This document shows, one piece after another, positions 1 to 64,000 of a stretch of DNA of 64,000 nucleotides. Positions within the stretch are counted from its first letter, which is position 1, and every line of letters begins with the position of its first letter. This DNA comes from Clostridia bacterium. GTDB lineage: Bacteria; Bacillota; Clostridia; Oscillospirales; Acutalibacteraceae. The DNA lies in assembly GCA_017507805.1 (NCBI GenBank), contig JAFWAC010000013.1, positions 1 through 64,000 on the forward strand. The letters run 5' to 3'. The notes below the pieces were generated by a model, which ran no database searches, was not told where the DNA came from, and saw only the letters and a program-made list of their open reading frames with translations. The position numbers and the translations under genes were made by a program.

Positions 1-131
1 CTACGACTTCTCCTACCGTGCGTTGTAGTGTATCTTCCGCCTCAAAACAATTATACAACAAAAATCGCCGCTGTTCAGCAATCTTTAATTTCTATTTGTG
101 CTGACGCTTTAGCGGCAGAATGGAGATTATA
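1..131. other. Unassigned left edge, no gene seen
   Basis: No reading frame or RNA gene is recognisable here. The last bases contain an in-frame ATG at 120 and a GGAG ribosome binding site at 122-125 that serves the ATG at 132. Any promoter of the following operon probably lies here or upstream of the window. Confidence 0.4.
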
Positions 132-2030
132 ATGAAAATTTTTGAATATGAATCAATAGTTATCGGTACAGGTGCAGCAGGTTATAATGCGGCTTGTAGG
201 TTAAAACAATTTGGCAAAGAGGTGGCTATTGTTACTGAGGCTGCAGGTTGTGGAACTTCGAGAAATACCGGTAGTGATAAACAAACTTATTATAAGTTAG
301 GTCTTGGTGGCGATAGTCCTGATAGTGTTTACAAAATGGCGGAAAACCTTTTTGCAGGTGGCAGTGTTGATGGTGATAATGCTCTTTGCGAAGCGGCATT
401 ATCTGTTCGCTCATTTATGAATTTATGCGAATTAGGCGTGGCTTTTCCTGTAAATAGATACGGTGAATATGTTGGTTATAAAACTGACCATGATCCTTAT
501 GCAAGAGCAACAAGTGCAGGACCTTTAACATCTAAGTTTATGACTGAAGCATTGCAAAAAAATGCTGAAAATTTAGGTGTTGAAGTATATAGCGGATATC
601 TAGCAGTTGAAATTTTAAAGCATAATGATGCGGTTTGCGGTCTTTTGTGTATAGAAAAGAAAAGCGGCGATTTTGTTGCTTTTAAGTGCTCGGATATTGT
701 TATGGCAACAGGTGGCCCTGCAGGTATTTATGCTGACAGTGTTTTCCCGGAATGTCATACAGGTACCACAAGTCTTGCTTTACTAGCAGGAGCTAAAGCT
801 CAAAATCTTACTGAATGGCAATATGGTTTGGCATCAATTAATCCTCGTTGGAACGTTTCGGGTACATATATGCAGGTCTTACCAAGATTTGTATCAGTAG
901 ATGAAAACGGAAATGAATATGAATTTTTAAACGAATATTTTGAAGATAAATACGAAGCGCTTTCAATGGTATTTTTAAAGGGTTATCAGTGGCCTTTTGA
1001 TTCTAAAAAGGTACTTGAAGGCTCGTCGGTAATAGATTTGCTCGTTTACCGTGAATGTGTACTTAAAAACCGCAGAGTTTATCTTGATTTTACCAAAAAT
1101 CCTTTTGGTATGAAAGAAATTGAATATAACAAATTATCAGATGAATCCTTTGAATATTTAAGTAAAGCGGAGGCTCTATTTGGAACACCGATAGAAAGAC
1201 TTGCAAAAATGAATACCCCTGCTATTGAACTTTACAAGGGTAAGGGCTTGGATATAACCAAGGAGTATCTTGAAATTGCTCTTTGCGCGCAGCATAACAA
1301 CGGTGGTATTGCGGTTAATATGTGGTGGCAAACAAGCGTTAAGGGTCTTTTTTCGGCGGGCGAATGTGCAGGAACTCATGGTATAACCCGTCCTGGTGGT
1401 TCTGCTTTAAATGCAGGACAAGTAGGTAGTCTTAGAGCAGCACAGTATATTTCTCAGAATGGCAATAGTGTTGTTGATGATACTTTATTTGTAGAAATTT
1501 CAAGTATTGCCGAAAAAAAGCATCTTAAGGAAATTGAAAGCATTACTCAAAATAATGATAATGTAGAGCAATTAATAAAAGGCGCTCAAAGAAGAATGAG
1601 TGATACAGCGGCGGCAATAAGAAATATAGATAGTATGCAAGCTGCATTAAAAAGTACAAAATTAGATATAGATTCACTGGATAAAGTTGGTGTTAAAGAT
1701 AAATCGCAAATTTATATGTATTATAAATTAAAAGATATTCTTTATACTCAAAATGCAGTTTTAACCGCTATGATAGATTATTCTGAAACTGTTGGCGACA
1801 CAAGAGGCTCAAGTCTCTGTTTTGATGAAGACGGTGAACTGAGAGATGGTCTTGAAGAAATATTCCGCTTTACACAGGAAAACGGAGATACACGCAGTAA
1901 AGTTCAAGAAATACGGCTTACTGATGACGGTTTTGTGTCCGCGTGGCGTGATATTCGACCTATTCCGCAAAATGATGATTTTTTTGAAAATATCTGGAGA
2001 AGTTTTAGAGTTAATCGTAATATTTATTGA
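132..2030 (+). CDS. FAD-dependent flavoprotein, fumarate reductase / L-aspartate oxidase-like
   Basis: Soluble flavoprotein of about 632 residues in the succinate dehydrogenase/fumarate reductase flavoprotein family. The N-terminus has the dinucleotide-binding signature IGTGAAG (about residues 13-19). An arginine/glycine-rich FAD-contact stretch near the end of the FAD domain reads GECAGTHGITRPGGSALNAG. I chose the ATG at 132 over the in-frame ATG at 120 because GGAG at 122-125 is correctly spaced only for 132. The downstream neighbours are a DMT transporter, KDPG aldolase and KDG kinase, with short gaps. This suggests a role in oxidising a sugar-acid or related carboxylic substrate rather than respiration; no iron-sulfur or membrane-anchor subunit is encoded beside it. 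The substrate is not deducible. Confidence 0.8.
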   Translation: MKIFEYESIVIGTGAAGYNAACRLKQFGKEVAIVTEAAGCGTSRNTGSDKQTYYKLGLGGDSPDSVYKMAENLFAGGSVDGDNALCEAALSVRSFMNLCELGVAFPVNRYGEYVGYKTDHDPYARATSAGPLTSKFMTEALQKNAENLGVEVYSGYLAVEILKHNDAVCGLLCIEKKSGDFVAFKCSDIVMATGGPAGIYADSVFPECHTGTTSLALLAGAKAQNLTEWQYGLASINPRWNVSGTYMQVLPRFVSVDENGNEYEFLNEYFEDKYEALSMVFLKGYQWPFDSKKVLEGSSVIDLLVYRECVLKNRRVYLDFTKNPFGMKEIEYNKLSDESFEYLSKAEALFGTPIERLAKMNTPAIELYKGKGLDITKEYLEIALCAQHNNGGIAVNMWWQTSVKGLFSAGECAGTHGITRPGGSALNAGQVGSLRAAQYISQNGNSVVDDTLFVEISSIAEKKHLKEIESITQNNDNVEQLIKGAQRRMSDTAAAIRNIDSMQAALKSTKLDIDSLDKVGVKDKSQIYMYYKLKDILYTQNAVLTAMIDYSETVGDTRGSSLCFDEDGELRDGLEEIFRFTQENGDTRSKVQEIRLTDDGFVSAWRDIRPIPQNDDFFENIWRSFRVNRNIY

Positions 2031-2059
2031 TATTTTATGTATTGAGATGGTGAATTAAA

Positions 2060-2938
2060 ATGATATATATGTTTCTTGCTGCTGCTTTTGGGATTACGCA
2101 AGATACGTGTGTTAAAAACTATGCATTGAAATTCGAAAAATTTAAGGGTTCTAATTACTTGTTCTATGGAATAGGAGCGTTTATTACCTGCATTTGTAGA
2201 GCTATTATTGATCCTGTAATTATTTTACCCATACCGATTTTACTTTTATTGGTGTTACAGAGTGGTTTGGGAGTAATTGTAGGTAGACTGTTACTTAAAG
2301 CAATGAGTAATGGTCCAATAGCTGGTATAAATTTAGTGATGCAATGTTTAAGTTACATTACAGTAGTATATGGAATTGTTTTGTATGGCGATGAGGTTTC
2401 TTTTTTGTCGGTGAGTGCAGCAATTATATTTCTTATTGTTCTCTGGCTATTGTCTCCACCTAAGGAGAATAAAAATAATACCCACGGCAAATGGTTTTTT
2501 TGCGCAATAATAGCAGGTATTATGGCAGCATTAGCGGCTTGTACTCAAAAAACTATTTCTGAAATAGGCAATGATGAATATATGGAAGCTACTGTTTTTT
2601 GGGGTGCTCTTTTAAGTTTAATAATTTATTTTGTTGCTTTTTTTGCTACTAGGCCTTATAAACAAAAAGAATTTATATCTTGTTTTGTTGAAGAAAAAAA
2701 GAGTGCAGCAAAAGCAATATTATTATATGGTATATGCGGAGGATTTACTGGTTTTATGCAACTGAAAGCATTGTCAACGATATCTTCTCTTATTGTATAT
2801 CCTACCTTATGGGGGCTTTCAGTTATAATAACTCCTATAATTTCTTGGATATATTATCATGATTTCAAACCAACATTTCGTAATATTACCGCTATTATTT
2901 TAGGCTTATTTGCAACTATTTTAAATGTGTTTGCATAA
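2060..2938 (+). CDS. DMT/EamA-family membrane transporter
   Basis: Integral membrane protein of 292 residues with about ten hydrophobic segments and two sequence-related halves (break near residues 140-150), the usual architecture and length of drug/metabolite transporter family permeases. It starts 29 bases after the flavoprotein gene and ends 16 bases before the KDPG aldolase gene, so it is probably co-transcribed. In this context uptake of the sugar acid handled by the operon is the simplest role, but the family is broad and specificity cannot be read from the sequence. Confidence 0.75.
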   Translation: MIYMFLAAAFGITQDTCVKNYALKFEKFKGSNYLFYGIGAFITCICRAIIDPVIILPIPILLLLVLQSGLGVIVGRLLLKAMSNGPIAGINLVMQCLSYITVVYGIVLYGDEVSFLSVSAAIIFLIVLWLLSPPKENKNNTHGKWFFCAIIAGIMAALAACTQKTISEIGNDEYMEATVFWGALLSLIIYFVAFFATRPYKQKEFISCFVEEKKSAAKAILLYGICGGFTGFMQLKALSTISSLIVYPTLWGLSVIITPIISWIYYHDFKPTFRNITAIILGLFATILNVFA

Positions 2939-2954
2939 TAAAGGAGATAAAATT

Positions 2955-3506
2955 ATGGAAAAATTTATACCTGTTGTAGTTATAAAAGAATTATCCGAAA
3001 CCGATAAGATTTTAACTGCACTTAAAAACAATGGAATTAACTGTGCGGAGATTACTTTCCGTACTGCTTGTGCTAAAGAGGCTATTGAATATGCTTGCAA
3101 AAATTATCCTGAAATGTCTATCGGCGCAGGTACTGTTATCAATGCAAAACAATGTGAAGATGCACTTGAGGCAGGTGCTCAGTTTATTGTGTCACCAGGA
3201 CTGTCCGTGTCAGTTGCAAATATCTGTAATGAGAGAAATATTCCGTATTACCCCGGATGTGTAACACCTACCGAAATTATGCAGGCTTTGGAACTTGGTA
3301 TCACCACAGTTAAATTTTTCCCTGCAAATGTTTATGGCGGGCTTAGTGCATTAAAAGCATTGGCAGCACCATTCCCACAGATTAAGTTTATTCCAACAGG
3401 TGGAGTTGACAGAAGCAATATTGATGAGTTTTTAGCATTTGATAAAATCGCGGCTATTGGCGGTAGTTTCTTTGTTAAAGAAGCACTTGAAAAGATGGGG
3501 GAATAA
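2955..3506 (+). CDS. eda: 2-keto-3-deoxy-6-phosphogluconate (KDPG/KHG) aldolase
   Basis: Class I aldolase of 183 residues that cleaves KDPG to pyruvate and glyceraldehyde-3-phosphate, the last step of hexuronate and Entner-Doudoroff catabolism. Visible hallmarks are the catalytic glutamate in AEITFRT (about residue 35), the pyruvate-pocket motif VSPGLS and the Schiff-base lysine in TTVKFFPAN. The TIM-barrel phosphate loop IPTGGV follows near the C-terminus. The start at 2955 is supported by AAAGGAG at 2940-2946. An upstream in-frame start at 2925 would overlap the transporter gene and lacks a ribosome binding site. The KDG kinase gene follows after three bases, giving a complete KDG to pyruvate pair. 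Confidence 0.93.
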   Translation: MEKFIPVVVIKELSETDKILTALKNNGINCAEITFRTACAKEAIEYACKNYPEMSIGAGTVINAKQCEDALEAGAQFIVSPGLSVSVANICNERNIPYYPGCVTPTEIMQALELGITTVKFFPANVYGGLSALKALAAPFPQIKFIPTGGVDRSNIDEFLAFDKIAAIGGSFFVKEALEKMGE

Positions 3507-3509
3507 AAA

Positions 3510-4532
3510 ATGGCAAGAATAGTTACTTTCGGTGAACTTATGCTCCGACTTGCTCCTAACGGATATTATAGATTTTTCCAAAACGACCAAATGCAAGCAA
3601 CATTTGGCGGCGGTGAGGCTAATGTTGCGGTTTCACTTGCAAATTATGGTATGGATAGTGTTTATGTGACAAAACTTCCTAAACACGCTATAGGTCAGGC
3701 TGCGGTTGACAGTCTTCGTTATTTTGACGTAGATACCTCTAAAATCGTTCGTGGTGGTGAGCGAGTAGGTATTTATTTCCTTGAAAAAGGCGCATCACAG
3801 AGAGGCTCCGTTTGTATTTATGACCGCAAATATTCCGCAATTCAACAGGCTACAACCGCTGATTTTGATTGGGATAGTATTTTTGAGGGTGCTGATTGGT
3901 TCCACTTTACAGGTATCACTCCCGCCCTTGGTGAGAATGTTGTAGAAATCTGTAAAGAGGCTTGTATAAAGGCAAAGGAAAAAGGTGTTAAGATTTCTTG
4001 CGACTTAAACTACAGAGGTAAACTCTGGACAAGAGAAGAAGCAAACAAGGCTATGACTGAGCTTTGTAAATATGTGGATGTTTGCATTTCTAACGAAGAG
4101 GATGCAAAGGATGTATTCGGTATTGAGGCAGAGGGTACTGATATTTACGGCGGTAAACTCAACCACGATGGTTATAAATCTGTTGCAAAGCAACTTGCCG
4201 ATAAATTCGGTTTTGAAAAGGTTGCTATAACACTCAGAACATCTATTTCTGCTAACGATAACGACTGGGCAGGTATGCTTTATGATGGCGAGGACTATTA
4301 TTTCTCAAAATCATATCACCTTCATATTGTTGACCGTGTTGGTGGTGGTGACAGTTTCGGTGGCGGACTAATTTATTCACTTTTAAGCGGTAAATCTTCA
4401 AAAGAAGCTATTGAATTTGCGGTTGCTGCATCTGCTCTCAAACACACAGTTGAGGGTGACTATAACCGTGTAAGTGTTTCTGAGGTTGAAAAGTTAGCCG
4501 ACGGCGACGGTTCGGGTCGAGTACAAAGATAA
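3510..4532 (+). CDS. kdgK: 2-keto-3-deoxygluconate kinase (PfkB family)
   Basis: Cytoplasmic sugar kinase of 340 residues that phosphorylates KDG to KDPG, the substrate of the aldolase encoded three bases upstream. The N-terminal signature GGGEANVAVSLANYG (about residues 32-46) and the C-terminal PfkB signature DRVGGGDSFGGG with its catalytic aspartate and anion hole are intact. The length is typical. Together with eda it indicates growth on hexuronates or related sugar acids. Downstream at 4553-4582 is a hairpin (AGCCCTATA / TATAAAGGGCT) without a clear T-run, so read-through into the next genes is possible. Confidence 0.9.
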   Translation: MARIVTFGELMLRLAPNGYYRFFQNDQMQATFGGGEANVAVSLANYGMDSVYVTKLPKHAIGQAAVDSLRYFDVDTSKIVRGGERVGIYFLEKGASQRGSVCIYDRKYSAIQQATTADFDWDSIFEGADWFHFTGITPALGENVVEICKEACIKAKEKGVKISCDLNYRGKLWTREEANKAMTELCKYVDVCISNEEDAKDVFGIEAEGTDIYGGKLNHDGYKSVAKQLADKFGFEKVAITLRTSISANDNDWAGMLYDGEDYYFSKSYHLHIVDRVGGGDSFGGGLIYSLLSGKSSKEAIEFAVAASALKHTVEGDYNRVSVSEVEKLADGDGSGRVQR

Positions 4533-4603
4533 TGTGATTTATAACAGTTTTATAAGCCCTATAATGAATATATAAAGGGCTATAGTAAGAAAGGGTGACT
4601 TTG

Positions 4604-5155
4604 ATGAATGTTTTAGCAATTGGATGTCATCCCGATGACGCGAAAATCGCTTGTGCGGTAACACTTGCAAAGTGTGTTAAACGAGGGGATAAGGTTATAG
4701 TTTGCTATGTCTCAACAGGAAACCTTGGGCATGTTATAATCACCCACAATCCTGATGATTATATGCCTAACCATACAGCCGTCTCCCGTCTTGTGTTTGA
4801 TGCGAGTTTTACGGCTACACTTCCAAATTATACTGACTATCCCCATGTATACAGCAGCAATGATGGTGAACCCGCAAAATTGGTGTCCATATACTATATG
4901 GATACTTTAGCAGGCGTTAATTTCAATCCTAGCGAGCATGTTGATATAAGTGATGTTATCGATTTAAAAATACAGATGCTCGAATGTCACGAAAGCCAAC
5001 TTGTTTGGATGAGAGAGCATGATGTTATTGATTTTGCTGATATGGTAAAAACCTGCTCTCGTTACAGGGGTTATCAATGCGGTGCAGAATATGCCGAAGG
5101 CTTTAGACAGTGCCAAGCATATCTTAAAGGTACTACAAAAAGATTATTACCGTAA
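4604..5155 (+). CDS. PIG-L family deacetylase with internal in-frame deletion
   Basis: Zinc-dependent LmbE/PIG-L-type deacetylase, normally about 235-240 residues, here only 183. The HPDD motif (residues 9-12) is present, although the following conserved Glu is Lys (HPDDAK). The C-terminal half from IITHNPDDY onward is well preserved. The segment that should lie between GNLGHV and IITHNPDDY, roughly 50 residues, is missing in frame. This would remove part of the Rossmann-like core, so the product is probably inactive. I start it at ATG 4604, supported by AAGGGTG upstream. It pairs with the broken deaminase-like gene 14 bases downstream; together they look like a decayed amino-sugar pathway. 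Confidence 0.7.
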
Positions 5156-5169
5156 AGGAGTTTTTTAAA

Positions 5170-5866
5170 ATGGATTTTAATTCAACAGTAAAAGGTTCGG
5201 CACTTGAAGGATTTTACCCTGAGGGTTGGGATTTTGAGAAAATAGACGCATGTATTGATGCCCCTGAAAAATTGCCGAAAGACAAGGCTTTTGGAATAAG
5301 AATTTTAACCCTGTAATGTGTGAAACATTAGGTGAGTTTGAAACCTATATGGGTCATGAAATTGCAATGCAGATTAAACTCGCTAAAGAGAGAAATGAAA
5401 AGATTGCATTTATTCTTCCCGTAGGACCTATGGGAATGTATAAATGGGTAGTTTACTTTATTAAAGAGCAGGGAATTCCCTGCGACCATTTTTGTGCATT
5501 TAATATGGAAGAATGTGTCATATTGCATTCTGGGAGCCTACATTTGCGGCAGATTATGCTACTGTTGAAGATTGGGAGAATGCACCTTACAGAATTGGTG
5601 CGAAGATTCATCCCTTAACAGTAGAACAAAATGCTTTAACTTCATTTAAATCAAGAACCACTCTTGTACCTTGCAGAGCAAATACCATAGTCCCGGGGCT
5701 ATTCTTAAAGGCAGACTATGCAATCGGTAGTGCAGATGGTACTTTGGGTAGAGGTATGCAATGGCAGGGAATGTCTCTCTGGATGACACTTCGTTATGGT
5801 AAAACTCCTTGGATTACATCTTCATATATCCCAACTCTTGCAGGAAGACTCTTCTTCCTTAAATAG
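5170..5866 (+). pseudogene. Glucosamine-6-phosphate deaminase-like gene, frameshifted and internally deleted
   Basis: The start at 5170 has a strong AAAGGAG site. Frame 1 reads [19 protein letters not shown] and continues to a premature stop at 5314-5316. The family sequence resumes one base out of frame ([14 protein letters not shown], then MGHEIAMQIKLA), consistent with loss of one base near 5288-5300. A second lesion near 5505-5520 joins FNME to CHIAFWEP in another frame, with roughly 80-100 residues lost. The C-terminal part, including [19 protein letters not shown], runs to 5866. The intact family is related to NagB sugar-phosphate isomerase/deaminases. No single product can be made, so this is a pseudogene. 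Confidence 0.85.
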
Positions 5867-5988
5867 TTAGCAGGCCCTTTAGAGGCAGAGTACAATTTAA
5901 CTTTTCTGAAAAATATTTCTAATTTGTGATAGGGAAGTAAACGCAGTTGATACTTGTACAAAATTGCACTGCATAGACCAAAGATAAG

Positions 5989-7170
5989 TTACTTGCGAAT
6001 TTCCTTATAATAATCTTCAAATTTAATCTGCTCAGCGAGGGCTTTGTCCCTGAGTTCTGACGCGAAGCGTGACCATTCCTCAAATTGAGGAGTGGTCATT
6101 TTCTTTTTCATATACCGTGCATAATGTGCCTTGTATGCTCGGTTGTAGGTCTGCCATACAGGGTCGTTCTTGCACTTGTCATCATACCTTCTGCGTGACC
6201 CAACATCACGGCAGGTCTTGTCCGGTTCTTTCTTTAAAGTGCGGTCACAGTAACTGAAATACTTACCTCCTTTGATTAAAAAATACTTGCCACAGTGTTT
6301 GCATTTGTTTGGTATATATTTTTTCTTAATACCGTTAAAGAAATCATAAAATAGAAAAGACTGCAAATCTTCAAATCTTATTTCTTCACATAGAATAGGT
6401 TTGTTGTTTTGATTTTTTGAAGCTTTATATCCAAAAGAATTCATTTTGCATTTTAAACCCCAAAAATTCCTAATGTGTTTTTGCTGAAACTCTTTGAATA
6501 TTTTTGCAATATCGTTATCAGAAAGGAAACAACTTTCTCGGTGCAAATAATTATCTACAAACGGCATAAAAGTCTCAAAAACGGTAACATAAGACTGAAT
6601 AAAGGATATGTAATTATCAAAAAATTCAGTTATTTTCTCGTTCATTTCGTTGAGGTCATATAACATATCTTCGTCATAGTATTGATAGTTATCCAAAACC
6701 TTTGGTACAAATTTATGTAGCTTAATATAAAAATATCCGGTATCTGTTTGGTCTCCACAACCGTTAGGTGTAATTGTTTCCCAAGTGATTTTATCGTCTT
6801 TTTCATAAATTTCGCGACCGTCATCAAAGAAAAATCTGTATCCATTAAGCAGTGAATCCAATGTGTAAATACGGTCTTCTAATATTTTGTCATAAGGTGG
6901 TATCTGCATAAGCCACTCATTTATTTCGTCAAGCCATGCAAGAGCAGAGCTTACAATGGAAGGATAATCTTCGTAGTTTGCCTGCTCCATATCCTCGGTT
7001 AAAAGCAAACTTCTTTTCAATCGTTTTAATAGATACACAAAGTCTTCTTCATCAATTCTTTTGTAAAAATCCGTGTTCAGATACGCTGTCAGTATCTCAT
7101 TGGCGGCGTATTTATATTGCTCATTTATGTAGACTTCATTGTTCCAAAAGTATGCTTTAAAAGAAAACAT
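5989..7170 (-). CDS. DUF6076 family protein with C-terminal zinc-binding cluster
   Basis: Protein of 393 residues resembling DUF6076 proteins of Clostridia. The first about 270 residues are acidic/aromatic and helical with no catalytic motif I recognise. Near residues 285-320 is a cysteine cluster (CKHCGKYF, YCDR, CRDVG) likely to bind zinc. The basic, aromatic C-terminal tail resembles proteins that bind nucleic acid. GGAGG seven bases upstream supports the ATG at 7170. It is divergent from the HTH gene at 7344 and sits at the edge of the mobilizable block, so it is probably accessory DNA. Function unknown. Confidence 0.6.
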   Translation of the reverse strand: MFSFKAYFWNNEVYINEQYKYAANEILTAYLNTDFYKRIDEEDFVYLLKRLKRSLLLTEDMEQANYEDYPSIVSSALAWLDEINEWLMQIPPYDKILEDRIYTLDSLLNGYRFFFDDGREIYEKDDKITWETITPNGCGDQTDTGYFYIKLHKFVPKVLDNYQYYDEDMLYDLNEMNEKITEFFDNYISFIQSYVTVFETFMPFVDNYLHRESCFLSDNDIAKIFKEFQQKHIRNFWGLKCKMNSFGYKASKNQNNKPILCEEIRFEDLQSFLFYDFFNGIKKKYIPNKCKHCGKYFLIKGGKYFSYCDRTLKKEPDKTCRDVGSRRRYDDKCKNDPVWQTYNRAYKAHYARYMKKKMTTPQFEEWSRFASELRDKALAEQIKFEDYYKEIRK

Positions 7171-7343
7171 AGTAGCCTCCTGAAATTTTTTACAAAAATA
7201 GATAATGCATTTTCAAAAATAGAGAATGTAATTTAATTGTACTACATCTATTGTGTTTTGGCAATATTTTTGCTAAAATTTTAGATGTTCAATCGATAGA
7301 TAAAGATAGATAAATATTAAAAAATAATGAAAGGAACGATGAA
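7171..7343. promoter_or_regulatory. Divergent promoter region
   Basis: AT-rich 173-base gap between divergent genes. It contains tandem AGATAAAGATAGATAAA near 7299-7315 and paired AAAAATAGA[GT]AATG motifs at about 7194-7230. These could be regulator sites. No consensus promoter is strong enough to assign with confidence. Confidence 0.3.
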
Positions 7344-7553
7344 ATGAAAGAAGCTATTTACAAAAATTTTGATGAGCTACCACTCTTTTTAAATGCAAAA
7401 ACTGTAGCTGAAGTATTGGGTATCGCACCCTCTTCTGCATACGAACTTATGCACGAAAAAGGATTTCCTATACTGAAAGTTGGCAACCGGTTGTTGGTTG
7501 AAAAAGACAAATTCAAAGAGTGGATTAATCGTAATACGGGAGGTAATAATTGA
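7344..7553 (+). CDS. Excisionase-like helix-turn-helix protein
   Basis: Sixty-nine residues with a MerR/excisionase-type winged helix: TVAEVLGIAPSSAYELM forms the HTH and FPILKVGNRLLVEKDKF the wing. Proteins of this size and shape act as recombination directionality factors or small regulators on clostridial mobile elements. The stop overlaps the start of the next gene (TTGA), so the two are translationally coupled. It belongs to the element whose recombinases end at 12795. Confidence 0.7.
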   Translation: MKEAIYKNFDELPLFLNAKTVAEVLGIAPSSAYELMHEKGFPILKVGNRLLVEKDKFKEWINRNTGGNN

Positions 7554-7945
7554 AGAAAAATAATTACTTTCCGATGCCTAATGAGATATTTTATTTAGGT
7601 TTGAACAGTGGTGAAATTGCTGTTTACACATACCTTATGTCCTGTGAAGACAGGAAAACTTATCAGTGCTATCCAAGTTACAATACCATAGGTAATGCAT
7701 TAAAAATGAGCAAGAAAACGGTTATGAAATATGTAAAAAGCCTTGAAGATAAGTGTCTTATTACTACGGAACACACTACTGTAACACTAAAATCAGGTCA
7801 AAAACAGAACGGAAATTTGCGGTATACTATAAGACCTTTAAACGAAGCAAGGGATCATTTTTATAGGCAACAGATGATGAAATTAGAGTTCAATTTAAGA
7901 AATAAAAATAAGACTTTTTCAAGCGATAAAAAGAAAGCAGTTTGA
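7550..7945 (+). CDS. Helix-turn-helix protein, replication-initiator-like
   Basis: Product of 131 residues with a winged-helix core (ALKMSKKTVMKYVKSLEDKCLI) preceded by the segment FPMPNEIFYLGLNSGEIAVYTYL, a pattern found in the N-terminal part of RepA-like/DnaD-type initiators on Firmicute plasmids and integrative elements. The start is TTG at 7550 with GGGAGG immediately upstream, overlapping the previous stop by four bases. It is shorter than most initiators and lacks any ATPase or helicase domain, so a regulatory role is equally possible. Confidence 0.6.
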   Translation: MKKNNYFPMPNEIFYLGLNSGEIAVYTYLMSCEDRKTYQCYPSYNTIGNALKMSKKTVMKYVKSLEDKCLITTEHTTVTLKSGQKQNGNLRYTIRPLNEARDHFYRQQMMKLEFNLRNKNKTFSSDKKKAV

Positions 7946-8310
7946 GAGCAGTTTTTCAACCGATAAAAACTTAAAATTTCAAAGCAAATAAATTAAAATT
8001 TTGAAACTTTAAATAAAAAATAGTTGTAAAACTAAAAATTCAAATTTTGTCCGCCTTGTGTAAGCTTGTGTACGATTTTGCAACAAAAACAGGATAAACA
8101 CTCGTCATAGACCTATAAAACGAAATTTGAGGCAATTTTGAAAGCAATTCAAAATGGGATTTCAGACGAATTTTTCAGGGTCGAAAATCAAGCAGGTTAA
8201 AGTGTGGGGTCTACCCACACCTCCTACTTCGGACGGCAGAGCCGACCGTTAGGGGATTTAACGAAAAAATTAATAGCATATTTAAGTGGTCTTGCGGAAA
8301 GGAAATAAAA
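7946..8310. other. Intergenic region with candidate oriT
   Basis: A 365-base gap just upstream of the mobilization genes. It contains a near-perfect inverted repeat GTGTGGGG-TCT-ACCCACAC at about 8200-8218 and a second short one (CGG...CCG) at about 8230-8245. A compact inverted repeat upstream of an RHH accessory protein and a MobP-type relaxase gene is the typical place for an origin of transfer. The assignment rests on position and structure only. Confidence 0.4.
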
Positions 8311-8742
8311 ATGGAAGAAAAAACAACTAAAAAACGCAGGTTTCCGCTGTATATGACGGCGGAACAGGATGCGGAAATTAATGAGTTCGTGGAAAACGGA
8401 TATGCTAAATCGCAAAATGATTTTATAAATAAGGCGATTGAGTTTTATATGGGCTATCTACGAAACGAAAAAAATACCGATTATATCGCACCGATATTAT
8501 CATCAGTTATCAAAAGTCAGATAACGGATATTGAGCGAAACATATCAGAGATTATTTTCAAGTTGGCAGTAGAGGTTGCTAAACAAAATCATATCTCGGT
8601 GTGTAGGGGATATATCAGCGAGGAAGTTCTCGAAAGTCTAAACGATATGTGCTGCCGTGATGTTGCTTCTAACAACGGGAGAGTTCAGTTAGAAAATGCA
8701 TATCGATTTCAACATGGTTATGATGAGGAAGGTGATGAATGA
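8311..8742 (+). CDS. Ribbon-helix-helix relaxosome accessory protein
   Basis: Basic N-terminus (KKRRFPLYMT) followed by AEQDAEINEFVENGYAKSQND and an FINKAIEFYM helix, the signature of CopG/ribbon-helix-helix DNA-binding domains. The remaining about 80 residues are helical and probably oligomerise. At 143 residues it matches accessory proteins encoded immediately before relaxases on clostridial mobilizable elements, where they bind oriT and help relaxase loading. It overlaps the relaxase gene by four bases. Confidence 0.7.
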   Translation: MEEKTTKKRRFPLYMTAEQDAEINEFVENGYAKSQNDFINKAIEFYMGYLRNEKNTDYIAPILSSVIKSQITDIERNISEIIFKLAVEVAKQNHISVCRGYISEEVLESLNDMCCRDVASNNGRVQLENAYRFQHGYDEEGDE

Positions 8743-10064
8743 TGGCAAAAATATTTTTTACTTGCAACTACTATAAAAATTCGGCGAGAGCCAACACCGG
8801 ACGATTGCTTAAATACATAGGAACACGCGAAAGCGTAGAAAAATTACCGACAGGTATGGACCACTCACCATCAACCATCAAACAACAAAAATTGATTGTT
8901 GATATTATAAAATCGTTCCCACACTCTAAAGAATATCTGGAATACGAAAAGTATGATAACGACTCTACAAAATCAAATGCTATAAACTTTATAAATGCAG
9001 TAATAGTGCGTGACGATGTCTACCGCCTTGATAAATTAGTTTCGTATATTGCAGAACGTCCCGGTGTCGAAAAACTTAGTACGCATGGTCTGTTTTCTCA
9101 GACCGATGCCAAGATAGACTTGGACGAGGTTGCCAAGGAAGTTAATGCTAACAAAGGAATTGTGTTCTCGCACATTCTCAGTCTGAACCGAGAGGATGCT
9201 GAACGACTCGGTTATAACAAGGCTGAAGCGTGGAAAAATTTAGTGCGGCGAAATGTTTGTGAGATTGCTGAAGCTCACAACATCAGTCTCTCGAATCTGC
9301 AATGGTATGCCGGATTTCATAACAAAGACCACCATCCGCATATTCATCTGGTGGTGTACTCAAAAGACGGTAAACAAGGTTGGATTACAAAGAAGACCAT
9401 TGAAGATATGCGCCGACTGTTTGCTAACGATATTTTTCGTAATGAACAGTATAAGCTGTTCCAAATGGAAACACAGCAGCGTAAATTGGTTAAGGAAAAG
9501 GTTAAGGATTTAATAGAAGATAATTTGATCGTGTATCCTGCGAGTTGGGAATTGCAAAATCTGTTTGAAATTCTCCGTCTGCAACTGAAAAAATGTTCAG
9601 GCAAAAAGGTGTACGGTTATCTGCCGAAAAATATAAAAGAAACGGTAAATAAAATCGTTGCCGAGTTTGCTAAAGACGAAGATGTAGCTGAACTTTATGC
9701 TGAGTGGAATAAAATCAATAGGGAGAAGCTGTCCTTGTATTATGAAAAGAAAGAACCTGACATTCCTCTTGAAGATAATAAAGAGTTTCGCAGTCTGAAG
9801 AACGATATCATAAGAGCAGCAGTGAAGATGGATAATTATCTCGTAGATACGGGATACTCTACCGAGCAAAAAGTCAATTTTCTATTCACGAGTGTGCTTC
9901 GTGCCTTCCTCCAATTATTTCAAAATAATTATGAGAAACACGCCAACCGACTTGGTCGACAGGTGGATAAAAAACTCCGCTCAAAAATCGCAGAGAAAAA
10001 GATGGCTCATGGTATTCGTCCTGAACAAAGCAACTACAATAATAGCTACGAACAAAGTATGTAA
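8739..10064 (+). CDS. MobP-type relaxase (MobP3-like)
   Basis: Relaxase of about 440 residues. The metal-binding HUH-type motif HHPHIHLVVYS lies near residue 204, preceded by GFHNKD. The N-terminal part includes the candidate catalytic tyrosine region (CNYYKNSARANTGRLLKYIG). The C-terminal 230 residues are helical and presumably contact accessory proteins. It would nick at an oriT, probably in 7946-8310, and transfer the element using a helper's conjugation machinery, because no type IV secretion genes are present. Starts at 8739 and 8742 are both possible. Confidence 0.8.
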   Translation: MMAKIFFTCNYYKNSARANTGRLLKYIGTRESVEKLPTGMDHSPSTIKQQKLIVDIIKSFPHSKEYLEYEKYDNDSTKSNAINFINAVIVRDDVYRLDKLVSYIAERPGVEKLSTHGLFSQTDAKIDLDEVAKEVNANKGIVFSHILSLNREDAERLGYNKAEAWKNLVRRNVCEIAEAHNISLSNLQWYAGFHNKDHHPHIHLVVYSKDGKQGWITKKTIEDMRRLFANDIFRNEQYKLFQMETQQRKLVKEKVKDLIEDNLIVYPASWELQNLFEILRLQLKKCSGKKVYGYLPKNIKETVNKIVAEFAKDEDVAELYAEWNKINREKLSLYYEKKEPDIPLEDNKEFRSLKNDIIRAAVKMDNYLVDTGYSTEQKVNFLFTSVLRAFLQLFQNNYEKHANRLGRQVDKKLRSKIAEKKMAHGIRPEQSNYNNSYEQSM

Positions 10065-10067
10065 AAG

Positions 10068-10096
10068 AGGTTGCGCATAAAATGTATGCGCAACCT
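10068..10096 (+). terminator. Hairpin terminator after relaxase gene
   Basis: A perfect 11-bp stem (AGGTTGCGCAT / ATGCGCAACCT) with a 7-base loop begins four bases after the relaxase stop and is followed by GAATTTTATT. Almost the same hairpin is found after hipA at 37454-37481. Confidence 0.75.
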
Positions 10097-10183
10097 GAAT
10101 TTTATTCGAACCTATGGTCAATATTGTCTTGATATTTGAAAAGTTGTGTGGTATTGTGTTGTGCTACGAAAGGAGGCTTTTAA

Positions 10184-11353
10184 ATGGCAAAACGCAGACC
10201 AAACGGTGACGGTATGGTTAGAAAATCTAAAGGTAGGTGGGAAGGTAGAATAGTTGTAGGTCATAAAGAAAACGGTGATTCAATATTCAGATATGTCTAC
10301 GCTAAAACTCAAAAAGAATTAACCGAAAAGATGCACCGTAAATTAAATGAGTATCAAGGAGTGGAGCTTACTGAAGATAGCAAAATGACACTCGGATGTT
10401 GGCTGGATGTATGGCTCGAAAAATATATGAAAAATACTATCAGACCGAGTACATTTGATAGCTACAAACATATGATTGAAAGTTATGTTAAACCCAACCT
10501 CGGAGGTAAAACAATCGCCTTTGTAAACTCAAACGATATACAAAAAATGTATATAAAAGTAAAGAAAGAAGGTAGAATTAATTATCGCCCAAAGGTAGGT
10601 AAAAGTCTTTCGGATTCAACAATAGTCCGACTGCATAATATGTTGCATAAAGCAATGGATGATGCAGTAAAGGAACACCTCATTCCAAAGAACCCGACGG
10701 CAGGTGCTAAACCGCCCAAGAAACCAAAACCCGAGCTTCAGATATTAAATGAAGAACAGCTTGAAAGATTTATGGATGCTATAAAGGATGACATTATGTG
10801 GCATGATTTATTCTACACCGAGCTTACAACCGGACTTCGTAGAGGAGAGCTGTGCGGATTAAAATGGACCGACTTTGATGAACGAGAAGGCACTCTTAAA
10901 ATCAACCGCAGTGTGTCTCACGATAAGAAAGGCGGTATAGTTGAAGGCGAGACTAAAACAGGTCAGGGAAAGCGTGTAATAATACTGCCGAAAAGTACAG
11001 TAGACTTATTAAAAGAACGCAAAATTAAAAGTCATAGCGAATGGATATTTGAAAATCCTCTTAAACCCGAAAGACCAGTATCGCCCTGCTCGGCATACAA
11101 CAGAATGAAAGTTATTCTGAAAAAAGCAAACCTTCCAAGCATTCGATTTCATGACTTGCGACACACCTTCGCTACCCATGCTCTTACAAGCGGAGTCGAT
11201 GCGAAAACACTCTCGGGAATCCTCGGTCATACAAACGCGAGCTTCACGCTCGATACATATACGCATGTGACAACAGATATGCAAAAGAGAGCATCGGAAA
11301 TTGTAGATGACTTTGTTGCGAATATATTTGGAGAGGGGCTGGATTTAATATGA
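10184..11353 (+). CDS. Tyrosine site-specific recombinase 1
   Basis: Integrase of 389 residues with the standard three domains: an N-terminal arm-binding AP2-like domain (GRWEGRIVVG ... YAKTQKELTEKM), a SAM-like core-binding domain (about 65-170) and a catalytic domain. Catalytic residues are visible as LRRGELCG (Arg), HDLRHTFATHA (His-x-x-Arg), ILGHTNASFTLDTYTHVT (His and Tyr). GGAGG upstream supports the start. It overlaps recombinase 2 by four bases, so the two are made together and may act as a pair in integrating the element. Confidence 0.88.
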   Translation: MAKRRPNGDGMVRKSKGRWEGRIVVGHKENGDSIFRYVYAKTQKELTEKMHRKLNEYQGVELTEDSKMTLGCWLDVWLEKYMKNTIRPSTFDSYKHMIESYVKPNLGGKTIAFVNSNDIQKMYIKVKKEGRINYRPKVGKSLSDSTIVRLHNMLHKAMDDAVKEHLIPKNPTAGAKPPKKPKPELQILNEEQLERFMDAIKDDIMWHDLFYTELTTGLRRGELCGLKWTDFDEREGTLKINRSVSHDKKGGIVEGETKTGQGKRVIILPKSTVDLLKERKIKSHSEWIFENPLKPERPVSPCSAYNRMKVILKKANLPSIRFHDLRHTFATHALTSGVDAKTLSGILGHTNASFTLDTYTHVTTDMQKRASEIVDDFVANIFGEGLDLI

Positions 11354-12795
11354 GTAAAAAACGCAAGAAAGGTTCGGGTACACTTCGTAAACGAGCAGAC
11401 GGTAGATGGGAAGCGAGAGTTGTTACAGGATACGATGAAAAAGGTAAACCAATAACCAAAAATGTAACTGCGAACGAAAAGTCTAAATGCCTTGAAAAAT
11501 TAGAAAAACTTAAAGAAGAAATAAATTTTATTCAGCGAGATACCACAAAAGCGGATATGCCATTCGGCGAATGGATTGATTTCTGGTACAGACATTATTG
11601 TAAGATGACTATCCGACCGTCCACACAAGCAGGCTATGAAAACCGCATCTACAATCACATCATCCCTGAGATAGGCAGTATAAAATTAAATAAGCTCACG
11701 CAAAACTACTTGCAACAGTTTTATTCAAGAGTCAAGAAATGCGGGCGATTGCAATACAAAGAATTTTATGGCGATGGTTTATCTGACCGAATGATACGTG
11801 GTATACATGCACTATGCCGGATGGCTCTTGAAAAAGCGGTAAGCGAAAATCTTATAACAATTAATCCTGCAATCGGGTGCAAACTACCGCCAAAGAAATC
11901 CGCAGAGATGCAGGTGCTGACACCCGAAGAAATGCATAGATTTCTGATACAGGCTAAATACGAAGGATACTTTGAAATGTTACTGCTTGAACTGACAACA
12001 GGAATGCGCCGAGGGGAGTTATTAGCGTTACAATGGAAAGATTTAAACTTCCAAACCGGAGAACTTCATATTTGCAGGCAAGTATATCATGTAAAAGGTA
12101 GTCTGCAAATAACAGAGCCAAAAACAAAAGGCTCAATAAGGACAATAATATTATCCAAATCCGTATTAAATGTATTAGCAGAATACAAAAAGACTGTGAA
12201 TTCAAGATGGCTATTCCCATCACCGGTGATAGATGATATGCCAAGAAATCCACAGTCTGTATTCAAAAAGGTTAAAGAAATACTTAAAAAAGCAGATTGT
12301 AAGAATATCCGATTTCACGACCTGCGTCACACCTTCGCTACAACGGCATTAGCCAACGGAATGGATGTGAAAACCCTATCCTCAATCATAGGTCATGTAT
12401 CGTCAGAAACCACCCTTGATATATACTTGCACAGTACCCAAGAAATGCAACGACAAGCGGCAAACAAAATAGACCGCGGTATTGTAGGATGTGAGGGAGA
12501 CAACACTGAAGACGAGAATGTACACGTCCAAACCTTAAAAACACCGTGTGAGCCCAAATTTGAGCCTGTAAAAAGAAAAATACGAAAATCAGGAACGGGT
12601 TGTATCACAGAAATAAACGACCATCTCTTTGAAGGCAAGTTCTCACCTACGGGTGCAGATGGAAAACGCTTCACCCGTCATATATATGCTAAGACCAGAG
12701 ATGAGTGTGAAATCCTACTTGCAGAGATGATTGCTAAAACCAAAGCCGAGATTCAAGAAGCCAAGGCTAAGCTGAAGGCATCACAGTCGGCATAA
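11350..12795 (+). CDS. Tyrosine site-specific recombinase 2 with extra C-terminal arm-binding domain
   Basis: Paralogue of the preceding integrase, 481 residues. The N-terminal AP2-like domain (GRWEARVVTG), core-binding domain and catalytic motifs (GMRRGELLAL, HDLRHTFATTA, IIGHVSSETTLDIYLH) are intact. It is about 90 residues longer. The extension (about 405-470) contains NDHLFEGKFSP, DGKRFTRHIYAKT and an acidic helix, the same pattern as the N-terminal arm-binding domain. It therefore appears to carry a second arm-type DNA-binding module at the C-terminus. A basic, helical tail ends the protein. A paired-recombinase arrangement implies both proteins are needed for the reaction or its direction. 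Confidence 0.85.
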   Translation: MSKKRKKGSGTLRKRADGRWEARVVTGYDEKGKPITKNVTANEKSKCLEKLEKLKEEINFIQRDTTKADMPFGEWIDFWYRHYCKMTIRPSTQAGYENRIYNHIIPEIGSIKLNKLTQNYLQQFYSRVKKCGRLQYKEFYGDGLSDRMIRGIHALCRMALEKAVSENLITINPAIGCKLPPKKSAEMQVLTPEEMHRFLIQAKYEGYFEMLLLELTTGMRRGELLALQWKDLNFQTGELHICRQVYHVKGSLQITEPKTKGSIRTIILSKSVLNVLAEYKKTVNSRWLFPSPVIDDMPRNPQSVFKKVKEILKKADCKNIRFHDLRHTFATTALANGMDVKTLSSIIGHVSSETTLDIYLHSTQEMQRQAANKIDRGIVGCEGDNTEDENVHVQTLKTPCEPKFEPVKRKIRKSGTGCITEINDHLFEGKFSPTGADGKRFTRHIYAKTRDECEILLAEMIAKTKAEIQEAKAKLKASQSA

Positions 12796-12835
12796 ACGAA
12801 CACACCGCCATAGAAAAAAGTGACAGTATTAATTA

Positions 12836-12864
12836 TTGTATAGCAACAAAAATTATGATATAAT
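12836..12864 (+). promoter_or_regulatory. Sigma-A-type promoter for the HEPN-like gene
   Basis: TTGTAT at 12836-12841 and TATAAT at 12859-12864 with a 17-base spacer, ending about 57 bases before the start codon. It gives the HEPN-like gene its own transcription, independent of the recombinases. Confidence 0.55.
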
Positions 12865-12920
12865 CATATTAAAATGATTACAAGTATAGTTACATTTAGT
12901 TTTAAAATGTGGTGAATATA

Positions 12921-13835
12921 ATGAAAGAACAAAAAAATGAAATTTATACTAGAATAGATGAAGATTTTATATTAAAATTCAAACCTAAACATCGTAACTA
13001 CATGAAAAAATTGTATTATGATTTTTATAGTGAGTTTTGTGTTCACTACAAAAGAAAACCTTTGACAAAAGATGAATTTTATTCAAATATGCATAGACGC
13101 AGAATTCAACTGTATCAGCTTTGTTGCCCTTATTGTGGAACAGTCGAAATTATTCCTGTAGATAAAAAGTTACATATAGAGATGTTTAAATATTGCCCTA
13201 ATTGTGGTAGAGGTTCTACTTTTGACAACCTATTTAAACAGGTGTCACGGTTTATACGAATAGAAGGTATTAATCGAATCGGTTTAAAGGAATTTAAAAA
13301 AGAGCATATGGATACTGAAGAATGGGTTTTAGGATATGATTGTTATCAAATGGAAATTATAGAACTCGCTTCAATAATCGAAGTTGTTTTTAGAGATTGT
13401 TTTGAAGCATTGCTATGTATTAATAATTTTGGGACTGAAGATAGTCACAATGCATATATAAAAAAGACTTTAAAAAGATATTACAACAATGATTTTATGA
13501 ATATAGAAAAAGCTAATAATATTTTTAAAAAAGCTTACGAAATAAATATAAAGGAGAAATTAGATAACGACACATGGTTCGCGCTTATAGACATAGTTGC
13601 ATTAAGAAACATGATGGTTCACAATAATGGTAACATTGATGAACACTTTAAAAGCACCAGTACATATAAAAGATTACAGAATCATATTGTAGGCAATTTA
13701 TTTAAATTAGAAAGTAAAGACATAGCGCATTATTTAGATGTAGTAATAAAGGCGGTTACTGACATATCTGATTTATATTTGGAAAAATATTATTCATTAA
13801 GAAATTCCGCAATAGCAAACTTTTATTTCAATTGA
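12921..13835 (+). CDS. Zinc-ribbon protein with HEPN-like C-terminal domain
   Basis: About 304 residues. A zinc ribbon lies at about 70-98 (CCPYCGT ... YCPNCGRGS). The C-terminal half is helical and contains LRNMMVHNNGNIDEHF; the spacing Arg-x4-His (RNMMVH) fits the catalytic motif of HEPN domains, many of which are RNases in toxin and phage-defence systems. The start at 12921 is chosen because GGTGA lies six bases upstream. Base composition is AT-rich like other accessory genes. It follows the recombinase pair but has its own promoter, as expected for cargo. HEPN is inferred from the motif and fold pattern only. Confidence 0.55.
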   Translation: MKEQKNEIYTRIDEDFILKFKPKHRNYMKKLYYDFYSEFCVHYKRKPLTKDEFYSNMHRRRIQLYQLCCPYCGTVEIIPVDKKLHIEMFKYCPNCGRGSTFDNLFKQVSRFIRIEGINRIGLKEFKKEHMDTEEWVLGYDCYQMEIIELASIIEVVFRDCFEALLCINNFGTEDSHNAYIKKTLKRYYNNDFMNIEKANNIFKKAYEINIKEKLDNDTWFALIDIVALRNMMVHNNGNIDEHFKSTSTYKRLQNHIVGNLFKLESKDIAHYLDVVIKAVTDISDLYLEKYYSLRNSAIANFYFN

Positions 13836-14020
13836 AAATTATATAAGAATTAAATTTGTTAAGAGTAATACAGTTATATAAATATGGGACAAAAATTACT
13901 ACGCATAAATCAAAGAAAAGAAGTTTTTATAGCGTATGAAAAATTGTGGGTTTTTATGTGGTCGTAAAAATTGTGTTTTCTCAAAAGTGGGGTGAACGCA
14001 CCATAAAAAGACATAAAAAT
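13836..14020. other. Intergenic, no gene seen
   Basis: About 185 AT-rich bases between the HEPN-like gene and the tRNA-Pro terminator. A TGTGGTCG at about 13957 matches the tRNA-Pro 3' end for only seven or eight bases, too short to call an attachment repeat. Confidence 0.3.
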
Positions 14021-14062
14021 AGACCGAAAGTGGAGGATAAACCTCTATTTTCGGTCATTTTT
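14021..14062 (-). terminator. tRNA-Pro terminator
   Basis: On the minus strand, GACCGAAA...TTTCGGTC with internal pairing (GAGG / CCTC) forms an interrupted hairpin followed by TATTTTTATG, directly downstream of the tRNA-Pro 3' end. Confidence 0.6.
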
Positions 14063-14063
14063 G

Positions 14064-14140
14064 TGGTCGAGGTGACAAGATTCGAACTTGCGGCCCCTAC
14101 GTCCCGAACGTAGTGCTCTACCAAACTGAGCCACACCTCG
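14064..14140 (-). tRNA. tRNA-Pro (anticodon CGG)
   Basis: Read on the minus strand: acceptor stem CGAGGTG/CACCTCG, anticodon arm CTACG-TTCGGGA-CGTAG giving anticodon CGG, T-arm with TTCGAAT, discriminator A and an encoded CCA at 14066-14064. All stems pair. The gene is intact, with its 3' end facing the mobile block on its left. Confidence 0.95.
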
Positions 14141-14330
14141 ATTAGCAAGCTGACCATATAATTATATATAGTAAGTTGCAAAAAGTCAATCTTTTTTTAA
14201 GAGCTTTCTTCAATTCTTTTTAAAAAATATGGTGCAGAGAATGTAACGTTTAAAATTACTTGTAAATAAAAGTAAAGTATGGTACTATTTAATACATATT
14301 TTATACGAGTATTTTAAAGAAGGTTAAAAA

Positions 14331-15170
14331 ATGGTAATTGATTTTCATACGCACACCTTTCCGGAAAGAATAGCGACCGCTGCAATAGTAAAAATGCAAG
14401 CGGACTGTCATTCGGTTGCTTTTACAGAGGGCACAGAGGTTGCTCTTTGTTCCTCAATGTCAAAAGCGGATATTGATTTTTCGGTTGTATTGCCTGTAAT
14501 CACGAATCCGCTAAAAACTTCTTCAATAAATGCAGTTTCTAAAGAAAAAAACGGAAATAAAGGCTTGTTTTTCTTTGGCGGTATCCATCCGGATTCACCT
14601 AATATATCTGATGAGCTTTTTCGGCTTGCCCAAGCCGGAATAAAGGGTATAAAAATTCATCCTGTATATCAAGGTGTCGATATAGATGACATTCGTTTTT
14701 TGAGAATACTTTACGCTGCGGCAGAAAATGGACTTATCGTAGTTACACATACCGGCTATGATATAGGTTTTCCCGGTGTGGTGCGTTGTTCGCCAAAAAT
14801 GCTTTTAAATGCCATAAAACAGGTAGGGAATTTAAAGCTTGTTGCGGCGCATATGGGAGGTTGGCGCAATTGGCAAGAGGCAGCGGAGCTTTTGTCAGAT
14901 ACTGAAATTTTTATAGATACTGCATTTTCGTTTGGGAAAATCACTCCTATTGACAGTAATTATTATTCTGAAGAAGAGCTTAAGCTTTTAGGCAAACAGC
15001 AATTTTTAGAGTTGATAAGATTATTTGGTTCAAAGCGAGTGCTTTTCGGTACGGATAGCCCGTGGGACTGCCAAAAAACAGCTAAAACAGAAATAGCTGC
15101 ATTGCCGCTTTCCGAAAATGAAAGGGAAAACATATTTTCAAATAATGCCCGAATGCTGCTGGGAATATAA
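14331..15170 (+). CDS. Amidohydrolase family protein
   Basis: TIM-barrel metal hydrolase of 279 residues of the amidohydrolase-2/TatD-like group. Metal-site motifs are DFHTHTF (residues 3-9), GIKIHP (about 107), THTGYD (about 139), AHMGG (about 170) and the late aspartate in FGTDSPW (about 240). It could hydrolyse a carboxylate or amide substrate, but nothing nearby identifies which. The gene stands alone between the tRNA-Pro and the split tRNA-Ser and probably belongs to the host chromosome. Confidence 0.75.
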   Translation: MVIDFHTHTFPERIATAAIVKMQADCHSVAFTEGTEVALCSSMSKADIDFSVVLPVITNPLKTSSINAVSKEKNGNKGLFFFGGIHPDSPNISDELFRLAQAGIKGIKIHPVYQGVDIDDIRFLRILYAAAENGLIVVTHTGYDIGFPGVVRCSPKMLLNAIKQVGNLKLVAAHMGGWRNWQEAAELLSDTEIFIDTAFSFGKITPIDSNYYSEEELKLLGKQQFLELIRLFGSKRVLFGTDSPWDCQKTAKTEIAALPLSENERENIFSNNARMLLGI

Positions 15171-15217
15171 TAATTCTGTGTTGATTAATAAAATTTTTAA
15201 AAACAACTCTTTTTTTC

Positions 15218-15246
15218 TTGACATGCGCCAGATATTTTAATATAAT
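15218..15246 (+). promoter_or_regulatory. Consensus promoter of the host tRNA-Ser gene
   Basis: TTGACA at 15218-15223 and TATAAT at 15241-15246 with a 17-base spacer: both hexamers match consensus. It starts about 50 bases before the interrupted tRNA-Ser. After integration it reads through the left junction toward the element's own tRNA-Ser at 15483. Confidence 0.8.
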
Positions 15247-15295
15247 TGCTTAAGATAGCTTTGATTTTTAAAAATCAACTGTAACTTAATATTGT

Positions 15296-15335
15296 GGAGA
15301 CGTATCGAAGTGGTCATAACGGGGCTGACTCGAAA
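15296..15335 (+). pseudogene. 5' half of interrupted tRNA-Ser(CGA)
   Basis: Contains acceptor strand GGAGACG, a D-arm (TCG...CGG), the 5' anticodon stem GCTGA and the loop CTCGAAA. The sequence then switches to element DNA (CAGTCAGC...), which cannot complete the stem or the rest of the tRNA. The missing 3' half is at 41133-41188. The halves joined at the loop give fully paired acceptor (GGAGACG/CGTCTCC), anticodon, variable and T arms. Confidence 0.9.
15329..15335 (+). other. attL core (CTCGAAA)
   Basis: Left junction of the 25.8-kb island. The 7-bp core equals the anticodon loop of the target tRNA-Ser(CGA) and is repeated at 41133-41139. Crossover within an anticodon loop is a known preference of one class of tRNA-targeting tyrosine integrases. 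Confidence 0.85.
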
Positions 15336-15407
15336 CAGTCAGCACTATGCCACGGGCTTCCCTAACCGTACCGCATAATCATTGGTTTTTTGCGATATTA
15401 CTGTGCA

Positions 15408-15441
15408 TTTTCGCAAATCCCGTTCTCGCAGTATTCTCGCA
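15408..15441 (+). repeat. Putative integrase arm-type sites, left end
   Basis: TTTTCGCA at 15408-15415, TTCTCGCA at 15423-15430 and TTCTCGCA at 15434-15441, all in the same orientation; the last two are 11 bp apart. The same motif occurs four times at the right end. Confidence 0.65.
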
Positions 15442-15482
15442 ACATTGTAATTCGGCATTTTTGCTTTTTTACAACTGAATAT

Positions 15483-15573
15483 GGAGATGTATCGAAGTGG
15501 TCGTAACGAGAACGATTCGAAATCGTTTTGTCCTTAACTGGGCACGTGGGTTCGAATCCCACCATCTCCGCCA
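15483..15573 (+). tRNA. tRNA-Ser (anticodon CGA), carried by the element
   Basis: Acceptor GGAGATG/CATCTCC, D-arm TCG...CGA, anticodon arm AACGA-TTCGAAA-TCGTT with anticodon CGA, a long class II variable arm, T-arm GTGGG-TTCGAAT-CCCAC, discriminator G and encoded CCA. It is complete. Its 5' portion closely resembles the interrupted host gene, but the variable and T arms differ, so it is a distinct allele. It lies about 150 bases inside the left junction. No convincing promoter lies directly upstream, so it is probably expressed from the host promoter at 15218-15246. Confidence 0.95.
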
Positions 15574-15576
15574 CAG

Positions 15577-15611
15577 ACTCCTTGGAGGCTTTCGCCCCCA
15601 AGGAGTTTTTC
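15577..15611 (+). terminator. Terminator after element tRNA-Ser
   Basis: Stem ACTCCTTGG / CCAAGGAGT with a 12-base loop followed by TTTTTCTTTT, three bases after the tRNA CCA. The convergent integrase gene ends at 15614, so it may work in both directions. Confidence 0.8.
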
Positions 15612-15613
15612 TT

Positions 15614-16801
15614 TTATTCCAGTGCCGAGCCGATGGCAAGCGCACTTGCTTTTTTACTCTCACTGTCGATATGGCTATAAATATTTGCCGTTGTTCCCAT
15701 ATCGCTGTGCCCCAACCAATCCTGTATCATCTTCATGGGAACACCTTGAGCCAGAAGCAGCGAAGCACAACTGTGTCGTAAATCGTGGAAGCGAATACTT
15801 CGCAGTCCGTTTAGTCGTAAGAAAATTTTGAAGTGGTCGCTGACATAGTCGGGGCGAAGAATAAGACCGAGAGCATCCACGCAAATATATTCGGTATATT
15901 TTTTACTGTATGCGCGACGCATCACCCGTTTCATCTCTTCCTGACGTTCTTTTTCTTTCAGCAGAGCTTCTTCTACCTGTGGTATCAACGGCAGGGTGCG
16001 GTAGGATGATTTGGTTTTCATAACGTCAAGACCTTTAACACCGTTTTTGTTTTCGATAATTTTATGGTTGATACTGATGGTTTTATTATCGAAATCGACC
16101 GCTGACCATTTAAGTCCCACCGCTTCACTTCGCCTGAGACCATAGTATGCCGACAGAAGTATCGGCATATAAATCGGATCACCTTCTGCTTTTTCAAGCA
16201 GTATTCGCAGTTCGTTTGCGTTATAATATCCGCCGATGAACTGTGTGGCTTTCGGGCGGTCTGCCTGTTCCACGGGGTTGCTTGAAATAATTCTTCTCTT
16301 GACTGCCGACTTGAACGCAAGGTGTAGTAGTGCGTGGTGTCGTTGAGCAGTTGAACCTTTAAGCCCTTCTGTACGTATACAAATATAATATTCGTTGATT
16401 TCGTCACCCGTAATATCTTTGACTTTAAGGTCGCCGTATTCACGGAAGAAGGGTATCATTCTCGATTCGATCATAGTTTTATATCCAAGGTAAGTGGTTT
16501 CCGAAACATTTATCTTGTGGGTTTCCAACCACTGAGGAAGGTATTCGATAACCTGCATATGCGCGATGCGACTGCGCTCACGCTCGGCGTGAGTCATCTT
16601 ATCGTGCAGATATAAATCATCGGTATTATACTGGTCGAGAATTTTGTTCAGACGATATTGCGCTTCACGCTTGTTTTTATTACCGGCCTCAAGGTCAAGG
16701 CTTTGCCATTTTTCGTGGCGTTTACCTTCGGTGTCATATAGGTTAATAACACCGTACCATTTCTTCTTTTTCTCTATAATATGACCTGTAATTCTTCTCA
16801 T
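15614..16801 (-). CDS. int: Tyrosine integrase of the tRNA-Ser island
   Basis: Recombinase of 395 residues with an N-terminal arm-binding domain (KKWYGVINLYDTEGKRHEKW), a SAM-like core-binding domain (about 90-180) and a catalytic domain. Catalytic signatures are YYGLRRSEAVGL (Arg), HDLRHSCASLL (His, Arg) and WLGHSDMGTTANIYSHID (His, nucleophilic Tyr). It lies within 290 bases of attL, the usual position of an integrase, and should catalyse insertion into the tRNA anticodon loop. An inverted repeat at 16825-16869 covers its upstream region. Confidence 0.9.
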   Translation of the reverse strand: MRRITGHIIEKKKKWYGVINLYDTEGKRHEKWQSLDLEAGNKNKREAQYRLNKILDQYNTDDLYLHDKMTHAERERSRIAHMQVIEYLPQWLETHKINVSETTYLGYKTMIESRMIPFFREYGDLKVKDITGDEINEYYICIRTEGLKGSTAQRHHALLHLAFKSAVKRRIISSNPVEQADRPKATQFIGGYYNANELRILLEKAEGDPIYMPILLSAYYGLRRSEAVGLKWSAVDFDNKTISINHKIIENKNGVKGLDVMKTKSSYRTLPLIPQVEEALLKEKERQEEMKRVMRRAYSKKYTEYICVDALGLILRPDYVSDHFKIFLRLNGLRSIRFHDLRHSCASLLLAQGVPMKMIQDWLGHSDMGTTANIYSHIDSESKKASALAIGSALE

Positions 16802-16824
16802 ATTTTATCACGCTCCTTTCTGCT

Positions 16825-16869
16825 GGGTTAACAAGATTCAATCTGAAATGGTTTAGTTCTTGTTAACCC
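16825..16869. promoter_or_regulatory. 12-bp inverted repeat upstream of integrase
   Basis: GGGTTAACAAGA (16825-16836) and TCTTGTTAACCC (16858-16869) are perfect inverted copies separated by 21 bases, starting 24 bases before the integrase start codon. It could be a regulator or Xis operator, or a leader hairpin in the int transcript. Confidence 0.6.
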
Positions 16870-16954
16870 ATTTGTCCCTTGCATTCTCGGGCAACACCAA
16901 CACTATCACAACCATCTTCATAAGTCCAGAGATTATTCGGGACTGTCAGGGAAA

Positions 16955-17164
16955 TCATTGATAGTTTTTTTCGTTTGTCAGAAAATCTATCAAGCAGGTC
17001 TTTGGAACAATAATTTTTTTACCCTGCTTAATACTGCTGATTTTACCTTCTTTAATCAATCTATATACCGAATTTTTGCCCAGCCTTAAGAGCCTTACGA
17101 TGTCAGGCACAGTTAAAATATCGGGCTCGTTTTTGAAGATTGTTATATATTTTCTGTGATTCAT
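16955..17164 (-). CDS. xis: Excisionase-like helix-turn-helix protein
   Basis: About 69 residues: LTVPDIVRLLRLGKNSVYRLI is an excisionase/MerR-type HTH and GKISSIKQGKKIIVPKTCL the wing. I place the start at 17164, where GGAG lies seven bases upstream; a longer frame to 17218 would overlap the relaxase gene. Between relaxase and integrase genes, it is the likely directionality factor for this island. Confidence 0.75.
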   Translation of the reverse strand: MNHRKYITIFKNEPDILTVPDIVRLLRLGKNSVYRLIKEGKISSIKQGKKIIVPKTCLIDFLTNEKNYQ

Positions 17165-17202
17165 TTGAACTCCTTTCTCTGATATTTTTTCTTTTGTCTG
17201 TT

Positions 17203-18375
17203 TTACATTTGTAGCCAAATTTCATTTTGTTCCTCCTCAAGTTCTTGCGGTAATTCCTCAGAATTGTCATTGTTCATGTTTAAAATAAGTCCCGCCGCAA
17301 TGCCGATTATTGCACCAAGATTTGAAGCGTTTTGTTCTGCTTCAATTCTTTTACGGCGCTCCTCACTGTCTTCGGAAGTGTCTTCAAAAATTCTCGCAAA
17401 TTCCAAAGCGCTCCGAACACCAAGCCCAACATAATCAAGGTGGTTTTGCTCTGATTCGTCGCTTTTGTTATGCTTGTTTTCGAAATATCCAAGCTCTAAT
17501 AAATTAAAATATGCCTCTCTTGACTCTTCCCAGCCGGTCTTAGAATAACCATCAGTCACCTCGTCAATATAAAAATCGCCGGCATAAAATTTCGTTAGTA
17601 ATTCGCTTCTTATTTTAAATTCTTGTTCGAGTGTTTCTTTTAAAAATTTGTTATTGTGAAGTCTTATATCCCTGCATTTCTGCCCGCCAAGACATGTAAA
17701 AGTCAGGTATTTTCTTTCCGATTTCCAGTTGATTTGAAAGCCGAGTTCTTTCATTTTGCCGATGAATTCTTCCCGTGTACCGCTTTTAAACATTGCATGA
17801 TTTATGCTTGTAATCAACTCTTGTTTCCAACTTGAACCTCTGCTTCTTGCACGGTATTCTCTGCTCGAAATCTTCCTGCCGTTTTGCTCATAAGGACTTA
17901 AAACACTGAGTCCGTAATCAGCACATATATTATCGCTAAGGCATCGCAAAGTTTTAAGTGTGGTCGGGCTTTGTCGGAGCTTATATCCGCTTTCAAAGCT
18001 TACCGAATTTATCACAAAGTGGTTATGAATATGCTCAGCATCAAGGTGTGTCGCAACCAAAACCTCGTGCCCCGGCCATGCTTTTTCTGCGAACTCCAAA
18101 CCGATTTTATGTACCTGCTCAGGTGTAACATTTTCCCTCGGAGAAAAGGACTGAACATACTGATAAAAGTTAAAACCGTCAACCTTTTTATAGGCATATT
18201 TGGTTGTCATAAATTCATTAAAAGCGTTTTCGCCGTTGCAGTTTATTCCGCTGACATATCGGTGACCGCTGTCCTTATCCCTTACTTTAGAATCCTGAAC
18301 ACAGTAATTTATGAGGCCTTTCATAGCGCTGATTGTCTGTTTGCTCTCGCGAATATAATTTACAGTAGCCATCAC
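17203..18375 (-). CDS. Relaxase/mobilization nuclease (MobA/VirD2 type)
   Basis: Relaxase of about 390 residues. The metal-binding HUH-type motif HLDAEHIHNHFVINS lies near residue 110, and the N-terminal region contains the candidate nucleophilic Tyr in LINYCVQDSK. The C-terminal part is acidic and helical with a hydrophobic patch (LGAIIGIAAGLILN), perhaps for contact with a helper coupling protein. The start overlaps the MobC-like stop by four bases. It is unrelated in sequence to the relaxase at 8739, so the window holds two independently acquired mobilization systems. Confidence 0.85.
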   Translation of the reverse strand: MMATVNYIRESKQTISAMKGLINYCVQDSKVRDKDSGHRYVSGINCNGENAFNEFMTTKYAYKKVDGFNFYQYVQSFSPRENVTPEQVHKIGLEFAEKAWPGHEVLVATHLDAEHIHNHFVINSVSFESGYKLRQSPTTLKTLRCLSDNICADYGLSVLSPYEQNGRKISSREYRARSRGSSWKQELITSINHAMFKSGTREEFIGKMKELGFQINWKSERKYLTFTCLGGQKCRDIRLHNNKFLKETLEQEFKIRSELLTKFYAGDFYIDEVTDGYSKTGWEESREAYFNLLELGYFENKHNKSDESEQNHLDYVGLGVRSALEFARIFEDTSEDSEERRKRIEAEQNASNLGAIIGIAAGLILNMNNDNSEELPQELEEEQNEIWLQM

Positions 18376-18689
18376 CCTTTCCTCGCAATTTCATAAAGTT
18401 GCTCATAAATTTTCCTTTGTTCTTCCACTACATCACAGAAATTATACGAATCAAACGCTCCTGAATTTATCTTTGTTGCTATCTGATTCAGGTTGTTTCC
18501 AATGCGTTTCATCTCTGCTATAAGCGGTTTTACATCCTCTGATACAGTGATTGGAATCTCATTAGAGATGGCAACTATGTAATCTGTAATACTTTTTTGT
18601 GCCTTTTTTGCATTACGGCGAATTTGGGTATACTCCTTTTCGGTTAGACGAACCGTAAGGGTTTTATTTCTTTTGCGCTTTTCACTCAA
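18372..18689 (-). CDS. mobC: MobC-like relaxosome protein
   Basis: Basic protein of 105 residues: RKRNKTLTVRLTEKEYTQIRRNAKKAQKSITDYI is a ribbon-helix-helix region, and the later IAEMKRIGNNLNQIATKIN segment is the MobC-type conserved motif. It starts with TTG at 18689, with AAGGAG upstream. It would bind the island's oriT and assist nicking by the relaxase, with which it is translationally coupled. Confidence 0.78.
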   Translation of the reverse strand: MSEKRKRNKTLTVRLTEKEYTQIRRNAKKAQKSITDYIVAISNEIPITVSEDVKPLIAEMKRIGNNLNQIATKINSGAFDSYNFCDVVEEQRKIYEQLYEIARKG

Positions 18690-18717
18690 TCTATCAACTC
18701 CTTGTTTTAATAGTGGG

Positions 18718-18797
18718 TTCGGGCTACTGCCCGAATCGAAGCATTTGCGACGAGGCGGACAGCCCGACGCTCTGCTTGCCCCAGACTAAAGTCTGGG
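18718..18797. other. Candidate oriT of the island
   Basis: Two perfect inverted repeats lie upstream of the mobC/relaxase genes: TTCGGGC-TACT-GCCCGAA (18718-18735) and CCCAGACT-AA-AGTCTGGG (18780-18797). No gene is credible here. Position and structure fit an origin of transfer; the nick site is not identified. Confidence 0.45.
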
Positions 18798-18947
18798 AAC
18801 AAACAGAACTTCGCCGAAAAAGCCTCAAATTTGTGTTTGTGCTCCAATTCGGGTATTTACCCATCTTTTTCTTAATCTCGCCACACAGGGCGAACAACGC
18901 TCTTACACGGGCAGAAAAGGGAGAAATAAATCTCCTTTGTTTTTTTG

Positions 18948-19077
18948 TGACGGAATGACGGTAATGATGCAAATATTAAAAAACCGATAACCGTCATCTA
19001 AAATCTTCAGTGTTTGAGAGGGTTTTCAAGGGCTTTCATATTTTTTTAATCATACCGTCACAACCGTCATACCGTCA
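18948..19077. repeat. ACCGTCA iteron-like motifs
   Basis: ACCGTCA occurs at 18990, 19054, 19063 and 19071, and its inverse TGACGG(T/A) at 18948 and 18956. The closely packed copies (9 and 8 bases apart) end at the 3' end of the RepA-like gene. Such motifs could bind a replication or partition protein. Confidence 0.5.
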
Positions 19078-20052
19078 TTGCTGTGTGTAAACCAAAAGCA
19101 ATTCACGCTTTTCGCCTGTACGGTTTTTAACGAATTCAATTCCGATCTTTTTAAGTTCATTTTCGTACCGCTTAAGCTTTCTTGTTAAAACATTTCCTTT
19201 AACATTAAGTTTGATTTTCTCCACAAGTTCAGATGCTTGTCCCATAAATTCACCGTTTTCTTTCAGGTATGAAATTACCGCAGATATAACGGTATCGCTT
19301 TTCATCGCATCAGCGATTGGTGTGTCACCGCTTATGAATTCCCATTCAAATGTATCGCTGTTAAACTTTATGTTCAGAATTTTTTCTTCGATGTCACGAC
19401 CGCGTATGTAAAGCTTAGCATCATTGCTTTTTTCATCAGGACGGACAAGAACATAGCTGCCGTCTGCCGCACCCGTCATTCCCGTTGAACCGCTTATAGA
19501 AATGTGTGGGTCATCACTCTTTTGCTTTCGTCTATGCTGTACCGCAATAATCGTAATTCCTTTTTCGTCCGCAATGTTTTTCAGCGCTCCGATATCTTTA
19601 TAATCACCTGCATAATAATTTGAATCACCTGTACCGTCACGAACCTTTTGCAAGGTATCTATAACGATTAAATTCGTATCGTGATGCTCTGAAATAAACA
19701 ACTCAATTTGCTCGAGTAATCCGTTTGACAAGGAATTTACCATTACCGCAAAATGAAGACTCTCAGGTGCATCCTCTGTGATTTCAGATAACCTCATCTG
19801 CACTCGGTTATAGCTATCTTCAAGACAAAGATAAAGCACCGTACCTTTTTCGGTTTGATAGTTCCAAAACTTTTCGCCCTGTGCAACCTTGAGGCACAAT
19901 AGAAGCAACAACCACGATTTACCTACCTTTGGCATACCCGCAAAAATGTGTAGCCCCTGAGGTATAAAATCCTCTGCAATAAACCTTATCGGAGGCAGTT
20001 CCATCTGCAATAATTCTTTACCGTTTATGGTTCTGATTTTTTCTGTTGACAT
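19075..20052 (-). CDS. RepA-like AAA/RecA-fold ATPase
   Basis: About 325 residues of the plasmid RepA/KaiC-like hexameric helicase group. Walker A is FAGMPKVGKSWLLLLL (about residues 36-51), Walker B is LIVIDTLQKVRD (about 125), and a sensor-like IIAVQHRRK follows. The C-terminus (about 240-325) is a small winged-helix-like domain. The start at 20052 has GGAGG upstream. It may unwind DNA for transient plasmid-like replication of the excised island. The flanking iteron-like motifs and AT-rich repeats support a replication role. Confidence 0.75.
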   Translation of the reverse strand: MSTEKIRTINGKELLQMELPPIRFIAEDFIPQGLHIFAGMPKVGKSWLLLLLCLKVAQGEKFWNYQTEKGTVLYLCLEDSYNRVQMRLSEITEDAPESLHFAVMVNSLSNGLLEQIELFISEHHDTNLIVIDTLQKVRDGTGDSNYYAGDYKDIGALKNIADEKGITIIAVQHRRKQKSDDPHISISGSTGMTGAADGSYVLVRPDEKSNDAKLYIRGRDIEEKILNIKFNSDTFEWEFISGDTPIADAMKSDTVISAVISYLKENGEFMGQASELVEKIKLNVKGNVLTRKLKRYENELKKIGIEFVKNRTGEKRELLLVYTQQ

Positions 20053-20088
20053 ACTTACACCTCCTTTCAAATAAAATAAATTTTTCAT

Positions 20089-21190
20089 TCATTGTAGACA
20101 TAGAAAGATTTAAAAGTATAAATTACCCCTCCCACTTTCTATTCCACAATTTTTCAAAATTTTACAACCACTTTTCAAAATTATTTACAAATAATTCACT
20201 TTTGCTCTGTATGTCTTATAAGGACTAAATTGCAATTTTAACAGCCCAAATTTTCAAAAATTTACAAAAAGTTTATAAATACCCCTCACCTTCTTTTCCA
20301 TAATTTTTTGGAATTTTACAACCCCTACACTTCTTATAGGCAATTTTTTAGGTGGTTGAGCCATTTTTTTATTGAAAATTCAAAGATTGTTTACAAAATC
20401 ATTCTTAAAACAATATTACTTCAAAGAGTTCTTTCACTTTATTTGCCGTTAAAGAAACAGTTTCACAACCATATATCTGAGAAATTTATAAAATATTTAA
20501 ACTTTCTAGGTTTTTTCATTACCCCTCTACCTATCTAATGCAACAATTTTTAGGAATTTTACAACCACTTTTAAAAAACATTTACAAATAATTCATTTTT
20601 ACCCTCTACTTTCTAAGCCAAAAAACAAGCTATGCTATGCGCAAAAAAACAAAATATTCACAATTTTTTTACATTTAAATCTCCTCATTATATTTGCCGT
20701 TAAGTAACCAATTTCACAACCAAACATTCAAAAACTTCACATTCACTACACTGGTTTATCCGTTATCTTTGCAACTAATTTATTTGCCCCTCTACTTATG
20801 TAATGCCACACTTTTTTAAATTTTTACAACCGCTATTCAAAAAGCATTTATAAAAAATTTATACTCTCTATATCTTATAGGTACAAAAATGCAGTTTTAA
20901 CAGACCTGTTTTTCAAAAATTCACAGAATGTTTTTAAATACCCTCCTCACATTCTTTTCCACAATTTTTTAAAAATTTATAACCGATACTTAAAATTATT
21001 TACAATAAATTCATTCCCCCTACTTATACAAAGTAAAAAAATACTAGTTTAACAACTTATTTTTGAAAAATTTTAAATATTTAAACTTTTTTCTTAACTA
21101 TCCATACACAGAATATTTTGTTCTTACATATCTTATAAGTACTTTTTTCGGGTTTTGAACAAATTTTATATTAAAAATTTAAAATTTGTT
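20089..21190. repeat. AT-rich region with degenerate long repeats
   Basis: About 1.1 kb without a credible gene. A degenerate unit of about 65 bases beginning ACCCCTC, then TCCACAATTTTT, a TTTTACAACC core and ATTTACAAATAATTCA, starts near 20126, 20281, 20520, 20786 and 20939. A longer block (TCTTATA.GG, TTTTAACAG, TTTTTAAATACCC) recurs at 20214-20320 and 20873-20985. A second element (TTTGCCGTTAA then TTTCACAACCA) occurs near 20440 and 20695. Position beside the RepA-like gene suggests a replication origin or protein-binding array; it is not a CRISPR because units and spacing vary. Confidence 0.6.
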
Positions 21191-21239
21191 TAAAAAAACA
21201 CCCGCAAACTATTGGGTAATCCCTGATAGCTTGCGGGTG
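21191..21239 (-). terminator. Terminator of the DUF6809 transcript
   Basis: On the minus strand CACCCGCAA...TTGCGGGTG with an inner CTAT.AGGG / CCC.ATAG extension forms a long hairpin followed by TTTTTTT. It closes the transcript containing 21259-21629. Confidence 0.85.
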
Positions 21240-21258
21240 ATTTAAATTATTTTGTTTT

Positions 21259-21543
21259 TTAAATATTTTCTACATTTTCCAATCCTTGCATAACCTCGAC
21301 CATTATTCTAGTAGCAAGAATGAATCCGGAACTGAACGCTTCACGCTCGGTGATACATGATAGTTCGCTGGTGCAGTCCTTGAACTTTTCAAAGGTTTCT
21401 TTTTGCTTCTCTGTGAGTCCTGCATTGAGTTCTTCCTCATTTTTGCAAATTAACCTTACGAGCTTATCCACTCTCGTGCCTCGCTTGATATACCTTTCGT
21501 GCGGACTGATGTTGCCATAATATAAATCTTCAAGCGTTCTCAT
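21259..21543 (-). CDS. DUF6809 family protein
   Basis: Small helical protein of 94 residues. LEDLYYGNISPHERYIKRG at the N-terminus and SSGFILATRIMVEVMQG near the C-terminus match DUF6809 proteins found on clostridial mobile elements. Function unknown. The start codon overlaps the stop of a 29-codon frame upstream, so translation is probably coupled. A strong terminator follows. Confidence 0.65.
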   Translation of the reverse strand: MRTLEDLYYGNISPHERYIKRGTRVDKLVRLICKNEEELNAGLTEKQKETFEKFKDCTSELSCITEREAFSSGFILATRIMVEVMQGLENVENI

Positions 21544-21629
21544 TTCTGCACCTCCCCATAAGAGAAGAGCGGCTCCACACCAATCGGTGCAAAGCCGCTC
21601 TTTTTGATTATATTTTCTTTACGTGCCAT
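21540..21629 (-). CDS. 29-residue small protein, coupled to DUF6809 gene
   Basis: Begins MARKENIIKKSGF and ends LFSYGEVQK. It has a near-perfect AAAGGAGGTG site upstream and its TGA overlaps the ATG of the DUF6809 gene (ATGA). Its coding sequence spans a GC-rich hairpin (AGAGCGGCT / AGCCGCTCT), so translation of the small frame would open the structure ahead of the second gene. It could be a functional micro-protein or a leader peptide. Confidence 0.5.
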   Translation of the reverse strand: MARKENIIKKSGFAPIGVEPLFSYGEVQK

Positions 21630-21692
21630 ATCAGCACCTCCTTTGCAGTACAAACATATACCACAAAGATTTTCACAAGTCCAGAAACAAAT

Positions 21693-23543
21693 TTATAACT
21701 TTTTCAACAGTTTTTCATGTGTTCTTAACGGATCAAAAAATGTTGCTGCCGTTAAATTTTTCTTGTAAACATCTTCATCGCTAATACTTCCCGTTATAAC
21801 AATTTGTCCAGAGCATTCTGCATTTACGCTTTGTAAATATTTTTCAAAACGATAGTTATCCAAATCTTTATCTTTTGGCGAATCTAATAATAAAATTCCC
21901 AGATGACTTGGTGAATTATCTTCTAATGATTCATTAAATAATGCCAATACATAAGATAAACGAATAGCAACCTTTAAACTTGCAGATGCCACTGCTCCTA
22001 TTTTGGTATTATCAATAATTGGCATGTAGTTCTCATCTAAATCACAAGTTGAAACCTCATCAAACATGCAATTTAAATATTTAACAAAATTCCTCTTAAA
22101 CAAATCAAAGTGTTGCATTGATAAAGATGCTTTAGTATCAACTTTAAGTAATTCTTCTTTTAATTCCGCCAATTGTCCACTTATATTCTTTCTTTCTGCT
22201 TTGAGACGTTCTAATTCATAATTGATAGCTTTGTACTTTTTAAGCAAATGTTCTCTTTTTAAAAGATATTCTAATCTTTTTTTGATTTCAAACACTGCTT
22301 GATAAATCAAATTATTAGCTTGATCATTCTTCTCTAAAATTTTTTTGTTTTCTTCTCTTATTTCGTTTTGAATTGCAGCAATATCCTTTTTGATTTGAAG
22401 CAGAGCATTTACTTTTAACTGTTCTATTTCTTTTGCCTCACTTATCGAGTCAAGCATAGATTTCTTTATAGTGGCGTTATTAATCACTTTTTCTTCTACA
22501 GTTTTTTTATGACAATTTTCACACAACCCGTGTTTTAAGGTCTCTTCGCTAAGTTCTGAAAGACAGTTGGGGCAGTAAAGTATTGGCAATTCCTCTAAAA
22601 TATCCTTAGCAGCAACTTTATATTTTAAAAGAGCGAGATCATCGGTCAAAGCTTTTATAACATCTCGAATATCTTTTAATTCTAATGTTATAATTTGTTG
22701 TTGCTCATATAGGTCATTTAATTTCCGTTGTTTAACGATAACATCTTCTGTGTGTTGAAGATCGTTAACTGCTTTTACCGTGGCAACTTTTTGAAACTCC
22801 TGACTTGCTAACGCTTCTTTCTCGGCGTAAATTTCAGACAATTCATCATCGATTTTTTTATCTTCTAATTCATCTGATCTCTTTATTTCTTGTTGCTCAT
22901 CTGATAAAAAAGATATTCTATCGGTCAACTCTGCGTACGTTTTTGAAAGATTTTGAATTTCTAATCTAATGCGTTGTAATTCCGAGTTGTCTTTGCCAAG
23001 AAGTTTTTCAATTATCGATTTTTTGATTGTAGGCTGGCTTGTGAAATAATCATGCCCCATATCGAGATCTGATAATATACTTTGCGCTGTCGTATCTTGG
23101 TCCACATATAACGCTCTTAATAAAAAATAAAAGCGAAAACTTGCTGTTTTATCTTTCGAATACGTTATTTTATCTATAGAATAGCCTTCATTTTCCAACA
23201 AAAAATCGGAAAACTCTGATGCGGAAAAAGCAACGATTTCGTCGTTTACGATATCTTCGCTATTTTTTATAGGTGTTACTACTATTGCATCTGAATTTGG
23301 CAAATTTCTTAAAATTCTAACAGTTTTTCCATTCTTAAATCTTATATCTAAAGAAACACTATCACACAAATTCATTTTGCTTATTTCGTCGATGAAAGAT
23401 TTTATTGGGGCACCCAAACAATACAATATTAATTTCAAAAAAGTTGATTTTCCGGTATTATTATCGCCTAATATGACACTAATTTTGTCAAATTGGTACT
23501 CACACCCATACTCACCATTCACTTTTAATTTAATTAGTTCCAT
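21693..23543 (-). CDS. SMC/Rad50-like ATPase (ABC-3C-type ATPase component)
   Basis: Large coiled-coil ABC ATPase of 616 residues. Walker A is GDNNTGKSTFLKL (about residues 27-39). Two long coiled coils (about 190-300 and 340-480) flank a zinc hook of CPNC and CENC pairs (about 310-335). The C-terminal half-site has Walker B-like LGILLLDSPKDKD (about 557-569) and ITGS. It is the last gene of a three-gene overlapping set: HNH protein, small middle protein, ATPase. This layout matches the ABC-three-component conflict systems described by Aravind and colleagues, where the ATPase is thought to sense nucleic acid and license the effector. Confidence 0.78.
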   Translation of the reverse strand: MELIKLKVNGEYGCEYQFDKISVILGDNNTGKSTFLKLILYCLGAPIKSFIDEISKMNLCDSVSLDIRFKNGKTVRILRNLPNSDAIVVTPIKNSEDIVNDEIVAFSASEFSDFLLENEGYSIDKITYSKDKTASFRFYFLLRALYVDQDTTAQSILSDLDMGHDYFTSQPTIKKSIIEKLLGKDNSELQRIRLEIQNLSKTYAELTDRISFLSDEQQEIKRSDELEDKKIDDELSEIYAEKEALASQEFQKVATVKAVNDLQHTEDVIVKQRKLNDLYEQQQIITLELKDIRDVIKALTDDLALLKYKVAAKDILEELPILYCPNCLSELSEETLKHGLCENCHKKTVEEKVINNATIKKSMLDSISEAKEIEQLKVNALLQIKKDIAAIQNEIREENKKILEKNDQANNLIYQAVFEIKKRLEYLLKREHLLKKYKAINYELERLKAERKNISGQLAELKEELLKVDTKASLSMQHFDLFKRNFVKYLNCMFDEVSTCDLDENYMPIIDNTKIGAVASASLKVAIRLSYVLALFNESLEDNSPSHLGILLLDSPKDKDLDNYRFEKYLQSVNAECSGQIVITGSISDEDVYKKNLTAATFFDPLRTHEKLLKKL

Positions 23544-23859
23544 GAAGTACCTCCTTAAATTTCGAGCAAACCTTTAATCCCTCTTGTGTAATAAATAAAT
23601 CCCATCTGAAATCGCTAATTTTTCGTTTCTCAATAAGTCCTTTAGCCAATAAATATACGATAACTTTATCAAGTGCAATCATCATTTCTTGATTGCTACT
23701 TGGAGAAACTAATTTTATAAGTGATAGCTTGTCGTATACAAGCCCTCTCTTTTGATTTTTACTTAATTTTTCCAACAATTTCATACATATAAAATAATGG
23801 TCATATTCTGGAAATTCAGTGTTAAACCATTCTTCCATTCTATTAATTATCAGTTTCAT
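23530..23859 (-). CDS. Small middle component of ABC-3C-like system
   Basis: About 109 residues (an upstream ATG at 23877 would add six). It is helical with a winged-helix-like pattern: LVYDKLSLIKLVSPSSNQEMMIALDKVIVYLLAKGLIEKR and FITQEGLKVCSKF. The size, and overlap with both neighbours (16 bases with the HNH gene and 14 with the ATPase gene), fit the middle component of ABC-3C systems, thought to link ATPase and effector. Assignment rests on context. Confidence 0.6.
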   Translation of the reverse strand: MKLIINRMEEWFNTEFPEYDHYFICMKLLEKLSKNQKRGLVYDKLSLIKLVSPSSNQEMMIALDKVIVYLLAKGLIEKRKISDFRWDLFITQEGLKVCSKFKEVLHGTN

Positions 23860-24661
23860 CTTCCGCACACTCTCCATATTTCCACTTCATTGCGCAATTC
23901 GACGTTGCGATATATATGAGGCCCATAAGGAATTGTATATCGACACATGATTTATCAGCATATTTATCTGATATTTTCTGAATTTCATCATTAATGTTAG
24001 GTAGTTCTAATTTTATTAGTTCTCCATTGGCTTTGTTCATGTAAAATTTACTGAGTATGACTGTTTTGATTTCGCTATATATTTGATTGAGAAATTGTCT
24101 TCCGGAGGCGGTTGTTTTTAAAGTTTTTATTATTTTTAATGCGTGAATTTTAGCAGTTTTAGCATTAATTATAGAAACATTATCGAATTCTCCATCTCTC
24201 ATTTTACGGGTAAGAACTGTTGCATCGGAATCGATATTAATTTCTAATTCTTCTGTTAATATATCGTCAATTGCAATCTCAAATATATCAGTATCAATTT
24301 TTCCATCTGAAGATATTCCTCTTTCCGATTTTCGCTCTGCTATTTCTTTCCACGATTTAAGAAGATCAACAGTATATTTATTCTCATCGGTATCAATTAA
24401 TTTAGAACAGGATTGGCACAGCCAGATACCATTGGATATATCGCTGCGTTCTGCAGATGTCATGGTAGGATCATATCTTTTTCCTTTTGGAGCAGCCGCT
24501 TTTATATGCGCAGCAACTCCAACGTTGGTGGATTTATTTTTATCGCTATTAGGTCCAACCGTGATTTTTCCACAATCGGGATTTGAACAAATATATGTAA
24601 CCCTTTTCGCTAAGGTTTCGATTGTTTTGGCACTAAAGTCATCTCTATTCGTTTTAGACAT
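23843..24661 (-). CDS. HNH nuclease effector with ABC-3C-like C-terminal region
   Basis: About 272 residues. The N-terminal 95 residues form an HNH-type finger: CSNPDCGK, then AHIKAAAPKGKRYDP, SNGIWLCQSCSKLID. The conserved AHI supplies the first catalytic histidine, and the two CxxC-like pairs bind structural zinc. The C-terminal portion is helical with no other recognisable enzyme motif and is probably the adaptor to the middle protein and ATPase. I prefer ATG 24661, nine bases after AGGAG, over ATG 24667. As effector it would cut invader or host nucleic acid when triggered. Confidence 0.72.
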   Translation of the reverse strand: MSKTNRDDFSAKTIETLAKRVTYICSNPDCGKITVGPNSDKNKSTNVGVAAHIKAAAPKGKRYDPTMTSAERSDISNGIWLCQSCSKLIDTDENKYTVDLLKSWKEIAERKSERGISSDGKIDTDIFEIAIDDILTEELEINIDSDATVLTRKMRDGEFDNVSIINAKTAKIHALKIIKTLKTTASGRQFLNQIYSEIKTVILSKFYMNKANGELIKLELPNINDEIQKISDKYADKSCVDIQFLMGLIYIATSNCAMKWKYGECAEDETDN

Positions 24662-24707
24662 CCACATCTACTCCTATGAACATTTATATATTGTGTTTGA
24701 TTCTCAA

Positions 24708-25121
24708 TTAAATTAATATGCCATTACAATGGTCAATTTCGTGTTGAATTATTTGCGCAGGCCAACCGGTAAAGGTTTTAATGCGAGTTTGAAACTCTGC
24801 GGTTTGCCATTGAACCTTGATGGTCTGATAGCGATTACACGGACGGGGACCGCCGAGCAGAGAAAGACAACCTTCCTCAGTATCATACGGCCCTGATTTT
24901 TTGATAATCTCCGGGTTAAACATCGTCATATATGTACATTCGTTATCAAACACAATAATGCGCTTGCGCACGCCAATCATATTTGCCGCCATGCCGACAC
25001 AACCATCTTTGTTAGCAATTAGCGTGTCAAGCAAATCCTGCGCCACCTGCAAATCTTCTTTTGTCGCCATCTCCGACTTTCCTGCAAGAAAAATCGGATC
25101 GTGTATTACTTCTTTAACCAT
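24708..25121 (-). CDS. def: Peptide deformylase
   Basis: Compact metallo-hydrolase of 137 residues that removes the N-formyl group from nascent proteins. Motif 1 is GCVGMAANMIG (usual Q replaced by N-M), motif 2 is EGCLS with the metal-binding Cys, and motif 3 is QHEIDHCNGIL with both metal-binding His and catalytic Glu. It ends two residues after motif 3 and so lacks the long C-terminal helix of housekeeping enzymes. Its place immediately upstream of the ABC-3C-like genes, inside an integrated element, is unusual; it may be a resistance-type spare copy or part of the defence locus. Confidence 0.85.
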   Translation of the reverse strand: MVKEVIHDPIFLAGKSEMATKEDLQVAQDLLDTLIANKDGCVGMAANMIGVRKRIIVFDNECTYMTMFNPEIIKKSGPYDTEEGCLSLLGGPRPCNRYQTIKVQWQTAEFQTRIKTFTGWPAQIIQHEIDHCNGILI

Positions 25122-25136
25122 AATTTCGCTTCCACT

Positions 25137-25271
25137 TCAAATAAAATCTATATCTCCGTCGGTGCGCACAAACTGACCTACAATAGATGCAGACGTATCT
25201 TTTATAAAACCTGGTATGGAATTACAATAATAGGCTTTTCCTGTTTGCGTTGAGAATGTATATTTGCTCAT
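25137..25271 (-). CDS. 44-residue hypothetical protein
   Basis: Begins MSKYTFSTQTGKAYYC, ends RTDGDIDFI. An AGAAGGTG site lies six bases before ATG 25271, and the stop is 16 bases before the def start, so the two are probably co-transcribed. No family is recognised. It faces away from the restriction-modification controller gene across a 124-base promoter region. Confidence 0.45.
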   Translation of the reverse strand: MSKYTFSTQTGKAYYCNSIPGFIKDTSASIVGQFVRTDGDIDFI

Positions 25272-25335
25272 ACGAACACCTTCTTCCTTATTTTACATTA
25301 TACCAAATAATATTATAATTTTCAATATCATTTAA

Positions 25336-25379
25336 TTTCGCAGCAAAGTATTGCGTTTTCGCAGCAATTATGTTATACT
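25336..25379 (+). promoter_or_regulatory. Promoter and controller-type operator of the R-M genes
   Basis: TTTCGCAGCAA is repeated at 25336-25346 and 25357-25367, exactly 21 bp (two helical turns) apart. Interleaved inverted repeats GCAA-AGTA-TTGC (25343-25354) and TGCG-TTTT-CGCA (25352-25363) are present. A promoter of TTGCGT (25351-25356), 17-base spacer and TATACT (25374-25379) overlaps them. This is the arrangement of controller-protein boxes that time restriction-modification expression. Confidence 0.65.
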
Positions 25380-25395
25380 TTTATAGGGTGATAAA

Positions 25396-25716
25396 ATGGT
25401 TGGAGAAAGACTTAGAGACATACGGGACTCTAAAGGATTAAGTCTGGACGACGTACATAAATCTACCGGAATAACCAATAGCCGACTCTCGAGAATCGAA
25501 CGCGGATTAAATAAACATCCAAGTTTAGACGATATTAGTACTCTACTTAGGTTTTATGAAATTCCTTTGGTTTCTTTTTTGTGCCAAGAAGGTTATTGTG
25601 AAAAATTCGATACCAATCTAAAAAATCTTGAGTTACTTAATAATTTTGAAATAGAACATATACAAGCTGAAATAGATTTTATATTGAAAGAAAAGGGATT
25701 GAACAATGGAGTTTAA
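25396..25716 (+). CDS. XRE-family controller protein
   Basis: A 106-residue regulator: residues 1-60 form a lambda-repressor-like HTH (SLDDVHKSTGITNSRLSRIERG), and the C-terminal 45 residues are acidic and helical. It overlaps the methyltransferase-nuclease gene by 11 bases and sits behind a duplicated operator, as expected of an R-M controller protein that first activates and then represses its own operon. Confidence 0.78.
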   Translation: MVGERLRDIRDSKGLSLDDVHKSTGITNSRLSRIERGLNKHPSLDDISTLLRFYEIPLVSFLCQEGYCEKFDTNLKNLELLNNFEIEHIQAEIDFILKEKGLNNGV

Positions 25717-27748
25717 ATTAGGCGAATTATTCTGCGGGCCAGGCGGGATCGCCTGGGGGGCCACCAACGCAGACATTAAAAATGATAAATTTAAAATAAT
25801 ACACGAATGGGCTAACGATTACGATCATGACACTTGCGAAACGTATAGAAATAATATCTGCAATAATAATCGCGATAGTGTTTTTGAAGGTGATGTAAGA
25901 AAATTAGATTATTCAAAACTCACCCCCATCGACGCGCTGGCTTTTGGTTTCCCTTGCAATGACTATAGTGTCGTTGGCGAACAAAAGGGTATGGATGGTA
26001 ATTACGGTCCCCTGTATTCCTATGGTGTTCAAGCGTTAATCCGTTTTCAACCCCAATGGTTTTTAGCCGAAAACGTCGGGGGCCTTCGTAATGCAAATGA
26101 AGGACGAGCTTTCTCTAAAATTTTGGGCGAAATGCAAGCTGCAGGATATACTTTATATCCGCATTTGTATCAATTCGAAGATTATGGTATTCCCCAAGCA
26201 CGTCATAGAATCATTATTGTTGGTATACGCAATGATATTGATATTGAATACAAGGTTCCATCTCCCGCTCAATACAAAATGAAAACATGTAAAGAAGCAA
26301 TAGAAGAACCTCCTATTCCAGAAGATGCAACCAACAACGAACTCACGCGCCAATCGGCTGCCGTTGTAGAAAGATTGCGTTATATCCAACCTGGTGAAAA
26401 TGCTTTCACAGCAAATCTGCCCGAAAACTTGCAACTAAATGTTATCGGCGCAAAAATCAGCCAGATTTACAAGCGTTTAGATCCCGACAAACCGGCTTAC
26501 ACTGTCACCGGTAGCGGTGGCGGAGGAACACACATTTATCACTGGGAAGAGCCTCGTGCTTTAACGAATAGAGAGCGTGCGCGCTTACAAACATTCCCTG
26601 ATACATACGAATTTTACGGCAATAAAGAAAGTGTTCGAAAACAAATAGGCATGGCCGTTCCCTGTGAGGGCGCAAAAATAATTTTTGAGGCCATTTTAAA
26701 ATGTTTTGCAGGCATTGATTATGATTCTGTAGAATGTAATGCAACGGAATATCTATTTAATGGCGACAACGAAATTAAATGGCAGTTTGATTCTGATTTA
26801 GAGAACAAAGTTTTAATCGAGCCTGTAAAAGAAGGCGCTAATGAGTTGCGCGTCGTATCGGCATATGCATCTCCAAGTATGGTAGCCTGGCATATGCAAG
26901 CTTTAGCTGATTTAAATTTACAACCAATTCAGATTAAATTAATTGTAGGTATGTGTCCATTTGATGGTCTCAGTCAAGTTACTAATTCGGGATTCAAAAA
27001 ATTGTCCGAAAACGATTTTGGCCCCGACTTCTCCTCGTTTAGTTGTCAGTATGTATACAAAACCCCTGCTGTTCATTCAAAGCTTTATTTATGGATGAAG
27101 AACGGCAAGCCATACAAAGCATTTTCCGGCTCTGCCAACTATACACTCAAAGGTTTTAGTAAAGATTGTGATGAATTTATTACTGAATGCAATATGGATG
27201 ATGCGGTTGCCTATTTCGATAAAGTGGAAGCCAAAACCATATATTGCACCGCTAACGAAGTGGAAAATTACATTCGCATTTATCGCACCAGTCCTAATTA
27301 CAGTTATGAAGCGACAATGGTCGATTTCAACTCAGAAGAAAAACAAACATTATCCTTCTTAACCAACGCTGGCGAAGTTCCAACAACTTCAAGTTTGAAC
27401 TGGGGGCAGAGAGAACATCGTGATCCGAACCAAGCATATATCCCGTTGCCATCTAAAATTTCAAAGACCGGATTTTTCCCATTAAACAAGCGCTATTTCA
27501 CCGTTGTTGCCGACGATGGAGAATGCTTTATCATGCGCGTTGAACAAGCCGGAAATAAAGCTATTACTACACCAAGCGATAATGCTGAAATCGGAAGATA
27601 CTTTAGAAATCGTCTTGGAATTCACGAAGGAGTAAAGGTGACAAAAGAACATTTTGAGGCTTATGGTCGTTCAGATGTAATCTTCACAAAACTTGATGAC
27701 GAACACTTCTTAATGGATTTCTCTGTTGTTCGTTCAGAAATGGAATAA
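25706..27748 (+). CDS. Fused C5-cytosine methyltransferase and NgoFVII-like PLD nuclease
   Basis: Single polypeptide of 680 residues. Residues 1-340 are a complete DNA C5-methyltransferase: motif I LFCGPGGIAWG, motif IV GFPCND with catalytic Cys, motif VI AENVGG, motif VIII QARHRIIIVG, and motif IX/X (LTNRERARLQTFP, IGMAVP). Residues 370-680 resemble NgoFVII restriction endonucleases: a phospholipase D-type site (VHSKLYLW near 455, GSANYT near 475, acidic CDEFITE) and a C-terminal part that may be a B3-like DNA-binding domain. Methylation and cleavage are thus encoded in one chain. Specificity is unknown; NgoFVII relatives recognise GC-rich sites. Confidence 0.82.
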   Translation: MEFKLGELFCGPGGIAWGATNADIKNDKFKIIHEWANDYDHDTCETYRNNICNNNRDSVFEGDVRKLDYSKLTPIDALAFGFPCNDYSVVGEQKGMDGNYGPLYSYGVQALIRFQPQWFLAENVGGLRNANEGRAFSKILGEMQAAGYTLYPHLYQFEDYGIPQARHRIIIVGIRNDIDIEYKVPSPAQYKMKTCKEAIEEPPIPEDATNNELTRQSAAVVERLRYIQPGENAFTANLPENLQLNVIGAKISQIYKRLDPDKPAYTVTGSGGGGTHIYHWEEPRALTNRERARLQTFPDTYEFYGNKESVRKQIGMAVPCEGAKIIFEAILKCFAGIDYDSVECNATEYLFNGDNEIKWQFDSDLENKVLIEPVKEGANELRVVSAYASPSMVAWHMQALADLNLQPIQIKLIVGMCPFDGLSQVTNSGFKKLSENDFGPDFSSFSCQYVYKTPAVHSKLYLWMKNGKPYKAFSGSANYTLKGFSKDCDEFITECNMDDAVAYFDKVEAKTIYCTANEVENYIRIYRTSPNYSYEATMVDFNSEEKQTLSFLTNAGEVPTTSSLNWGQREHRDPNQAYIPLPSKISKTGFFPLNKRYFTVVADDGECFIMRVEQAGNKAITTPSDNAEIGRYFRNRLGIHEGVKVTKEHFEAYGRSDVIFTKLDDEHFLMDFSVVRSEME

Positions 27749-27752
27749 TCAA

Positions 27753-27880
27753 AACCACCGGTTCAACCGGTGGTTTGCTCCACCCCTAGAAGGGGTGATT
27801 ACTGGCGAAACCCCTGAAAGGGGTCTCTGATGTTTAGCTGCGCATTACTTTTTCGGGCAGCCGCTCACGTGCGGCTGTCT
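27753..27880. repeat. Four tandem GC-rich hairpins at IS end
   Basis: Perfect hairpins at 27753-27775 (10-bp arms), 27781-27797 (CACCCCT/AGGGGTG), 27810-27824 (ACCCCT/AGGGGT) and about 27860-27880 (CAGCCGC/GCGGCTG then TTTTTTT). The first three have 3-base loops (TCA, AGA, GAA). They may combine transposase recognition with termination of transcripts entering from the R-M gene. Confidence 0.6.
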
Positions 27881-27888
27881 TTTTTTGC

Positions 27889-28365
27889 CTACTGCTTCTT
27901 GCTACCCGTAAACGGGTCTATGTATTCTTTTATACTTATCTGCTCTGCCATATAATCTTCTTCCAATTGATTTCTTATGTATTCGGCAATCGCTTTTTTA
28001 TTTCGACCGACTGTATCTACGTAATACCCTCGACACCAAAAACTTCTTGACCCATATTTGTATTTTAAATTTGCATGTCGGTCGAAAATCATCAATGTAC
28101 TTTTCCCCTTGAGAAATCCCATGAACTGTGCTATACTTATGTGCGGCGGGATACTTACCAGCATATGTATGTGATCGGGGCATGCTTCTGCTTCTATTAT
28201 TACTACATTCTTCTGTTCACATAATTTTCTGAGTATTTCACCTATATCTCTTTTTATTTGTCCATATATTTCTTTTCTTCTATACTTCGGGGCAAAAACT
28301 ATATGGTACTGACATCTATACTTTGAATGTGAACTGCTTCTTATTTCATTATTATTTTCTTTCAT
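27889..28365 (-). CDS. tnpA: IS200/IS605-family Y1 transposase TnpA
   Basis: HUH single-strand transposase of 158 residues. The HUH motif is CPDHIHMLVSIP (about residues 63-74), and the catalytic tyrosine lies in RGYYVDTVGRNK (about 118). Length and motifs are complete, so it may be active. It moves the surrounding hairpin-ended element by a peel-and-paste mechanism. Confidence 0.92.
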   Translation of the reverse strand: MKENNNEIRSSSHSKYRCQYHIVFAPKYRRKEIYGQIKRDIGEILRKLCEQKNVVIIEAEACPDHIHMLVSIPPHISIAQFMGFLKGKSTLMIFDRHANLKYKYGSRSFWCRGYYVDTVGRNKKAIAEYIRNQLEEDYMAEQISIKEYIDPFTGSKKQ

Positions 28366-28585
28366 TTGAATTACCTCCTGTATTTTAGTAATGCGTCTGC
28401 TAAACCATTTCTATTATACACGAGGTTTTTCTTTTTCTATACTATTTTTCGGGCTTACATCAAGCTCGCCCTCTCTATTGTAGCTTCGCTCTTTTTATTA
28501 TCCCCCGGTAGAACCGGGGGTTTATTTCCTACGTCTAAAGACACCAATCATACAAAAAGGAGTGGTTTATCACCACTCCTTTTTG
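28366..28585. other. IS left end and junction
   Basis: Contains the upstream part of the IS200-like element with the hairpin at 28502-28520, then a short junction before the 3' end of the 1096-codon gene. GGAGTGGTTTATCACCACTCC at 28559-28579 is a second hairpin followed by TTTTT that can terminate the convergent transcripts. No gene seen. Confidence 0.5.
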
Positions 28586-31500
28586 TTATGCTATTTTAAA
28601 ATATCCATCTGCATAATTTAAAATTTTGGAATCGACTAACTCTTTGGGAATAATTTTGGAAACCAGATGATTGATCACCAAGAAAGAAAGGAGATTTGAT
28701 TCGTCGATAAAATTGATACCGTTCTTTGCGAGCAAATCATAAACAATATCATCCAAATGATAGTAACCCGAATCTTTTAAAACAATTATTTCTTTGTTAT
28801 ATCTCCTATCTCTAATCGCCGGTGAAACCAGTCTAAATCCCAACTCGTATTTTTTGATTATAGAAACAAGCAAGAAGGAATTCCATTCATACGGGATTAC
28901 CGGCAAATTTTCAAAGTCATCAAAACCTATCATAGACAGGAAACCATGAGCTGAAATATGATTCTGTAGCCAAGTAGCGACTTGGCTCAATACATTTTCT
29001 TGAATGCTAAAGTTGTTATATAGAATATAAGCATCATCCGAAATGCGTATGTAATCTTTTTCAAGCTCGTAAAAAATTAAATCTGCGGTAGTTTCCGACC
29101 AGTATACATCTTTTGCTATTCGCATGAACTCGCGCCTGCTTATTTGCTGCGTTGTGCCCAACAAATACAGAGCAATATTTTTTGTAGTTAGAGAATCAAC
29201 AGTATCTTTTTTGCAAATATGGGGACGACTAAATTGATACTTCTCGCCAAGCATATTCTGCAACACATAGAACAGATTTGTAGCGTTCTCAACACCATTT
29301 TGAGATAAAAACTCGGGATATTGATTGTTTATCTTCTCAAATATCAATCTGTCACTACAATAGCCTTTGAATTGAGCAAAAATTTCTTCAAGAGTTTCTG
29401 AAATTACATTGGAATCTTCGTCATTTATTTTCAGATTACCTTGAGTGTTAAAGCTATTATAATCCCACTGTAATAATTTTTTTGAACCATTAATAGCGTT
29501 AACCAACATAATATCGGACAGGCCACCTATTTTCTGCTTTATCTCATTTCGAGTAACGGCACGTCCTTTCTCTAAAATGAACATGACAATACGATCAGAA
29601 AGACTTAATGATGTTCCTTCTACATTTTTCTTTGTTATGCAATCTCTTGAAAAATCATACTCATCGCGATATAAATAGGCCAACAGTCCATGCAATCCAT
29701 GGTAATTGGTGATATCCGACGTAAACGCCAATACTCCTTCAAATTCATTAAAAATCTCCATAAAATAAAGAGTTTTAAGCGGACTTGTATCAATATATTT
29801 TTTTATATCTTCTATAACGGATTGGTCGAAATTGATATATTCAATGAGTTTTGCTTTTCCGCGATCGCACAAAATCAAATGTTCTGAAAGTCGTGCCCCT
29901 ATCGCGCGGTTTTGTTCAGGAAGATTGTATTCTCCATATTCTGCGTGAAAGAGTTCACGTAGCAAATTCATATCCTCGTCGCAAGATAGCGATATGCCAT
30001 CTTTAAAATGCTTAGCAATAAGCATCAAGCATAATTTCGCGTATGTTTGTTTCTTTAGAAACACCAAATCGCCGTAAAAATACGCTCCGCTTTCAATTAA
30101 GTAATTCAAATATGCATCAGCAGATATGAATCCTAAGTCGGAGTTGTTTAGCATTTCTTCTATTTGCGGTAAACTTTCGAAGAAATTAATACCATCTTCA
30201 CCTATGAATTCATCAGTCAGTCTGCTTAATTTTTTTACGGTATCTTGAGCTTCGCTTTGTTTTTTTATAAACATATCAGCAAAAGACAAATATTCTAATG
30301 AATAGGATTCCTTAAGAGTATACATTATAACCGTATCAAAAGCATCATCATCAAAGAACTCCAGAACATCCTGCGCTGTAATATAAGACAAATTGTTATG
30401 TGTCATATGCTGCTCTACAAGAGAACCAAACAACGGAGCAAATTCTTTGAAAAATTTCGACTCAATTTGTCGAACGCGTTCTCTCGTTAAACCATAATTG
30501 TCCGCAATTTCTTGTAGAGTTTTTTTGTTAGCTCTATCAACATATATAGCAAACTCGCGGTTATCCTTATGATCATTCAATCTTTCTGTAGCAATTGTCA
30601 ACAAGGCCTTCTCAAACACTTTAATCTTTTCAAGAGTTTCAATTCCTTTTAAACGCCCGAACATTTGAATTAATTTCCCCGAAGTAATAGTGCTTAGATC
30701 GCCGATTTTAGAGAAACCGTTTTCAAAAAATTTTGCAATGTTTTTTGCGGTGATTCTTGCCAAACTTAAATATGAAATACCCAAATCAACATTACTTTGA
30801 TCAATAATTATTACTGGTTGTGCTTCCGCAGAAGTTTCTTCCTGCTCATCATAGTTATGAAAAGAAGATCCTTCATGCACCAAATTATTATATTTTTCTT
30901 TTATAGCATTTAATTTCCCGACTCCAAACCCTGGTTCGTTAAGCAATAATGTAAAATCAAACCCATTAAGATCTGATAGTGTTGTCATACCATTTCTTTC
31001 GCAAAACTCCACAAATAAGTGGTATGTATTGCCAGCAAATAACGAGGCTATACTATTTGGATCTGAACTTGCAGACACCCGAAAATCAGAAAACTGTATC
31101 AACGTCATAATTTCTTCATAAGTTTTTTGGCCCATGTTTTCCAGATATCGCAAATCGTTATATTCAATAAATTTCATAACTTCGCCAATAGTATAGAGTT
31201 TATTGCGCATCAAAATGTTTTTTGCTCTTACGCTTAGGTTGATAATTTCCAATACAGACAAAGACAGATCTAAATTATCCTTGCTTTTCGCTTTTATAAT
31301 TTCTTCAACCTGGACACAAGGCGTTTCCTCAATTGTAACCGAAACATTATTAAGACTATCATAACGATTAAAGTAAAGAGCAATTTTCGCGTTTATAATT
31401 TCCAAAAGTTTACGCCATTCGTCACGCGACATAGCGTCGGAAATATCGTCATTAAAAACAAAAACAAGTTTATCGTTTGAATTGTGATTTAAAAACAAAT

Positions 31501-31876
31501 AACCTTTTTCGTTTATAACCTTAAACGGCTGACTTTTGATAACTGCAAACACATCATAATCTGACGAGTTTTCAATTTCGGAAATGCGTGTATCAACCTC
31601 ATAATCCGGCTGCAATCCCTTATTTTTTCTTTCGAGGTAAAACTCCTTAATGGAGGGAATTACCCTTGCTACAGAGGCCTCGCTTTCGTCCAACACAGCT
31701 TCAATAATGTATTTCAGTAGCAACAATTTATACGACTTCTGATAACCAGCCAGGCTATCCGGAGTGCCAATGTATGAGATAAAATTGCTTTTTGTTGTAT
31801 TAAGTATTGCCGAGCAGTTGGCACAAGAACTAAGCCCGGTATCAACTATATCACATCCACAATTAAAACATTTCAT
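28586..31876 (-). CDS. 1096-aa protein with zinc ribbon, HhH repeats and sigma-70 region 4-like HTH
   Basis: Large, probably nucleic-acid-binding protein. Residues 1-25 hold a zinc ribbon (CFNCG ... CANC). Around 210-255 is a helix-hairpin-helix block like the RNA polymerase alpha C-terminal domain (LSVRAKNILMRNKLYTIGEV, then LENMGQKTYEEI); weaker copies follow near 285-330 and 370-420. Residues about 450-480 (LQEIADNYGLTRERVRQIE) match sigma-70 region 4. The remaining about 600 residues look like several winged-helix segments (for example ISRREFMRIAKDVYW). No nuclease or ATPase motif is visible. It is the last gene of the GHKL-ATPase operon, with 22 bases between it and the preceding gene. 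Confidence 0.6.
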   Translation of the reverse strand: MKCFNCGCDIVDTGLSSCANCSAILNTTKSNFISYIGTPDSLAGYQKSYKLLLLKYIIEAVLDESEASVARVIPSIKEFYLERKNKGLQPDYEVDTRISEIENSSDYDVFAVIKSQPFKVINEKGYLFLNHNSNDKLVFVFNDDISDAMSRDEWRKLLEIINAKIALYFNRYDSLNNVSVTIEETPCVQVEEIIKAKSKDNLDLSLSVLEIINLSVRAKNILMRNKLYTIGEVMKFIEYNDLRYLENMGQKTYEEIMTLIQFSDFRVSASSDPNSIASLFAGNTYHLFVEFCERNGMTTLSDLNGFDFTLLLNEPGFGVGKLNAIKEKYNNLVHEGSSFHNYDEQEETSAEAQPVIIIDQSNVDLGISYLSLARITAKNIAKFFENGFSKIGDLSTITSGKLIQMFGRLKGIETLEKIKVFEKALLTIATERLNDHKDNREFAIYVDRANKKTLQEIADNYGLTRERVRQIESKFFKEFAPLFGSLVEQHMTHNNLSYITAQDVLEFFDDDAFDTVIMYTLKESYSLEYLSFADMFIKKQSEAQDTVKKLSRLTDEFIGEDGINFFESLPQIEEMLNNSDLGFISADAYLNYLIESGAYFYGDLVFLKKQTYAKLCLMLIAKHFKDGISLSCDEDMNLLRELFHAEYGEYNLPEQNRAIGARLSEHLILCDRGKAKLIEYINFDQSVIEDIKKYIDTSPLKTLYFMEIFNEFEGVLAFTSDITNYHGLHGLLAYLYRDEYDFSRDCITKKNVEGTSLSLSDRIVMFILEKGRAVTRNEIKQKIGGLSDIMLVNAINGSKKLLQWDYNSFNTQGNLKINDEDSNVISETLEEIFAQFKGYCSDRLIFEKINNQYPEFLSQNGVENATNLFYVLQNMLGEKYQFSRPHICKKDTVDSLTTKNIALYLLGTTQQISRREFMRIAKDVYWSETTADLIFYELEKDYIRISDDAYILYNNFSIQENVLSQVATWLQNHISAHGFLSMIGFDDFENLPVIPYEWNSFLLVSIIKKYELGFRLVSPAIRDRRYNKEIIVLKDSGYYHLDDIVYDLLAKNGINFIDESNLLSFLVINHLVSKIIPKELVDSKILNYADGYFKIA

Positions 31877-31898
31877 CCATTAACCCTCCGGTAATTTA

Positions 31899-32624
31899 TT
31901 AAAAACCAATCTTTTCCTTTATTTTACTATAAATCTCATCATAAGACAAGCAGTCAAGAACATAAATTCCGCCAAGCAAATTTACATACTGAGAAATTGA
32001 GCGGACCAAATCACGATTTATGGCCACACCATTCTTTTCTGCATCCAACAAGGCCCCAATAACCGCCTTAGAAATTGTCGCATTGCTTGCAAAACCGATA
32101 TCCAAAAGATTATTAATATAGTCCTGATCTCTGCAAACAAATTCGGTCAGCTCATAAGGATTTGCACTTTTTGCATCATAAGTGTGATATCCTATCCACC
32201 ACAAACGGGCGACACCGTTTCTAAACAGAGGCCTTTTACTATAACCGTGTTTAGCATTCTTAAAAAAGAAGCGGTCAAATTTATCTCCTTCATTCTCGGG
32301 CATCCAACGATATCTCATATAATCTAACCCTTGATAAAGTGTAAAGGCAACCCAAATTCTTTCATCAGACGCCTGAGATTCGCTAAGGCCTTTCATATGG
32401 TTGTAAACACGCCTAATATTCTCAACATCCGTTGCAGTGGGCCGATCTTGTGACATATCAAAAGAAAACTCTTCAATCTCTATGGAACTATCTCTTATAA
32501 TGGTGTTGTCGTTCATAAGAGTGGGAAGATCAGCAGACTTCTTTTTAATTACCTCTTTGAAAATAGTAGGGTAGTTACTTTTGGCAGCCAATAGGCCCTC
32601 TTCTGTAATAAACTTAATCCTCAT
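31899..32624 (-). CDS. DUF6339 family protein
   Basis: A 241-residue protein. The core ERIWVAFTLYQGLDYMRYRW, then FRNGVARLWWIGYHTYDA and NPYELTEFVCRDQDY, matches the pattern of DUF6339, a family seen near defence-type ATPases and methyltransferases. No catalytic motif is evident. It overlaps the 290-codon gene upstream by 11 bases and lies 22 bases before the 1096-codon gene, so it is part of one operon. Confidence 0.65.
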   Translation of the reverse strand: MRIKFITEEGLLAAKSNYPTIFKEVIKKKSADLPTLMNDNTIIRDSSIEIEEFSFDMSQDRPTATDVENIRRVYNHMKGLSESQASDERIWVAFTLYQGLDYMRYRWMPENEGDKFDRFFFKNAKHGYSKRPLFRNGVARLWWIGYHTYDAKSANPYELTEFVCRDQDYINNLLDIGFASNATISKAVIGALLDAEKNGVAINRDLVRSISQYVNLLGGIYVLDCLSYDEIYSKIKEKIGF

Positions 32625-33486
32625 CGTCAGAACCTCCTGCCAAGTATGTAAGCGCCTTCATTGTAGGCGAATCCATTAACAGCTGTGCTGTTCTGTAAGA
32701 ATCTAAATTTTCCAAACCTTGCTCATTAAGTTCAATTTTTAAATTCTTACAGGCCTTTGTAAGCGCTTTAAACCATCTGCACTCACTAAAGTTATATAAT
32801 TCATATCGTGATGCTTTTAATTCATCAAATACTTGGACCAACGCAGGAATTATAATCATTGAATGCATTATACTCTGTAACTCAAGATTGGTACTTAAAT
32901 TTTTATAAATGTTACAACCTTTAACAGGAATTTTAATAACAATTTTAGGCTTAGTACTGCTGACATCAACATTTATAACTGTTTCGTTAGGATCAAGATT
33001 TGGAGCAATAGAAAAGATAGAGGACGTGTTTTCCAAATCGTCCTTTTGTTTGTTGAGTTCAATTTCAACACATCCGCCTATTGCAAGAAGACATCCTCTT
33101 TTGATATTAAAAGAGAATCCTTTGTAATCAGCAGAAAAGTCAGGGTTTTTGTATCCGATTAGATCTTCGTTTGCAACAATTACAGTGCTTATTTGTACGG
33201 CACCGTTCAGCTTGCTTTGATGAATCTGAAATACCTCTTCCTCTTCTTGAGTGATTACCGCATGTCTATAGCAGGTTTGCACACATTCAATATGATGAAC
33301 AAAAGACACTTTCTTGGATTTAATTAACTCATTGATACCATCATTGTTTGAAGATGCTTTAAGAATGAATTTTACGTAAAAACCATTCTTCTCAAAATCC
33401 ACATCACTGGTAAATGTAGCTGTGGCATATGATTCATTTCCCTTAGCAATCACTGGATACGGAAAATACTTATTTCTTATTAACAT
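32614..33486 (-). CDS. Hypothetical protein of GHKL-ATPase operon
   Basis: A 290-residue protein with beta-rich N-terminal two thirds (SYATATFTSDVDFEKNGFYVKF, FSFNIKRGCLLAIGGCVEIEL) and a helical C-terminus ending in an acidic DDED tail. I recognise no family. It overlaps the ATPase gene by 17 bases and the DUF6339 gene by 11 bases. The tight overlap suggests stoichiometric production and possibly a complex with both neighbours. Confidence 0.5.
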   Translation of the reverse strand: MLIRNKYFPYPVIAKGNESYATATFTSDVDFEKNGFYVKFILKASSNNDGINELIKSKKVSFVHHIECVQTCYRHAVITQEEEEVFQIHQSKLNGAVQISTVIVANEDLIGYKNPDFSADYKGFSFNIKRGCLLAIGGCVEIELNKQKDDLENTSSIFSIAPNLDPNETVINVDVSSTKPKIVIKIPVKGCNIYKNLSTNLELQSIMHSMIIIPALVQVFDELKASRYELYNFSECRWFKALTKACKNLKIELNEQGLENLDSYRTAQLLMDSPTMKALTYLAGGSDDED

Positions 33487-35347
33487 ATGCCTTCACCTCC
33501 ATTGAACAATAATCTTTATGAGTTATTTGCAAATTTATTCTGATATGTTGGCCTTTTTCAAAGCGTAATCCAGTCAGCGAATTATCTTTTATATTCAATC
33601 CCGAACCGCCGATTTGCGAAGCGCTAACCAATTCCGCTTTATAGGCTTCGGTTTCACCAGAGAGGAAAAAACTTAATGTTCCGTAATCCGAATCTTCAGA
33701 AGGAATAAAATCCACCATATATTTGCCTTCATCCGGATTGCTACAAATATACATAAATTTTGAGGGCCTAATTTCTTTAGGCGCACTTACCGTTTTCTCT
33801 GTGCCGTCAACATAGTCTACCGGTTGCGGAGGTCTTGGAGGATCGACAGGCGGATTCTTAGGTTTTTCATGCACCCAATCCTCATCAAGCTCACCATCTA
33901 CAGGATCTACCTTCTTCTCAGATTCGTCATCGCCGTTTTCCACAGATACAACATCCGGAATGTATTTACGATCAATAACTCGCTTTTCTATTTCCAAAAC
34001 GGTGTCCGAAATAGCTTCTTCTTTATTCTGGTTTTTCTCATCATCAGGAGTGTCAGGTATGAAGTTTCCTACACCAACAGCATCCATTTCGTTTTGGGGG
34101 CCTTGTTCAACCAGTTCTTCCAAGCACTTTTTCATATAATCATTTATCGATTTAATGAGCTGTTTTGCTTCAAAAGGATTTGCTGCACGGTCGGGTTGCC
34201 ACTCAGTGTGCTCGGGATTTTCAAGAGCGCGAAGCTTTTCGTTAATTGCGTCTCCATCGATAAACAAAACACCCGCAAAGGAAATAAAACCGTTAATTCT
34301 ATCTCCATCCTTGATTTTCATTCCCGTTTGACGAATCATAGCCACTTTGCGATGAAATTCGTTGCCGTTAAGCAGATAACCAAGCTTTATTATTCCTAAT
34401 CCCAGGTGATTGTTTTCAAACCATTTGGTTTCAGGGCTTGTTAGTACCTGGTAATATTCCAGAACGTAAGTGTTTGTAAGTTCTTCGGCATATTCTTCCA
34501 TAAGATCTGCTAATGTAGATTTATCAATTTTCACATTGCCTACATTAACAGTAAGTTTTTCATTCCAAATTGCACCAAGAAAACTATCCAAGATAGAAAC
34601 AACGATTGCCGTTTCCCAATCCTCTTGAGAAAAACGGTAACCCAAAACGTACACATCTGTTCCATAATCGCCAGGATCTCTTTTAAAGCTCGGATCTAAA
34701 TTCAAGGACTCGAAAACGGGAGTATTGCGCTCGTTGCCATAATAACCAATACCTTGTGTTGTTTCACCATCATCGCGCTCAAAAGTTACCAATCTGGATA
34801 CGCCCTGATACGCGCACTCGTCCTCAATATCATATGTATTATAAAATACCGTCGAAAAATCCGAGCAAGCAAACGGCGCAAATTTACCTATACCGAATGA
34901 TCCTCCGGCAGGGCCTTTCTTATCAGAAGATCCGGAAGATTTAGTTAGTCGCATCCAGTCGGTATTTATATCCGTAGTTTTCTTTGAACCAGTAAGACCT
35001 TTTGTTTTAAAATCACTAATTCTTAAAACACTAATTTTTTCAGCGCTAATTTTTTCAAATGCATTTTTGAAAAAATCCTTAGTGGTCTTGGCTTTCTGTC
35101 CGTTCCAGTACGCTAAACATTTTTCAAAAGTTTCTTTCAATACATCTGCACCTGGAACGTCATTCGTCGGAATTTCATAGTTGGCGAAATCAACACGAAC
35201 AGTTTTTCCTGTCGCTGCATCAAGAGAGTTTTGGCAGATCTCTCGAGCCAAAGACTTTAAGGGCGTACCTCTAAAAGTGGCTACACCCGAATCATTAATA
35301 CCTTTATTTTCACCATGGTCATTCGAAGGGAAATACCAATATGCCAT
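33470..35347 (-). CDS. MORC/MutL-like GHKL ATPase
   Basis: ATPase of 625 residues with a Bergerat fold. The N-box is LAREICQNSLDA (about residues 34-45), followed by ISDFKTKGLTG (about 111) and the glycine-rich lid GGSFGIGKFAPFACS (about 148). A transducer-like domain extends to about 400. A charged, proline-rich linker (PKNPPVDPPRPPQPVD, near 505) leads to a beta-rich C-terminal domain. Such ATPases dimerise and clamp DNA. Prokaryotic MutL/MORC homologues are known in operons with cytosine methyltransferases and NgoFVII-type nucleases (Iyer, Abhiman and Aravind), both of which are encoded upstream in this island. Confidence 0.7.
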   Translation of the reverse strand: MAYWYFPSNDHGENKGINDSGVATFRGTPLKSLAREICQNSLDAATGKTVRVDFANYEIPTNDVPGADVLKETFEKCLAYWNGQKAKTTKDFFKNAFEKISAEKISVLRISDFKTKGLTGSKKTTDINTDWMRLTKSSGSSDKKGPAGGSFGIGKFAPFACSDFSTVFYNTYDIEDECAYQGVSRLVTFERDDGETTQGIGYYGNERNTPVFESLNLDPSFKRDPGDYGTDVYVLGYRFSQEDWETAIVVSILDSFLGAIWNEKLTVNVGNVKIDKSTLADLMEEYAEELTNTYVLEYYQVLTSPETKWFENNHLGLGIIKLGYLLNGNEFHRKVAMIRQTGMKIKDGDRINGFISFAGVLFIDGDAINEKLRALENPEHTEWQPDRAANPFEAKQLIKSINDYMKKCLEELVEQGPQNEMDAVGVGNFIPDTPDDEKNQNKEEAISDTVLEIEKRVIDRKYIPDVVSVENGDDESEKKVDPVDGELDEDWVHEKPKNPPVDPPRPPQPVDYVDGTEKTVSAPKEIRPSKFMYICSNPDEGKYMVDFIPSEDSDYGTLSFFLSGETEAYKAELVSASQIGGSGLNIKDNSLTGLRFEKGQHIRINLQITHKDYCSMEVKAYVNKK

Positions 35348-35362
35348 TTTGTTTCCTCCTGA

Positions 35363-35581
35363 TTATAATTTGAACTTTGCAGAATCGTCACTTGAAGATT
35401 CAAACTTGGCTTTTGCGCTTTTCAGTTCAGAATCTATTGCATTGAAGATTTTGCGAACATCTTCCTTTGAGTATTCATAAGTAGCCTTACTTGAGCAATT
35501 GCCAAGAAGGCGAATCATATCAATTATTTTATTTGTTCTCGCCTCTGCAATTCTAACAAATCTTTCTTTTTTGGACTCCAT
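35363..35581 (-). CDS. Small helical protein, first gene of GHKL-ATPase operon
   Basis: Seventy-two charged residues: ERFVRIAEARTNKIIDMIRLLGNCSS, then YEYSKEDVRKIFNAIDSELK. The start at 35581 has AAGGAG upstream. It is 15 bases before the ATPase gene and directly follows the operon promoter. Similar small proteins are common on clostridial mobile elements, but the function is unknown; a regulatory or antitoxin-like role is possible. Confidence 0.55.
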   Translation of the reverse strand: MESKKERFVRIAEARTNKIIDMIRLLGNCSSKATYEYSKEDVRKIFNAIDSELKSAKAKFESSSDDSAKFKL

Positions 35582-35612
35582 ATTCAGCACTCCTTTTAAA
35601 TATTTCGATTAT

Positions 35613-35641
35613 ATTTTACAAATATTTTGAGAGTTTGTCAA
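35613..35641 (-). promoter_or_regulatory. Promoter of GHKL-ATPase operon
   Basis: On the minus strand TTGACA (35641-35636), 17-base spacer, TAAAAT (35618-35613), giving a start about 25 bases before the first codon. AATATTTTGA is repeated at 35621-35630 and 35655-35664, one copy within the spacer, so a repressor may bind here. Confidence 0.7.
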
Positions 35642-35778
35642 TATTTATTTTTAGAATATTTTGAAAATATTTTTGATTTGTATTGTGTTTTGTTGATAAA
35701 AAGCCTATCCAATATGCAAAAAAATGGGCCATATAAACATGAGCGCTATAATATAAAGCTCTTTTTTGAGTATATAAC

Positions 35779-35825
35779 GTTTATAATTATTGACAAAACT
35801 ATGTTTATGGTTTATAATTATTGAC
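35779..35825 (+). promoter_or_regulatory. hipBA promoter with overlapping direct repeats
   Basis: TTGACA (35790-35795), 17-base spacer and TATAAT (35813-35818) form a consensus promoter. A perfect 16-bp direct repeat (GTTTATAATTATTGAC at 35779-35794 and 35810-35825, period 31 bp) covers both hexamers, as expected for autorepression by the HTH antitoxin. Confidence 0.75.
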
Positions 35826-35842
35826 GTTAAGAGGTGGTTAAA

Positions 35843-36163
35843 ATGAGAAAAGTTTCATACAATATATTACCGGCAACAGAGGAAATACTAAAAACGATGG
35901 GCGAGCAGATTAAATTAGCAAGATTACGTCGAAATTTAACTGTAGAACTTGTTGCAGAACGTGCCCGAATCAGCCGAGCTTCACTTTGGAATGTAGAAAA
36001 AGGTAGTCCATCGGTTGCTATCGGAATATATGCTGCAGTTTTGCATGCCCTTAACAACATGGATAAAGATCTTTTGCTTGTGGCAAAAGATGATGTTATG
36101 GGCAGAAGAATGCAAGACCTTAATCTGCCTATCAGAAAAAGAGCACCAAGAAAGGAGGACTAA
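35843..36163 (+). CDS. hipB: HipB-like antitoxin/regulator (XRE family)
   Basis: About 106 residues: a central XRE helix-turn-helix (GEQIKLARLRRNLTVELVAE, then RISRASLWNVEKG) with short basic tail (RKRAPRKED). AGAGGTGG supports ATG 35843 rather than GTG 35834. It is three bases from hipA. HipB proteins neutralise the HipA kinase and repress the operon through tandem operators, which fits the direct repeats over the promoter. Confidence 0.8.
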   Translation: MRKVSYNILPATEEILKTMGEQIKLARLRRNLTVELVAERARISRASLWNVEKGSPSVAIGIYAAVLHALNNMDKDLLLVAKDDVMGRRMQDLNLPIRKRAPRKED

Positions 36164-36166
36164 ACA

Positions 36167-37426
36167 ATGCCTAAAAATGAAAAAATCATATACGTTTATG
36201 ACAGTTTTACTTTTGATGAGCCTATGTTGTTTGGCAAACTTTACGTAAACGTCATAAAAGGCGGAGAAACATATTCTTTTGAATTTGATAAAAATTGGCT
36301 CAAATCCACGAACTATCCGGTTTCAATTGATCCTGATTTTATGGGATATGGTGGCAGAGAATATCCGAGCAGTGATTCTATTTTTGGTGTGTTTGCAGAT
36401 GCCTCGCCCGACCGTTGGGGACAAATTTTGTTAAACAAAAGAGAGCGCAAACTTGCAGACAGAGAGAAAAGAAAACCCAGAAGATTAAATCGAAGCGATT
36501 TCTTGATGGGTGTTTACGACGAATGTCGAATGGGCGGCATCCGTTTTAAATTAGAAAAAGATGGAGAGTTTTTATCAAATGATAAAGAAACGGCTACTCC
36601 TCCATGGGCGACACTCAGAACATTAGAAGAAGCATCCAGACAATTTGAGAATGATGACACTGCGCTTGATGAAAAGTGGTTAAATCAACTTTTGAGACCC
36701 GGTTCTTCTCTTGGCGGTGCAAGACCGAAAGCCACAGTAGTTGATACCGAAGGACAGCTTTGGATTGCAAAATTCCCTTCTAAAAACGATACCAACAATA
36801 CGGGTGCTTGGGAAAAGGTTGTTCACGATCTTGCTCGCATGTGCGGACTCAATGTTCCTGAGTCTAAACTTGAGACCTTTTCTAAACTTGGCAGTACATT
36901 TCTTGTAAAGCGCTTTGACCGCGACGGAGACAAACGTATTCATTTTGCTTCTGCAATGACCTTGCTTGGAAAGACAGACGGTGCCTCAGCTGCAGATGGC
37001 TCAAGCTATTTAGATCTTGCATCTATAATTATAGCAAACGGAGCGAATCCAACCGCAGATTTAATTGAATTATGGAAACGTATTGTATTTAATATGGCAG
37101 TCTCGAGCACTGATGATCATTTGAGAAATCATGCGTTCATTTTGAAGAAGAGTGGATGGGTTCTATCTCCGCTTTACGACGTAAACCCTGTGCCTTACGG
37201 TGACGAGTTGTCGCTAAATGTAAACGAAAATGACAACCGCATCTCTATTCCACTTGCGATTGAAACAGCTCATCGTTTTGGAATTAAAGAGGAGGATGCT
37301 ACTAAGATTGCTAACGAAATCACGGAAACGGTACGTAACAATTGGGAAAAGCTTGCTGCAAAGTACGGAATATCGCGAGGACAGATTGAAGATATGAGAC
37401 CTGCTTTTAGTGCATGCTATGAATAA
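36167..37426 (+). CDS. hipA: HipA-family serine/threonine kinase toxin
   Basis: A 419-residue kinase-like toxin. The N-terminal subdomain contains GVFADASPDRWG. The ATP-loop region is SSLGGARPKATV (about 176), the catalytic loop is AVSSTDDHLRNHAF (about 310) with catalytic Asp, and the metal-binding region SPLYDVNPVP (about 335). In related systems HipA phosphorylates glutamyl-tRNA synthetase or another tRNA synthetase, inducing dormancy; the target here is not known. All catalytic landmarks are present. Confidence 0.85.
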   Translation: MPKNEKIIYVYDSFTFDEPMLFGKLYVNVIKGGETYSFEFDKNWLKSTNYPVSIDPDFMGYGGREYPSSDSIFGVFADASPDRWGQILLNKRERKLADREKRKPRRLNRSDFLMGVYDECRMGGIRFKLEKDGEFLSNDKETATPPWATLRTLEEASRQFENDDTALDEKWLNQLLRPGSSLGGARPKATVVDTEGQLWIAKFPSKNDTNNTGAWEKVVHDLARMCGLNVPESKLETFSKLGSTFLVKRFDRDGDKRIHFASAMTLLGKTDGASAADGSSYLDLASIIIANGANPTADLIELWKRIVFNMAVSSTDDHLRNHAFILKKSGWVLSPLYDVNPVPYGDELSLNVNENDNRISIPLAIETAHRFGIKEEDATKIANEITETVRNNWEKLAAKYGISRGQIEDMRPAFSACYE

Positions 37427-37447
37427 AATATAAACTCAGCTACAACT

Positions 37448-37487
37448 CAAAATAGGTTGCGCATAAAAGTATGCTCAACCTATTTTG
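37448..37487 (+). terminator. hipBA terminator
   Basis: A 17-bp stem with one mismatch (CAAAATAGGTTG.GCAT / ATGC.CAACCTATTTTG), 6-base loop, followed by GGTGTTTTATTTATTTTG. Its core is almost identical to the terminator at 10068-10096. Confidence 0.75.
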
Positions 37488-37522
37488 GGTGTTTTATTTA
37501 TTTTGTTTATAGAACTTTTAGA

Positions 37523-37954
37523 TTATTTACGTTTTCTTGCGTAGGATTCTTTTAGTCGGTCGATTGCCATCTCGGGACTCATAGTATGATACATCAAATA
37601 CATAGAACGCATAAGCGAAACGGGAGCTTGTTTATAAATTTCTTTACTTGATTCTCCTGTATAGAAATGCCAATAGCGGTAGAGATAGCCGGACCAATAA
37701 AGCGTTTCGCTGTCGTACAAATCGCCGTTTGTTGCAAGAGTATCTGCATTTTGCTCTTTCAGGCGGTCGATGATATATCCTTGGCCTGCCCACTGCATAT
37801 GATTGAAAATTTTATCAAGGTCAGCAGCTGTGTTAGAAAGCATGAAAGTCTTGATGAAGGATTCACTTGAAAAGCCTTCAGTGGCAGACATCTCAAAGAG
37901 TTTACCCTGCATATCGCATAGAGTTAATTCAAATACATCAAGCATCTCATTCAC
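37523..37954 (-). CDS. Partner protein of the HTH-DUF3990 gene
   Basis: A 143-residue, mostly helical protein (SGYLYRYWHFYTGESSKEIY, RSMYLMYHTMSPEMAIDRL). No catalytic motif is visible. It overlaps the HTH-DUF3990 gene by eight bases and is probably translated with it, so an antitoxin or modulating partner role is inferred. It is longer than the DUF3791 proteins often paired with DUF3990. Confidence 0.5.
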   Translation of the reverse strand: MNEMLDVFELTLCDMQGKLFEMSATEGFSSESFIKTFMLSNTAADLDKIFNHMQWAGQGYIIDRLKEQNADTLATNGDLYDSETLYWSGYLYRYWHFYTGESSKEIYKQAPVSLMRSMYLMYHTMSPEMAIDRLKESYARKRK

Positions 37955-38792
37955 CTCTCAAAATCTCATCGAAATACTTGCCGACACGTCTGTACTGTTT
38001 TTCAATTTGACTTGCAACAGCATAGCTTTCTTTTCTGCGTATTGCCGCCTTTTCCTGAAGAGCAGTAAGTTCCATCGGATAAATATCCGATTCGGAAACA
38101 ATAGTAAATGCATCGCATCCTTTTTGAGTCTTAGCAACATACTGTTTGCCAAGGTCAAGAGCGACTAGGCAGTTCATAAGTGCAGTGTCGGTAATATCTC
38201 CATTGAAGAAACGGGTAAGCTCGGTGTAAAGGCGATCGTTGGCAATATAACCGATTACCATATCGTAACCGTCAAACAGGTGTGCATACTTTTCATACAA
38301 CACAGTACCTTTTATTGTATCCATATAGCCGCGATGATATGCGACCACCATTGCCCAGTCTAAACAAAGTTCAAGATCAAGAACCTTTAGACCGTCAAGA
38401 TTTAAGTCTACTACGTAGAACTTTGGGTTTGGTTCACCGCAAACTAAAGTCAAAGGTTGGATGGTATCTGTGCCAGTATAGAAGCCAACACCAAAGTCAC
38501 AGTCCTCTCGGCTCTTGGGTTGAATTGTTCCGTTGAGACCTTCTTTAGAGCCGTGATAAAGAATAAGTCTATCGTCATCTTGTTCGTAAAAATACTTTTT
38601 AACAATTACGTCCGCGATATCAATATTGTGGTTGGCGCAGAAAAGATTAAGTTGGTTTTGCGCCATAGGATTGGGTATCGACTTACCATTCTCCCAACGA
38701 TTGATGGAAACAACAGTAGTACCGATTTCTTTGGCGAACTGCTCCTGGCTCATACCTGCAAGCTCGCGCATCTTCTTAACTAAATATTTCAT
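37947..38792 (-). CDS. XRE HTH fused to DUF3990 (ADP-ribosyltransferase-like)
   Basis: About 281 residues. The N-terminal 65 residues form an XRE HTH (MSQEQFAKEIGTTVVSINRWENG). Residues about 85-240 are DUF3990 (LYHGSKEGLNGTIQP, DFGVGFYTGTD, YVVDLNLDGLKVLDL), a predicted ADP-ribosyltransferase-like fold with the HGS and GFYTG signatures. I start at 38792, supported by AGGTG. A fused DNA-binding module suggests autoregulation through the inverted repeat at 38801-38844. Probably the toxin or modifier half of a two-gene module. Confidence 0.72.
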   Translation of the reverse strand: MKYLVKKMRELAGMSQEQFAKEIGTTVVSINRWENGKSIPNPMAQNQLNLFCANHNIDIADVIVKKYFYEQDDDRLILYHGSKEGLNGTIQPKSREDCDFGVGFYTGTDTIQPLTLVCGEPNPKFYVVDLNLDGLKVLDLELCLDWAMVVAYHRGYMDTIKGTVLYEKYAHLFDGYDMVIGYIANDRLYTELTRFFNGDITDTALMNCLVALDLGKQYVAKTQKGCDAFTIVSESDIYPMELTALQEKAAIRRKESYAVASQIEKQYRRVGKYFDEILRGE

Positions 38793-38800
38793 AATGAATT

Positions 38801-38844
38801 CACCTATCATTTGTTTGTGATTTTATTATAAAATATGATAGGTG
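38801..38844. promoter_or_regulatory. Inverted repeat operator of HTH-DUF3990 operon
   Basis: CACCTATCAT (38801-38810) and ATGATAGGTG (38835-38844) are perfect inverted copies separated by 24 bases. They lie directly upstream of the start codon; one copy overlaps the ribosome binding site. Probable autoregulatory operator. Confidence 0.65.
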
Positions 38845-38926
38845 GTTTGTCAAGAGAATTAAAAAGGGAGAATGACTGTCGCCCGTCATTCTCTCAAATC
38901 ATTTCATCTATGAGGCAAAGGCTTTT

Positions 38927-39892
38927 TTACTTTCCGTTTGCCTCCTTTTTTAAGTTTTTAGATAGATTTGTAAACACATAATTATACTCGGTATAATCTA
39001 AATATGGCTTTTTCTCAACTTTTTCGCCTGCTTCAGTATTGATGAGCACAAGTTCGTTTACAAACATTGAGTTCTTTGCTTGTGAGTAAAGACTATCTAC
39101 GGGTTCAAAGTTATTGCCATACATTTTTGATTTATCATCAAAGCAATCAATGCGGTAATAAATATCAAACCCGTTTATATACTCACATTCTAAAAAATAT
39201 GAGGATAGGTATGTATTTAAAAGAATACATTTGTCTAACAAAGCGCTCATATCATCTTGAAGCGGCATATTATAGTTGCTAATTTTAACCTGAACATTCT
39301 GTCCTCGAGCACAACTTCCCAAGGTGTAAAAAGAAGTATAATTGGTTTTTGCGCTAAAAGATACGTTTTCATCACCAAACAATTCTTCGATAAAATCTAC
39401 AACCGCATTGTTCGTAACGTTGTGAAGAAATACCGACACAGTGCCGACAAATCGTTTTTTGTTCTGTATTCCCTTGAGTTTTTTGAAAAACCTGACACCT
39501 GCCGCCGAATCGAAGAAATCTACAGTTTGCTGTGTTTCTTTTTGTTGCTTGGGTTTGTTCGATTTATGGCGTATTTCATAGTGGTTTTGAACCTTGATAA
39601 TTTCGAAAGCTACGCCGTTTGCGCTGAAGCACGGGAATTTATCTGCTTTTTCATCATTGGTATGAATATGACAACAGATAAGATTGTGGTCGGCGGTAAC
39701 ACCGCCTCTGCTTTGTGGTAGGACGTGATCTACATTCCAACCGCAATCACTGTTGCGGTCATTGTATGCTCCTTTGGCTATTGTTCTGCCGGCAAAGTCT
39801 TTTACTTTTGTTTCCTTGCCGAAAGACTTATTCCAAAGACGCATTGCTGTTTCTCTGTTTAAGTCCATAAATTTTTGTTTGCTTTTTTCCAT
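38927..39892 (-). CDS. HNH endonuclease domain protein
   Basis: A 321-residue protein. The N-terminal 95 residues carry an HNH motif: CGWNVDHVLPQSRGGVTADHN followed after about 7 residues by H-T-N-D-E-K. The remaining 220 residues match nothing I know and contain several aromatic, beta-rich segments (VSFSAKTNYTSFYTLGSC). There is no RuvC domain, so it is not IscB or Cas9. No Shine-Dalgarno site lies next to the start; instead a 190-base structured leader precedes it. Confidence 0.65.
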   Translation of the reverse strand: MEKSKQKFMDLNRETAMRLWNKSFGKETKVKDFAGRTIAKGAYNDRNSDCGWNVDHVLPQSRGGVTADHNLICCHIHTNDEKADKFPCFSANGVAFEIIKVQNHYEIRHKSNKPKQQKETQQTVDFFDSAAGVRFFKKLKGIQNKKRFVGTVSVFLHNVTNNAVVDFIEELFGDENVSFSAKTNYTSFYTLGSCARGQNVQVKISNYNMPLQDDMSALLDKCILLNTYLSSYFLECEYINGFDIYYRIDCFDDKSKMYGNNFEPVDSLYSQAKNSMFVNELVLINTEAGEKVEKKPYLDYTEYNYVFTNLSKNLKKEANGK

Positions 39893-39927
39893 AATGTATT
39901 GGAAAGAAGCCGATTGCCTCCCTAGAT

Positions 39928-40054
39928 GTTAGTCAATCCATAAAAGCATGTGACTAACCATAGGGCGACCTATTGCTATAAACCTCAAAGGGTAATCCTC
40001 ATAATAGCATTACAGAAGATTAGTTAGCCAATTTTCAATAGCTCTCATTGAAAA
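39928..40054 (-). ncRNA. Candidate structured RNA upstream of HNH gene
   Basis: On the minus strand four perfect hairpins follow each other: TTTTCAAT/ATTGAAAA (40054-40032), TGCTAT/ATAGCA (40019-39974), ATAGG/CCTAT (39973-39960) and GTTAGTC/GACTAAC (39958-39928). They lie between the upstream HTH gene and the HNH gene, in a stretch with no coding potential. It could be a cis-regulatory leader or a separate RNA. Known HNH-associated RNAs (HEARO/omega RNA) go with IscB; this is not claimed to be one. Confidence 0.45.
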
Positions 40055-40136
40055 GGTTCAGATTTATGAATTGCAATAATATTATATCGTAAAAAGTGTG
40101 AATAGTCAATCACTACAAAAGCTGTGGCGGCAAGGG

Positions 40137-40703
40137 TTACTTGCCGCCGTTTTGTTTAAAGAACTTTTGCAGGAGTTTTATGTGCTTATCGGACATATTT
40201 GTTATGGTGTAGGCGTAGGAGCAGTAGAAGTCGATGAGCCATACCTTAGATATAATTTTTGTGGTTTGGGTTTGGACGGACTTCAGGTGGCCTTGGCGGA
40301 GCCAGCGGTTCACGGTGTTATCGGTATAGCCAGTGATGGTGATGACTTGCGGTATGGTGAGTGCATCGGGAACAGTTTCGAATTCTTGTTCGAGCCACGG
40401 TCGGAAGGTTGACGGCAGAGAGTAAGGAAATCCTGCTTTGCGCTGATATTGTTTTCGATTTTTATTATACTTTGCCGTTGAGAACTCGGCGTAGGGTGTA
40501 ACGTATTTTTCAGGGTGGTTTGCAGAATCCCCTATGTAGGTGAGCAGATCTTCCTTCAGCACAGTATATTTTCTTGTTCTTTTGCCGGTGTTTTGGCATT
40601 TGATGAAGCCGTTGTTAAGCATCCAAGCGCACTTGCGTTTGCTGATGTGCAAGGCGCACCGCACTTGTTCGCCCGAAAGCACTTGCGGTAGGCTGTTCAA
40701 CAT
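40137..40703 (-). CDS. Helix-turn-helix protein with two DNA-binding segments
   Basis: A 188-residue protein with an excisionase-like segment near the N-terminus (LSGEQVRCALHISKRKCAWMLNNGFI) and a second HTH near 130-150 (LTIPQVITITGYTDNTVNRWLRQG). GGTGAT precedes the start. It overlaps the 85-codon gene by seven bases. Near the right end of the island it may regulate integration or cargo; no closer identity is possible. Confidence 0.55.
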   Translation of the reverse strand: MLNSLPQVLSGEQVRCALHISKRKCAWMLNNGFIKCQNTGKRTRKYTVLKEDLLTYIGDSANHPEKYVTPYAEFSTAKYNKNRKQYQRKAGFPYSLPSTFRPWLEQEFETVPDALTIPQVITITGYTDNTVNRWLRQGHLKSVQTQTTKIISKVWLIDFYCSYAYTITNMSDKHIKLLQKFFKQNGGK

Positions 40704-40954
40704 TTTTTATCACCTTGGATGGAATATCCTCTGCCTTTATCGTTTGCGGTCTTGACGAGGTAATCAATGAAGGCGTCCTTAGTGAAGATGTAACCGCCTT
40801 TGTAGGTGTAGGATTCAATCTCACCATTTTTGAGTGCAGTGTAGATTGTGTTCTTGCCGACGGGTGACCATCGGTTTGCTTTCATTGGTGTTAAGATATC
40901 GGGGCATTTTTTGAGCATCTTTTCGTATGCTTCTCTTTGTTTTTCTTGGTTCAT
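40697..40954 (-). CDS. Excisionase-like HTH protein
   Basis: Eighty-five residues. WSPVGKNTIYTALKNGEIES and YKGGYIFTKDAFIDYLV form a winged HTH of excisionase type. A strong AAGGAG site precedes it. About 55 bases separate it from the arm-type repeats of the right end, so it may bind there and be a second directionality factor. Confidence 0.6.
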   Translation of the reverse strand: MNQEKQREAYEKMLKKCPDILTPMKANRWSPVGKNTIYTALKNGEIESYTYKGGYIFTKDAFIDYLVKTANDKGRGYSIQGDKKC

Positions 40955-41008
40955 TTTTATTCTCCTTGTGTTTTCTTTGCCCGAGAATACACAAAGGTTT
41001 TAAGGGTT

Positions 41009-41067
41009 TTCTCGCATCTATCTCGCAAATTTCTCGCAAAAAATCATTAGTTTTTCAATTTCTCGCA
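41009..41067 (+). repeat. Putative integrase arm-type sites, right end
   Basis: TTCTCGCA at 41009-41016, ATCTCGCA at 41020-41027, TTCTCGCA at 41031-41038 and TTCTCGCA at 41060-41067, all in the same orientation. The first three are exactly 11 bp apart. The same motif with the same 11-bp phasing occurs at the left end. Confidence 0.68.
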
Positions 41068-41132
41068 GAACAGATGGAAATATTGCAGTTTTCAGGGACG
41101 GAGAGGGGCGGTGCGGTAGATACTGCCTTTTG

Positions 41133-41139
41133 CTCGAAA
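41133..41139 (+). other. attR core (CTCGAAA)
   Basis: Right junction of the island, identical to 15329-15335. The sequence to its right resumes the host tRNA-Ser (TCAGT closes the anticodon stem). Confidence 0.85.
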
Positions 41140-41188
41140 TCAGTTAGGGAGCAATCCCCCGCGAGTTCGAATCTCGCCGTCTCCGCCA
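41133..41188 (+). pseudogene. 3' half of interrupted tRNA-Ser(CGA)
   Basis: Contains loop CTCGAAA, 3' anticodon stem TCAGT, variable arm GGGA-GCAA-TCCC, T-arm GCGAG-TTCGAAT-CTCGC, acceptor CGTCTCC, discriminator G and CCA. It has no 5' half or promoter of its own and pairs with 15296-15335. Confidence 0.9.
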
Positions 41189-41189
41189 A

Positions 41190-41232
41190 TTGAGTGTTCA
41201 TAATTTTCTCATTATGAACACTCTTTCTTTAT
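41190..41232 (+). terminator. Host tRNA-Ser terminator
   Basis: A 12-bp perfect stem (GAGTGTTCATAA / TTATGAACACTC) with a short loop followed by TTTCTTTATTTT, just after the tRNA CCA. Confidence 0.85.
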
Positions 41233-41411
41233 TTTATTACAATAAAGAACAATTTGCGATATAATACACATATAAATTACAAAAGAGAGTAATTATCATT
41301 GCTAAACAACTCACAAAAGCACAAGCGCTTGAAAAATTAAATGTTATAGATTTGAACCTTTTAATCTAACATACTATTTATAGAACATATTCCCGTTATC
41401 TTTTGTTATTT
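41233..41411. other. Intergenic with promoter remnant
   Basis: A TATAAT near 41258 and a 23-codon frame starting at an ATT (AKQLTKAQALEKLNVIDL) are present, but no convincing gene. It may be a remnant of a gene lost next to the degraded AraC gene. Confidence 0.25.
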
Positions 41412-41600
41412 TTAAGATTTGCTTATTTTTCTGAATAGTGCAGGGGAGAAGCCGGTTGCTTTTTAAAACACAAGCGAGAAATAGTTTCTGTCACTAAAAT
41501 TAAGCCTTGGAGAAACATCATCGATTGTTAAGTCAGAATTAATCAGCATTGTTTTAGAGATATCTATTCTTAAATTACGATAAAATATATAGCTGTTTTT
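41412..41600 (-). pseudogene. AraC-family regulator remnant
   Basis: On the minus strand, YIFYRNLRIDISKTMLINSD, then LTIDDVSPRLNFSDRNYFSL and after an in-frame stop KATGFSPALFRK, is the C-terminal half of an AraC-type DNA-binding domain. The TAA interrupts the usual FKK before the ATGFSP signature, and the N-terminal sensor and first HTH are absent. A dead fragment. Confidence 0.7.
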
Positions 41601-41624
41601 GTTGTATTAGTCTTAAAAAGGATA

Positions 41625-41653
41625 GAATAACCGTCTATATTTTTTCATACAAT
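41625..41653 (+). promoter_or_regulatory. Putative sigma-E promoter of spoIIID
   Basis: GAATAAC (41625-41631), a 14-base spacer and CATACAAT (41646-41653) match the sporulation sigma-E pattern (ATA then CATAnnnT). Sigma-E transcribes spoIIID in Bacillus subtilis. Confidence 0.55.
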
Positions 41654-41679
41654 TAATTAGTATAATAGGAGTTGATTGT

Positions 41680-41925
41680 ATGAGAGATGAGGTACAGGAC
41701 AGAGCAGTAATATTAGGGGAGTACATATTAGATACAGGAGCCACCGTTCGCGCCACTGCAAAGGTGTTTAAAATTTCTAAGTCCACAGTGCACAAGGATG
41801 TGACCCAGAAGCTTTATTATGAAAATCCGCAGCTTTACCGTATGGTAAAGGAGGTGCTCGAAAAAAACAAGCAGGAGCGCCACATCAGAGGCGGTATGGC
41901 TACGAGACGCAAATATAAGGGATGA
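41680..41925 (+). CDS. spoIIID: Stage III sporulation transcriptional regulator SpoIIID
   Basis: DNA-binding regulator of 81 residues that tunes mother-cell gene expression during sporulation. The HTH (ATVRATAKVFKISKSTVHKDV) and basic C-terminal tail (RHIRGGMATRRKYKG) match SpoIIID; the length is standard. AGGAG lies ahead of the ATG. Its presence shows the organism has the sporulation programme. The gene stands alone between a sigma-E-type promoter and a terminator. Confidence 0.93.
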   Translation: MRDEVQDRAVILGEYILDTGATVRATAKVFKISKSTVHKDVTQKLYYENPQLYRMVKEVLEKNKQERHIRGGMATRRKYKG

Positions 41926-41937
41926 AAATTAACAGAA

Positions 41938-41975
41938 TTAAAGCCGGAGGCTGTTTTCACAGTCGCCGGCTTTAA
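41938..41975. terminator. Bidirectional terminator, spoIIID / crp
   Basis: TTAAAGCCGG / CCGGCTTTAA arms with a further internal GCTG..CAGT pairing, between convergent spoIIID and the Crp/Fnr gene; A/T-rich on both sides. Confidence 0.7.
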
Positions 41976-42005
41976 AATTGTCAAATAGGTTTTATCGGTT
42001 GAGGC

Positions 42006-42674
42006 TTAATATTTTTCTAACAGCTCAAAGGTGTTTTTCTTACTATACAGCACACCCTCATTCCTCAGCTTGCTGATTTCTACCGACAAGCCGCTGCGGT
42101 CAACCTCGAGGTAATCTGCAAGCTCCTGACGGTTAAAGGGTATCTGAAAGCGGTTACAGCCCTCTTTTTTTGCCTGAAGGGACAAATATGTCATAAGCTT
42201 TTCTCTGGTTGTGCGCTTTGAGGTGATTTCCTGCTTTTGGTGAAATGAAATTGTTTTTGCGGCAAGGTCCTTCATAAGGTTGAATATAAGCTGCTGATGA
42301 AAGCCGCAGTTATTTGAGCAGGTATGCAGGATGTGACTGCAATCAATAAGCATAACCTCGCAGGGCTCGTTTGCAACTACCGTTACGGGAATTGACTTGA
42401 TTTCGGCGCAGGCAAAGGCTTCGCCGAATACCTGAGATGGCTCAATATTGCTTAATATGCTCCTGAAACCAAAGTAATCCACCTGAATAATCTGTGCCGA
42501 GCCCGACAAAACGATACCGATATATCTGGCAGGGCTACCCTCTGACATAATGGTATATTTTTTGTCAAAGCTTTCAACCTTGACACCGAGACATCGGAGC
42601 ATTTTAAAGAGATTTTCACTTTCGATATTATCAAACAAAGGGCATTTTTCTAAAATTTTATAATATTTTTTCAT
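42006..42674 (-). CDS. Crp/Fnr-family transcriptional regulator
   Basis: About 222 residues: an N-terminal cyclic-nucleotide-type sensor barrel (LFDNIESENLFKMLRCLG, GIVLSGSAQII), a dimerisation helix and a C-terminal Crp-type HTH (FQIPFNRQELADYLEVDRSGLSVEISKLRNEG). Two cysteines in HTCSNNCGF near 135 could be redox- or metal-sensing, but no N-terminal FNR cysteine cluster is present. I start at 42674, where GGAGAG is well spaced; a long in-frame extension to 43052 runs through the divergent gene and is not credible. It probably activates the divergent ldhA-like operon. Confidence 0.82.
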   Translation of the reverse strand: MKKYYKILEKCPLFDNIESENLFKMLRCLGVKVESFDKKYTIMSEGSPARYIGIVLSGSAQIIQVDYFGFRSILSNIEPSQVFGEAFACAEIKSIPVTVVANEPCEVMLIDCSHILHTCSNNCGFHQQLIFNLMKDLAAKTISFHQKQEITSKRTTREKLMTYLSLQAKKEGCNRFQIPFNRQELADYLEVDRSGLSVEISKLRNEGVLYSKKNTFELLEKY

Positions 42675-42687
42675 TTTTCTCTCCATT

Positions 42688-42730
42688 TGTTGAAAATTCA
42701 ACAGAAATATTATCTTTATTGTACTATAAT
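42688..42730 (+). promoter_or_regulatory. Crp/Fnr-type operator and class II promoter
   Basis: A perfect 16-bp palindrome TGTTGAAAATTCAACA (42688-42703) is centred at 42695.5. A TATAAT (42725-42730) predicts a start at about 42737, placing the palindrome at -41.5, the class II activator position. No good -35 box is present, consistent with activator dependence. Confidence 0.72.
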
Positions 42731-42758
42731 AATCCCAGAAAAGCAAGGAGGTTTTAAT

Positions 42759-43811
42759 TTGAAAATGGAAAACAGGATAAAAATTGCTTTTTTTGATACT
42801 AAACCGTATGACAAGCCTTCCTTTGAAAGGTTTGGTGAGAAGTACGGAATAACCTTTAAATATTACGAAACCAAGCTCAATGAGGATACGGTTGAGCTGG
42901 CACAGGGGTATGACGGTGTTTGCGCTTTTGTTAATGATACAGTAAATGCCGCTGTTATTGACAGCCTGGCTGATATGGGTGTTAAGGTGCTGGCATTGCG
43001 CTGTGCAGGCTTTAACAATGTGGATATGAAGTATGCCTTCGGTAAAATTCATGTACTGCGAGTGCCTGCATACTCACCCTATGCAGTTGCAGAGCATACA
43101 ATGGCTTTATTGCTCACCTCTATCCGCCGTATTCACAAGGCATATATCCGAACGAGGGATTTTAATTTCAGCCTTTCGGGGCTTACCGGCTTTGACCTTC
43201 ACGGCAAAACTGTCGGAGTAATAGGCACAGGTAAAATAGGACGGGTATTTATTGATATTTGCCGCGGCTTTGGAATGAAGGTTTTGGCTTACGATAAATT
43301 TCCGGCAGAGGGCTTGGATAACGGTGACACGGTAAGGTATGTTGAGCTTGACGAGCTGTTTGCAAACAGTGATATTATTTCACTTCATTGCCCGCTTAAC
43401 GAGGAAACACATCATATAATTAATGCCGAAGCGCTTGAAAAATGCAAACGCGGGGTTGTTATTCTTAATACATCAAGGGGCGCACTGGTAGATGCCGAGG
43501 CACTGCTTGCAGGAATTAAATCGAGAAAGGTGGGAGCCGCCTGTCTTGATGTTTACGAGGAGGAGTCCGATTTGTTTTTTGAGGATAACTCAGGACACAT
43601 TTTGGAGGATGACACCTTGGCAAGACTTATATCCATGCCGAATGTTATAGTAACCTCGCATCAGGCGTTTCTAACCGAGGATGCGCTTGAAAATATTGCC
43701 GAGACAACGGTAAAAAACATTGTAGACTTTTTTGAGAAAAAGCAATGCCCTAATGAGCTTTGCTACCGCAAAGGAACGGCGGAGGATTGCAAAGACGGAA
43801 AATGCTTTTAG
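42759..43811 (+). CDS. ldhA: D-lactate dehydrogenase-like 2-hydroxyacid dehydrogenase
   Basis: NAD-dependent D-2-hydroxyacid dehydrogenase of about 350 residues. Landmarks are RCAGFNNVD (substrate loop, about 76), GVIGTGKIGRV (NAD fold, about 149), NTSRGALVD (catalytic Arg, about 233), DVYEEES (Glu, about 262) and TSHQAFLT (catalytic His, about 297). I start at the TTG 42759, seven bases after AAGGAGG; the ATG at 42765 is less well spaced. D-lactate formation recycles NADH during fermentation. The Crp/Fnr site upstream suggests control by redox or oxygen status. A ferredoxin gene follows after 13 bases. Confidence 0.85.
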   Translation: MKMENRIKIAFFDTKPYDKPSFERFGEKYGITFKYYETKLNEDTVELAQGYDGVCAFVNDTVNAAVIDSLADMGVKVLALRCAGFNNVDMKYAFGKIHVLRVPAYSPYAVAEHTMALLLTSIRRIHKAYIRTRDFNFSLSGLTGFDLHGKTVGVIGTGKIGRVFIDICRGFGMKVLAYDKFPAEGLDNGDTVRYVELDELFANSDIISLHCPLNEETHHIINAEALEKCKRGVVILNTSRGALVDAEALLAGIKSRKVGAACLDVYEEESDLFFEDNSGHILEDDTLARLISMPNVIVTSHQAFLTEDALENIAETTVKNIVDFFEKKQCPNELCYRKGTAEDCKDGKCF

Positions 43812-43824
43812 GGAGGATTTTGTA

Positions 43825-44523
43825 ATGATAAGAAAAATCATAAGGATAGACGAAGCAAAATGCAACGGATGCGGTGCCTGTGCCGCTGCCTGCCATGAGG
43901 GAGCGATTGAGATGGTAAACGGAGTGGCAAAGCTCACCCGTGAGGATTACTGTGACGGTTTGGGCGACTGCTTGCCTGCATGCCCGACAAATGCCATAAC
44001 ATTTGAGGAAAGGGAGGCACCTGCTTATGACGAGGCCGCGGTTAATAAGGCAAAGCTTAAAAAAGCAGGGGGCACACTGCCATGTGGCTGCCCGGGTACT
44101 AATTCCAAGGTTATTAAGCGAGAAGCGCAGGCACCGACAGTGAAATCTGTGGCTGTTACAAGTCAGCTTTCTCAGTGGCCCTGCCAGATAAAGCTTGTGC
44201 CGGTTAATGCGCCTTATTTTGAAGATGCCAATCTGCTTATCGCAGCCGATTGCACAGCCTTTGCCTACGGTAATTTTCACAACGATTTTATCCGCAATCA
44301 TATTACACTTATTGGCTGTCCCAAGCTTGATGAGGGCGATTATGCCGAAAAGCTGACACAAATTATTTCAAATAACAATATCAAAAGCGTGAAGGTGGTC
44401 CGTATGGAGGTGCCCTGCTGCGGCGGTATCGAGAATGCAGTAAAGAGGGCGCTTATGCAAAGCGGTAAATTTATTCCGTGGCAGGTGGTAACAATATCCA
44501 CAGACGGAAAAATTCTTGAATAA
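43825..44523 (+). CDS. 4Fe-4S dicluster ferredoxin-domain protein
   Basis: About 232 residues. Two [4Fe-4S] motifs at the N-terminus: CNGCGACAAACHEG (about 13-26) and CDGLGDCLPACP (about 42-53, first spacing altered). A middle CGCPG and a C-terminal domain with DCTAFAYG and VPCCGG follow. GGGAGG is nine bases ahead of ATG 43825. Co-transcribed with the lactate dehydrogenase, it probably passes electrons to the flavodiiron or hybrid-cluster type systems; the partner is inferred from position. Confidence 0.78.
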   Translation: MIRKIIRIDEAKCNGCGACAAACHEGAIEMVNGVAKLTREDYCDGLGDCLPACPTNAITFEEREAPAYDEAAVNKAKLKKAGGTLPCGCPGTNSKVIKREAQAPTVKSVAVTSQLSQWPCQIKLVPVNAPYFEDANLLIAADCTAFAYGNFHNDFIRNHITLIGCPKLDEGDYAEKLTQIISNNNIKSVKVVRMEVPCCGGIENAVKRALMQSGKFIPWQVVTISTDGKILE

Positions 44524-44597
44524 TTTTCAAAAAAATGGTTGAATATTTAATTGAGAAATAATATAATTACCTTAATGTATTTTAAAGGAGAAACATT

Positions 44598-46388
44598 ATG
44601 ATTATCACAAACGATATCAAATATATTGGTGTCAATGACCATAAGGTTGACCTGTTTGAGGGACAGTATGAGGTTCCCAACGGAATATCATATAATTCCT
44701 ATGCGATTTTAGACCAAAAAATCGCTGTTATGGATACGGTGGATGCCTCTTTCACCCACGAATGGTTGGATAATATTCAAAACACACTCGGCAACAGAAA
44801 GCCGGATTTCCTGATTATTCAGCATATGGAGCCTGACCATTCGGCAAATATTATGAATTTTGTCAAGGCTTATCCCGATGCAAAAATTGTGTCATCAGCT
44901 AAAGCCTTTGCAATGATGAAAAACTTTTTCGGCACCGATTTTGCGGAAAAGCAGATAGTTGTGGGTGAGGGGGACACACTTTCACTCGGAAAACATAATC
45001 TTACCTTTGTTACAGCACCAATGGTACATTGGCCGGAGGTTATCGTGACCTATGACAGTACAGACAAGGTTTTATTCTCGGCAGACGGCTTCGGAAAATT
45101 CGGAGCGCTGGATGTGGAGGAGGATTGGACATGTGAGGCTCGCCGTTACTATATCGGTATAGTTGGCAAGTATGGCGCTCAGGTGCAAAATCTGTTAAAA
45201 AAGGCGGCAGGTCTTGATATTGAGATTATCTGCCCACTCCACGGCCCTGTTCTTAAGGAAAATCTTGGCTATTACATTGATAAATATAATACTTGGTCAA
45301 GCTATCAGCCCGAGGAGGAGGGTATAGTTATTGCGTATACCTCGGTTTACGGGAATACTAAAAAGGCGGTTACCCTTCTTGCCGAGAAATTAAAGGAAAA
45401 CGGCTGCCCGAAGGTAGTGGTAAACGACCTTGCAAGATGCGATATAGCAGAGGCTGTTGAGGATGCCTTCCGTTACAGCAAGCTTGTGCTTGCCACAACC
45501 ACCTATAACGCAGAAATATTCCCCTTTATGCGTGAATTTATCAGCCATTTGACCGAGAGGAATTTCAGCAACCGCACAGTTGCATTTATAGAAAACGGTA
45601 GCTGGGCGCCCCTTGCCGCAAAGGTTATGAGGGAAATGCTCGAAAAAAGCAAAAACCTCACCTTTGCTGAGAATACGGTTAAAATTCTATCCGCACTTAA
45701 CGAGGAAAGTCTGGCACAGCTTGATGCACTCTCTGAGGAGCTTTGCAGGGAATATTTGGCACAGCAGGATGCCACAGCAAATAAGAACGACCTGACAGCC
45801 CTTTTCAATATCGGTTACGGGCTATATGTTGTGACCTCTAATGACGGCAAAAAGGATAACGGTTTAATAGTTAATACCGTTACGCAGGTAACTAATACAC
45901 CCAACCGAATTGCGGTTACAATTAATAAGGAAAATTATTCTCATCATGTTATTAAGCAGACGGGTATTATGAATATAAACTGCCTGACGGTGGATGCCCC
46001 CTTTGCAGTGTTTGAAAAATTCGGTTTCACAAGCGGCAGAAACACCGATAAATTTGCCGATTGCGAGCCGCTTCGCTCGGATAACGGTCTTGTTTTCCTG
46101 CCGCGCAACATAAATTCCTTTATGTCCCTTAAGGTTGAGCAGTATGTTGATTTTGATACTCACGGAATGTTTATATGCTCTGTAACCGAGGCAAGGGTAA
46201 TCTCCGACAGAGAAACCATGACCTACACCTACTATCAAAATAATGTTAAGCCAAAGCCCCAGACTGAGGGTAAAAAGGGTTATGTCTGCAAAATTTGCGG
46301 TTATGTTTATGAGGGTGATGTTCTGCCCGAGGATTTCATCTGTCCTTTATGTAAGCACGGCGCCGCTGATTTCGAGGAAATAAAATAA
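44598..46388 (+). CDS. Flavodiiron protein fused to flavin reductase and rubredoxin domains
   Basis: A 596-residue oxygen- or NO-reducing protein. Residues 1-245 form a metallo-beta-lactamase diiron core (HMEPDH, APMVHWPE, SADGFGKFG, CPLHGPV). Residues 255-395 are a flavodoxin domain (AYTSVYGNTKKAV) with FMN. Residues about 400-550 are a flavin-reductase-like domain (LFNIGYGLYVVTS), and the C-terminus is a rubredoxin (CKICGYVY, CPLCKHG). The fused layout lets NAD(P)H-derived electrons reach the diiron site in one chain, reducing O2 to water. Ferritin and rubredoxin genes follow. Confidence 0.9.
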   Translation: MIITNDIKYIGVNDHKVDLFEGQYEVPNGISYNSYAILDQKIAVMDTVDASFTHEWLDNIQNTLGNRKPDFLIIQHMEPDHSANIMNFVKAYPDAKIVSSAKAFAMMKNFFGTDFAEKQIVVGEGDTLSLGKHNLTFVTAPMVHWPEVIVTYDSTDKVLFSADGFGKFGALDVEEDWTCEARRYYIGIVGKYGAQVQNLLKKAAGLDIEIICPLHGPVLKENLGYYIDKYNTWSSYQPEEEGIVIAYTSVYGNTKKAVTLLAEKLKENGCPKVVVNDLARCDIAEAVEDAFRYSKLVLATTTYNAEIFPFMREFISHLTERNFSNRTVAFIENGSWAPLAAKVMREMLEKSKNLTFAENTVKILSALNEESLAQLDALSEELCREYLAQQDATANKNDLTALFNIGYGLYVVTSNDGKKDNGLIVNTVTQVTNTPNRIAVTINKENYSHHVIKQTGIMNINCLTVDAPFAVFEKFGFTSGRNTDKFADCEPLRSDNGLVFLPRNINSFMSLKVEQYVDFDTHGMFICSVTEARVISDRETMTYTYYQNNVKPKPQTEGKKGYVCKICGYVYEGDVLPEDFICPLCKHGAADFEEIK

Positions 46389-46410
46389 AAAATATAAGGA
46401 GCTTTAAAAA

Positions 46411-46920
46411 ATGGATAAGAAAGTACATGAATTGCTAAACAACCAAATAAACAAGGAGTTTTATTCGGCATACCTTTATCTGGATTTTTCCAACTATTTC
46501 AAGGCAAAGGGACTTGACGGCTTTGCAAATTGGTATATGGTGCAGGCACAGGAGGAAAGAGACCACGCAATGCTTTTCTACACCTATCTGCAAAATGAAA
46601 ATATGCCTGTCACCCTTGAGGAAATAGCAAAGCCTGATAAGGTTTTTGAGGAAAATATGCAGGTGCTTGAAGCGGGTCTGGAACACGAAAAATATGTAAC
46701 GTCTCTCATTAATGATATTTACGGTGCGGCTTATGATGTAAGAGATTTCCGCACAATGCAGTTCCTTGATTGGTTTGTTAAGGAGCAGGGTGAGGAGGAA
46801 ACAAATGCCAATGATTTGATTTCAAAAATGGAATTGTTCGGCTCCGACCCTAAAAGCCTTTATATGCTTAATCAGGAATTGGCAGCAAGGGTTTATTCAG
46901 CACCTTCATTGGTATTATAA
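46411..46920 (+). CDS. ftnA: Ferritin
   Basis: A 169-residue non-haem ferritin. Ferroxidase ligands are in NKEFYSAYLYLDF (Glu17-type), QAQEERDHA (ERDH) and KEQGEEETNAND (E..Q..EE). It stores iron and removes it as a Fenton catalyst. AAGGAG precedes the ATG. It lies 22 bases after the flavodiiron gene and 22 before rubredoxin, so is co-expressed with oxygen defence. Confidence 0.92.
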   Translation: MDKKVHELLNNQINKEFYSAYLYLDFSNYFKAKGLDGFANWYMVQAQEERDHAMLFYTYLQNENMPVTLEEIAKPDKVFEENMQVLEAGLEHEKYVTSLINDIYGAAYDVRDFRTMQFLDWFVKEQGEEETNANDLISKMELFGSDPKSLYMLNQELAARVYSAPSLVL

Positions 46921-46942
46921 TTTTTAAAAGGAGGTAAGTGAA

Positions 46943-47101
46943 ATGAAAAAGTATGTTTGCAATGTATGCGGCTGGGTTTATGACGAAGCGGCAGGTGATC
47001 CCGATAACGGAATAGCTGCAGGCACAAAGTTTGAGGATTTGCCTGAGGATTTTGTCTGCCCTCTTTGCGGAGTTGGCAAGGACGATTTCAGCGAGGAATA
47101 A
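46943..47101 (+). CDS. Rubredoxin
   Basis: Fifty-two residues, [19 protein letters not shown] to the end, with the two CxxC pairs (CNVCG, CPLCG) that bind one iron. AAAGGAGG lies before the ATG. It is a small electron carrier, here likely donating to the flavodiiron protein or a rubrerythrin-type enzyme. Confidence 0.92.
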
Positions 47102-47108
47102 ACTAAAG

Positions 47109-47150
47109 AGTTCCCACACCGCACATGGTTTAATGCGTGGCGTGGGAACT
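47109..47150 (+). terminator. Hairpin after rubredoxin
   Basis: AGTTCCCAC / GTGGGAACT with internal CCGCA / TGCG pairing, followed by TGTGTT. Weak T-run, so possibly a partial terminator between rubredoxin and the ZIP gene. Confidence 0.5.
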
Positions 47151-47168
47151 TGTGTTAAGGGAGAAAAA

Positions 47169-47921
47169 ATGGAGCTTGTATTATTAACTGCATTGGGTGT
47201 TGGCGGCGCAACCGTTGCCGGTGCTTTGATAGGATTTATATTTAAAAATATTTCACACAAATTTTCGGATATCGTGCTGTCCTTTGCGGCAGGGGTTATG
47301 CTTGCGGCGGCAGTTTTTGGGCTGGTTATTCCGTCTTTGGATTACGGAGGAAAATACGGGCTTGTTATTACCGTTATCGGGATTTTTGCAGGCGCTTTTT
47401 GCCTCAACCTTATAGATAAGCTCGTACCCCATCTCCACAAGCTGATGGGAACGGATGCGGAAGCTCATAACAATACGAATTTAAGCAAGGTACTTTTGTT
47501 TGTCACAGCTATCGCCATACATAATTTGCCTGAGGGTATTGCCGCAGGTGTAGGCTTTGGCTCGGGGGACAGCACACAGGCGCTTATTATTGCCGGAGGT
47601 ATAGCACTGCAAAATATTCCGGAGGGTATGGTTATTATTGCACCTATGCTGGCGGCAGGAGTATCTCCGCGCCGTACCTTTGTGTGCGCTATGATTACCG
47701 GTCTTGTTGAGGTTGCAGGCACCCTGATAGGCTATTTTGCAGTAAGCGTGGCGTCATTTATACTGCCCTTTGCGCTTGCCTTTGCAGGCGGCACAATGCT
47801 TTATGTGATAAGTGATGAAATGATACCGGAAACTCACGCACACGGAAGCGAGCGCGGAGCAACCTATGCGTTGCTTGTGGGCTTTTGTATTATGCTTGCA
47901 ACCGATGTATTGTTGGGTTAA
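47169..47921 (+). CDS. ZIP-family metal transporter
   Basis: About 250 residues with seven or eight membrane segments. The ZIP motifs HNLPEGIAAGVGFG (fourth helix) and QNIPEGMVI (fifth) supply the metal-binding His/Asn/Glu. It probably imports divalent metal such as Zn or Fe. GGGAG supports ATG 47169; a longer upstream frame overlaps rubredoxin and is not real. Confidence 0.88.
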   Translation: MELVLLTALGVGGATVAGALIGFIFKNISHKFSDIVLSFAAGVMLAAAVFGLVIPSLDYGGKYGLVITVIGIFAGAFCLNLIDKLVPHLHKLMGTDAEAHNNTNLSKVLLFVTAIAIHNLPEGIAAGVGFGSGDSTQALIIAGGIALQNIPEGMVIIAPMLAAGVSPRRTFVCAMITGLVEVAGTLIGYFAVSVASFILPFALAFAGGTMLYVISDEMIPETHAHGSERGATYALLVGFCIMLATDVLLG

Positions 47922-47938
47922 TTCAGGGGGAAGCTTTT

Positions 47939-49141
47939 ATGTATATTACTGAGCCTTTAAGAAAAACAGAAATAAAAGGGCACTATGATGTCATTGTTTC
48001 CGGCGGAGGTATTGCCGGAATTTCTGCCGCTTTAGCGGCGGGCAGACAAGGCAAAAGGGTGCTTTTGATTGAAAAAATGTATATGCTGGGCGGTCTTGCA
48101 ACAGCCGGGCTTATAACTATTTATTTGCCTCTTTGTGACGGCAAGGGCAGACAGGTTAGCTTCGGTATTGCGGAGGAGCTGTTGCGCTTATCGGTGAAGT
48201 ATGGATATGAGCCGACCGTAGATGGCGGTAAAAGGGGCTATGCTTGGATTGAAAACGATGCCGAAGGCAAGGCTAAGCACCGCTTTGAGGTACAGTTTAA
48301 TGCCAATTTGTTTGCCATTCTTTGTGAAGGGCTTTTAATTCAGAACGGGGTAGAGCTTTTGTACGGCACAGCTGTTTGCGGCTGTAATGTTGAAAACCAA
48401 AGGATTACCGCAGTTATAACTGAGGGTAAGGACGGTAGGCAAGCCTTTACCGCAAATTCATTTGTTGATTCAACGGGTGATGCCGATTTGTGCCTTTATT
48501 CGGGTGCCAAAACCCGTGTTTTCGGGCAGGGAAATGTTTTGGCTTCGTGGTATTATGAGCTTTTGGAAAACAAGTATCGGCTTAATCCGCTGGGCTTTTC
48601 GGATATTCCCGAAAAGTATAAAAAAGCCGAAGCCGAGGACAAACGAAAACGGTATTGCGGTCTTACCTCAAGGGAGCTTACCGAAATGACGGTTGAGGCA
48701 CATTCTGCTATTAAGCAGGATTTTCTGAAAAAAGGCGGTATAGACCAATCACACGCTGTTTGCAGTATTGCTACTGTGCCGCAGGTCAGAATGACGAGGT
48801 GCATAGCGGGTGCGTATTCTATGAATGATACCGAAAGCTTTAAGTATTTTGATGACAGTATTGGTATAATAAGTGATTGGCGAAAGCCGGGACCTGTGTA
48901 TGAAATACCTTTTAGTTGTCTTTACGGTAAGGAAATTAAAAATCTTGTGGCTTGCGGCAGATGTATTTCGGTTGAGGATGATATGTGGGATATAACAAGG
49001 GTTATACCTGCCTGTGCTGTCACAGGGGAGGCGGCAGGCATTGCCGCGGCTATAGCTGACGATTTTGAAAATATTGACTATAACGAGCTTTCAAACCGCC
49101 TGAGACAAGCAGGCGTAAAATTACATATACAAGAAATTTAA
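47939..49141 (+). CDS. FAD-dependent oxidoreductase
   Basis: About 400 residues. FAD-binding motif VSGGGIAGISAALAAG (about 20-35) and GGLATAGLIT (about 57) place it in the FAD_oxidored group. Late FAD-contact segment LVACGRCISVEDDMWDITR. AGGGGG precedes ATG 47939. Substrate unknown. It follows the ZIP gene by 17 bases. Confidence 0.75.
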   Translation: MYITEPLRKTEIKGHYDVIVSGGGIAGISAALAAGRQGKRVLLIEKMYMLGGLATAGLITIYLPLCDGKGRQVSFGIAEELLRLSVKYGYEPTVDGGKRGYAWIENDAEGKAKHRFEVQFNANLFAILCEGLLIQNGVELLYGTAVCGCNVENQRITAVITEGKDGRQAFTANSFVDSTGDADLCLYSGAKTRVFGQGNVLASWYYELLENKYRLNPLGFSDIPEKYKKAEAEDKRKRYCGLTSRELTEMTVEAHSAIKQDFLKKGGIDQSHAVCSIATVPQVRMTRCIAGAYSMNDTESFKYFDDSIGIISDWRKPGPVYEIPFSCLYGKEIKNLVACGRCISVEDDMWDITRVIPACAVTGEAAGIAAAIADDFENIDYNELSNRLRQAGVKLHIQEI

Positions 49142-49204
49142 AAATTTGGAAAATTTTGAAACCTTTTGCGTGTTTAAAAAGTATTGTAGGTGAGGGGGAT
49201 GGCT

Positions 49205-49702
49205 ATGGATAGTGTAAAAATGGCAGAAAATATCAATTTTGCTTCACCTGAAGCGGCTTTTGAAAAATATGCCGATACGGTTTATCGGCTGGCTTTTGTG
49301 CGCACAAAAAGCTCTAATGATAGTGACGATATTCTGCAGGAGGTATTTTTGCGTTACCTTAAGGTGTGGCAGAAAATGCAAAGCGAGGAGCATGTGAAGG
49401 CAATGCTGTTGCGCATTACGGTGAATTGCAGTAACAGCCTTAAAACCTCCTTTTGGTTTAAAAAGACCGAGGGCTTGGATGAAAAGCTTGTTGCACCTCA
49501 AACTTGTGATGAGACCGATGTTTTGTCGGCTGTTTTGAAGCTGCCTGTCAAGTATCGCACAGTGATACATTTACACTATTATTGCGGCTATTCGGTAAAT
49601 GAAATTGCCAAAATCGAAAAGCTTAACCCTTCCACCGTTAAAACCCACCTGAGCAGAGCCAGAGCAATACTTAAAAAAACAATAAAGGCGGATGATTTAT
49701 AA
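49205..49702 (+). CDS. ECF-type RNA polymerase sigma factor
   Basis: About 165 residues with sigma region 2 (YADTVYRLAFVRTKSSNDSDDILQEVF, about 25-50) and region 4 (LPVKYRTVIHLHYYCG, SVNEIAKIEKLNPSTVKTHLSRAR, about 115-160). ATG 49205 is six bases after GGGGG; GTG 49190 is also possible. The stop overlaps the start of a membrane-anchored beta-propeller gene (TAATG), whose cytoplasmic N-terminus is the likely anti-sigma. Confidence 0.85.
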   Translation: MDSVKMAENINFASPEAAFEKYADTVYRLAFVRTKSSNDSDDILQEVFLRYLKVWQKMQSEEHVKAMLLRITVNCSNSLKTSFWFKKTEGLDEKLVAPQTCDETDVLSAVLKLPVKYRTVIHLHYYCGYSVNEIAKIEKLNPSTVKTHLSRARAILKKTIKADDL

Positions 49703-51582
49703 TGTTTGAAAAGGATTACAGGGAAAAAATGGACGAAATCCGCGCAGACGGATATATAAAGCAAAAGGTTTTAAGAAAAATAAATGCTCCCAAAGCCAAA
49801 GCACCGTCACGGCTTGTTATAACCCGCGTGGCAACGGCAGTGGTTACCTGCTTTGCACTTGTGATTTCGGTTTTTGCGCTTAAAACCGAGCAGGGCGCAA
49901 TTCCCGCCGCACCTGTGAAGCAGGTGTCCTACGGTGATATTTATCAGGCGGTAAAAAAATTCCAACCCTCTTTTATAGATGAAGCATACGATTTCCTTAC
50001 CGGCGGCTGGGCTAAAAACGCAACGGATGATGCTGAGGCTGAGGTTATTTATGAATATGTTACCGATGATGTGATGCTTAAAGCCGAAGCTGCCGATGAT
50101 GCAGATGTAGGCAACGGTGCGGAATATTCCGAAACCAACACACAGGTTGAGGGTGTTGCAGAATCGGATATTGTTATTACAGACGGTAAGTATATATACA
50201 GCCTTGCACACAACACACAAAAGCTGAGAATTATAAAGGCAGGCAAAAAGCCCGAGCTTGTAAGCACGGTTTCCTTTGATAAAAGTGATTTTTATATGCT
50301 CGACCAGATGTATCTTGTTGGCAAACGGATTGTCGTTATGGGAAACAACGGTAAGGGCAGAATGGGCACTACAACCGCCCTTATTTATGATGTTTCATCA
50401 CCCGAAGCTCCCAAAAAGCTTTATGAATGTAAGCAAAGCGGATACTATAACACCTCGAGAGTAATCGGTGATAAGCTTTATCTCATAACCGATTTTAATA
50501 TTACTGTAAATGACATTGTAGAGAAAACTCCCTCAACCTATATTCCTGCGGTCTGCTGTGAGGATTTTGACGGTACGGTAGAAGCCGATACGGTTAAGAT
50601 AAGTGAAAACTGTGAGCATCCGAGATATACTGTAATTTGCGGCTTTTCTGTTGAGGACGGCTCGCTTTTAGGTACCCAATCGGTTTTGGGAGGCACCCAG
50701 ACAGTTTACTGCAGTACAAAAAATATTATAACCGCAGGCTATACCTTTGATGACTCAACCCCTATCATCCGTTATTCGATAAATGACGGAAAGGTTGAGC
50801 TTAAGGCAGAGGGCAAAATCGAGGGTAGTCTGCTAAATCAGTTTTCTATTGATGAACACAAGGGCAATTTCCGCTTTGTGACCACACTTTCAAAAGGTGT
50901 TGAAACAAGGGACGGCAATATAGTAAGCTATCAAATAAAGCAATCAAATTCCCTTGTGGTTTTAAATTCCAACTTGGAACAGCTTGGCGCAATAGAAAAC
51001 CTTGCACCCGATGAAAGGGTGTACTCGGTAAGGTTTATGGGTGATATTGCCTATTTTGTCACCTTCCGTCAGGTAGACCCGCTTTTTAGTGCCGATTTAA
51101 GCGACCCCGAAAATCCTAAAATTATAGGCGCCTTAAAAATCCCCGGCTTTTCTAACTACCTTTTCCCTTATGGCGAGGGTAAGCTTTTGGGACTTGGTCA
51201 GGATGCTGATGAGCAGACCGGTCGCACTAAAGGTATGAAGCTTTCAATGTTTGATATTTCCGATCCTTCCAATGTTACCGAGGGCGCAAAAACCGTAATT
51301 GAGGAACAGTATTCCAATGCACTGTATGACCACAAGGCATCGCTTGTGGACTACAAGCGCAATTTAATCGGTTTTTCGCTTTGGGGAAATTACGGAAACG
51401 AATATCATATTTACACCTTTGAAAACGGCGGATTTAAGCAGTTGGCGCAAATCAAGCTGAACGCTGTGAATTCAGAGCTTCGCGGACTTTATATCAATAA
51501 TGAATTTTATATTGTAAGCGAGGAATATATCAGGGTTTACGATATGACCGATTACACCGAAATTGCAAGGCTTGAATTATAA
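49702..51582 (+). CDS. Membrane-anchored beta-propeller protein, probable anti-sigma
   Basis: A 626-residue protein: a short basic cytoplasmic region (1-38), a transmembrane helix (about 39-60, VATAVVTCFALVISVFALK) and a large extracytoplasmic domain of the beta-propeller family with repeated DG/GD blades (VEGVAESDIVITDGKYIYSL onward). Coupled to the ECF sigma gene, it probably senses a surface signal and releases the sigma factor. The anti-sigma role is inferred from position and topology. Confidence 0.72.
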   Translation: MFEKDYREKMDEIRADGYIKQKVLRKINAPKAKAPSRLVITRVATAVVTCFALVISVFALKTEQGAIPAAPVKQVSYGDIYQAVKKFQPSFIDEAYDFLTGGWAKNATDDAEAEVIYEYVTDDVMLKAEAADDADVGNGAEYSETNTQVEGVAESDIVITDGKYIYSLAHNTQKLRIIKAGKKPELVSTVSFDKSDFYMLDQMYLVGKRIVVMGNNGKGRMGTTTALIYDVSSPEAPKKLYECKQSGYYNTSRVIGDKLYLITDFNITVNDIVEKTPSTYIPAVCCEDFDGTVEADTVKISENCEHPRYTVICGFSVEDGSLLGTQSVLGGTQTVYCSTKNIITAGYTFDDSTPIIRYSINDGKVELKAEGKIEGSLLNQFSIDEHKGNFRFVTTLSKGVETRDGNIVSYQIKQSNSLVVLNSNLEQLGAIENLAPDERVYSVRFMGDIAYFVTFRQVDPLFSADLSDPENPKIIGALKIPGFSNYLFPYGEGKLLGLGQDADEQTGRTKGMKLSMFDISDPSNVTEGAKTVIEEQYSNALYDHKASLVDYKRNLIGFSLWGNYGNEYHIYTFENGGFKQLAQIKLNAVNSELRGLYINNEFYIVSEEYIRVYDMTDYTEIARLEL

Positions 51583-51603
51583 AGGATACCATATTTGATA
51601 AAT

Positions 51604-51674
51604 GTAGGGACAGTCGTCCTCGACTGTCCGAAAATACATCTAAAACACGGGCAGTCGGGGACGCCTGCCCCTAC
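51604..51674. repeat. Intergenic palindromic repeat pair
   Basis: GGACAGTCG/CGACTGTCC (51608-51629) and GGGCAG/CTGCCC (51649-51670) lie within outer GTAGGG/CCCTAC arms. A related GTAGGGG hairpin lies at 52578-52600. The repeats resemble dispersed REP-like palindromes of gut Clostridia. Confidence 0.55.
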
Positions 51675-51718
51675 GATATAGCATTTCCATTTTTCTATAA
51701 TTTAAAAAATTTTTACGG

Positions 51719-52147
51719 CTATAGATTTATAACTGTTTTCCCTTTCTTTTCTGAAATCTCCTTATATTTATACGCACCGCCGATACCGCGGACATAGGTG
51801 ACAACATAATCGGATTTGTCTATCATCCATCTGTTTCGCTTGTCAATCGCGTATTTTTGCGGAACTTTTTCAAGTCCATCGGGATACATTGTGTCCGAAA
51901 AATCGCGATAACCGTCCTTAGCTCGGTTTCCGGGCATATATGCGAGTACCACCGAATAGTTGATGTGTGGATATAGCTTTTTCATATCCTTAAGCACCTG
52001 TCTCGCCATACTATCAAAATATCCCTGATTACCCACATAAAACACAGTAACATTTTTATTTTCTATTAAGTCAAAAAGAGCTGACCGCAAGGTTGGCTCT
52101 ATTTCTTTTGGTGTGTATCTGTGACCGAAAAAAGTGCAACTTAGCAT
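51719..52147 (-). CDS. SLOG-superfamily protein
   Basis: A 142-residue protein: SCTFFGHRYTPKE at the start and DYVVTYVRGIGGAYKYKEISEKKGKTVINL at the end fit the Rossmann-like SLOG fold (DUF1273/YspA-like), which binds nucleotides. The signature residues are present. It is divergent from an HTH gene across three regularly spaced operator-like sites. Function unknown; SLOG proteins often act in nucleotide-signalling defence. Confidence 0.6.
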   Translation of the reverse strand: MLSCTFFGHRYTPKEIEPTLRSALFDLIENKNVTVFYVGNQGYFDSMARQVLKDMKKLYPHINYSVVLAYMPGNRAKDGYRDFSDTMYPDGLEKVPQKYAIDKRNRWMIDKSDYVVTYVRGIGGAYKYKEISEKKGKTVINL

Positions 52148-52170
52148 ATTATCACCTACAAAATATCATT

Positions 52171-52283
52171 ACCCATTTTCGGGTAATGATATTGTAATAA
52201 AAAAATAACTCTTTGTCAACCCATATTCGGGTAATATATAAGAGTTTTGCACTTATCATATAAATAACCCATAGAAGGGTAAT
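52171..52283. promoter_or_regulatory. Three 17-bp operator-like sites, 48-bp period
   Basis: ACCCATTTTCGGGTAAT (52171-52187), ACCCATATTCGGGTAAT (52219-52235) and ACCCATAGAAGGGTAAT (52267-52283) share ACCCAT....GGGTAAT with exactly 48 bp between starts, spanning the whole divergent promoter region of the SLOG and HTH genes. Confidence 0.75.
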
Positions 52284-52303
52284 GAAATATTGAGGTGCAG
52301 ATT

Positions 52304-52549
52304 ATGCAGTATTGGGAAATATATGTAAAAAGAATTCGCACACTATGCAAGGAACGAGGTATTTCTATTAATAAGCTTGCTAATATGAGCGATGTTAAGC
52401 AATCAACACTCGACAATATCGTTCGCGGAATTACAAAAAATCCTCAGGTTAATACATTGCACAAGATAGCAATTGCATTTAATATGACACTATCCGAATT
52501 TTTGGATTTTGATGAATTAAATATTTATTCATTTGAAGAAGAGGATTAA
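52304..52549 (+). CDS. XRE-family transcriptional regulator
   Basis: About 81 residues with an HTH at about 15-65 (SINKLANMSDVKQSTLDNIVRG) and an acidic tail (FDELNIYSFEEED). GAGGTG supports ATG 52304. It probably binds the three sites upstream and controls itself and the divergent SLOG gene. Confidence 0.8.
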   Translation: MQYWEIYVKRIRTLCKERGISINKLANMSDVKQSTLDNIVRGITKNPQVNTLHKIAIAFNMTLSEFLDFDELNIYSFEEED

Positions 52550-52577
52550 AAAGGTTGCAAAAAACTTATTGTATCTT

Positions 52578-52600
52578 GTAGGGGAGGCGTTGCGCCTCCC
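52578..52600. repeat. Palindromic repeat
   Basis: GGGAGGCG-TTG-CGCCTCCC hairpin preceded by GTAGG, of the same kind as 51604-51674. Confidence 0.5.
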
Positions 52601-52629
52601 TCACAGAATTTTAAAAACCGCATTTAAAA

Positions 52630-52680
52630 ACAAAAAACACGAAAGAAGCTGAAAATTCAACCTCTTTCGCGTTTTTTGTT
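52630..52680. terminator. Bidirectional terminator
   Basis: Arms around ACGAAAGAAGCTGAA / TTCAACCTCTTTCGCG with flanking A- and T-tracts form a hairpin with T-runs on both strands, between the HTH gene and the convergent ROK gene. Confidence 0.75.
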
Positions 52681-52697
52681 TTATTATCCGTATTTAA

Positions 52698-54074
52698 TTA
52701 TCCAAGCTTCGGAAGGCTTGCTGCCGCAACCGACTGTCCTACGCGGCGTGAATTTTCATCGGGGATATGGAGCTTAATCTGCTTTGCAAGCTCAGGGAAT
52801 TCAACATCCAAAACCTCTTGAGCGCGCTCAAGAAGGATTACTCCGCCTTCGCCCGAGGTAACTCTGCCCATAATAAGGACATGCTTAATCTCGTAGAATT
52901 CAGCATAGTATGCTATTGCATATCCAAAGTATGCGCCGATTGTATCGTAAATAGCGGCGGCACGCTCGTCTCCGTCCTTCATAAGACCTTGAACAACCTT
53001 CAGCTTCTCGGCAGGTGAAAGCTTTTCGTCAAGCTCAATACCTGCAAAGGGAGCTAATTTAATAACACCGTCTTGCGAGAAATACTTAACTCCGCAGCCG
53101 TAGTCTCCCGACCATTCATCAACCATAGCATCCTCACAGAAGTCAACAGGAACAAAAGCAAGCTCATTAAGCCAGCCTGTAATGTTTCCTTGCGGGTCAA
53201 CATATCCGCCTGCCTCACTTGTACCCATAGCAATACCGAGAACCGAATCATCGTCAAGATCCATTGCACCGGCAAGTGCGGTTACATCACCGTCATTTGC
53301 AACCTCAATCGGAATGTCCTCACCGATTTCTTTTGCAACATCAAGGTACATATTTTTAACCTTTTTATCGAAATCCTCATCGCTCACCTTTAAGAAAAGT
53401 GATGCAACCATAATTCTGTTATCAATGTAAACACCGGCACTTGAAACACCGATGGCATCAACCCTCGGCATATGTGATGCGGCGGTCATCATTGCCTGCT
53501 TTATACCCTCGTAATGATATTCGGGGTCGGAATTGGTTTTCGGGAACCAGACAACCTCCTCGGAATAAACACTTTCACCGTTTATTACGGCGCTGACCTT
53601 TCGGTCGCTTCCGCCTGCATCAAAACCAATACGGCATCCGTCCAAATGACGACCGATAGGAGCAGCGGCGGATTTATCCTTTGGAGCATCCTCTATTGAG
53701 CAAACCTCAACCTCAAACTTTTCCTCATAAACTCTTTCCATAAAGCGGACATCAAAATCACGCAATCCGCCGTATGTATAAGCGGCTTTAATTTTATCGC
53801 CTACAATTTTGCTTCCTGCGATTATAATTTTATAACCGCCTGCAACCCATAAAAGTGACTTGGATATTCTTTCCACAAAACGGAAATTTTCCTCATCGTG
53901 ACCTGTATTATCCTTATATATACGGGTTTTATATGTAGAGGTATAGCCCTTATTTCTTTCAATGGCGATGATAATATCCTGTCCGTCTGCGGCGGTGTTT
54001 TCGCGCATTTCGCGGCAAACGAGCGAAAGGGGCTGGAAATTGGGATCTAATTTTGCATTTACTTTAAGCTTCAT
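52698..54074 (-). CDS. ROK-family protein with N-terminal extension
   Basis: A 458-residue protein. Residues about 150-455 are a ROK/actin-fold sugar kinase: phosphate motif RIGFDAGGSDRKV (about 148), SSAGVYID, ANDGDVTALAG (about 258), GIAMGTSEAGG. The first 145 residues are an additional domain found in some clostridial ROK proteins. It overlaps nagA by 11 bases, so it probably phosphorylates N-acetylglucosamine or a related sugar, or senses it. ROK zinc motif is not evident. Confidence 0.75.
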   Translation of the reverse strand: MKLKVNAKLDPNFQPLSLVCREMRENTAADGQDIIIAIERNKGYTSTYKTRIYKDNTGHDEENFRFVERISKSLLWVAGGYKIIIAGSKIVGDKIKAAYTYGGLRDFDVRFMERVYEEKFEVEVCSIEDAPKDKSAAAPIGRHLDGCRIGFDAGGSDRKVSAVINGESVYSEEVVWFPKTNSDPEYHYEGIKQAMMTAASHMPRVDAIGVSSAGVYIDNRIMVASLFLKVSDEDFDKKVKNMYLDVAKEIGEDIPIEVANDGDVTALAGAMDLDDDSVLGIAMGTSEAGGYVDPQGNITGWLNELAFVPVDFCEDAMVDEWSGDYGCGVKYFSQDGVIKLAPFAGIELDEKLSPAEKLKVVQGLMKDGDERAAAIYDTIGAYFGYAIAYYAEFYEIKHVLIMGRVTSGEGGVILLERAQEVLDVEFPELAKQIKLHIPDENSRRVGQSVAAASLPKLG

Positions 54075-55206
54075 ATTTTGTCTCTCCTCTGATAATGGTT
54101 TGTTTTATTTCAAAATTACAATCGGTTATAACTATATCGGCATCCTTACCGATTTCAAGTGAGCCCTTGCGGTCTGCAACACCAATGGCAGTTGCAGGAT
54201 TAAGGGAAGCGCAGTTTACACATTCATAAAGCGGTATATCTGAGTTTTTGTAAACATTCCAAACACCGTGATTTAAGTGTAACACACTGCCTGCAACCGT
54301 TCCGTCCTCCAAGCGGCAAACGATATCCCTGTATATTATCTTTGCACCGCCAAGTGTGTACTCACCGTAAGGCAAGCCGCCGGCAGGCAAGCAGTCTGTA
54401 ATAAAGCAAAGCTTTCTGCCCTTTAGCTTCCACAGTAAATCGTAAAAGCATTTGTCTACATGGAAGGTATCAACAATAAGCTCAACACTTATATCGGAAT
54501 TAAGCGCCGCAGTTACAACACCCGGAGCTCTGTGTGCCAGCGGTGTCATTGCATTGAAAAGATGTGTAACATGGCTTACACCGGCATTAACGCTCGCCAT
54601 TGCGGTTTCGTAATCTGCCGAGGTATGCCCCATAGAAACAACTACATCGGTATCGCGGCAAATCTCGCGAATAGCCGCAAAATCGTTTTGGTCCGTTTCG
54701 GGTGCTAAGGTAATGGTTTTTATAATATCGGAATATTCCTTAACAAAGCCTGCATCAGGCTTTAAGATATACTTTGCATCCTGCGCACCCTTTTTGCTTT
54801 CGCTGATAAAGGGACCTTCGGCATGGCAACCCAGGATTTCACTGCCCTGCCAGCTCTTGCTTTCCTCCTTGAGCTTGCGGCAAACCTCAAGAGCTTTTTT
54901 AATAACCGCCATATCCACTGTCATAGTGGTAGGGAGATAACCGGTAACACCGTTTTTAAGCAAGCCCTCGGATATTGTTCTTATACTTTCCTCCTCACCG
55001 TCACACACATCCTTGCCAAGATAGCCGTGAATATGCATATCTATAAGACCGGGGGAAACATATCCGCCGTTTGCATCAATAATTTCAGTGCCTTCGGGGA
55101 TGTTTTCGTTTGGAACAACACCCTCTATAACATCGGAAAAAAGCAATGCACAGTTTTCGGCAATTCGATCCTTTAAAATTATTTTTCCGTTAATAATAGC
55201 CTTCAT
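54064..55206 (-). CDS. nagA: N-acetylglucosamine-6-phosphate deacetylase
   Basis: A 380-residue amidohydrolase that converts GlcNAc-6-P to GlcN-6-P. Metal and substrate motifs: HIHGYLGKDV (about 58), CHAEGPF (about 127), MGHTSADYETA (about 192), VSHVTHLFNAM (about 213) and FITDCLPAGG with catalytic Asp (about 273). It is co-transcribed with the ROK gene. The decayed amino-sugar genes at 4604-5866 belong to the same metabolism but are in a different place. Confidence 0.92.
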   Translation of the reverse strand: MKAIINGKIILKDRIAENCALLFSDVIEGVVPNENIPEGTEIIDANGGYVSPGLIDMHIHGYLGKDVCDGEEESIRTISEGLLKNGVTGYLPTTMTVDMAVIKKALEVCRKLKEESKSWQGSEILGCHAEGPFISESKKGAQDAKYILKPDAGFVKEYSDIIKTITLAPETDQNDFAAIREICRDTDVVVSMGHTSADYETAMASVNAGVSHVTHLFNAMTPLAHRAPGVVTAALNSDISVELIVDTFHVDKCFYDLLWKLKGRKLCFITDCLPAGGLPYGEYTLGGAKIIYRDIVCRLEDGTVAGSVLHLNHGVWNVYKNSDIPLYECVNCASLNPATAIGVADRKGSLEIGKDADIVITDCNFEIKQTIIRGETKYEA

Positions 55207-55264
55207 AAAACCCCTCCATTATAAGTAATTAGCATAATCATTATAACATTTAAAAAATATTTTT

Positions 55265-55312
55265 CAACATATTTCTTAAAGAAAAAAACAAGAATTTAAA
55301 AGAAATATGTTG
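55265..55312. promoter_or_regulatory. 13-bp inverted repeat between nagA and divergent gene
   Basis: CAACATATTTCTT (55265-55277) and AAGAAATATGTTG (55300-55312), 22-base spacer. In the divergent promoter region, so probably a regulator operator; a leader hairpin is the alternative. Confidence 0.55.
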
Positions 55313-55394
55313 CCGGAGGGTTTCGGTGTTGTTTTTTTTTCGCAAAGCTGTTTTTTTGTGTTCGGTTTTGGGCAGAATATTTTTGGTGATAAAT

Positions 55395-55994
55395 GTGAAA
55401 AAACAAACAAAAATATTTTTTAAAACCTTTTTTATAAGCCTGATTTGTTGCGCCGTATTCATCGGTGCAGGTGCGGCAATGCTCTATTCACCGCCAAGGG
55501 CGGCACAAAACGAGGCAAGCTCTGTGCCTTATTATACGGCATACCCTGAAAGTGTGGGTGTTTTGTTTGATATTGCAGGGCAAAAGACCTTTTTTGACCT
55601 TGATTTTGAACGACAGCTTTTGAGCGTGGTATACAATCAGGATGCTGACCTGCCGGAATACGGCTATTCGGTGGATTACCGCATAACAGCCGATTATTCT
55701 CTTGTGGGGGATATAATTGATATGGCAGGAGGAATAGATTATGATAACGGTAAGGAGACCTTGGCGCTTACCGGTGTGCAGGCGGTGGAGCTGTTGAGCA
55801 CAACACCCGATGACGGTACATTGCACCGGAAAATCACAGAAGGTACACTTGCCGCTATAGCAGAACGGGGACTTACGGCTAATGACCTTCTGCATATAAT
55901 CGAAAAGAGCGAAACCGACCTTACTGTGCCTGATTGCTACTCTTGGCCCGAATATATAAAGGCGCTTTGCAAGGGGATTAGGGTTGTTAATTAA
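55395..55994 (+). CDS. Membrane-anchored LCP-like protein
   Basis: About 199 residues: a basic start, a transmembrane helix (FFISLICCAVFIGAGAAMLY) and an extracytoplasmic domain. VGDIIDMAGGIDYDNGKETL and LTGVQAVELLST resemble the C-terminal half of LytR-CpsA-Psr domains, but the catalytic Arg/Asp residues of the first half are not visible. A GTG start at 55395 has GGTG upstream. Probably inactive as a ligase; role unknown. Confidence 0.5.
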   Translation: MKKQTKIFFKTFFISLICCAVFIGAGAAMLYSPPRAAQNEASSVPYYTAYPESVGVLFDIAGQKTFFDLDFERQLLSVVYNQDADLPEYGYSVDYRITADYSLVGDIIDMAGGIDYDNGKETLALTGVQAVELLSTTPDDGTLHRKITEGTLAAIAERGLTANDLLHIIEKSETDLTVPDCYSWPEYIKALCKGIRVVN

Positions 55995-56022
55995 TTAACA
56001 CTGTTTTTGCGCTCGGAGCCCT

Positions 56023-56051
56023 TGAAAAAACGATAATTTTGTAGTATTATA
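56023..56051 (+). promoter_or_regulatory. Promoter of rnf operon
   Basis: TTGAAA (56023-56028), 17-base spacer, TATTAT (56046-56051); about 30 bases before the rnfC start. Confidence 0.6.
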
Positions 56052-56081
56052 AATGTATATCTTTTTTTAAGGAGCTAATTT

Positions 56082-57407
56082 ATGGGTAGTAGGGAAAGAA
56101 TATTAAAACCTGTAAAGCGTTTGTCGGGTGCAGCGGCATTACCGCACCTTAAGGCAACGGCAGAGCTTGAAACGGTTGTAATGCCGCCTGTAGCGGAGGT
56201 TAAAATCCCTTTGCAACAGCATATAGGCGCGCCTGCAGTGCCGATAGTTAAAAAAGGCGACAAGGTCTTTGTCGGTACTCTTATAGCAAATTCAGGCGGT
56301 TTTGTAAGCGCTCCTGTCCATTCGAGTGTTTCGGGCACAGTTAAGGAAATATCTCCGCTTAACGGTGTGGATTGTATTGTTATCGAGTCGGACGGACTGA
56401 TGGAAAAGGATCCTGACTTAAAGCCCTTTGCGGTAAAAAATCCGGCAGATATTGCCGCCGCGGCGGAGGGTTGCGGTCTGGTAGGATTGGGCGGTGCAGG
56501 CTTTCCGGCAAAGGTTAAGCTCTCAATTAAGGAAGGCGCCGTTATAGATACCCTTATAATCAACGCCGCCGAGTGCGAGCCTTACATAACAAGCGATTAC
56601 CGCGAGTGTCTTGAGGGTTATGACGATGTCATCGAGGGCATCTATCTTTTAAAGGATATTTTAAAGATAGAAAATGTGATAATTTGTGTCGAAAGTAATA
56701 AGAAAAAAGCAATAAAAAAGCTTTATGAAATTGCTACCGATAAGCGTGATGCAGAGGACAAAATCAAGCTTATGCAGTTGCCCACGCAGTATCCGCAGGG
56801 CGCAGAAAAGGTTATTATTTATTCGGCAACGGGCAGACGTGTTCCGTCAGGGAAATTGCCGAGTGATGTTGGCTGTATCGTTATGAATGTAACGAGTGTT
56901 GCCACACTTTACCGCTTTATTTCTACAGGTATGCCGCTTGTTGCAAAGCGTATCACGGTGGACGGTAACGCAGTAGCAGAGCCTAAAAATTTGATTGTTC
57001 CCATAGGAACTCCCATAAAGTCGGTTCTTGAATTTGTCGGCGGAATAGCTGACGATGCAGATGAAATTATAATGGGTGGTCCGATGATGGGTGTTGATGT
57101 TTGCAATGCGGACGCCGTTGTCGAAAAGCGAAACAACGCAATAACCGTAATGAAAAGTCCTGCTAAGCCTGCAAGGCAGACTGCCTGCATCCGTTGCGGC
57201 AGATGCGCAAATACCTGCCCGATGAATTTGTACCCTGCAACGGTCGAAGCTACACTGAACAGCGGTAGTAGTGAAAATCTTAAGAATTTAAATATTAACT
57301 ACTGTATGGAATGCGGAAGCTGCTCATTCGTTTGCCCCGCAAGCAGACCGCTTACACAGTCTATGAGACTTGCAAAGGCAGTTTTAAGGAGGGAAAGTAA
57401 CAAATGA
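56082..57407 (+). CDS. rnfC: Rnf complex subunit C
   Basis: A 441-residue peripheral subunit at the NADH end of the Rnf complex. Glycine-rich nucleotide/FMN segment GLGGAGFPAKVK (about 132), then ECEPYITSDY, and two [4Fe-4S] motifs CIRCGRCANTCPMN (about 368) and CMECGSCSFVCP (about 407). AAGGAG precedes the ATG. First gene of rnfCDGEAB, overlapping rnfD by four bases. Confidence 0.95.
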   Translation: MGSRERILKPVKRLSGAAALPHLKATAELETVVMPPVAEVKIPLQQHIGAPAVPIVKKGDKVFVGTLIANSGGFVSAPVHSSVSGTVKEISPLNGVDCIVIESDGLMEKDPDLKPFAVKNPADIAAAAEGCGLVGLGGAGFPAKVKLSIKEGAVIDTLIINAAECEPYITSDYRECLEGYDDVIEGIYLLKDILKIENVIICVESNKKKAIKKLYEIATDKRDAEDKIKLMQLPTQYPQGAEKVIIYSATGRRVPSGKLPSDVGCIVMNVTSVATLYRFISTGMPLVAKRITVDGNAVAEPKNLIVPIGTPIKSVLEFVGGIADDADEIIMGGPMMGVDVCNADAVVEKRNNAITVMKSPAKPARQTACIRCGRCANTCPMNLYPATVEATLNSGSSENLKNLNINYCMECGSCSFVCPASRPLTQSMRLAKAVLRRESNK

Positions 57408-58345
57408 AGGAAATTTTAAATGTCACCTCCTCACCGCATATAAAGCATACCGATACCACAAGCGGCATAATGCTGGATGTGATAATTGCCCTGCTTCCTG
57501 CGGCGGCTTTTGGCTGTATTTTGTTCGGCTCGCGCGCCTTGGCGGTGTTGGCGGTTACGGTGACGGTAAGTGTTTTAAGTGAATTTTTATGGAATAAAAT
57601 CCTTAAAAAGCCGTCCACGGTAGGGGACCTTTCTGCCGTGGTTACAGGTCTGCTTTTAGGTCTTAATCTGCCTGCAACTGTACCGCTTTGGATGGTTGCA
57701 ATCGGCGCGGCGGTTGCCATTATTGTTGTTAAGCAGATGTTTGGCGGAATTGGCTGTAATTTTGCAAATCCTGCAATAACCGCCCGTATTGTGCTGTTGG
57801 TTTCATTCCCTGCGGCAATGACGGTCTATACAGAGCCCGTTTCCGACACGGTAACCTCTGCAACACCTCTTACATATATTTCCGCGACCGAGGGTGTGCC
57901 AACGGTGAAAAATCTGTTTTTCGGTATGCACAGCGGCTGTATCGGTGAAACCTCGGCATTTTTGCTTTTGGTGGGTGGCGCCTATCTCGTTATAAGAAAG
58001 GTCATTTCACCCATAATTCCTGCTTGCTTTGTGGGTACGGTTGCACTGCTTAACTTGGTTTCGGGGGATAATGTTTCTGTTGCGGTTTTGGGCGGCGGTA
58101 TTATGCTTGGTGCAATTTTTATGGCTACCGATTATACCACAAGCCCCACAAATCCGCTTGGAAAATTAATTTTCGGTATCGGCTGCGGTCTCATCACCTT
58201 TGTGATAAGAAAATTTGCCGCTTTGCCGGAGGGTGTTTCCTATGCAATTCTTATTATGAATATTTTAGTGCCCTACATAAACCGACTTACCCGTAGGAAG
58301 CCCTTTGGCTTTGTGAAGCCGCAAAAGGAGGGCAACAATGGATAA
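57404..58345 (+). CDS. rnfD: Rnf complex subunit D
   Basis: A 313-residue membrane subunit with about nine helices. The covalent FMN site is the Thr in TVTSATPLTYI (about 154). It forms part of the Na+ or H+ translocating core. Translationally coupled to rnfC and rnfG (8-base overlap). Confidence 0.94.
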   Translation: MKEILNVTSSPHIKHTDTTSGIMLDVIIALLPAAAFGCILFGSRALAVLAVTVTVSVLSEFLWNKILKKPSTVGDLSAVVTGLLLGLNLPATVPLWMVAIGAAVAIIVVKQMFGGIGCNFANPAITARIVLLVSFPAAMTVYTEPVSDTVTSATPLTYISATEGVPTVKNLFFGMHSGCIGETSAFLLLVGGAYLVIRKVISPIIPACFVGTVALLNLVSGDNVSVAVLGGGIMLGAIFMATDYTTSPTNPLGKLIFGIGCGLITFVIRKFAALPEGVSYAILIMNILVPYINRLTRRKPFGFVKPQKEGNNG

Positions 58346-58973
58346 GATTATGAAGCTTATTAAAGCAAATTTGAATGATATTATCAAGCCCTCGGCGGTA
58401 TTGCTTGCGATTTGTATTGTAATTCCTCTGGCACTCAGCCTTACAAATGCGGTTACAAGGGAGCGCATAGCAAAGCTTGCGGCAGAAAATGAAATAAAAA
58501 CTATGTCGGCTTTGATAGCGGCAGATGAATTTGAGCTTTTAACCTGTATTGGCTCAAATAAAAATCCCGATTTTGATTTTTATATCGCTTTAAAGGACGG
58601 AAAGCACCAGGGTTATATTTTTATAACCTCTGCCAAGGGCTACGGCGGTGAGGTTTCGGTTATGACGGCTGTTACTCCTGATAAAAAGGTTAAGGCAGTC
58701 TCTATACTCGATGCCACCAACGAAACACCCGGACTTGGTCAAAATGTGACCAAGGAGGGCTTTTATTCCCAATTTTCCCAAAAATCAGCCGATATAACAC
58801 TTGTTAAAAACGGCGCTGAGAGTGAGAATAACGAAATTAACGCCGTTACGGGTGCAACAATAAGCTCAAGAGCAGTAACAAAGGCTGTGAATGAGGCACT
58901 TGAAAGATTTGATCGGTGTGTAAACAAATCACTTATACCCTCGGTAAAGGAGGCGGAAACAGATGAGCAATAA
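58338..58973 (+). CDS. rnfG: Rnf complex subunit G
   Basis: A 211-residue subunit: N-terminal helix (AVLLAICIVIPLALSLTNAV) then an extracytoplasmic FMN-binding domain with covalent FMN site AVTGATISSRAV (about 172). Overlaps rnfE by 11 bases. Confidence 0.93.
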   Translation: MDKIMKLIKANLNDIIKPSAVLLAICIVIPLALSLTNAVTRERIAKLAAENEIKTMSALIAADEFELLTCIGSNKNPDFDFYIALKDGKHQGYIFITSAKGYGGEVSVMTAVTPDKKVKAVSILDATNETPGLGQNVTKEGFYSQFSQKSADITLVKNGAESENNEINAVTGATISSRAVTKAVNEALERFDRCVNKSLIPSVKEAETDEQ

Positions 58974-59661
58974 ATATTTAGGCTATTTCACAAACGGTCT
59001 TGTAAAGGAAAACCCCACCCTGCGCTTGGTGCTGGGCACCTGCCCGACACTTGCTGTTACTACCGCCGCTATCAATGGCTTGGGTATGGGTGTTTCGGCA
59101 ACAGTGGTGCTTGTCTGCTCTAACCTCGCAATTTCTCTGCTCCGTAACATTATACCTGACAGGGTGCGTATTCCTGCGTTTATTACGATTATCGCAGGCT
59201 TTGTGAGCGTGGTGCAAATGCTTGTGAAGGCATTTTTGCCCTCAATTGATAAATCCTTGGGTATATTTTTGCCTCTCATTGTTGTCAACTGCATCATTTT
59301 GGCGCGTGCCGAGATGTTTGCTTCCAAAAACACGGTTTTGCCGAGTGTTTTGGACGGCTTGGGTATGGGTATCGGATTTACCGCTGTGCTAACCCTTATG
59401 GGCGCTATCCGTGAGTTTTTCGGCGCCGGCAGTCTTTTCTCGTTGCCTATAACAGCAGAGCTTATTGACCCGATGGTTATTTTCTTGCTTCCGCCCGGCG
59501 GATTTTTTGTGTTCGGTATGCTGGTGGCAATATCTAATGCAATTGCCAAAAAGCAGGGACAAAAGCCTGCCGTGCATATCGGCTGTGCAAACTGTCCTTC
59601 CCGCGGTATATGCGGTAAAAATTCGTGTGACAGCGCAGAGGAGGTGGCGGTGAATGAGTAA
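58963..59661 (+). CDS. rnfE: Rnf complex subunit E
   Basis: A 232-residue membrane subunit with six helices (NPTLRLVLGTCPTLAVTTAA at the start). With RnfA it holds the intramembrane [2Fe-2S] cluster, using a conserved Cys in LGTCPTLA and in VNCIILARAE. The C-terminal tail has four additional Cys (CANC, CGKNSC), see findings. Confidence 0.93.
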   Translation: MSNKYLGYFTNGLVKENPTLRLVLGTCPTLAVTTAAINGLGMGVSATVVLVCSNLAISLLRNIIPDRVRIPAFITIIAGFVSVVQMLVKAFLPSIDKSLGIFLPLIVVNCIILARAEMFASKNTVLPSVLDGLGMGIGFTAVLTLMGAIREFFGAGSLFSLPITAELIDPMVIFLLPPGGFFVFGMLVAISNAIAKKQGQKPAVHIGCANCPSRGICGKNSCDSAEEVAVNE

Positions 59662-60235
59662 TACTACCATTGCCTCAATCTTGTTGGCATCAATTCTTAC
59701 CAATAATATGGTGCTTTCCAAATTTTTAGGTATTTGTCCCTTTTTAGGTGTTTCAAAAAAGACCAACACCGCTTTCTCGATGAGTATTGCCGTTATTTTG
59801 GTTATGGTGGTTTCGACCGCCGTTACATGGCCTATTTACAACTATATTTTATCGCCCGATTATACATATTTGCAGACGATTGTGTTCATTCTTGTAATTG
59901 CGGCAATAGTTCAGCTTATTGAAATTGTTTTAAAACGGTACATAAAGCCTGTGTATAATGCTTTGGGTATTTATCTGCCGCTTATCACGACTAACTGTGC
60001 TGTGCTCGGTATCACAATGCTTAATATTACAGACGGGCTTAACTTTGTGCAATCATTGGTTAATGCCTTTGGCGCAGGTCTTGGCTTTATGCTGGCAATG
60101 CTGCTGTTTTCGGGCGTTCGGGAAAGACTTGAAACTGCCGACATACCGCCTTTTCTTAAGGGACTTCCGATAACCCTTGTCTCTGCGGCGCTGGTTTCAC
60201 TTTCCTTCCTTGGCTTTGCCGGAATAGGAGGTTAG
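59654..60235 (+). CDS. rnfA: Rnf complex subunit A
   Basis: A 193-residue membrane subunit, six helices. NNMVLSKFLGICPFLGVS and TTNCAVLG carry the conserved Cys of the shared intramembrane iron-sulfur cluster. Overlaps rnfE by eight bases; three bases before rnfB. Confidence 0.95.
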   Translation: MSNTTIASILLASILTNNMVLSKFLGICPFLGVSKKTNTAFSMSIAVILVMVVSTAVTWPIYNYILSPDYTYLQTIVFILVIAAIVQLIEIVLKRYIKPVYNALGIYLPLITTNCAVLGITMLNITDGLNFVQSLVNAFGAGLGFMLAMLLFSGVRERLETADIPPFLKGLPITLVSAALVSLSFLGFAGIGG

Positions 60236-60238
60236 GCT

Positions 60239-61015
60239 ATGGAAATTTTGTTACCTGTAATAATTGTGGCTGTAATAGGTCTTGTGGCAGGTGTGGGGCT
60301 TTCGCTTGCCTCTAAGCTGATGGCAGTACCTGTTGATGAAAAACAGGAAAAATTAGCCGAAGCCTTGCCCGGTGCTAATTGCGGCGCCTGTGGATATTCG
60401 GGCTGTGAGGGCTATGCCGCGGCAATGGCTTCGGGCGAAGCTTCACCCGACAAATGTCCTGTCGGCGGTGCGGCAACAGCTACCGCTATCTCTGAAATCC
60501 TCGGTGTGGAAATCTCCGCCGAGGAAAGAACTGCCTTCATCGCCTGCAAAGGAAACGGTGAAATCACAAAGCAGAAGTATGGATATGTTGGTATGCAAAG
60601 CTGTACCGCGGCTTCACTGCTTCACGCAGGGCCGCTTGAATGTAGCTTCGGTTGCCTGGGATTTGGCGATTGTGCGGCTGAATGTCCCTTTGATGCGATT
60701 ATCGTATCGGACGGTAAGCCTATGGTTTGCGAGGAAATCTGTGTCGGTTGCGGAAAATGCATTTCCGCTTGTCCTAAATCGCTTATTTCACTTATTCCAA
60801 AGGGGCATACCGTCACCGTCAACTGCAACAACAAGGCGAAGGGCGCCGCTGTGGTTAAAAACTGCGGAGTGTCCTGTATTGCCTGCCGTATGTGTGAAAA
60901 GCAGTGCGAGTCAGGTGCTTTGAAAATAGTAGATAATCTTGCAGTTATCGATTACAGTCTTTGTAATGGTTGCGGTAAGTGCAAAGAGGTTTGTAAACGC
61001 GGAGTTTTAATTTAA
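60239..61015 (+). CDS. rnfB: Rnf complex subunit B
   Basis: A 258-residue subunit: an N-terminal membrane anchor (1-25), the CGACGYSGCEGYA cluster site (about 44-56), and [4Fe-4S] motifs in CLGFGDCAAECP, CVGCGKCISACP, CIACRMCEKQCE and CNGCGKCKEVCK. It takes electrons from reduced ferredoxin. The complex drives ion pumping with electron transfer from ferredoxin to NAD. A terminator follows. Confidence 0.95.
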   Translation: MEILLPVIIVAVIGLVAGVGLSLASKLMAVPVDEKQEKLAEALPGANCGACGYSGCEGYAAAMASGEASPDKCPVGGAATATAISEILGVEISAEERTAFIACKGNGEITKQKYGYVGMQSCTAASLLHAGPLECSFGCLGFGDCAAECPFDAIIVSDGKPMVCEEICVGCGKCISACPKSLISLIPKGHTVTVNCNNKAKGAAVVKNCGVSCIACRMCEKQCESGALKIVDNLAVIDYSLCNGCGKCKEVCKRGVLI

Positions 61016-61027
61016 GTTTAGTTTTTG

Positions 61028-61058
61028 GGCTGTAGCGGTAAGGCTACAGCCTTTTGTT
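61028..61058 (+). terminator. rnf operon terminator
   Basis: GGCTGTAGC / GCTACAGCC stem, 6-base loop, then TTTTGTTTTTTG. Confidence 0.9.
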
Positions 61059-61072
61059 TTTTGAAATACTGC

Positions 61073-61101
61073 TTGACAAATACCCCACGGGGGTATATCA
61101 T
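61073..61101 (+). promoter_or_regulatory. copA promoter with CsoR operator
   Basis: TTGACA (61073-61078), 17-base spacer, TATCAT (61096-61101). The spacer holds the CsoR palindrome TACCCCACGGGGGTA (61081-61095), so bound CsoR blocks RNA polymerase; copper releases it. Confidence 0.88.
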
Positions 61102-61130
61102 AAATATAGCTTTTAAAAAAGAGGTGGATT

Positions 61131-63356
61131 ATGAAAACCGAGCAATATATTATAAACGGAATGTCCTGTGCGGCGTGTTCGGCATCGGTGCAAAGGGTGA
61201 TAAGCCGTCTTGACGGTGTTACAGGCTGTGAGGTAAACCTGATTACAGGTAAAATGACTGTAACCTTTGATGAACAAAAGACCGGTCAGACCGATTTTGT
61301 TCGCGTGGTTGAAAAAGCAGGCTTTGGTATAGAACGCGATATACCCAAAAAGGAGATGCCAAAAGATAAAAAGACCGAGAAGGGGGAGTCGCCGTTACCA
61401 ATTATAATTTCGGCAATATTCAGCCTTGCATTGCTTTATATTTCTATGGGACAGATGATTTTTGGTAATGTTCCGTTGCCGCAGATTATTAATATGGATA
61501 CTCAACCCTATAATTTTGCCATTACTCAAGCGTTGCTTGCGTGTCCGGCGCTGTTTTTTGGCAGAAAATTTTTCACAAAGGGGATACCTTTGCTTTTGAG
61601 AGGTCACCCGAATATGGACTCGCTTGTAGCTGTGGGTGCGGGAGCTTCACTTGGGTACAGTGTAGTTATGACTTATTGCATAAGCAGTAATCCCCACGCG
61701 GTGCATAATCTTTATTATGAATCGGTAGCGGTAGTGATAACCCTTGTAATGCTGGGTAGGTTTTTTGAGGGCAGAAGCCGCCGCAAAACTGCTGATGCAA
61801 TAAAAAAGCTTATGGAGCTGTCCCCCGATACAGGAATAGTTTTGCGAAACGGTAAGGAGCTGACTGTTCCTACCGGGGAAATAAATGTTGATGAGATTTT
61901 AGTTGTAAAGCCGGGCGCTAAAATCCCTTTGGACGGTATCGTAACCGAGGGTAGCAGTAGCTGTGATGAGGCAATGCTAACAGGCGAAAGCCTTCCGGTG
62001 GAAAAAACGGTTGGTGATAAGGTTACGGGCGGCAGTATAAACCTTAACGGACTTTTGTATGTCAAGGTAACTCATACAGGGGAAAACACAGCACTTGCAA
62101 AGATAATCAGATTTGTTGAGGACGCACAGAGTAAAAAAGCACCCATCTCTAAAACTGCAGATAGAGTAGCAGGTATATTTGTTCCTGCGGTAATTGCAGT
62201 GGCTTTGGTTTCTGCTTTGATGTGGTTCGTATTTGGAGGTCAGTCCATTTCCTTTGTGCTTAAAATTTTCACAAGTGTTCTGGTGGTTGCCTGTCCCTGT
62301 GCTTTGGGGCTTGCCACTCCCACTGCCGTTATGGTGGGGACGGGACTTGGCGCCGCTAACGGTATACTCATACGCAACGGTGAGGTTTTGGAAACCACAC
62401 ATAAAATAAAGGCGGCTGTTTTCGATAAAACAGGTACAGTAACTGAGGGCAAGGCTGCGGTTTCTGAGATTGTTTCCGATAATAGGGAATTGCTTATCAG
62501 CCTTGCGGCAACGGCAGAAAGCGGCTCGGACCATCCCTTGGCAAGGGCGGTCACTGAATATGCCAAGAAACAGGGAATAGCTGTCACCCAAAAGCCCGAT
62601 GAATTTCAAAATATACCCGGAAAGGGTATAAAATGTCTTGTAAACAATGAAGCTTTGATTGTGGGAAAAGTTGAGCTTTTAAGTGAAAACGGCATTGACG
62701 CGGAAAAGTACCTGTCACATTCACAGGAATTGGCACAACAGGGCAAATCCCTGATTTTTGTAGCCTTCGGTGGTAGAGCGTTAGGTGTAATCGCTATTTC
62801 CGACCAAATAAAGAAAAGCTCAGCCCAGGCGTTTAAAGAATTAAGGTCAATGGGAATAAAAACGGTGCTTTTGTCCGGTGATAACAGACCTTGCGCCGAA
62901 TATATCGGCAGTATTGTTTCTGCTGATGAGGTTTATGCTGAGGTTTTGCCCGAGGATAAGGCGCGCATAGTCGCAGATATACGCAAAAAATACGGTACCG
63001 TTATGATGGTTGGTGACGGTATAAACGATGCCCCTGCTTTAAGCGAGGCTGATGTCGGCTGTGCAATAGGCGGCGGCAGTGATATTGCTATTGAGGCGGC
63101 AGATATTGTTTTAATGAAAAACGATCCGTGCGATGCGGCAAGAGCAGTGAATTTAAGCCGCTTGACCGTAAGAAATATAAAGCAAAATCTTTTCTGGGCT
63201 TTTTGCTATAATACGGTTTGTATTCCCATAGCCGCCGGTTTGCTTTATGTTTTCGGAGGCCCGCTTTTAAGCCCGATGCTGGCAGGGCTTGCAATGTCGC
63301 TAAGCTCTGTATTTGTTGTGGGAAATGCTTTAAGATTGAGAGGTAAAAGGCTATGA
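61131..63356 (+). CDS. copA: Copper-translocating P1B-type ATPase
   Basis: A 741-residue copper exporter. N-terminal metal-binding domain [11 protein letters not shown] (about 8-18), eight membrane helices, phosphatase TGES (about 283), [10 protein letters not shown] metal channel (about 387), phosphorylation site DKTGTVTEG (about 430), hinge [10 protein letters not shown] (about 628). Overlaps csoR by four bases. Confidence 0.95.
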
Positions 63357-63649
63357 GTGAATGCTGTGCAAAAAAGCAAAAGCACCGCGAGCAGACTGAA
63401 TACCGTTCTTTAATCAACCGCCTTAACAGAATAGAGGGACAGGTAAGGGGCATCAAAAATATGCTCGATACCGATGCCTACTGTACCGATATTATTACAC
63501 AGGTTTCGGCGGTACAGGCGGCGCTTAATTCCTTTAATAAGGAGCTTCTTTCAAGCCATATACATAGCTGTGTGGCTGAAAATATAAGACAGGGCAACAA
63601 CGAAGTCATAGACGAGCTTGTTGCAACACTGCAAAAATTAATGAAATAG
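63353..63649 (+). CDS. csoR: CsoR copper-sensing repressor
   Basis: A 98-residue helical repressor. Copper ligands: Cys in DAYCTDI, His in HIHSC and Cys in HSC (C-H-C pattern). It binds the palindrome in the copA promoter and controls copA-csoR-copZ. Confidence 0.92.
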
Positions 63650-63660
63650 GAGAATTTAAA

Positions 63661-63858
63661 ATGATTTACAAAATTTCTGTACCCGATATGCACTGTGAAA
63701 AATGCTTAAGCCGTATTAATTCTGCCCTCAGCGATGCCGGAATAAGCTTTACGGCAGAGCTTCAAAACAAAACCGTTACGGTGGACGGCTGTGAGCATTG
63801 CCTTAAAACTGCACTTGCCGAGCTTGAGGATTTAGGCTTTACACCTCAAGTGCAATAA
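63661..63858 (+). CDS. copZ: CopZ-like heavy-metal-associated domain protein
   Basis: A 65-residue ferredoxin-like chaperone with the MHCEKC metal site (about 10-15) and a second GCEHC near the C-terminus. Last gene of the copper operon; hands Cu(I) to CopA. Tight AGGAG precedes the ATG. Confidence 0.85.
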   Translation: MIYKISVPDMHCEKCLSRINSALSDAGISFTAELQNKTVTVDGCEHCLKTALAELEDLGFTPQVQ

Positions 63859-63975
63859 TTGACATAAGCAATAAAAAATAGTATAATATAATTTAAATTT
63901 GACATTGTCTTTTTATTCCCTCACGCATAGTATGTAATGGGTTAATACCTTATTTTTATACAAAGAGGGAAAAAC

Positions 63976-64000
63976 ATGGTAGAACTGTTATTTTTCATAT
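63976..64000 (+). CDS. Start of a gene running off the window
   Basis: ATG 63976 preceded by AGAGGG; the visible codons read MVELLFFI. Too short to identify; possibly a membrane or N-terminal hydrophobic protein. The 63859-63975 gap holds TTGACA at 63899-63904 but no well-spaced -10. Confidence 0.4.

Follow-up and report, generated by a model that had tools for sequence, protein, structure and literature searches.

A mobilizable island of Clostridia that splits a host tRNA-Ser(CGA) gene and carries a whole replacement in line with the host promoter

Background

The closest described system is the tRNA-dependent lysogeny of actinobacteriophages (Guerrero-Bustamante and Hatfull, mBio 2024, PMC10865867). 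According to the available part of that paper, it shares with the locus presented here a tyrosine integrase, a host tRNA gene as attB, a short common core, the lack of reconstruction of the host gene and the carriage of a cognate tRNA. The actinophage cores in its Table 2 measure 8-17 bp. The authors speculate that a second plasmid could integrate by using the tRNA gene of a first plasmid as attB, which would be the first step of a ladder as described below; in their discussion they point to a prophage of Lactobacillus johnsonii as a probable precursor and urge study beyond the actinophages. The difference is that their system concerns temperate phages of Actinobacteria, whereas we describe mobilizable islands of Bacillota with an in-line tRNA and natural ladders. 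Moreover, in Fionnbharth the phage tRNA lies at a distance from attP, overlapping gene 37, and a promoter of its own has been demonstrated. In the part of the paper available, we found no proposal of in-line use of the host promoter.

Three further systems deserve comparison. Mycobacteriophage Gaia (cluster X) has its 8-bp core within tRNA-Leu(CAA) and carries a tRNA of that type downstream of its integrase, as gathered from the available part of PMC10865867 and the sequence record. Some 119 bp before that tRNA, on the tRNA strand, we find the core-like TTCAAAAG, a candidate core judged by sequence alone; if it is the core, Gaia may share the in-line layout. Gaia is nevertheless a phage, and its integrase points the same way as the tRNA and not toward it. 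The canonical tRNA islands (Islander, PMC4383910, as far as available) likewise have a tyrosine integrase, a crossover of the anticodon-loop class and a tRNA fragment at one end. In those islands, however, the attP fragment restores the gene, whereas here only 7 nt are common and a whole second gene is carried. Finally, for Sinorhizobium meliloti and its phage-related sequences, it is reported that a gene resembling those of unrelated species takes the place of a host tRNA gene (PMC11476347, available part, which cites tRNA-dependent lysogeny). These are alphaproteobacterial prophages, and the word 'promoter' does not occur in the main text as available.

Our literature search, which covered subscription journals only to a small extent, returned neither in-line capture of a host promoter, nor wide use of the strategy by mobilizable islands, nor natural ladders. 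That a cognate tRNA is carried to survive a non-restoring insertion is known; the proposed in-line promoter capture, the ladders and the mobilizable islands appear to be new.

Results

The window (the whole stretch of 64,000 nucleotides that was analysed) is part of a 93-kb contig in a genome of 2.34 Mb that is 87.6% complete. The features on which the argument depends are the following.

15218..15246, + strand: host tRNA promoter TTGACA-17-TATAAT, outside the island; 12/12 consensus, score 10.0 (the maximum)
15296..15335, + strand: dead 5' half of the host tRNA-Ser(CGA), 40 nt, which stops exactly at the anticodon loop CTCGAAA
15329..15335, + strand: attL core CTCGAAA, 7 nt, identical to the anticodon loop
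15336..15482, + strand: spacer, the left arm of attP, 147 bp; best promoter-like score 6.8
15423-15430 and 15434-15441, + strand: two TTCTCGCA repeats in the spacer, read from the sequence
15483..15573, + strand: intact element tRNA-Ser(CGA), called by ARAGORN; Rfam tRNA 56.9 bits against a gathering score of 29
15577..15611, + strand: intrinsic terminator of the element tRNA; 9-bp stem (15577-15585 / 15598-15606), 12-nt loop, T-run
15614..16801, - strand: tyrosine integrase, convergent with the tRNA; Pfam PF00589 at 5.6e-23, SAM-like N-terminal domains
17203..18375, - strand: MobA/VirD2-type relaxase; Pfam PF03432 at 3.1e-37
18372..18689, - strand: NikA/MobC-like mobilisation protein; Pfam PF21983 at 4.6e-19, PF05713 at 3e-9
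40137..40703, - strand: HTH_17 protein at the right end, candidate excisionase; Pfam PF12728 at 5.7e-8, weak PHROG 'excisionase' match at 3.1e-5
41133..41139, + strand: attR core CTCGAAA, directly 5' of the displaced 3' half
41140..41188, + strand: displaced 3' half of the host tRNA-Ser(CGA)
41192..41223, + strand: terminator of the host tRNA gene, 13-pair stem followed by a T-run

A sequence-only reading of this DNA had proposed that integration breaks the host tRNA-Ser(CGA) gene and that an intact gene of the same anticodon lies about 150 bp inside attL, in the same orientation and with its own terminator. Both proposals stand. The halves of the host gene were located 25.8 kb apart, and when 15296-15335 and 41140-41188 are rejoined in silico the resulting 89 nt fold as tRNA-Ser(CGA). 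The identity between attL and attR is limited to the 7-nt loop, and both halves stay broken, which is not what reconstruction from an attP fragment would leave. The element tRNA, 147 bp inside the left end and reading in the direction of the broken gene, is recognized by ARAGORN and Rfam alike and agrees with the host gene in 65 of the 91 positions aligned. Its terminator was rated strong by our terminator script; the generic built-in scan did not flag it, the loop being longer than 8. In the acceptor stems of 58 element tRNAs all 406 of 406 positions are paired, whereas the dead 5' half and the element 3' half pair at only 337 of 406, a count in which some intact neighbouring tRNAs were taken as dead halves. 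The TTCTCGCA repeats of the spacer are putative arm-type integrase sites, and four copies of TCTCGCA lie at the right end of the island (41010-41067).

At attR one candidate had to be dropped. A loose rule matched GGAGAGG 33 nt before the core, and our script labelled 41100-41188 as an intact, rebuilt tRNA, for which neither ARAGORN nor Rfam gives a tRNA call. By eye, the approximately 45 bp before the attR core look alike in the window (41090-41132), where they hold GGAGAGG at the position that a tRNA 5' end would take, and in a 76%-identical relative (G107). A displaced 3' half was found for the window and, in 9 to 60 kb of DNA each, for 4 of 15 other elements (L016, L026, L042, L138), that of L026 being also the 3' part of the tRNA of its own element; for the other 11 none was found in that DNA. 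The amidohydrolase encoded upstream of the island has a homolog in 46 of 61 genus genomes, yet a search by synteny for an empty site revealed, among 30 loci scanned, a tRNA nearby only at the window's own. In lieu of an empty site we used uninterrupted Ser(CGA) genes at other genomic places.

The gene content of the island combines an integrase with a relaxase, and we class the island as a probable integrative mobilizable element. It does not look like a temperate phage: it carries relaxase and NikA/MobC genes, and no virion protein was found among 17 of its ORFs (Pfam) or 10 (PHROGs). Nor did the 17 ORFs given to Pfam include conjugation machinery. A RecA/DnaB-like ATPase is encoded as well, and AT-rich direct repeats of 78-94 nt (20121-21013), perhaps a replication origin, adjoin its gene. 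The cargo between 21693 and 38810 is defence-like (LmuB-like, an NgoFVII-type methylase-nuclease fusion, PDC-M33 A/B/C, HipA-like, DUF3990), with a peptide deformylase gene (24708-25121) and a transposase-like gene (27889-28365) among it. A match to Staphylococcus-1 RNA (Rfam, 130.8 bits) lies close to the right end of the island, at 39937-40070 on the minus strand, between an HNH-like gene and the candidate excisionase. Outside the island, two adjoining tyrosine recombinase-like genes (10184-12795, plus strand) show 28-31% identity to the island integrase.

The pairing of tRNA and integrase is frequent among the relatives. Of 300 genomes from the taxonomic family, 73 contain integrase homologs (E 1e-40 or better). 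At 25 of 30 family loci a Ser or Leu tRNA adjoins the integrase, and 22 of these have a dead 5' half upstream. Together with 53 of 80 named loci and 6 of 30 genus loci, the latter found via the host tRNA region, 84 loci with an adjacent Ser/Leu tRNA were obtained, of which 79 remained after five duplicates, two of them from other hosts (L098, L099), were dropped. A dead half of matching anticodon lies within 260 bp in 70 of the 79 and is absent in 9, and since 70 of 79 relatives have this same layout, chance is excluded as its cause. In all 70 loci the nearest dead half has the anticodon of the cargo tRNA; this sets aside an odd 74-nt ARAGORN call in L139, a tRNA-Ser(GCT), with which the count becomes 69 concordant and one discordant. 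In that locus the tRNA-Ser(GCT) occupies 1338-1411, between an intact Ser(CGA) and the integrase. A convergent Ser/Leu tRNA is lacking at 32 of 110 integrase loci (5/30 and 27/80), some of which end near the gene.

The targets comprise Ser(CGA), Ser(TGA), Leu(CAA), Leu(TAA) and Leu(CAG). Among the carriers known by name are Caproiciproducens galactitolivorans, Clostridium sporosphaeroides DSM 1294, Oscillibacter ruminantium, Anaerotignum lactatifermentans, Marasmitruncus massiliensis and Paenibacillus. Mapped on a tree of the integrases with 82 rows, the six types of cargo require no fewer than 11 changes (shuffled mean 24.1), some of which rest on rows that lack a dead half. Among viral contigs (80 loci, 23 of them scanned for tRNAs) two have a convergent adjacent Leu tRNA (L216, L237), and L216 has a dead half. 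The best integrase identity in phage records was 42% among the matches listed with most of the protein covered. A faecal 'Bacteriophage sp.' record (MT836101, L298) has an intact Ser(CGA) by a related integrase and two dead Ser halves upstream.

The promoter at 15218-15246 is the sole promoter-like site that a generic scan reported in 15150-15700. Shuffles of this region give a mean of 1.4 sites at the lower threshold of that scan, and we therefore place weight on the perfect 12/12 match and on the relatives, not on the number of sites. The first reading, that the only consensus promoter lies outside the island and none is obvious in 15336-15482, is confirmed by the scores given above (10.0 against 6.8 at best in the spacer). 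The relatives were scored with a weighted consensus of our own, weights included, over the 110 bp upstream of three kinds of site: first dead halves, uninterrupted genus genes and, within spacers of 126-190 bp (11 of 111 fall outside and were left out), the tRNA or the next half. A score of at least 8 was reached before 51 of 74 first dead halves (the other 23 lack such a promoter) and before 10 of 14 uninterrupted genus Ser(CGA) genes, as compared to 3 of 100 spacers (Fisher p 3e-22). Relative to their own shuffles the median p is 0.02 before first dead halves and 0.41 for spacers, in a set that includes some intact neighbours taken as dead halves. The right ends of five out of five elements, which would lie upstream of the tRNA in the circular form, score only 5.6-7.1. 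Sequence scoring thus detects no consensus promoter for the element tRNA in either the spacer or the right end. Strong terminators, in turn, occur in 5 of 100 spacers as against downstream of 63 of 79 tRNAs. On the viral contig L216 the dead half stands downstream of a tRNA-Asp and a tRNA-Val in series, an arrangement that fits, as expected, transcription arriving from upstream.

Could the element tRNA compensate for the lost gene and yet be driven by its own promoter within the spacer, one that is weak or departs from the consensus, its in-line position being a by-product of acquisition? The active promoter of the Fionnbharth phage tRNA (PMC10865867, available part) offers a precedent. Moreover, -10-like hexamers are found in the last 30 nt of 27 of 100 spacers versus 13 of 100 in the 30-nt stretches ending 60 nt earlier, and 3 of 100 spacers (L095, L110, L119) have a fair promoter; the spacer type of L019, L096 and L097 combines TTGACT and TAAAAT at poor spacing. 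Nevertheless, spacers as a class score like their own shuffles, unlike the DNA upstream of the first dead half, the window's own spacer reaches no more than 6.8, and in loci that have a dead half the tRNA is placed in line downstream of it, which an independent promoter would not require. We consider such a promoter unlikely.

The insertion had also been called self-compensating. In agreement with this, the host gene is split, the same-anticodon layout recurs in the 70 of 79 relatives, and a search of the 87.6% complete genome found no other tRNA-Ser(CGA); the missing 12% could hide a further copy. At least 35 tRNA matches were obtained (150 of 163 candidates scored). Those with a long variable arm were fetched together with a number of others, and the Ser genes in this set have the anticodons TGA, GGA and, in the element, CGA. 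A pattern of CGA loop and T-loop matches this genome just twice, at the element tRNA and at the displaced 3' half, and its control gives no match there. Across the genus, 45 of 61 genomes match this pattern, 35 once and 10 more than once, where the reversed control also matches in some genomes other than the window's. A further claim, that loss of the island by means other than clean excision would be costly, may not hold. The window's genome has a tRNA-Ser(TGA), which could decode UCG by wobble; given this gene, tRNA-Ser(CGA) may be dispensable there. In addition, a ladder in genome G330 retains an intact tRNA with no integrase homolog in the approximately 14 kb searched downstream, so that it is perhaps possible for an element to be lost while a working tRNA remains. 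The idea that ladders without an integrase are what lost elements leave behind was weakened by G331, where a further Ser(CGA) 3' part lies on a different contig.

Many genus genomes contain such ladders, that is, repeated tRNA 5' halves approximately 180-200 bp apart. Each dead half stops at the loop and is followed by a different att arm, and the intact tRNA comes last wherever the contig reaches it (contigs L141, L146 and L147 stop before). Examples with two to four dead halves and differing att arms are L128, L133, L136, L137, L138, L152 and others, as well as L060, L090 and L109. Over all loci, 23 of 77 series have at least two dead halves (14 have two, 7 three and 2 four). Counting the window, an intact Ser(CGA) is present at 27 genus loci, and 13 of them have a dead half (7 one, 3 two, 3 three), but these loci were chosen by similarity to the window, so that the count is no genus frequency, and some intact neighbours were counted as dead halves. 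Genome G349 is an exception, with a second intact Ser(CGA) 1.5 kb beyond the ladder. In G351 two dead halves and an intact tRNA are followed 17 kb on by one 3' half, the sole displaced 3' half matched by pattern in that genome; an earlier element may have been lost by recombination between 3' halves. In a second class of rungs the spacer is much shorter, at about 33-50 bp, and successive halves are some 78 bp apart (L034, L066, L105, L107, L152). The simplest account of the ladders is that they are successive insertions, each apparently into the replacement tRNA of the previous element.

The ladders show that replacement tRNAs do serve as landing sites, and the island genes resemble defence systems. 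One could thus argue that the carried tRNA is mainly a spare landing site for sister elements, or a shield against tRNA-cutting defences, with compensation incidental. In each of the 70 loci that have a dead half nearby, however, the anticodon agrees with that of the disrupted gene, even where, as in L030, L032 and L042, the body of the replacement tRNA is quite unlike that of the host's. Compensation predicts such a match despite unlike bodies, and we regard a mainly different purpose as very improbable.

A comparison of near-identical elements in unrelated hosts separates what travels from what stays. L097 and L098 are identical in integrase, spacer and tRNA (100% each), whereas the dead halves are 90% and the 80 bp upstream 46% identical. 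For L019 and L085 these values are 99% (integrase), 95% (spacer), 100% (tRNA), 60% (dead half) and 46% (80 bp upstream). Since such elements agree in integrase, spacer and tRNA and not in the upstream DNA, the tRNA is element-borne and the promoter is the host's. Two pairs, L019/L097 and L090/L097, are also alike in dead half and upstream DNA (99-100%) and count against the simple contrast, though this is expected because the final dead half in them is one of the inner rungs of a ladder; two Paenibacillus loci (89% identical upstream) form another exception. Finally, that the host had two tandem tRNA-Ser(CGA) genes, as the 83% identity of the host and element 5' halves over 41 nt might suggest, and that the island hit the first and left the second is the least credible explanation and can be dismissed, considering that the intact gene sits between attL and the integrase, within the island, that the tRNAs of near-identical elements from unrelated hosts are identical, that the uninterrupted genus genes L126, L142 and L148 are single, and that 10 of 14 such genes have a promoter of their own.

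Discussion

Taken together, the data favour, with a probability of roughly 80%, a non-restoring insertion in which a cognate tRNA is carried in line, the host promoter is captured and later insertions stack up as ladders. The tyrosine integrase would recombine the anticodon loop of the host tRNA-Ser(CGA) gene with attP over the 7-nt core, and the anatomy of the locus shows the host gene destroyed. The element rebuilds nothing; in line with the broken gene, some 150 bp in from its left end, it has a complete tRNA-Ser(CGA). Once the element is integrated, transcription from the host promoter would run through the dead 5' half and the left att arm into the intact element tRNA, and the tRNA-processing enzymes of the host would cut the element tRNA out of the read-through transcript. 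The promoter and terminator statistics over the relatives support such read-through. With the cross-host comparison, they also support the earlier suggestion that the host promoter is switched to the element's copy. Upon excision the promoter would return to the rejoined host gene and the element copy would probably fall silent, because neither spacer nor right end offers a consensus promoter. The replacement tRNA would in turn be a good attB, where later elements could insert and so build a ladder behind one host promoter, in an insertion order that the rungs would reflect.

We further favour, with more reserve, the view that integration itself is the switch. The cargo tRNA would be silent in the free element and on behind the host promoter, the promoter would be passed on from one element to the next, the ladder would record their order, and a core translation gene of the host would be replaced again and again by versions of foreign origin.

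A Bacillota integrase family with Ser and Leu tRNAs as its targets, which very often has this layout, suggests that tRNA-dependent integration reaches beyond a handful of phages, and a family of such islands is seen in gut and other bacteria. The strategy provides a simple route to many hosts, as little beyond the seven bases of the loop is needed and the rest of the gene is brought along. The usual rule by which islands are mapped, namely that the target gene is restored from a fragment, fails for these elements. The ladders preserve the order of the traffic of mobile elements at one site, and they show a path for the horizontal replacement of a core gene of translation.
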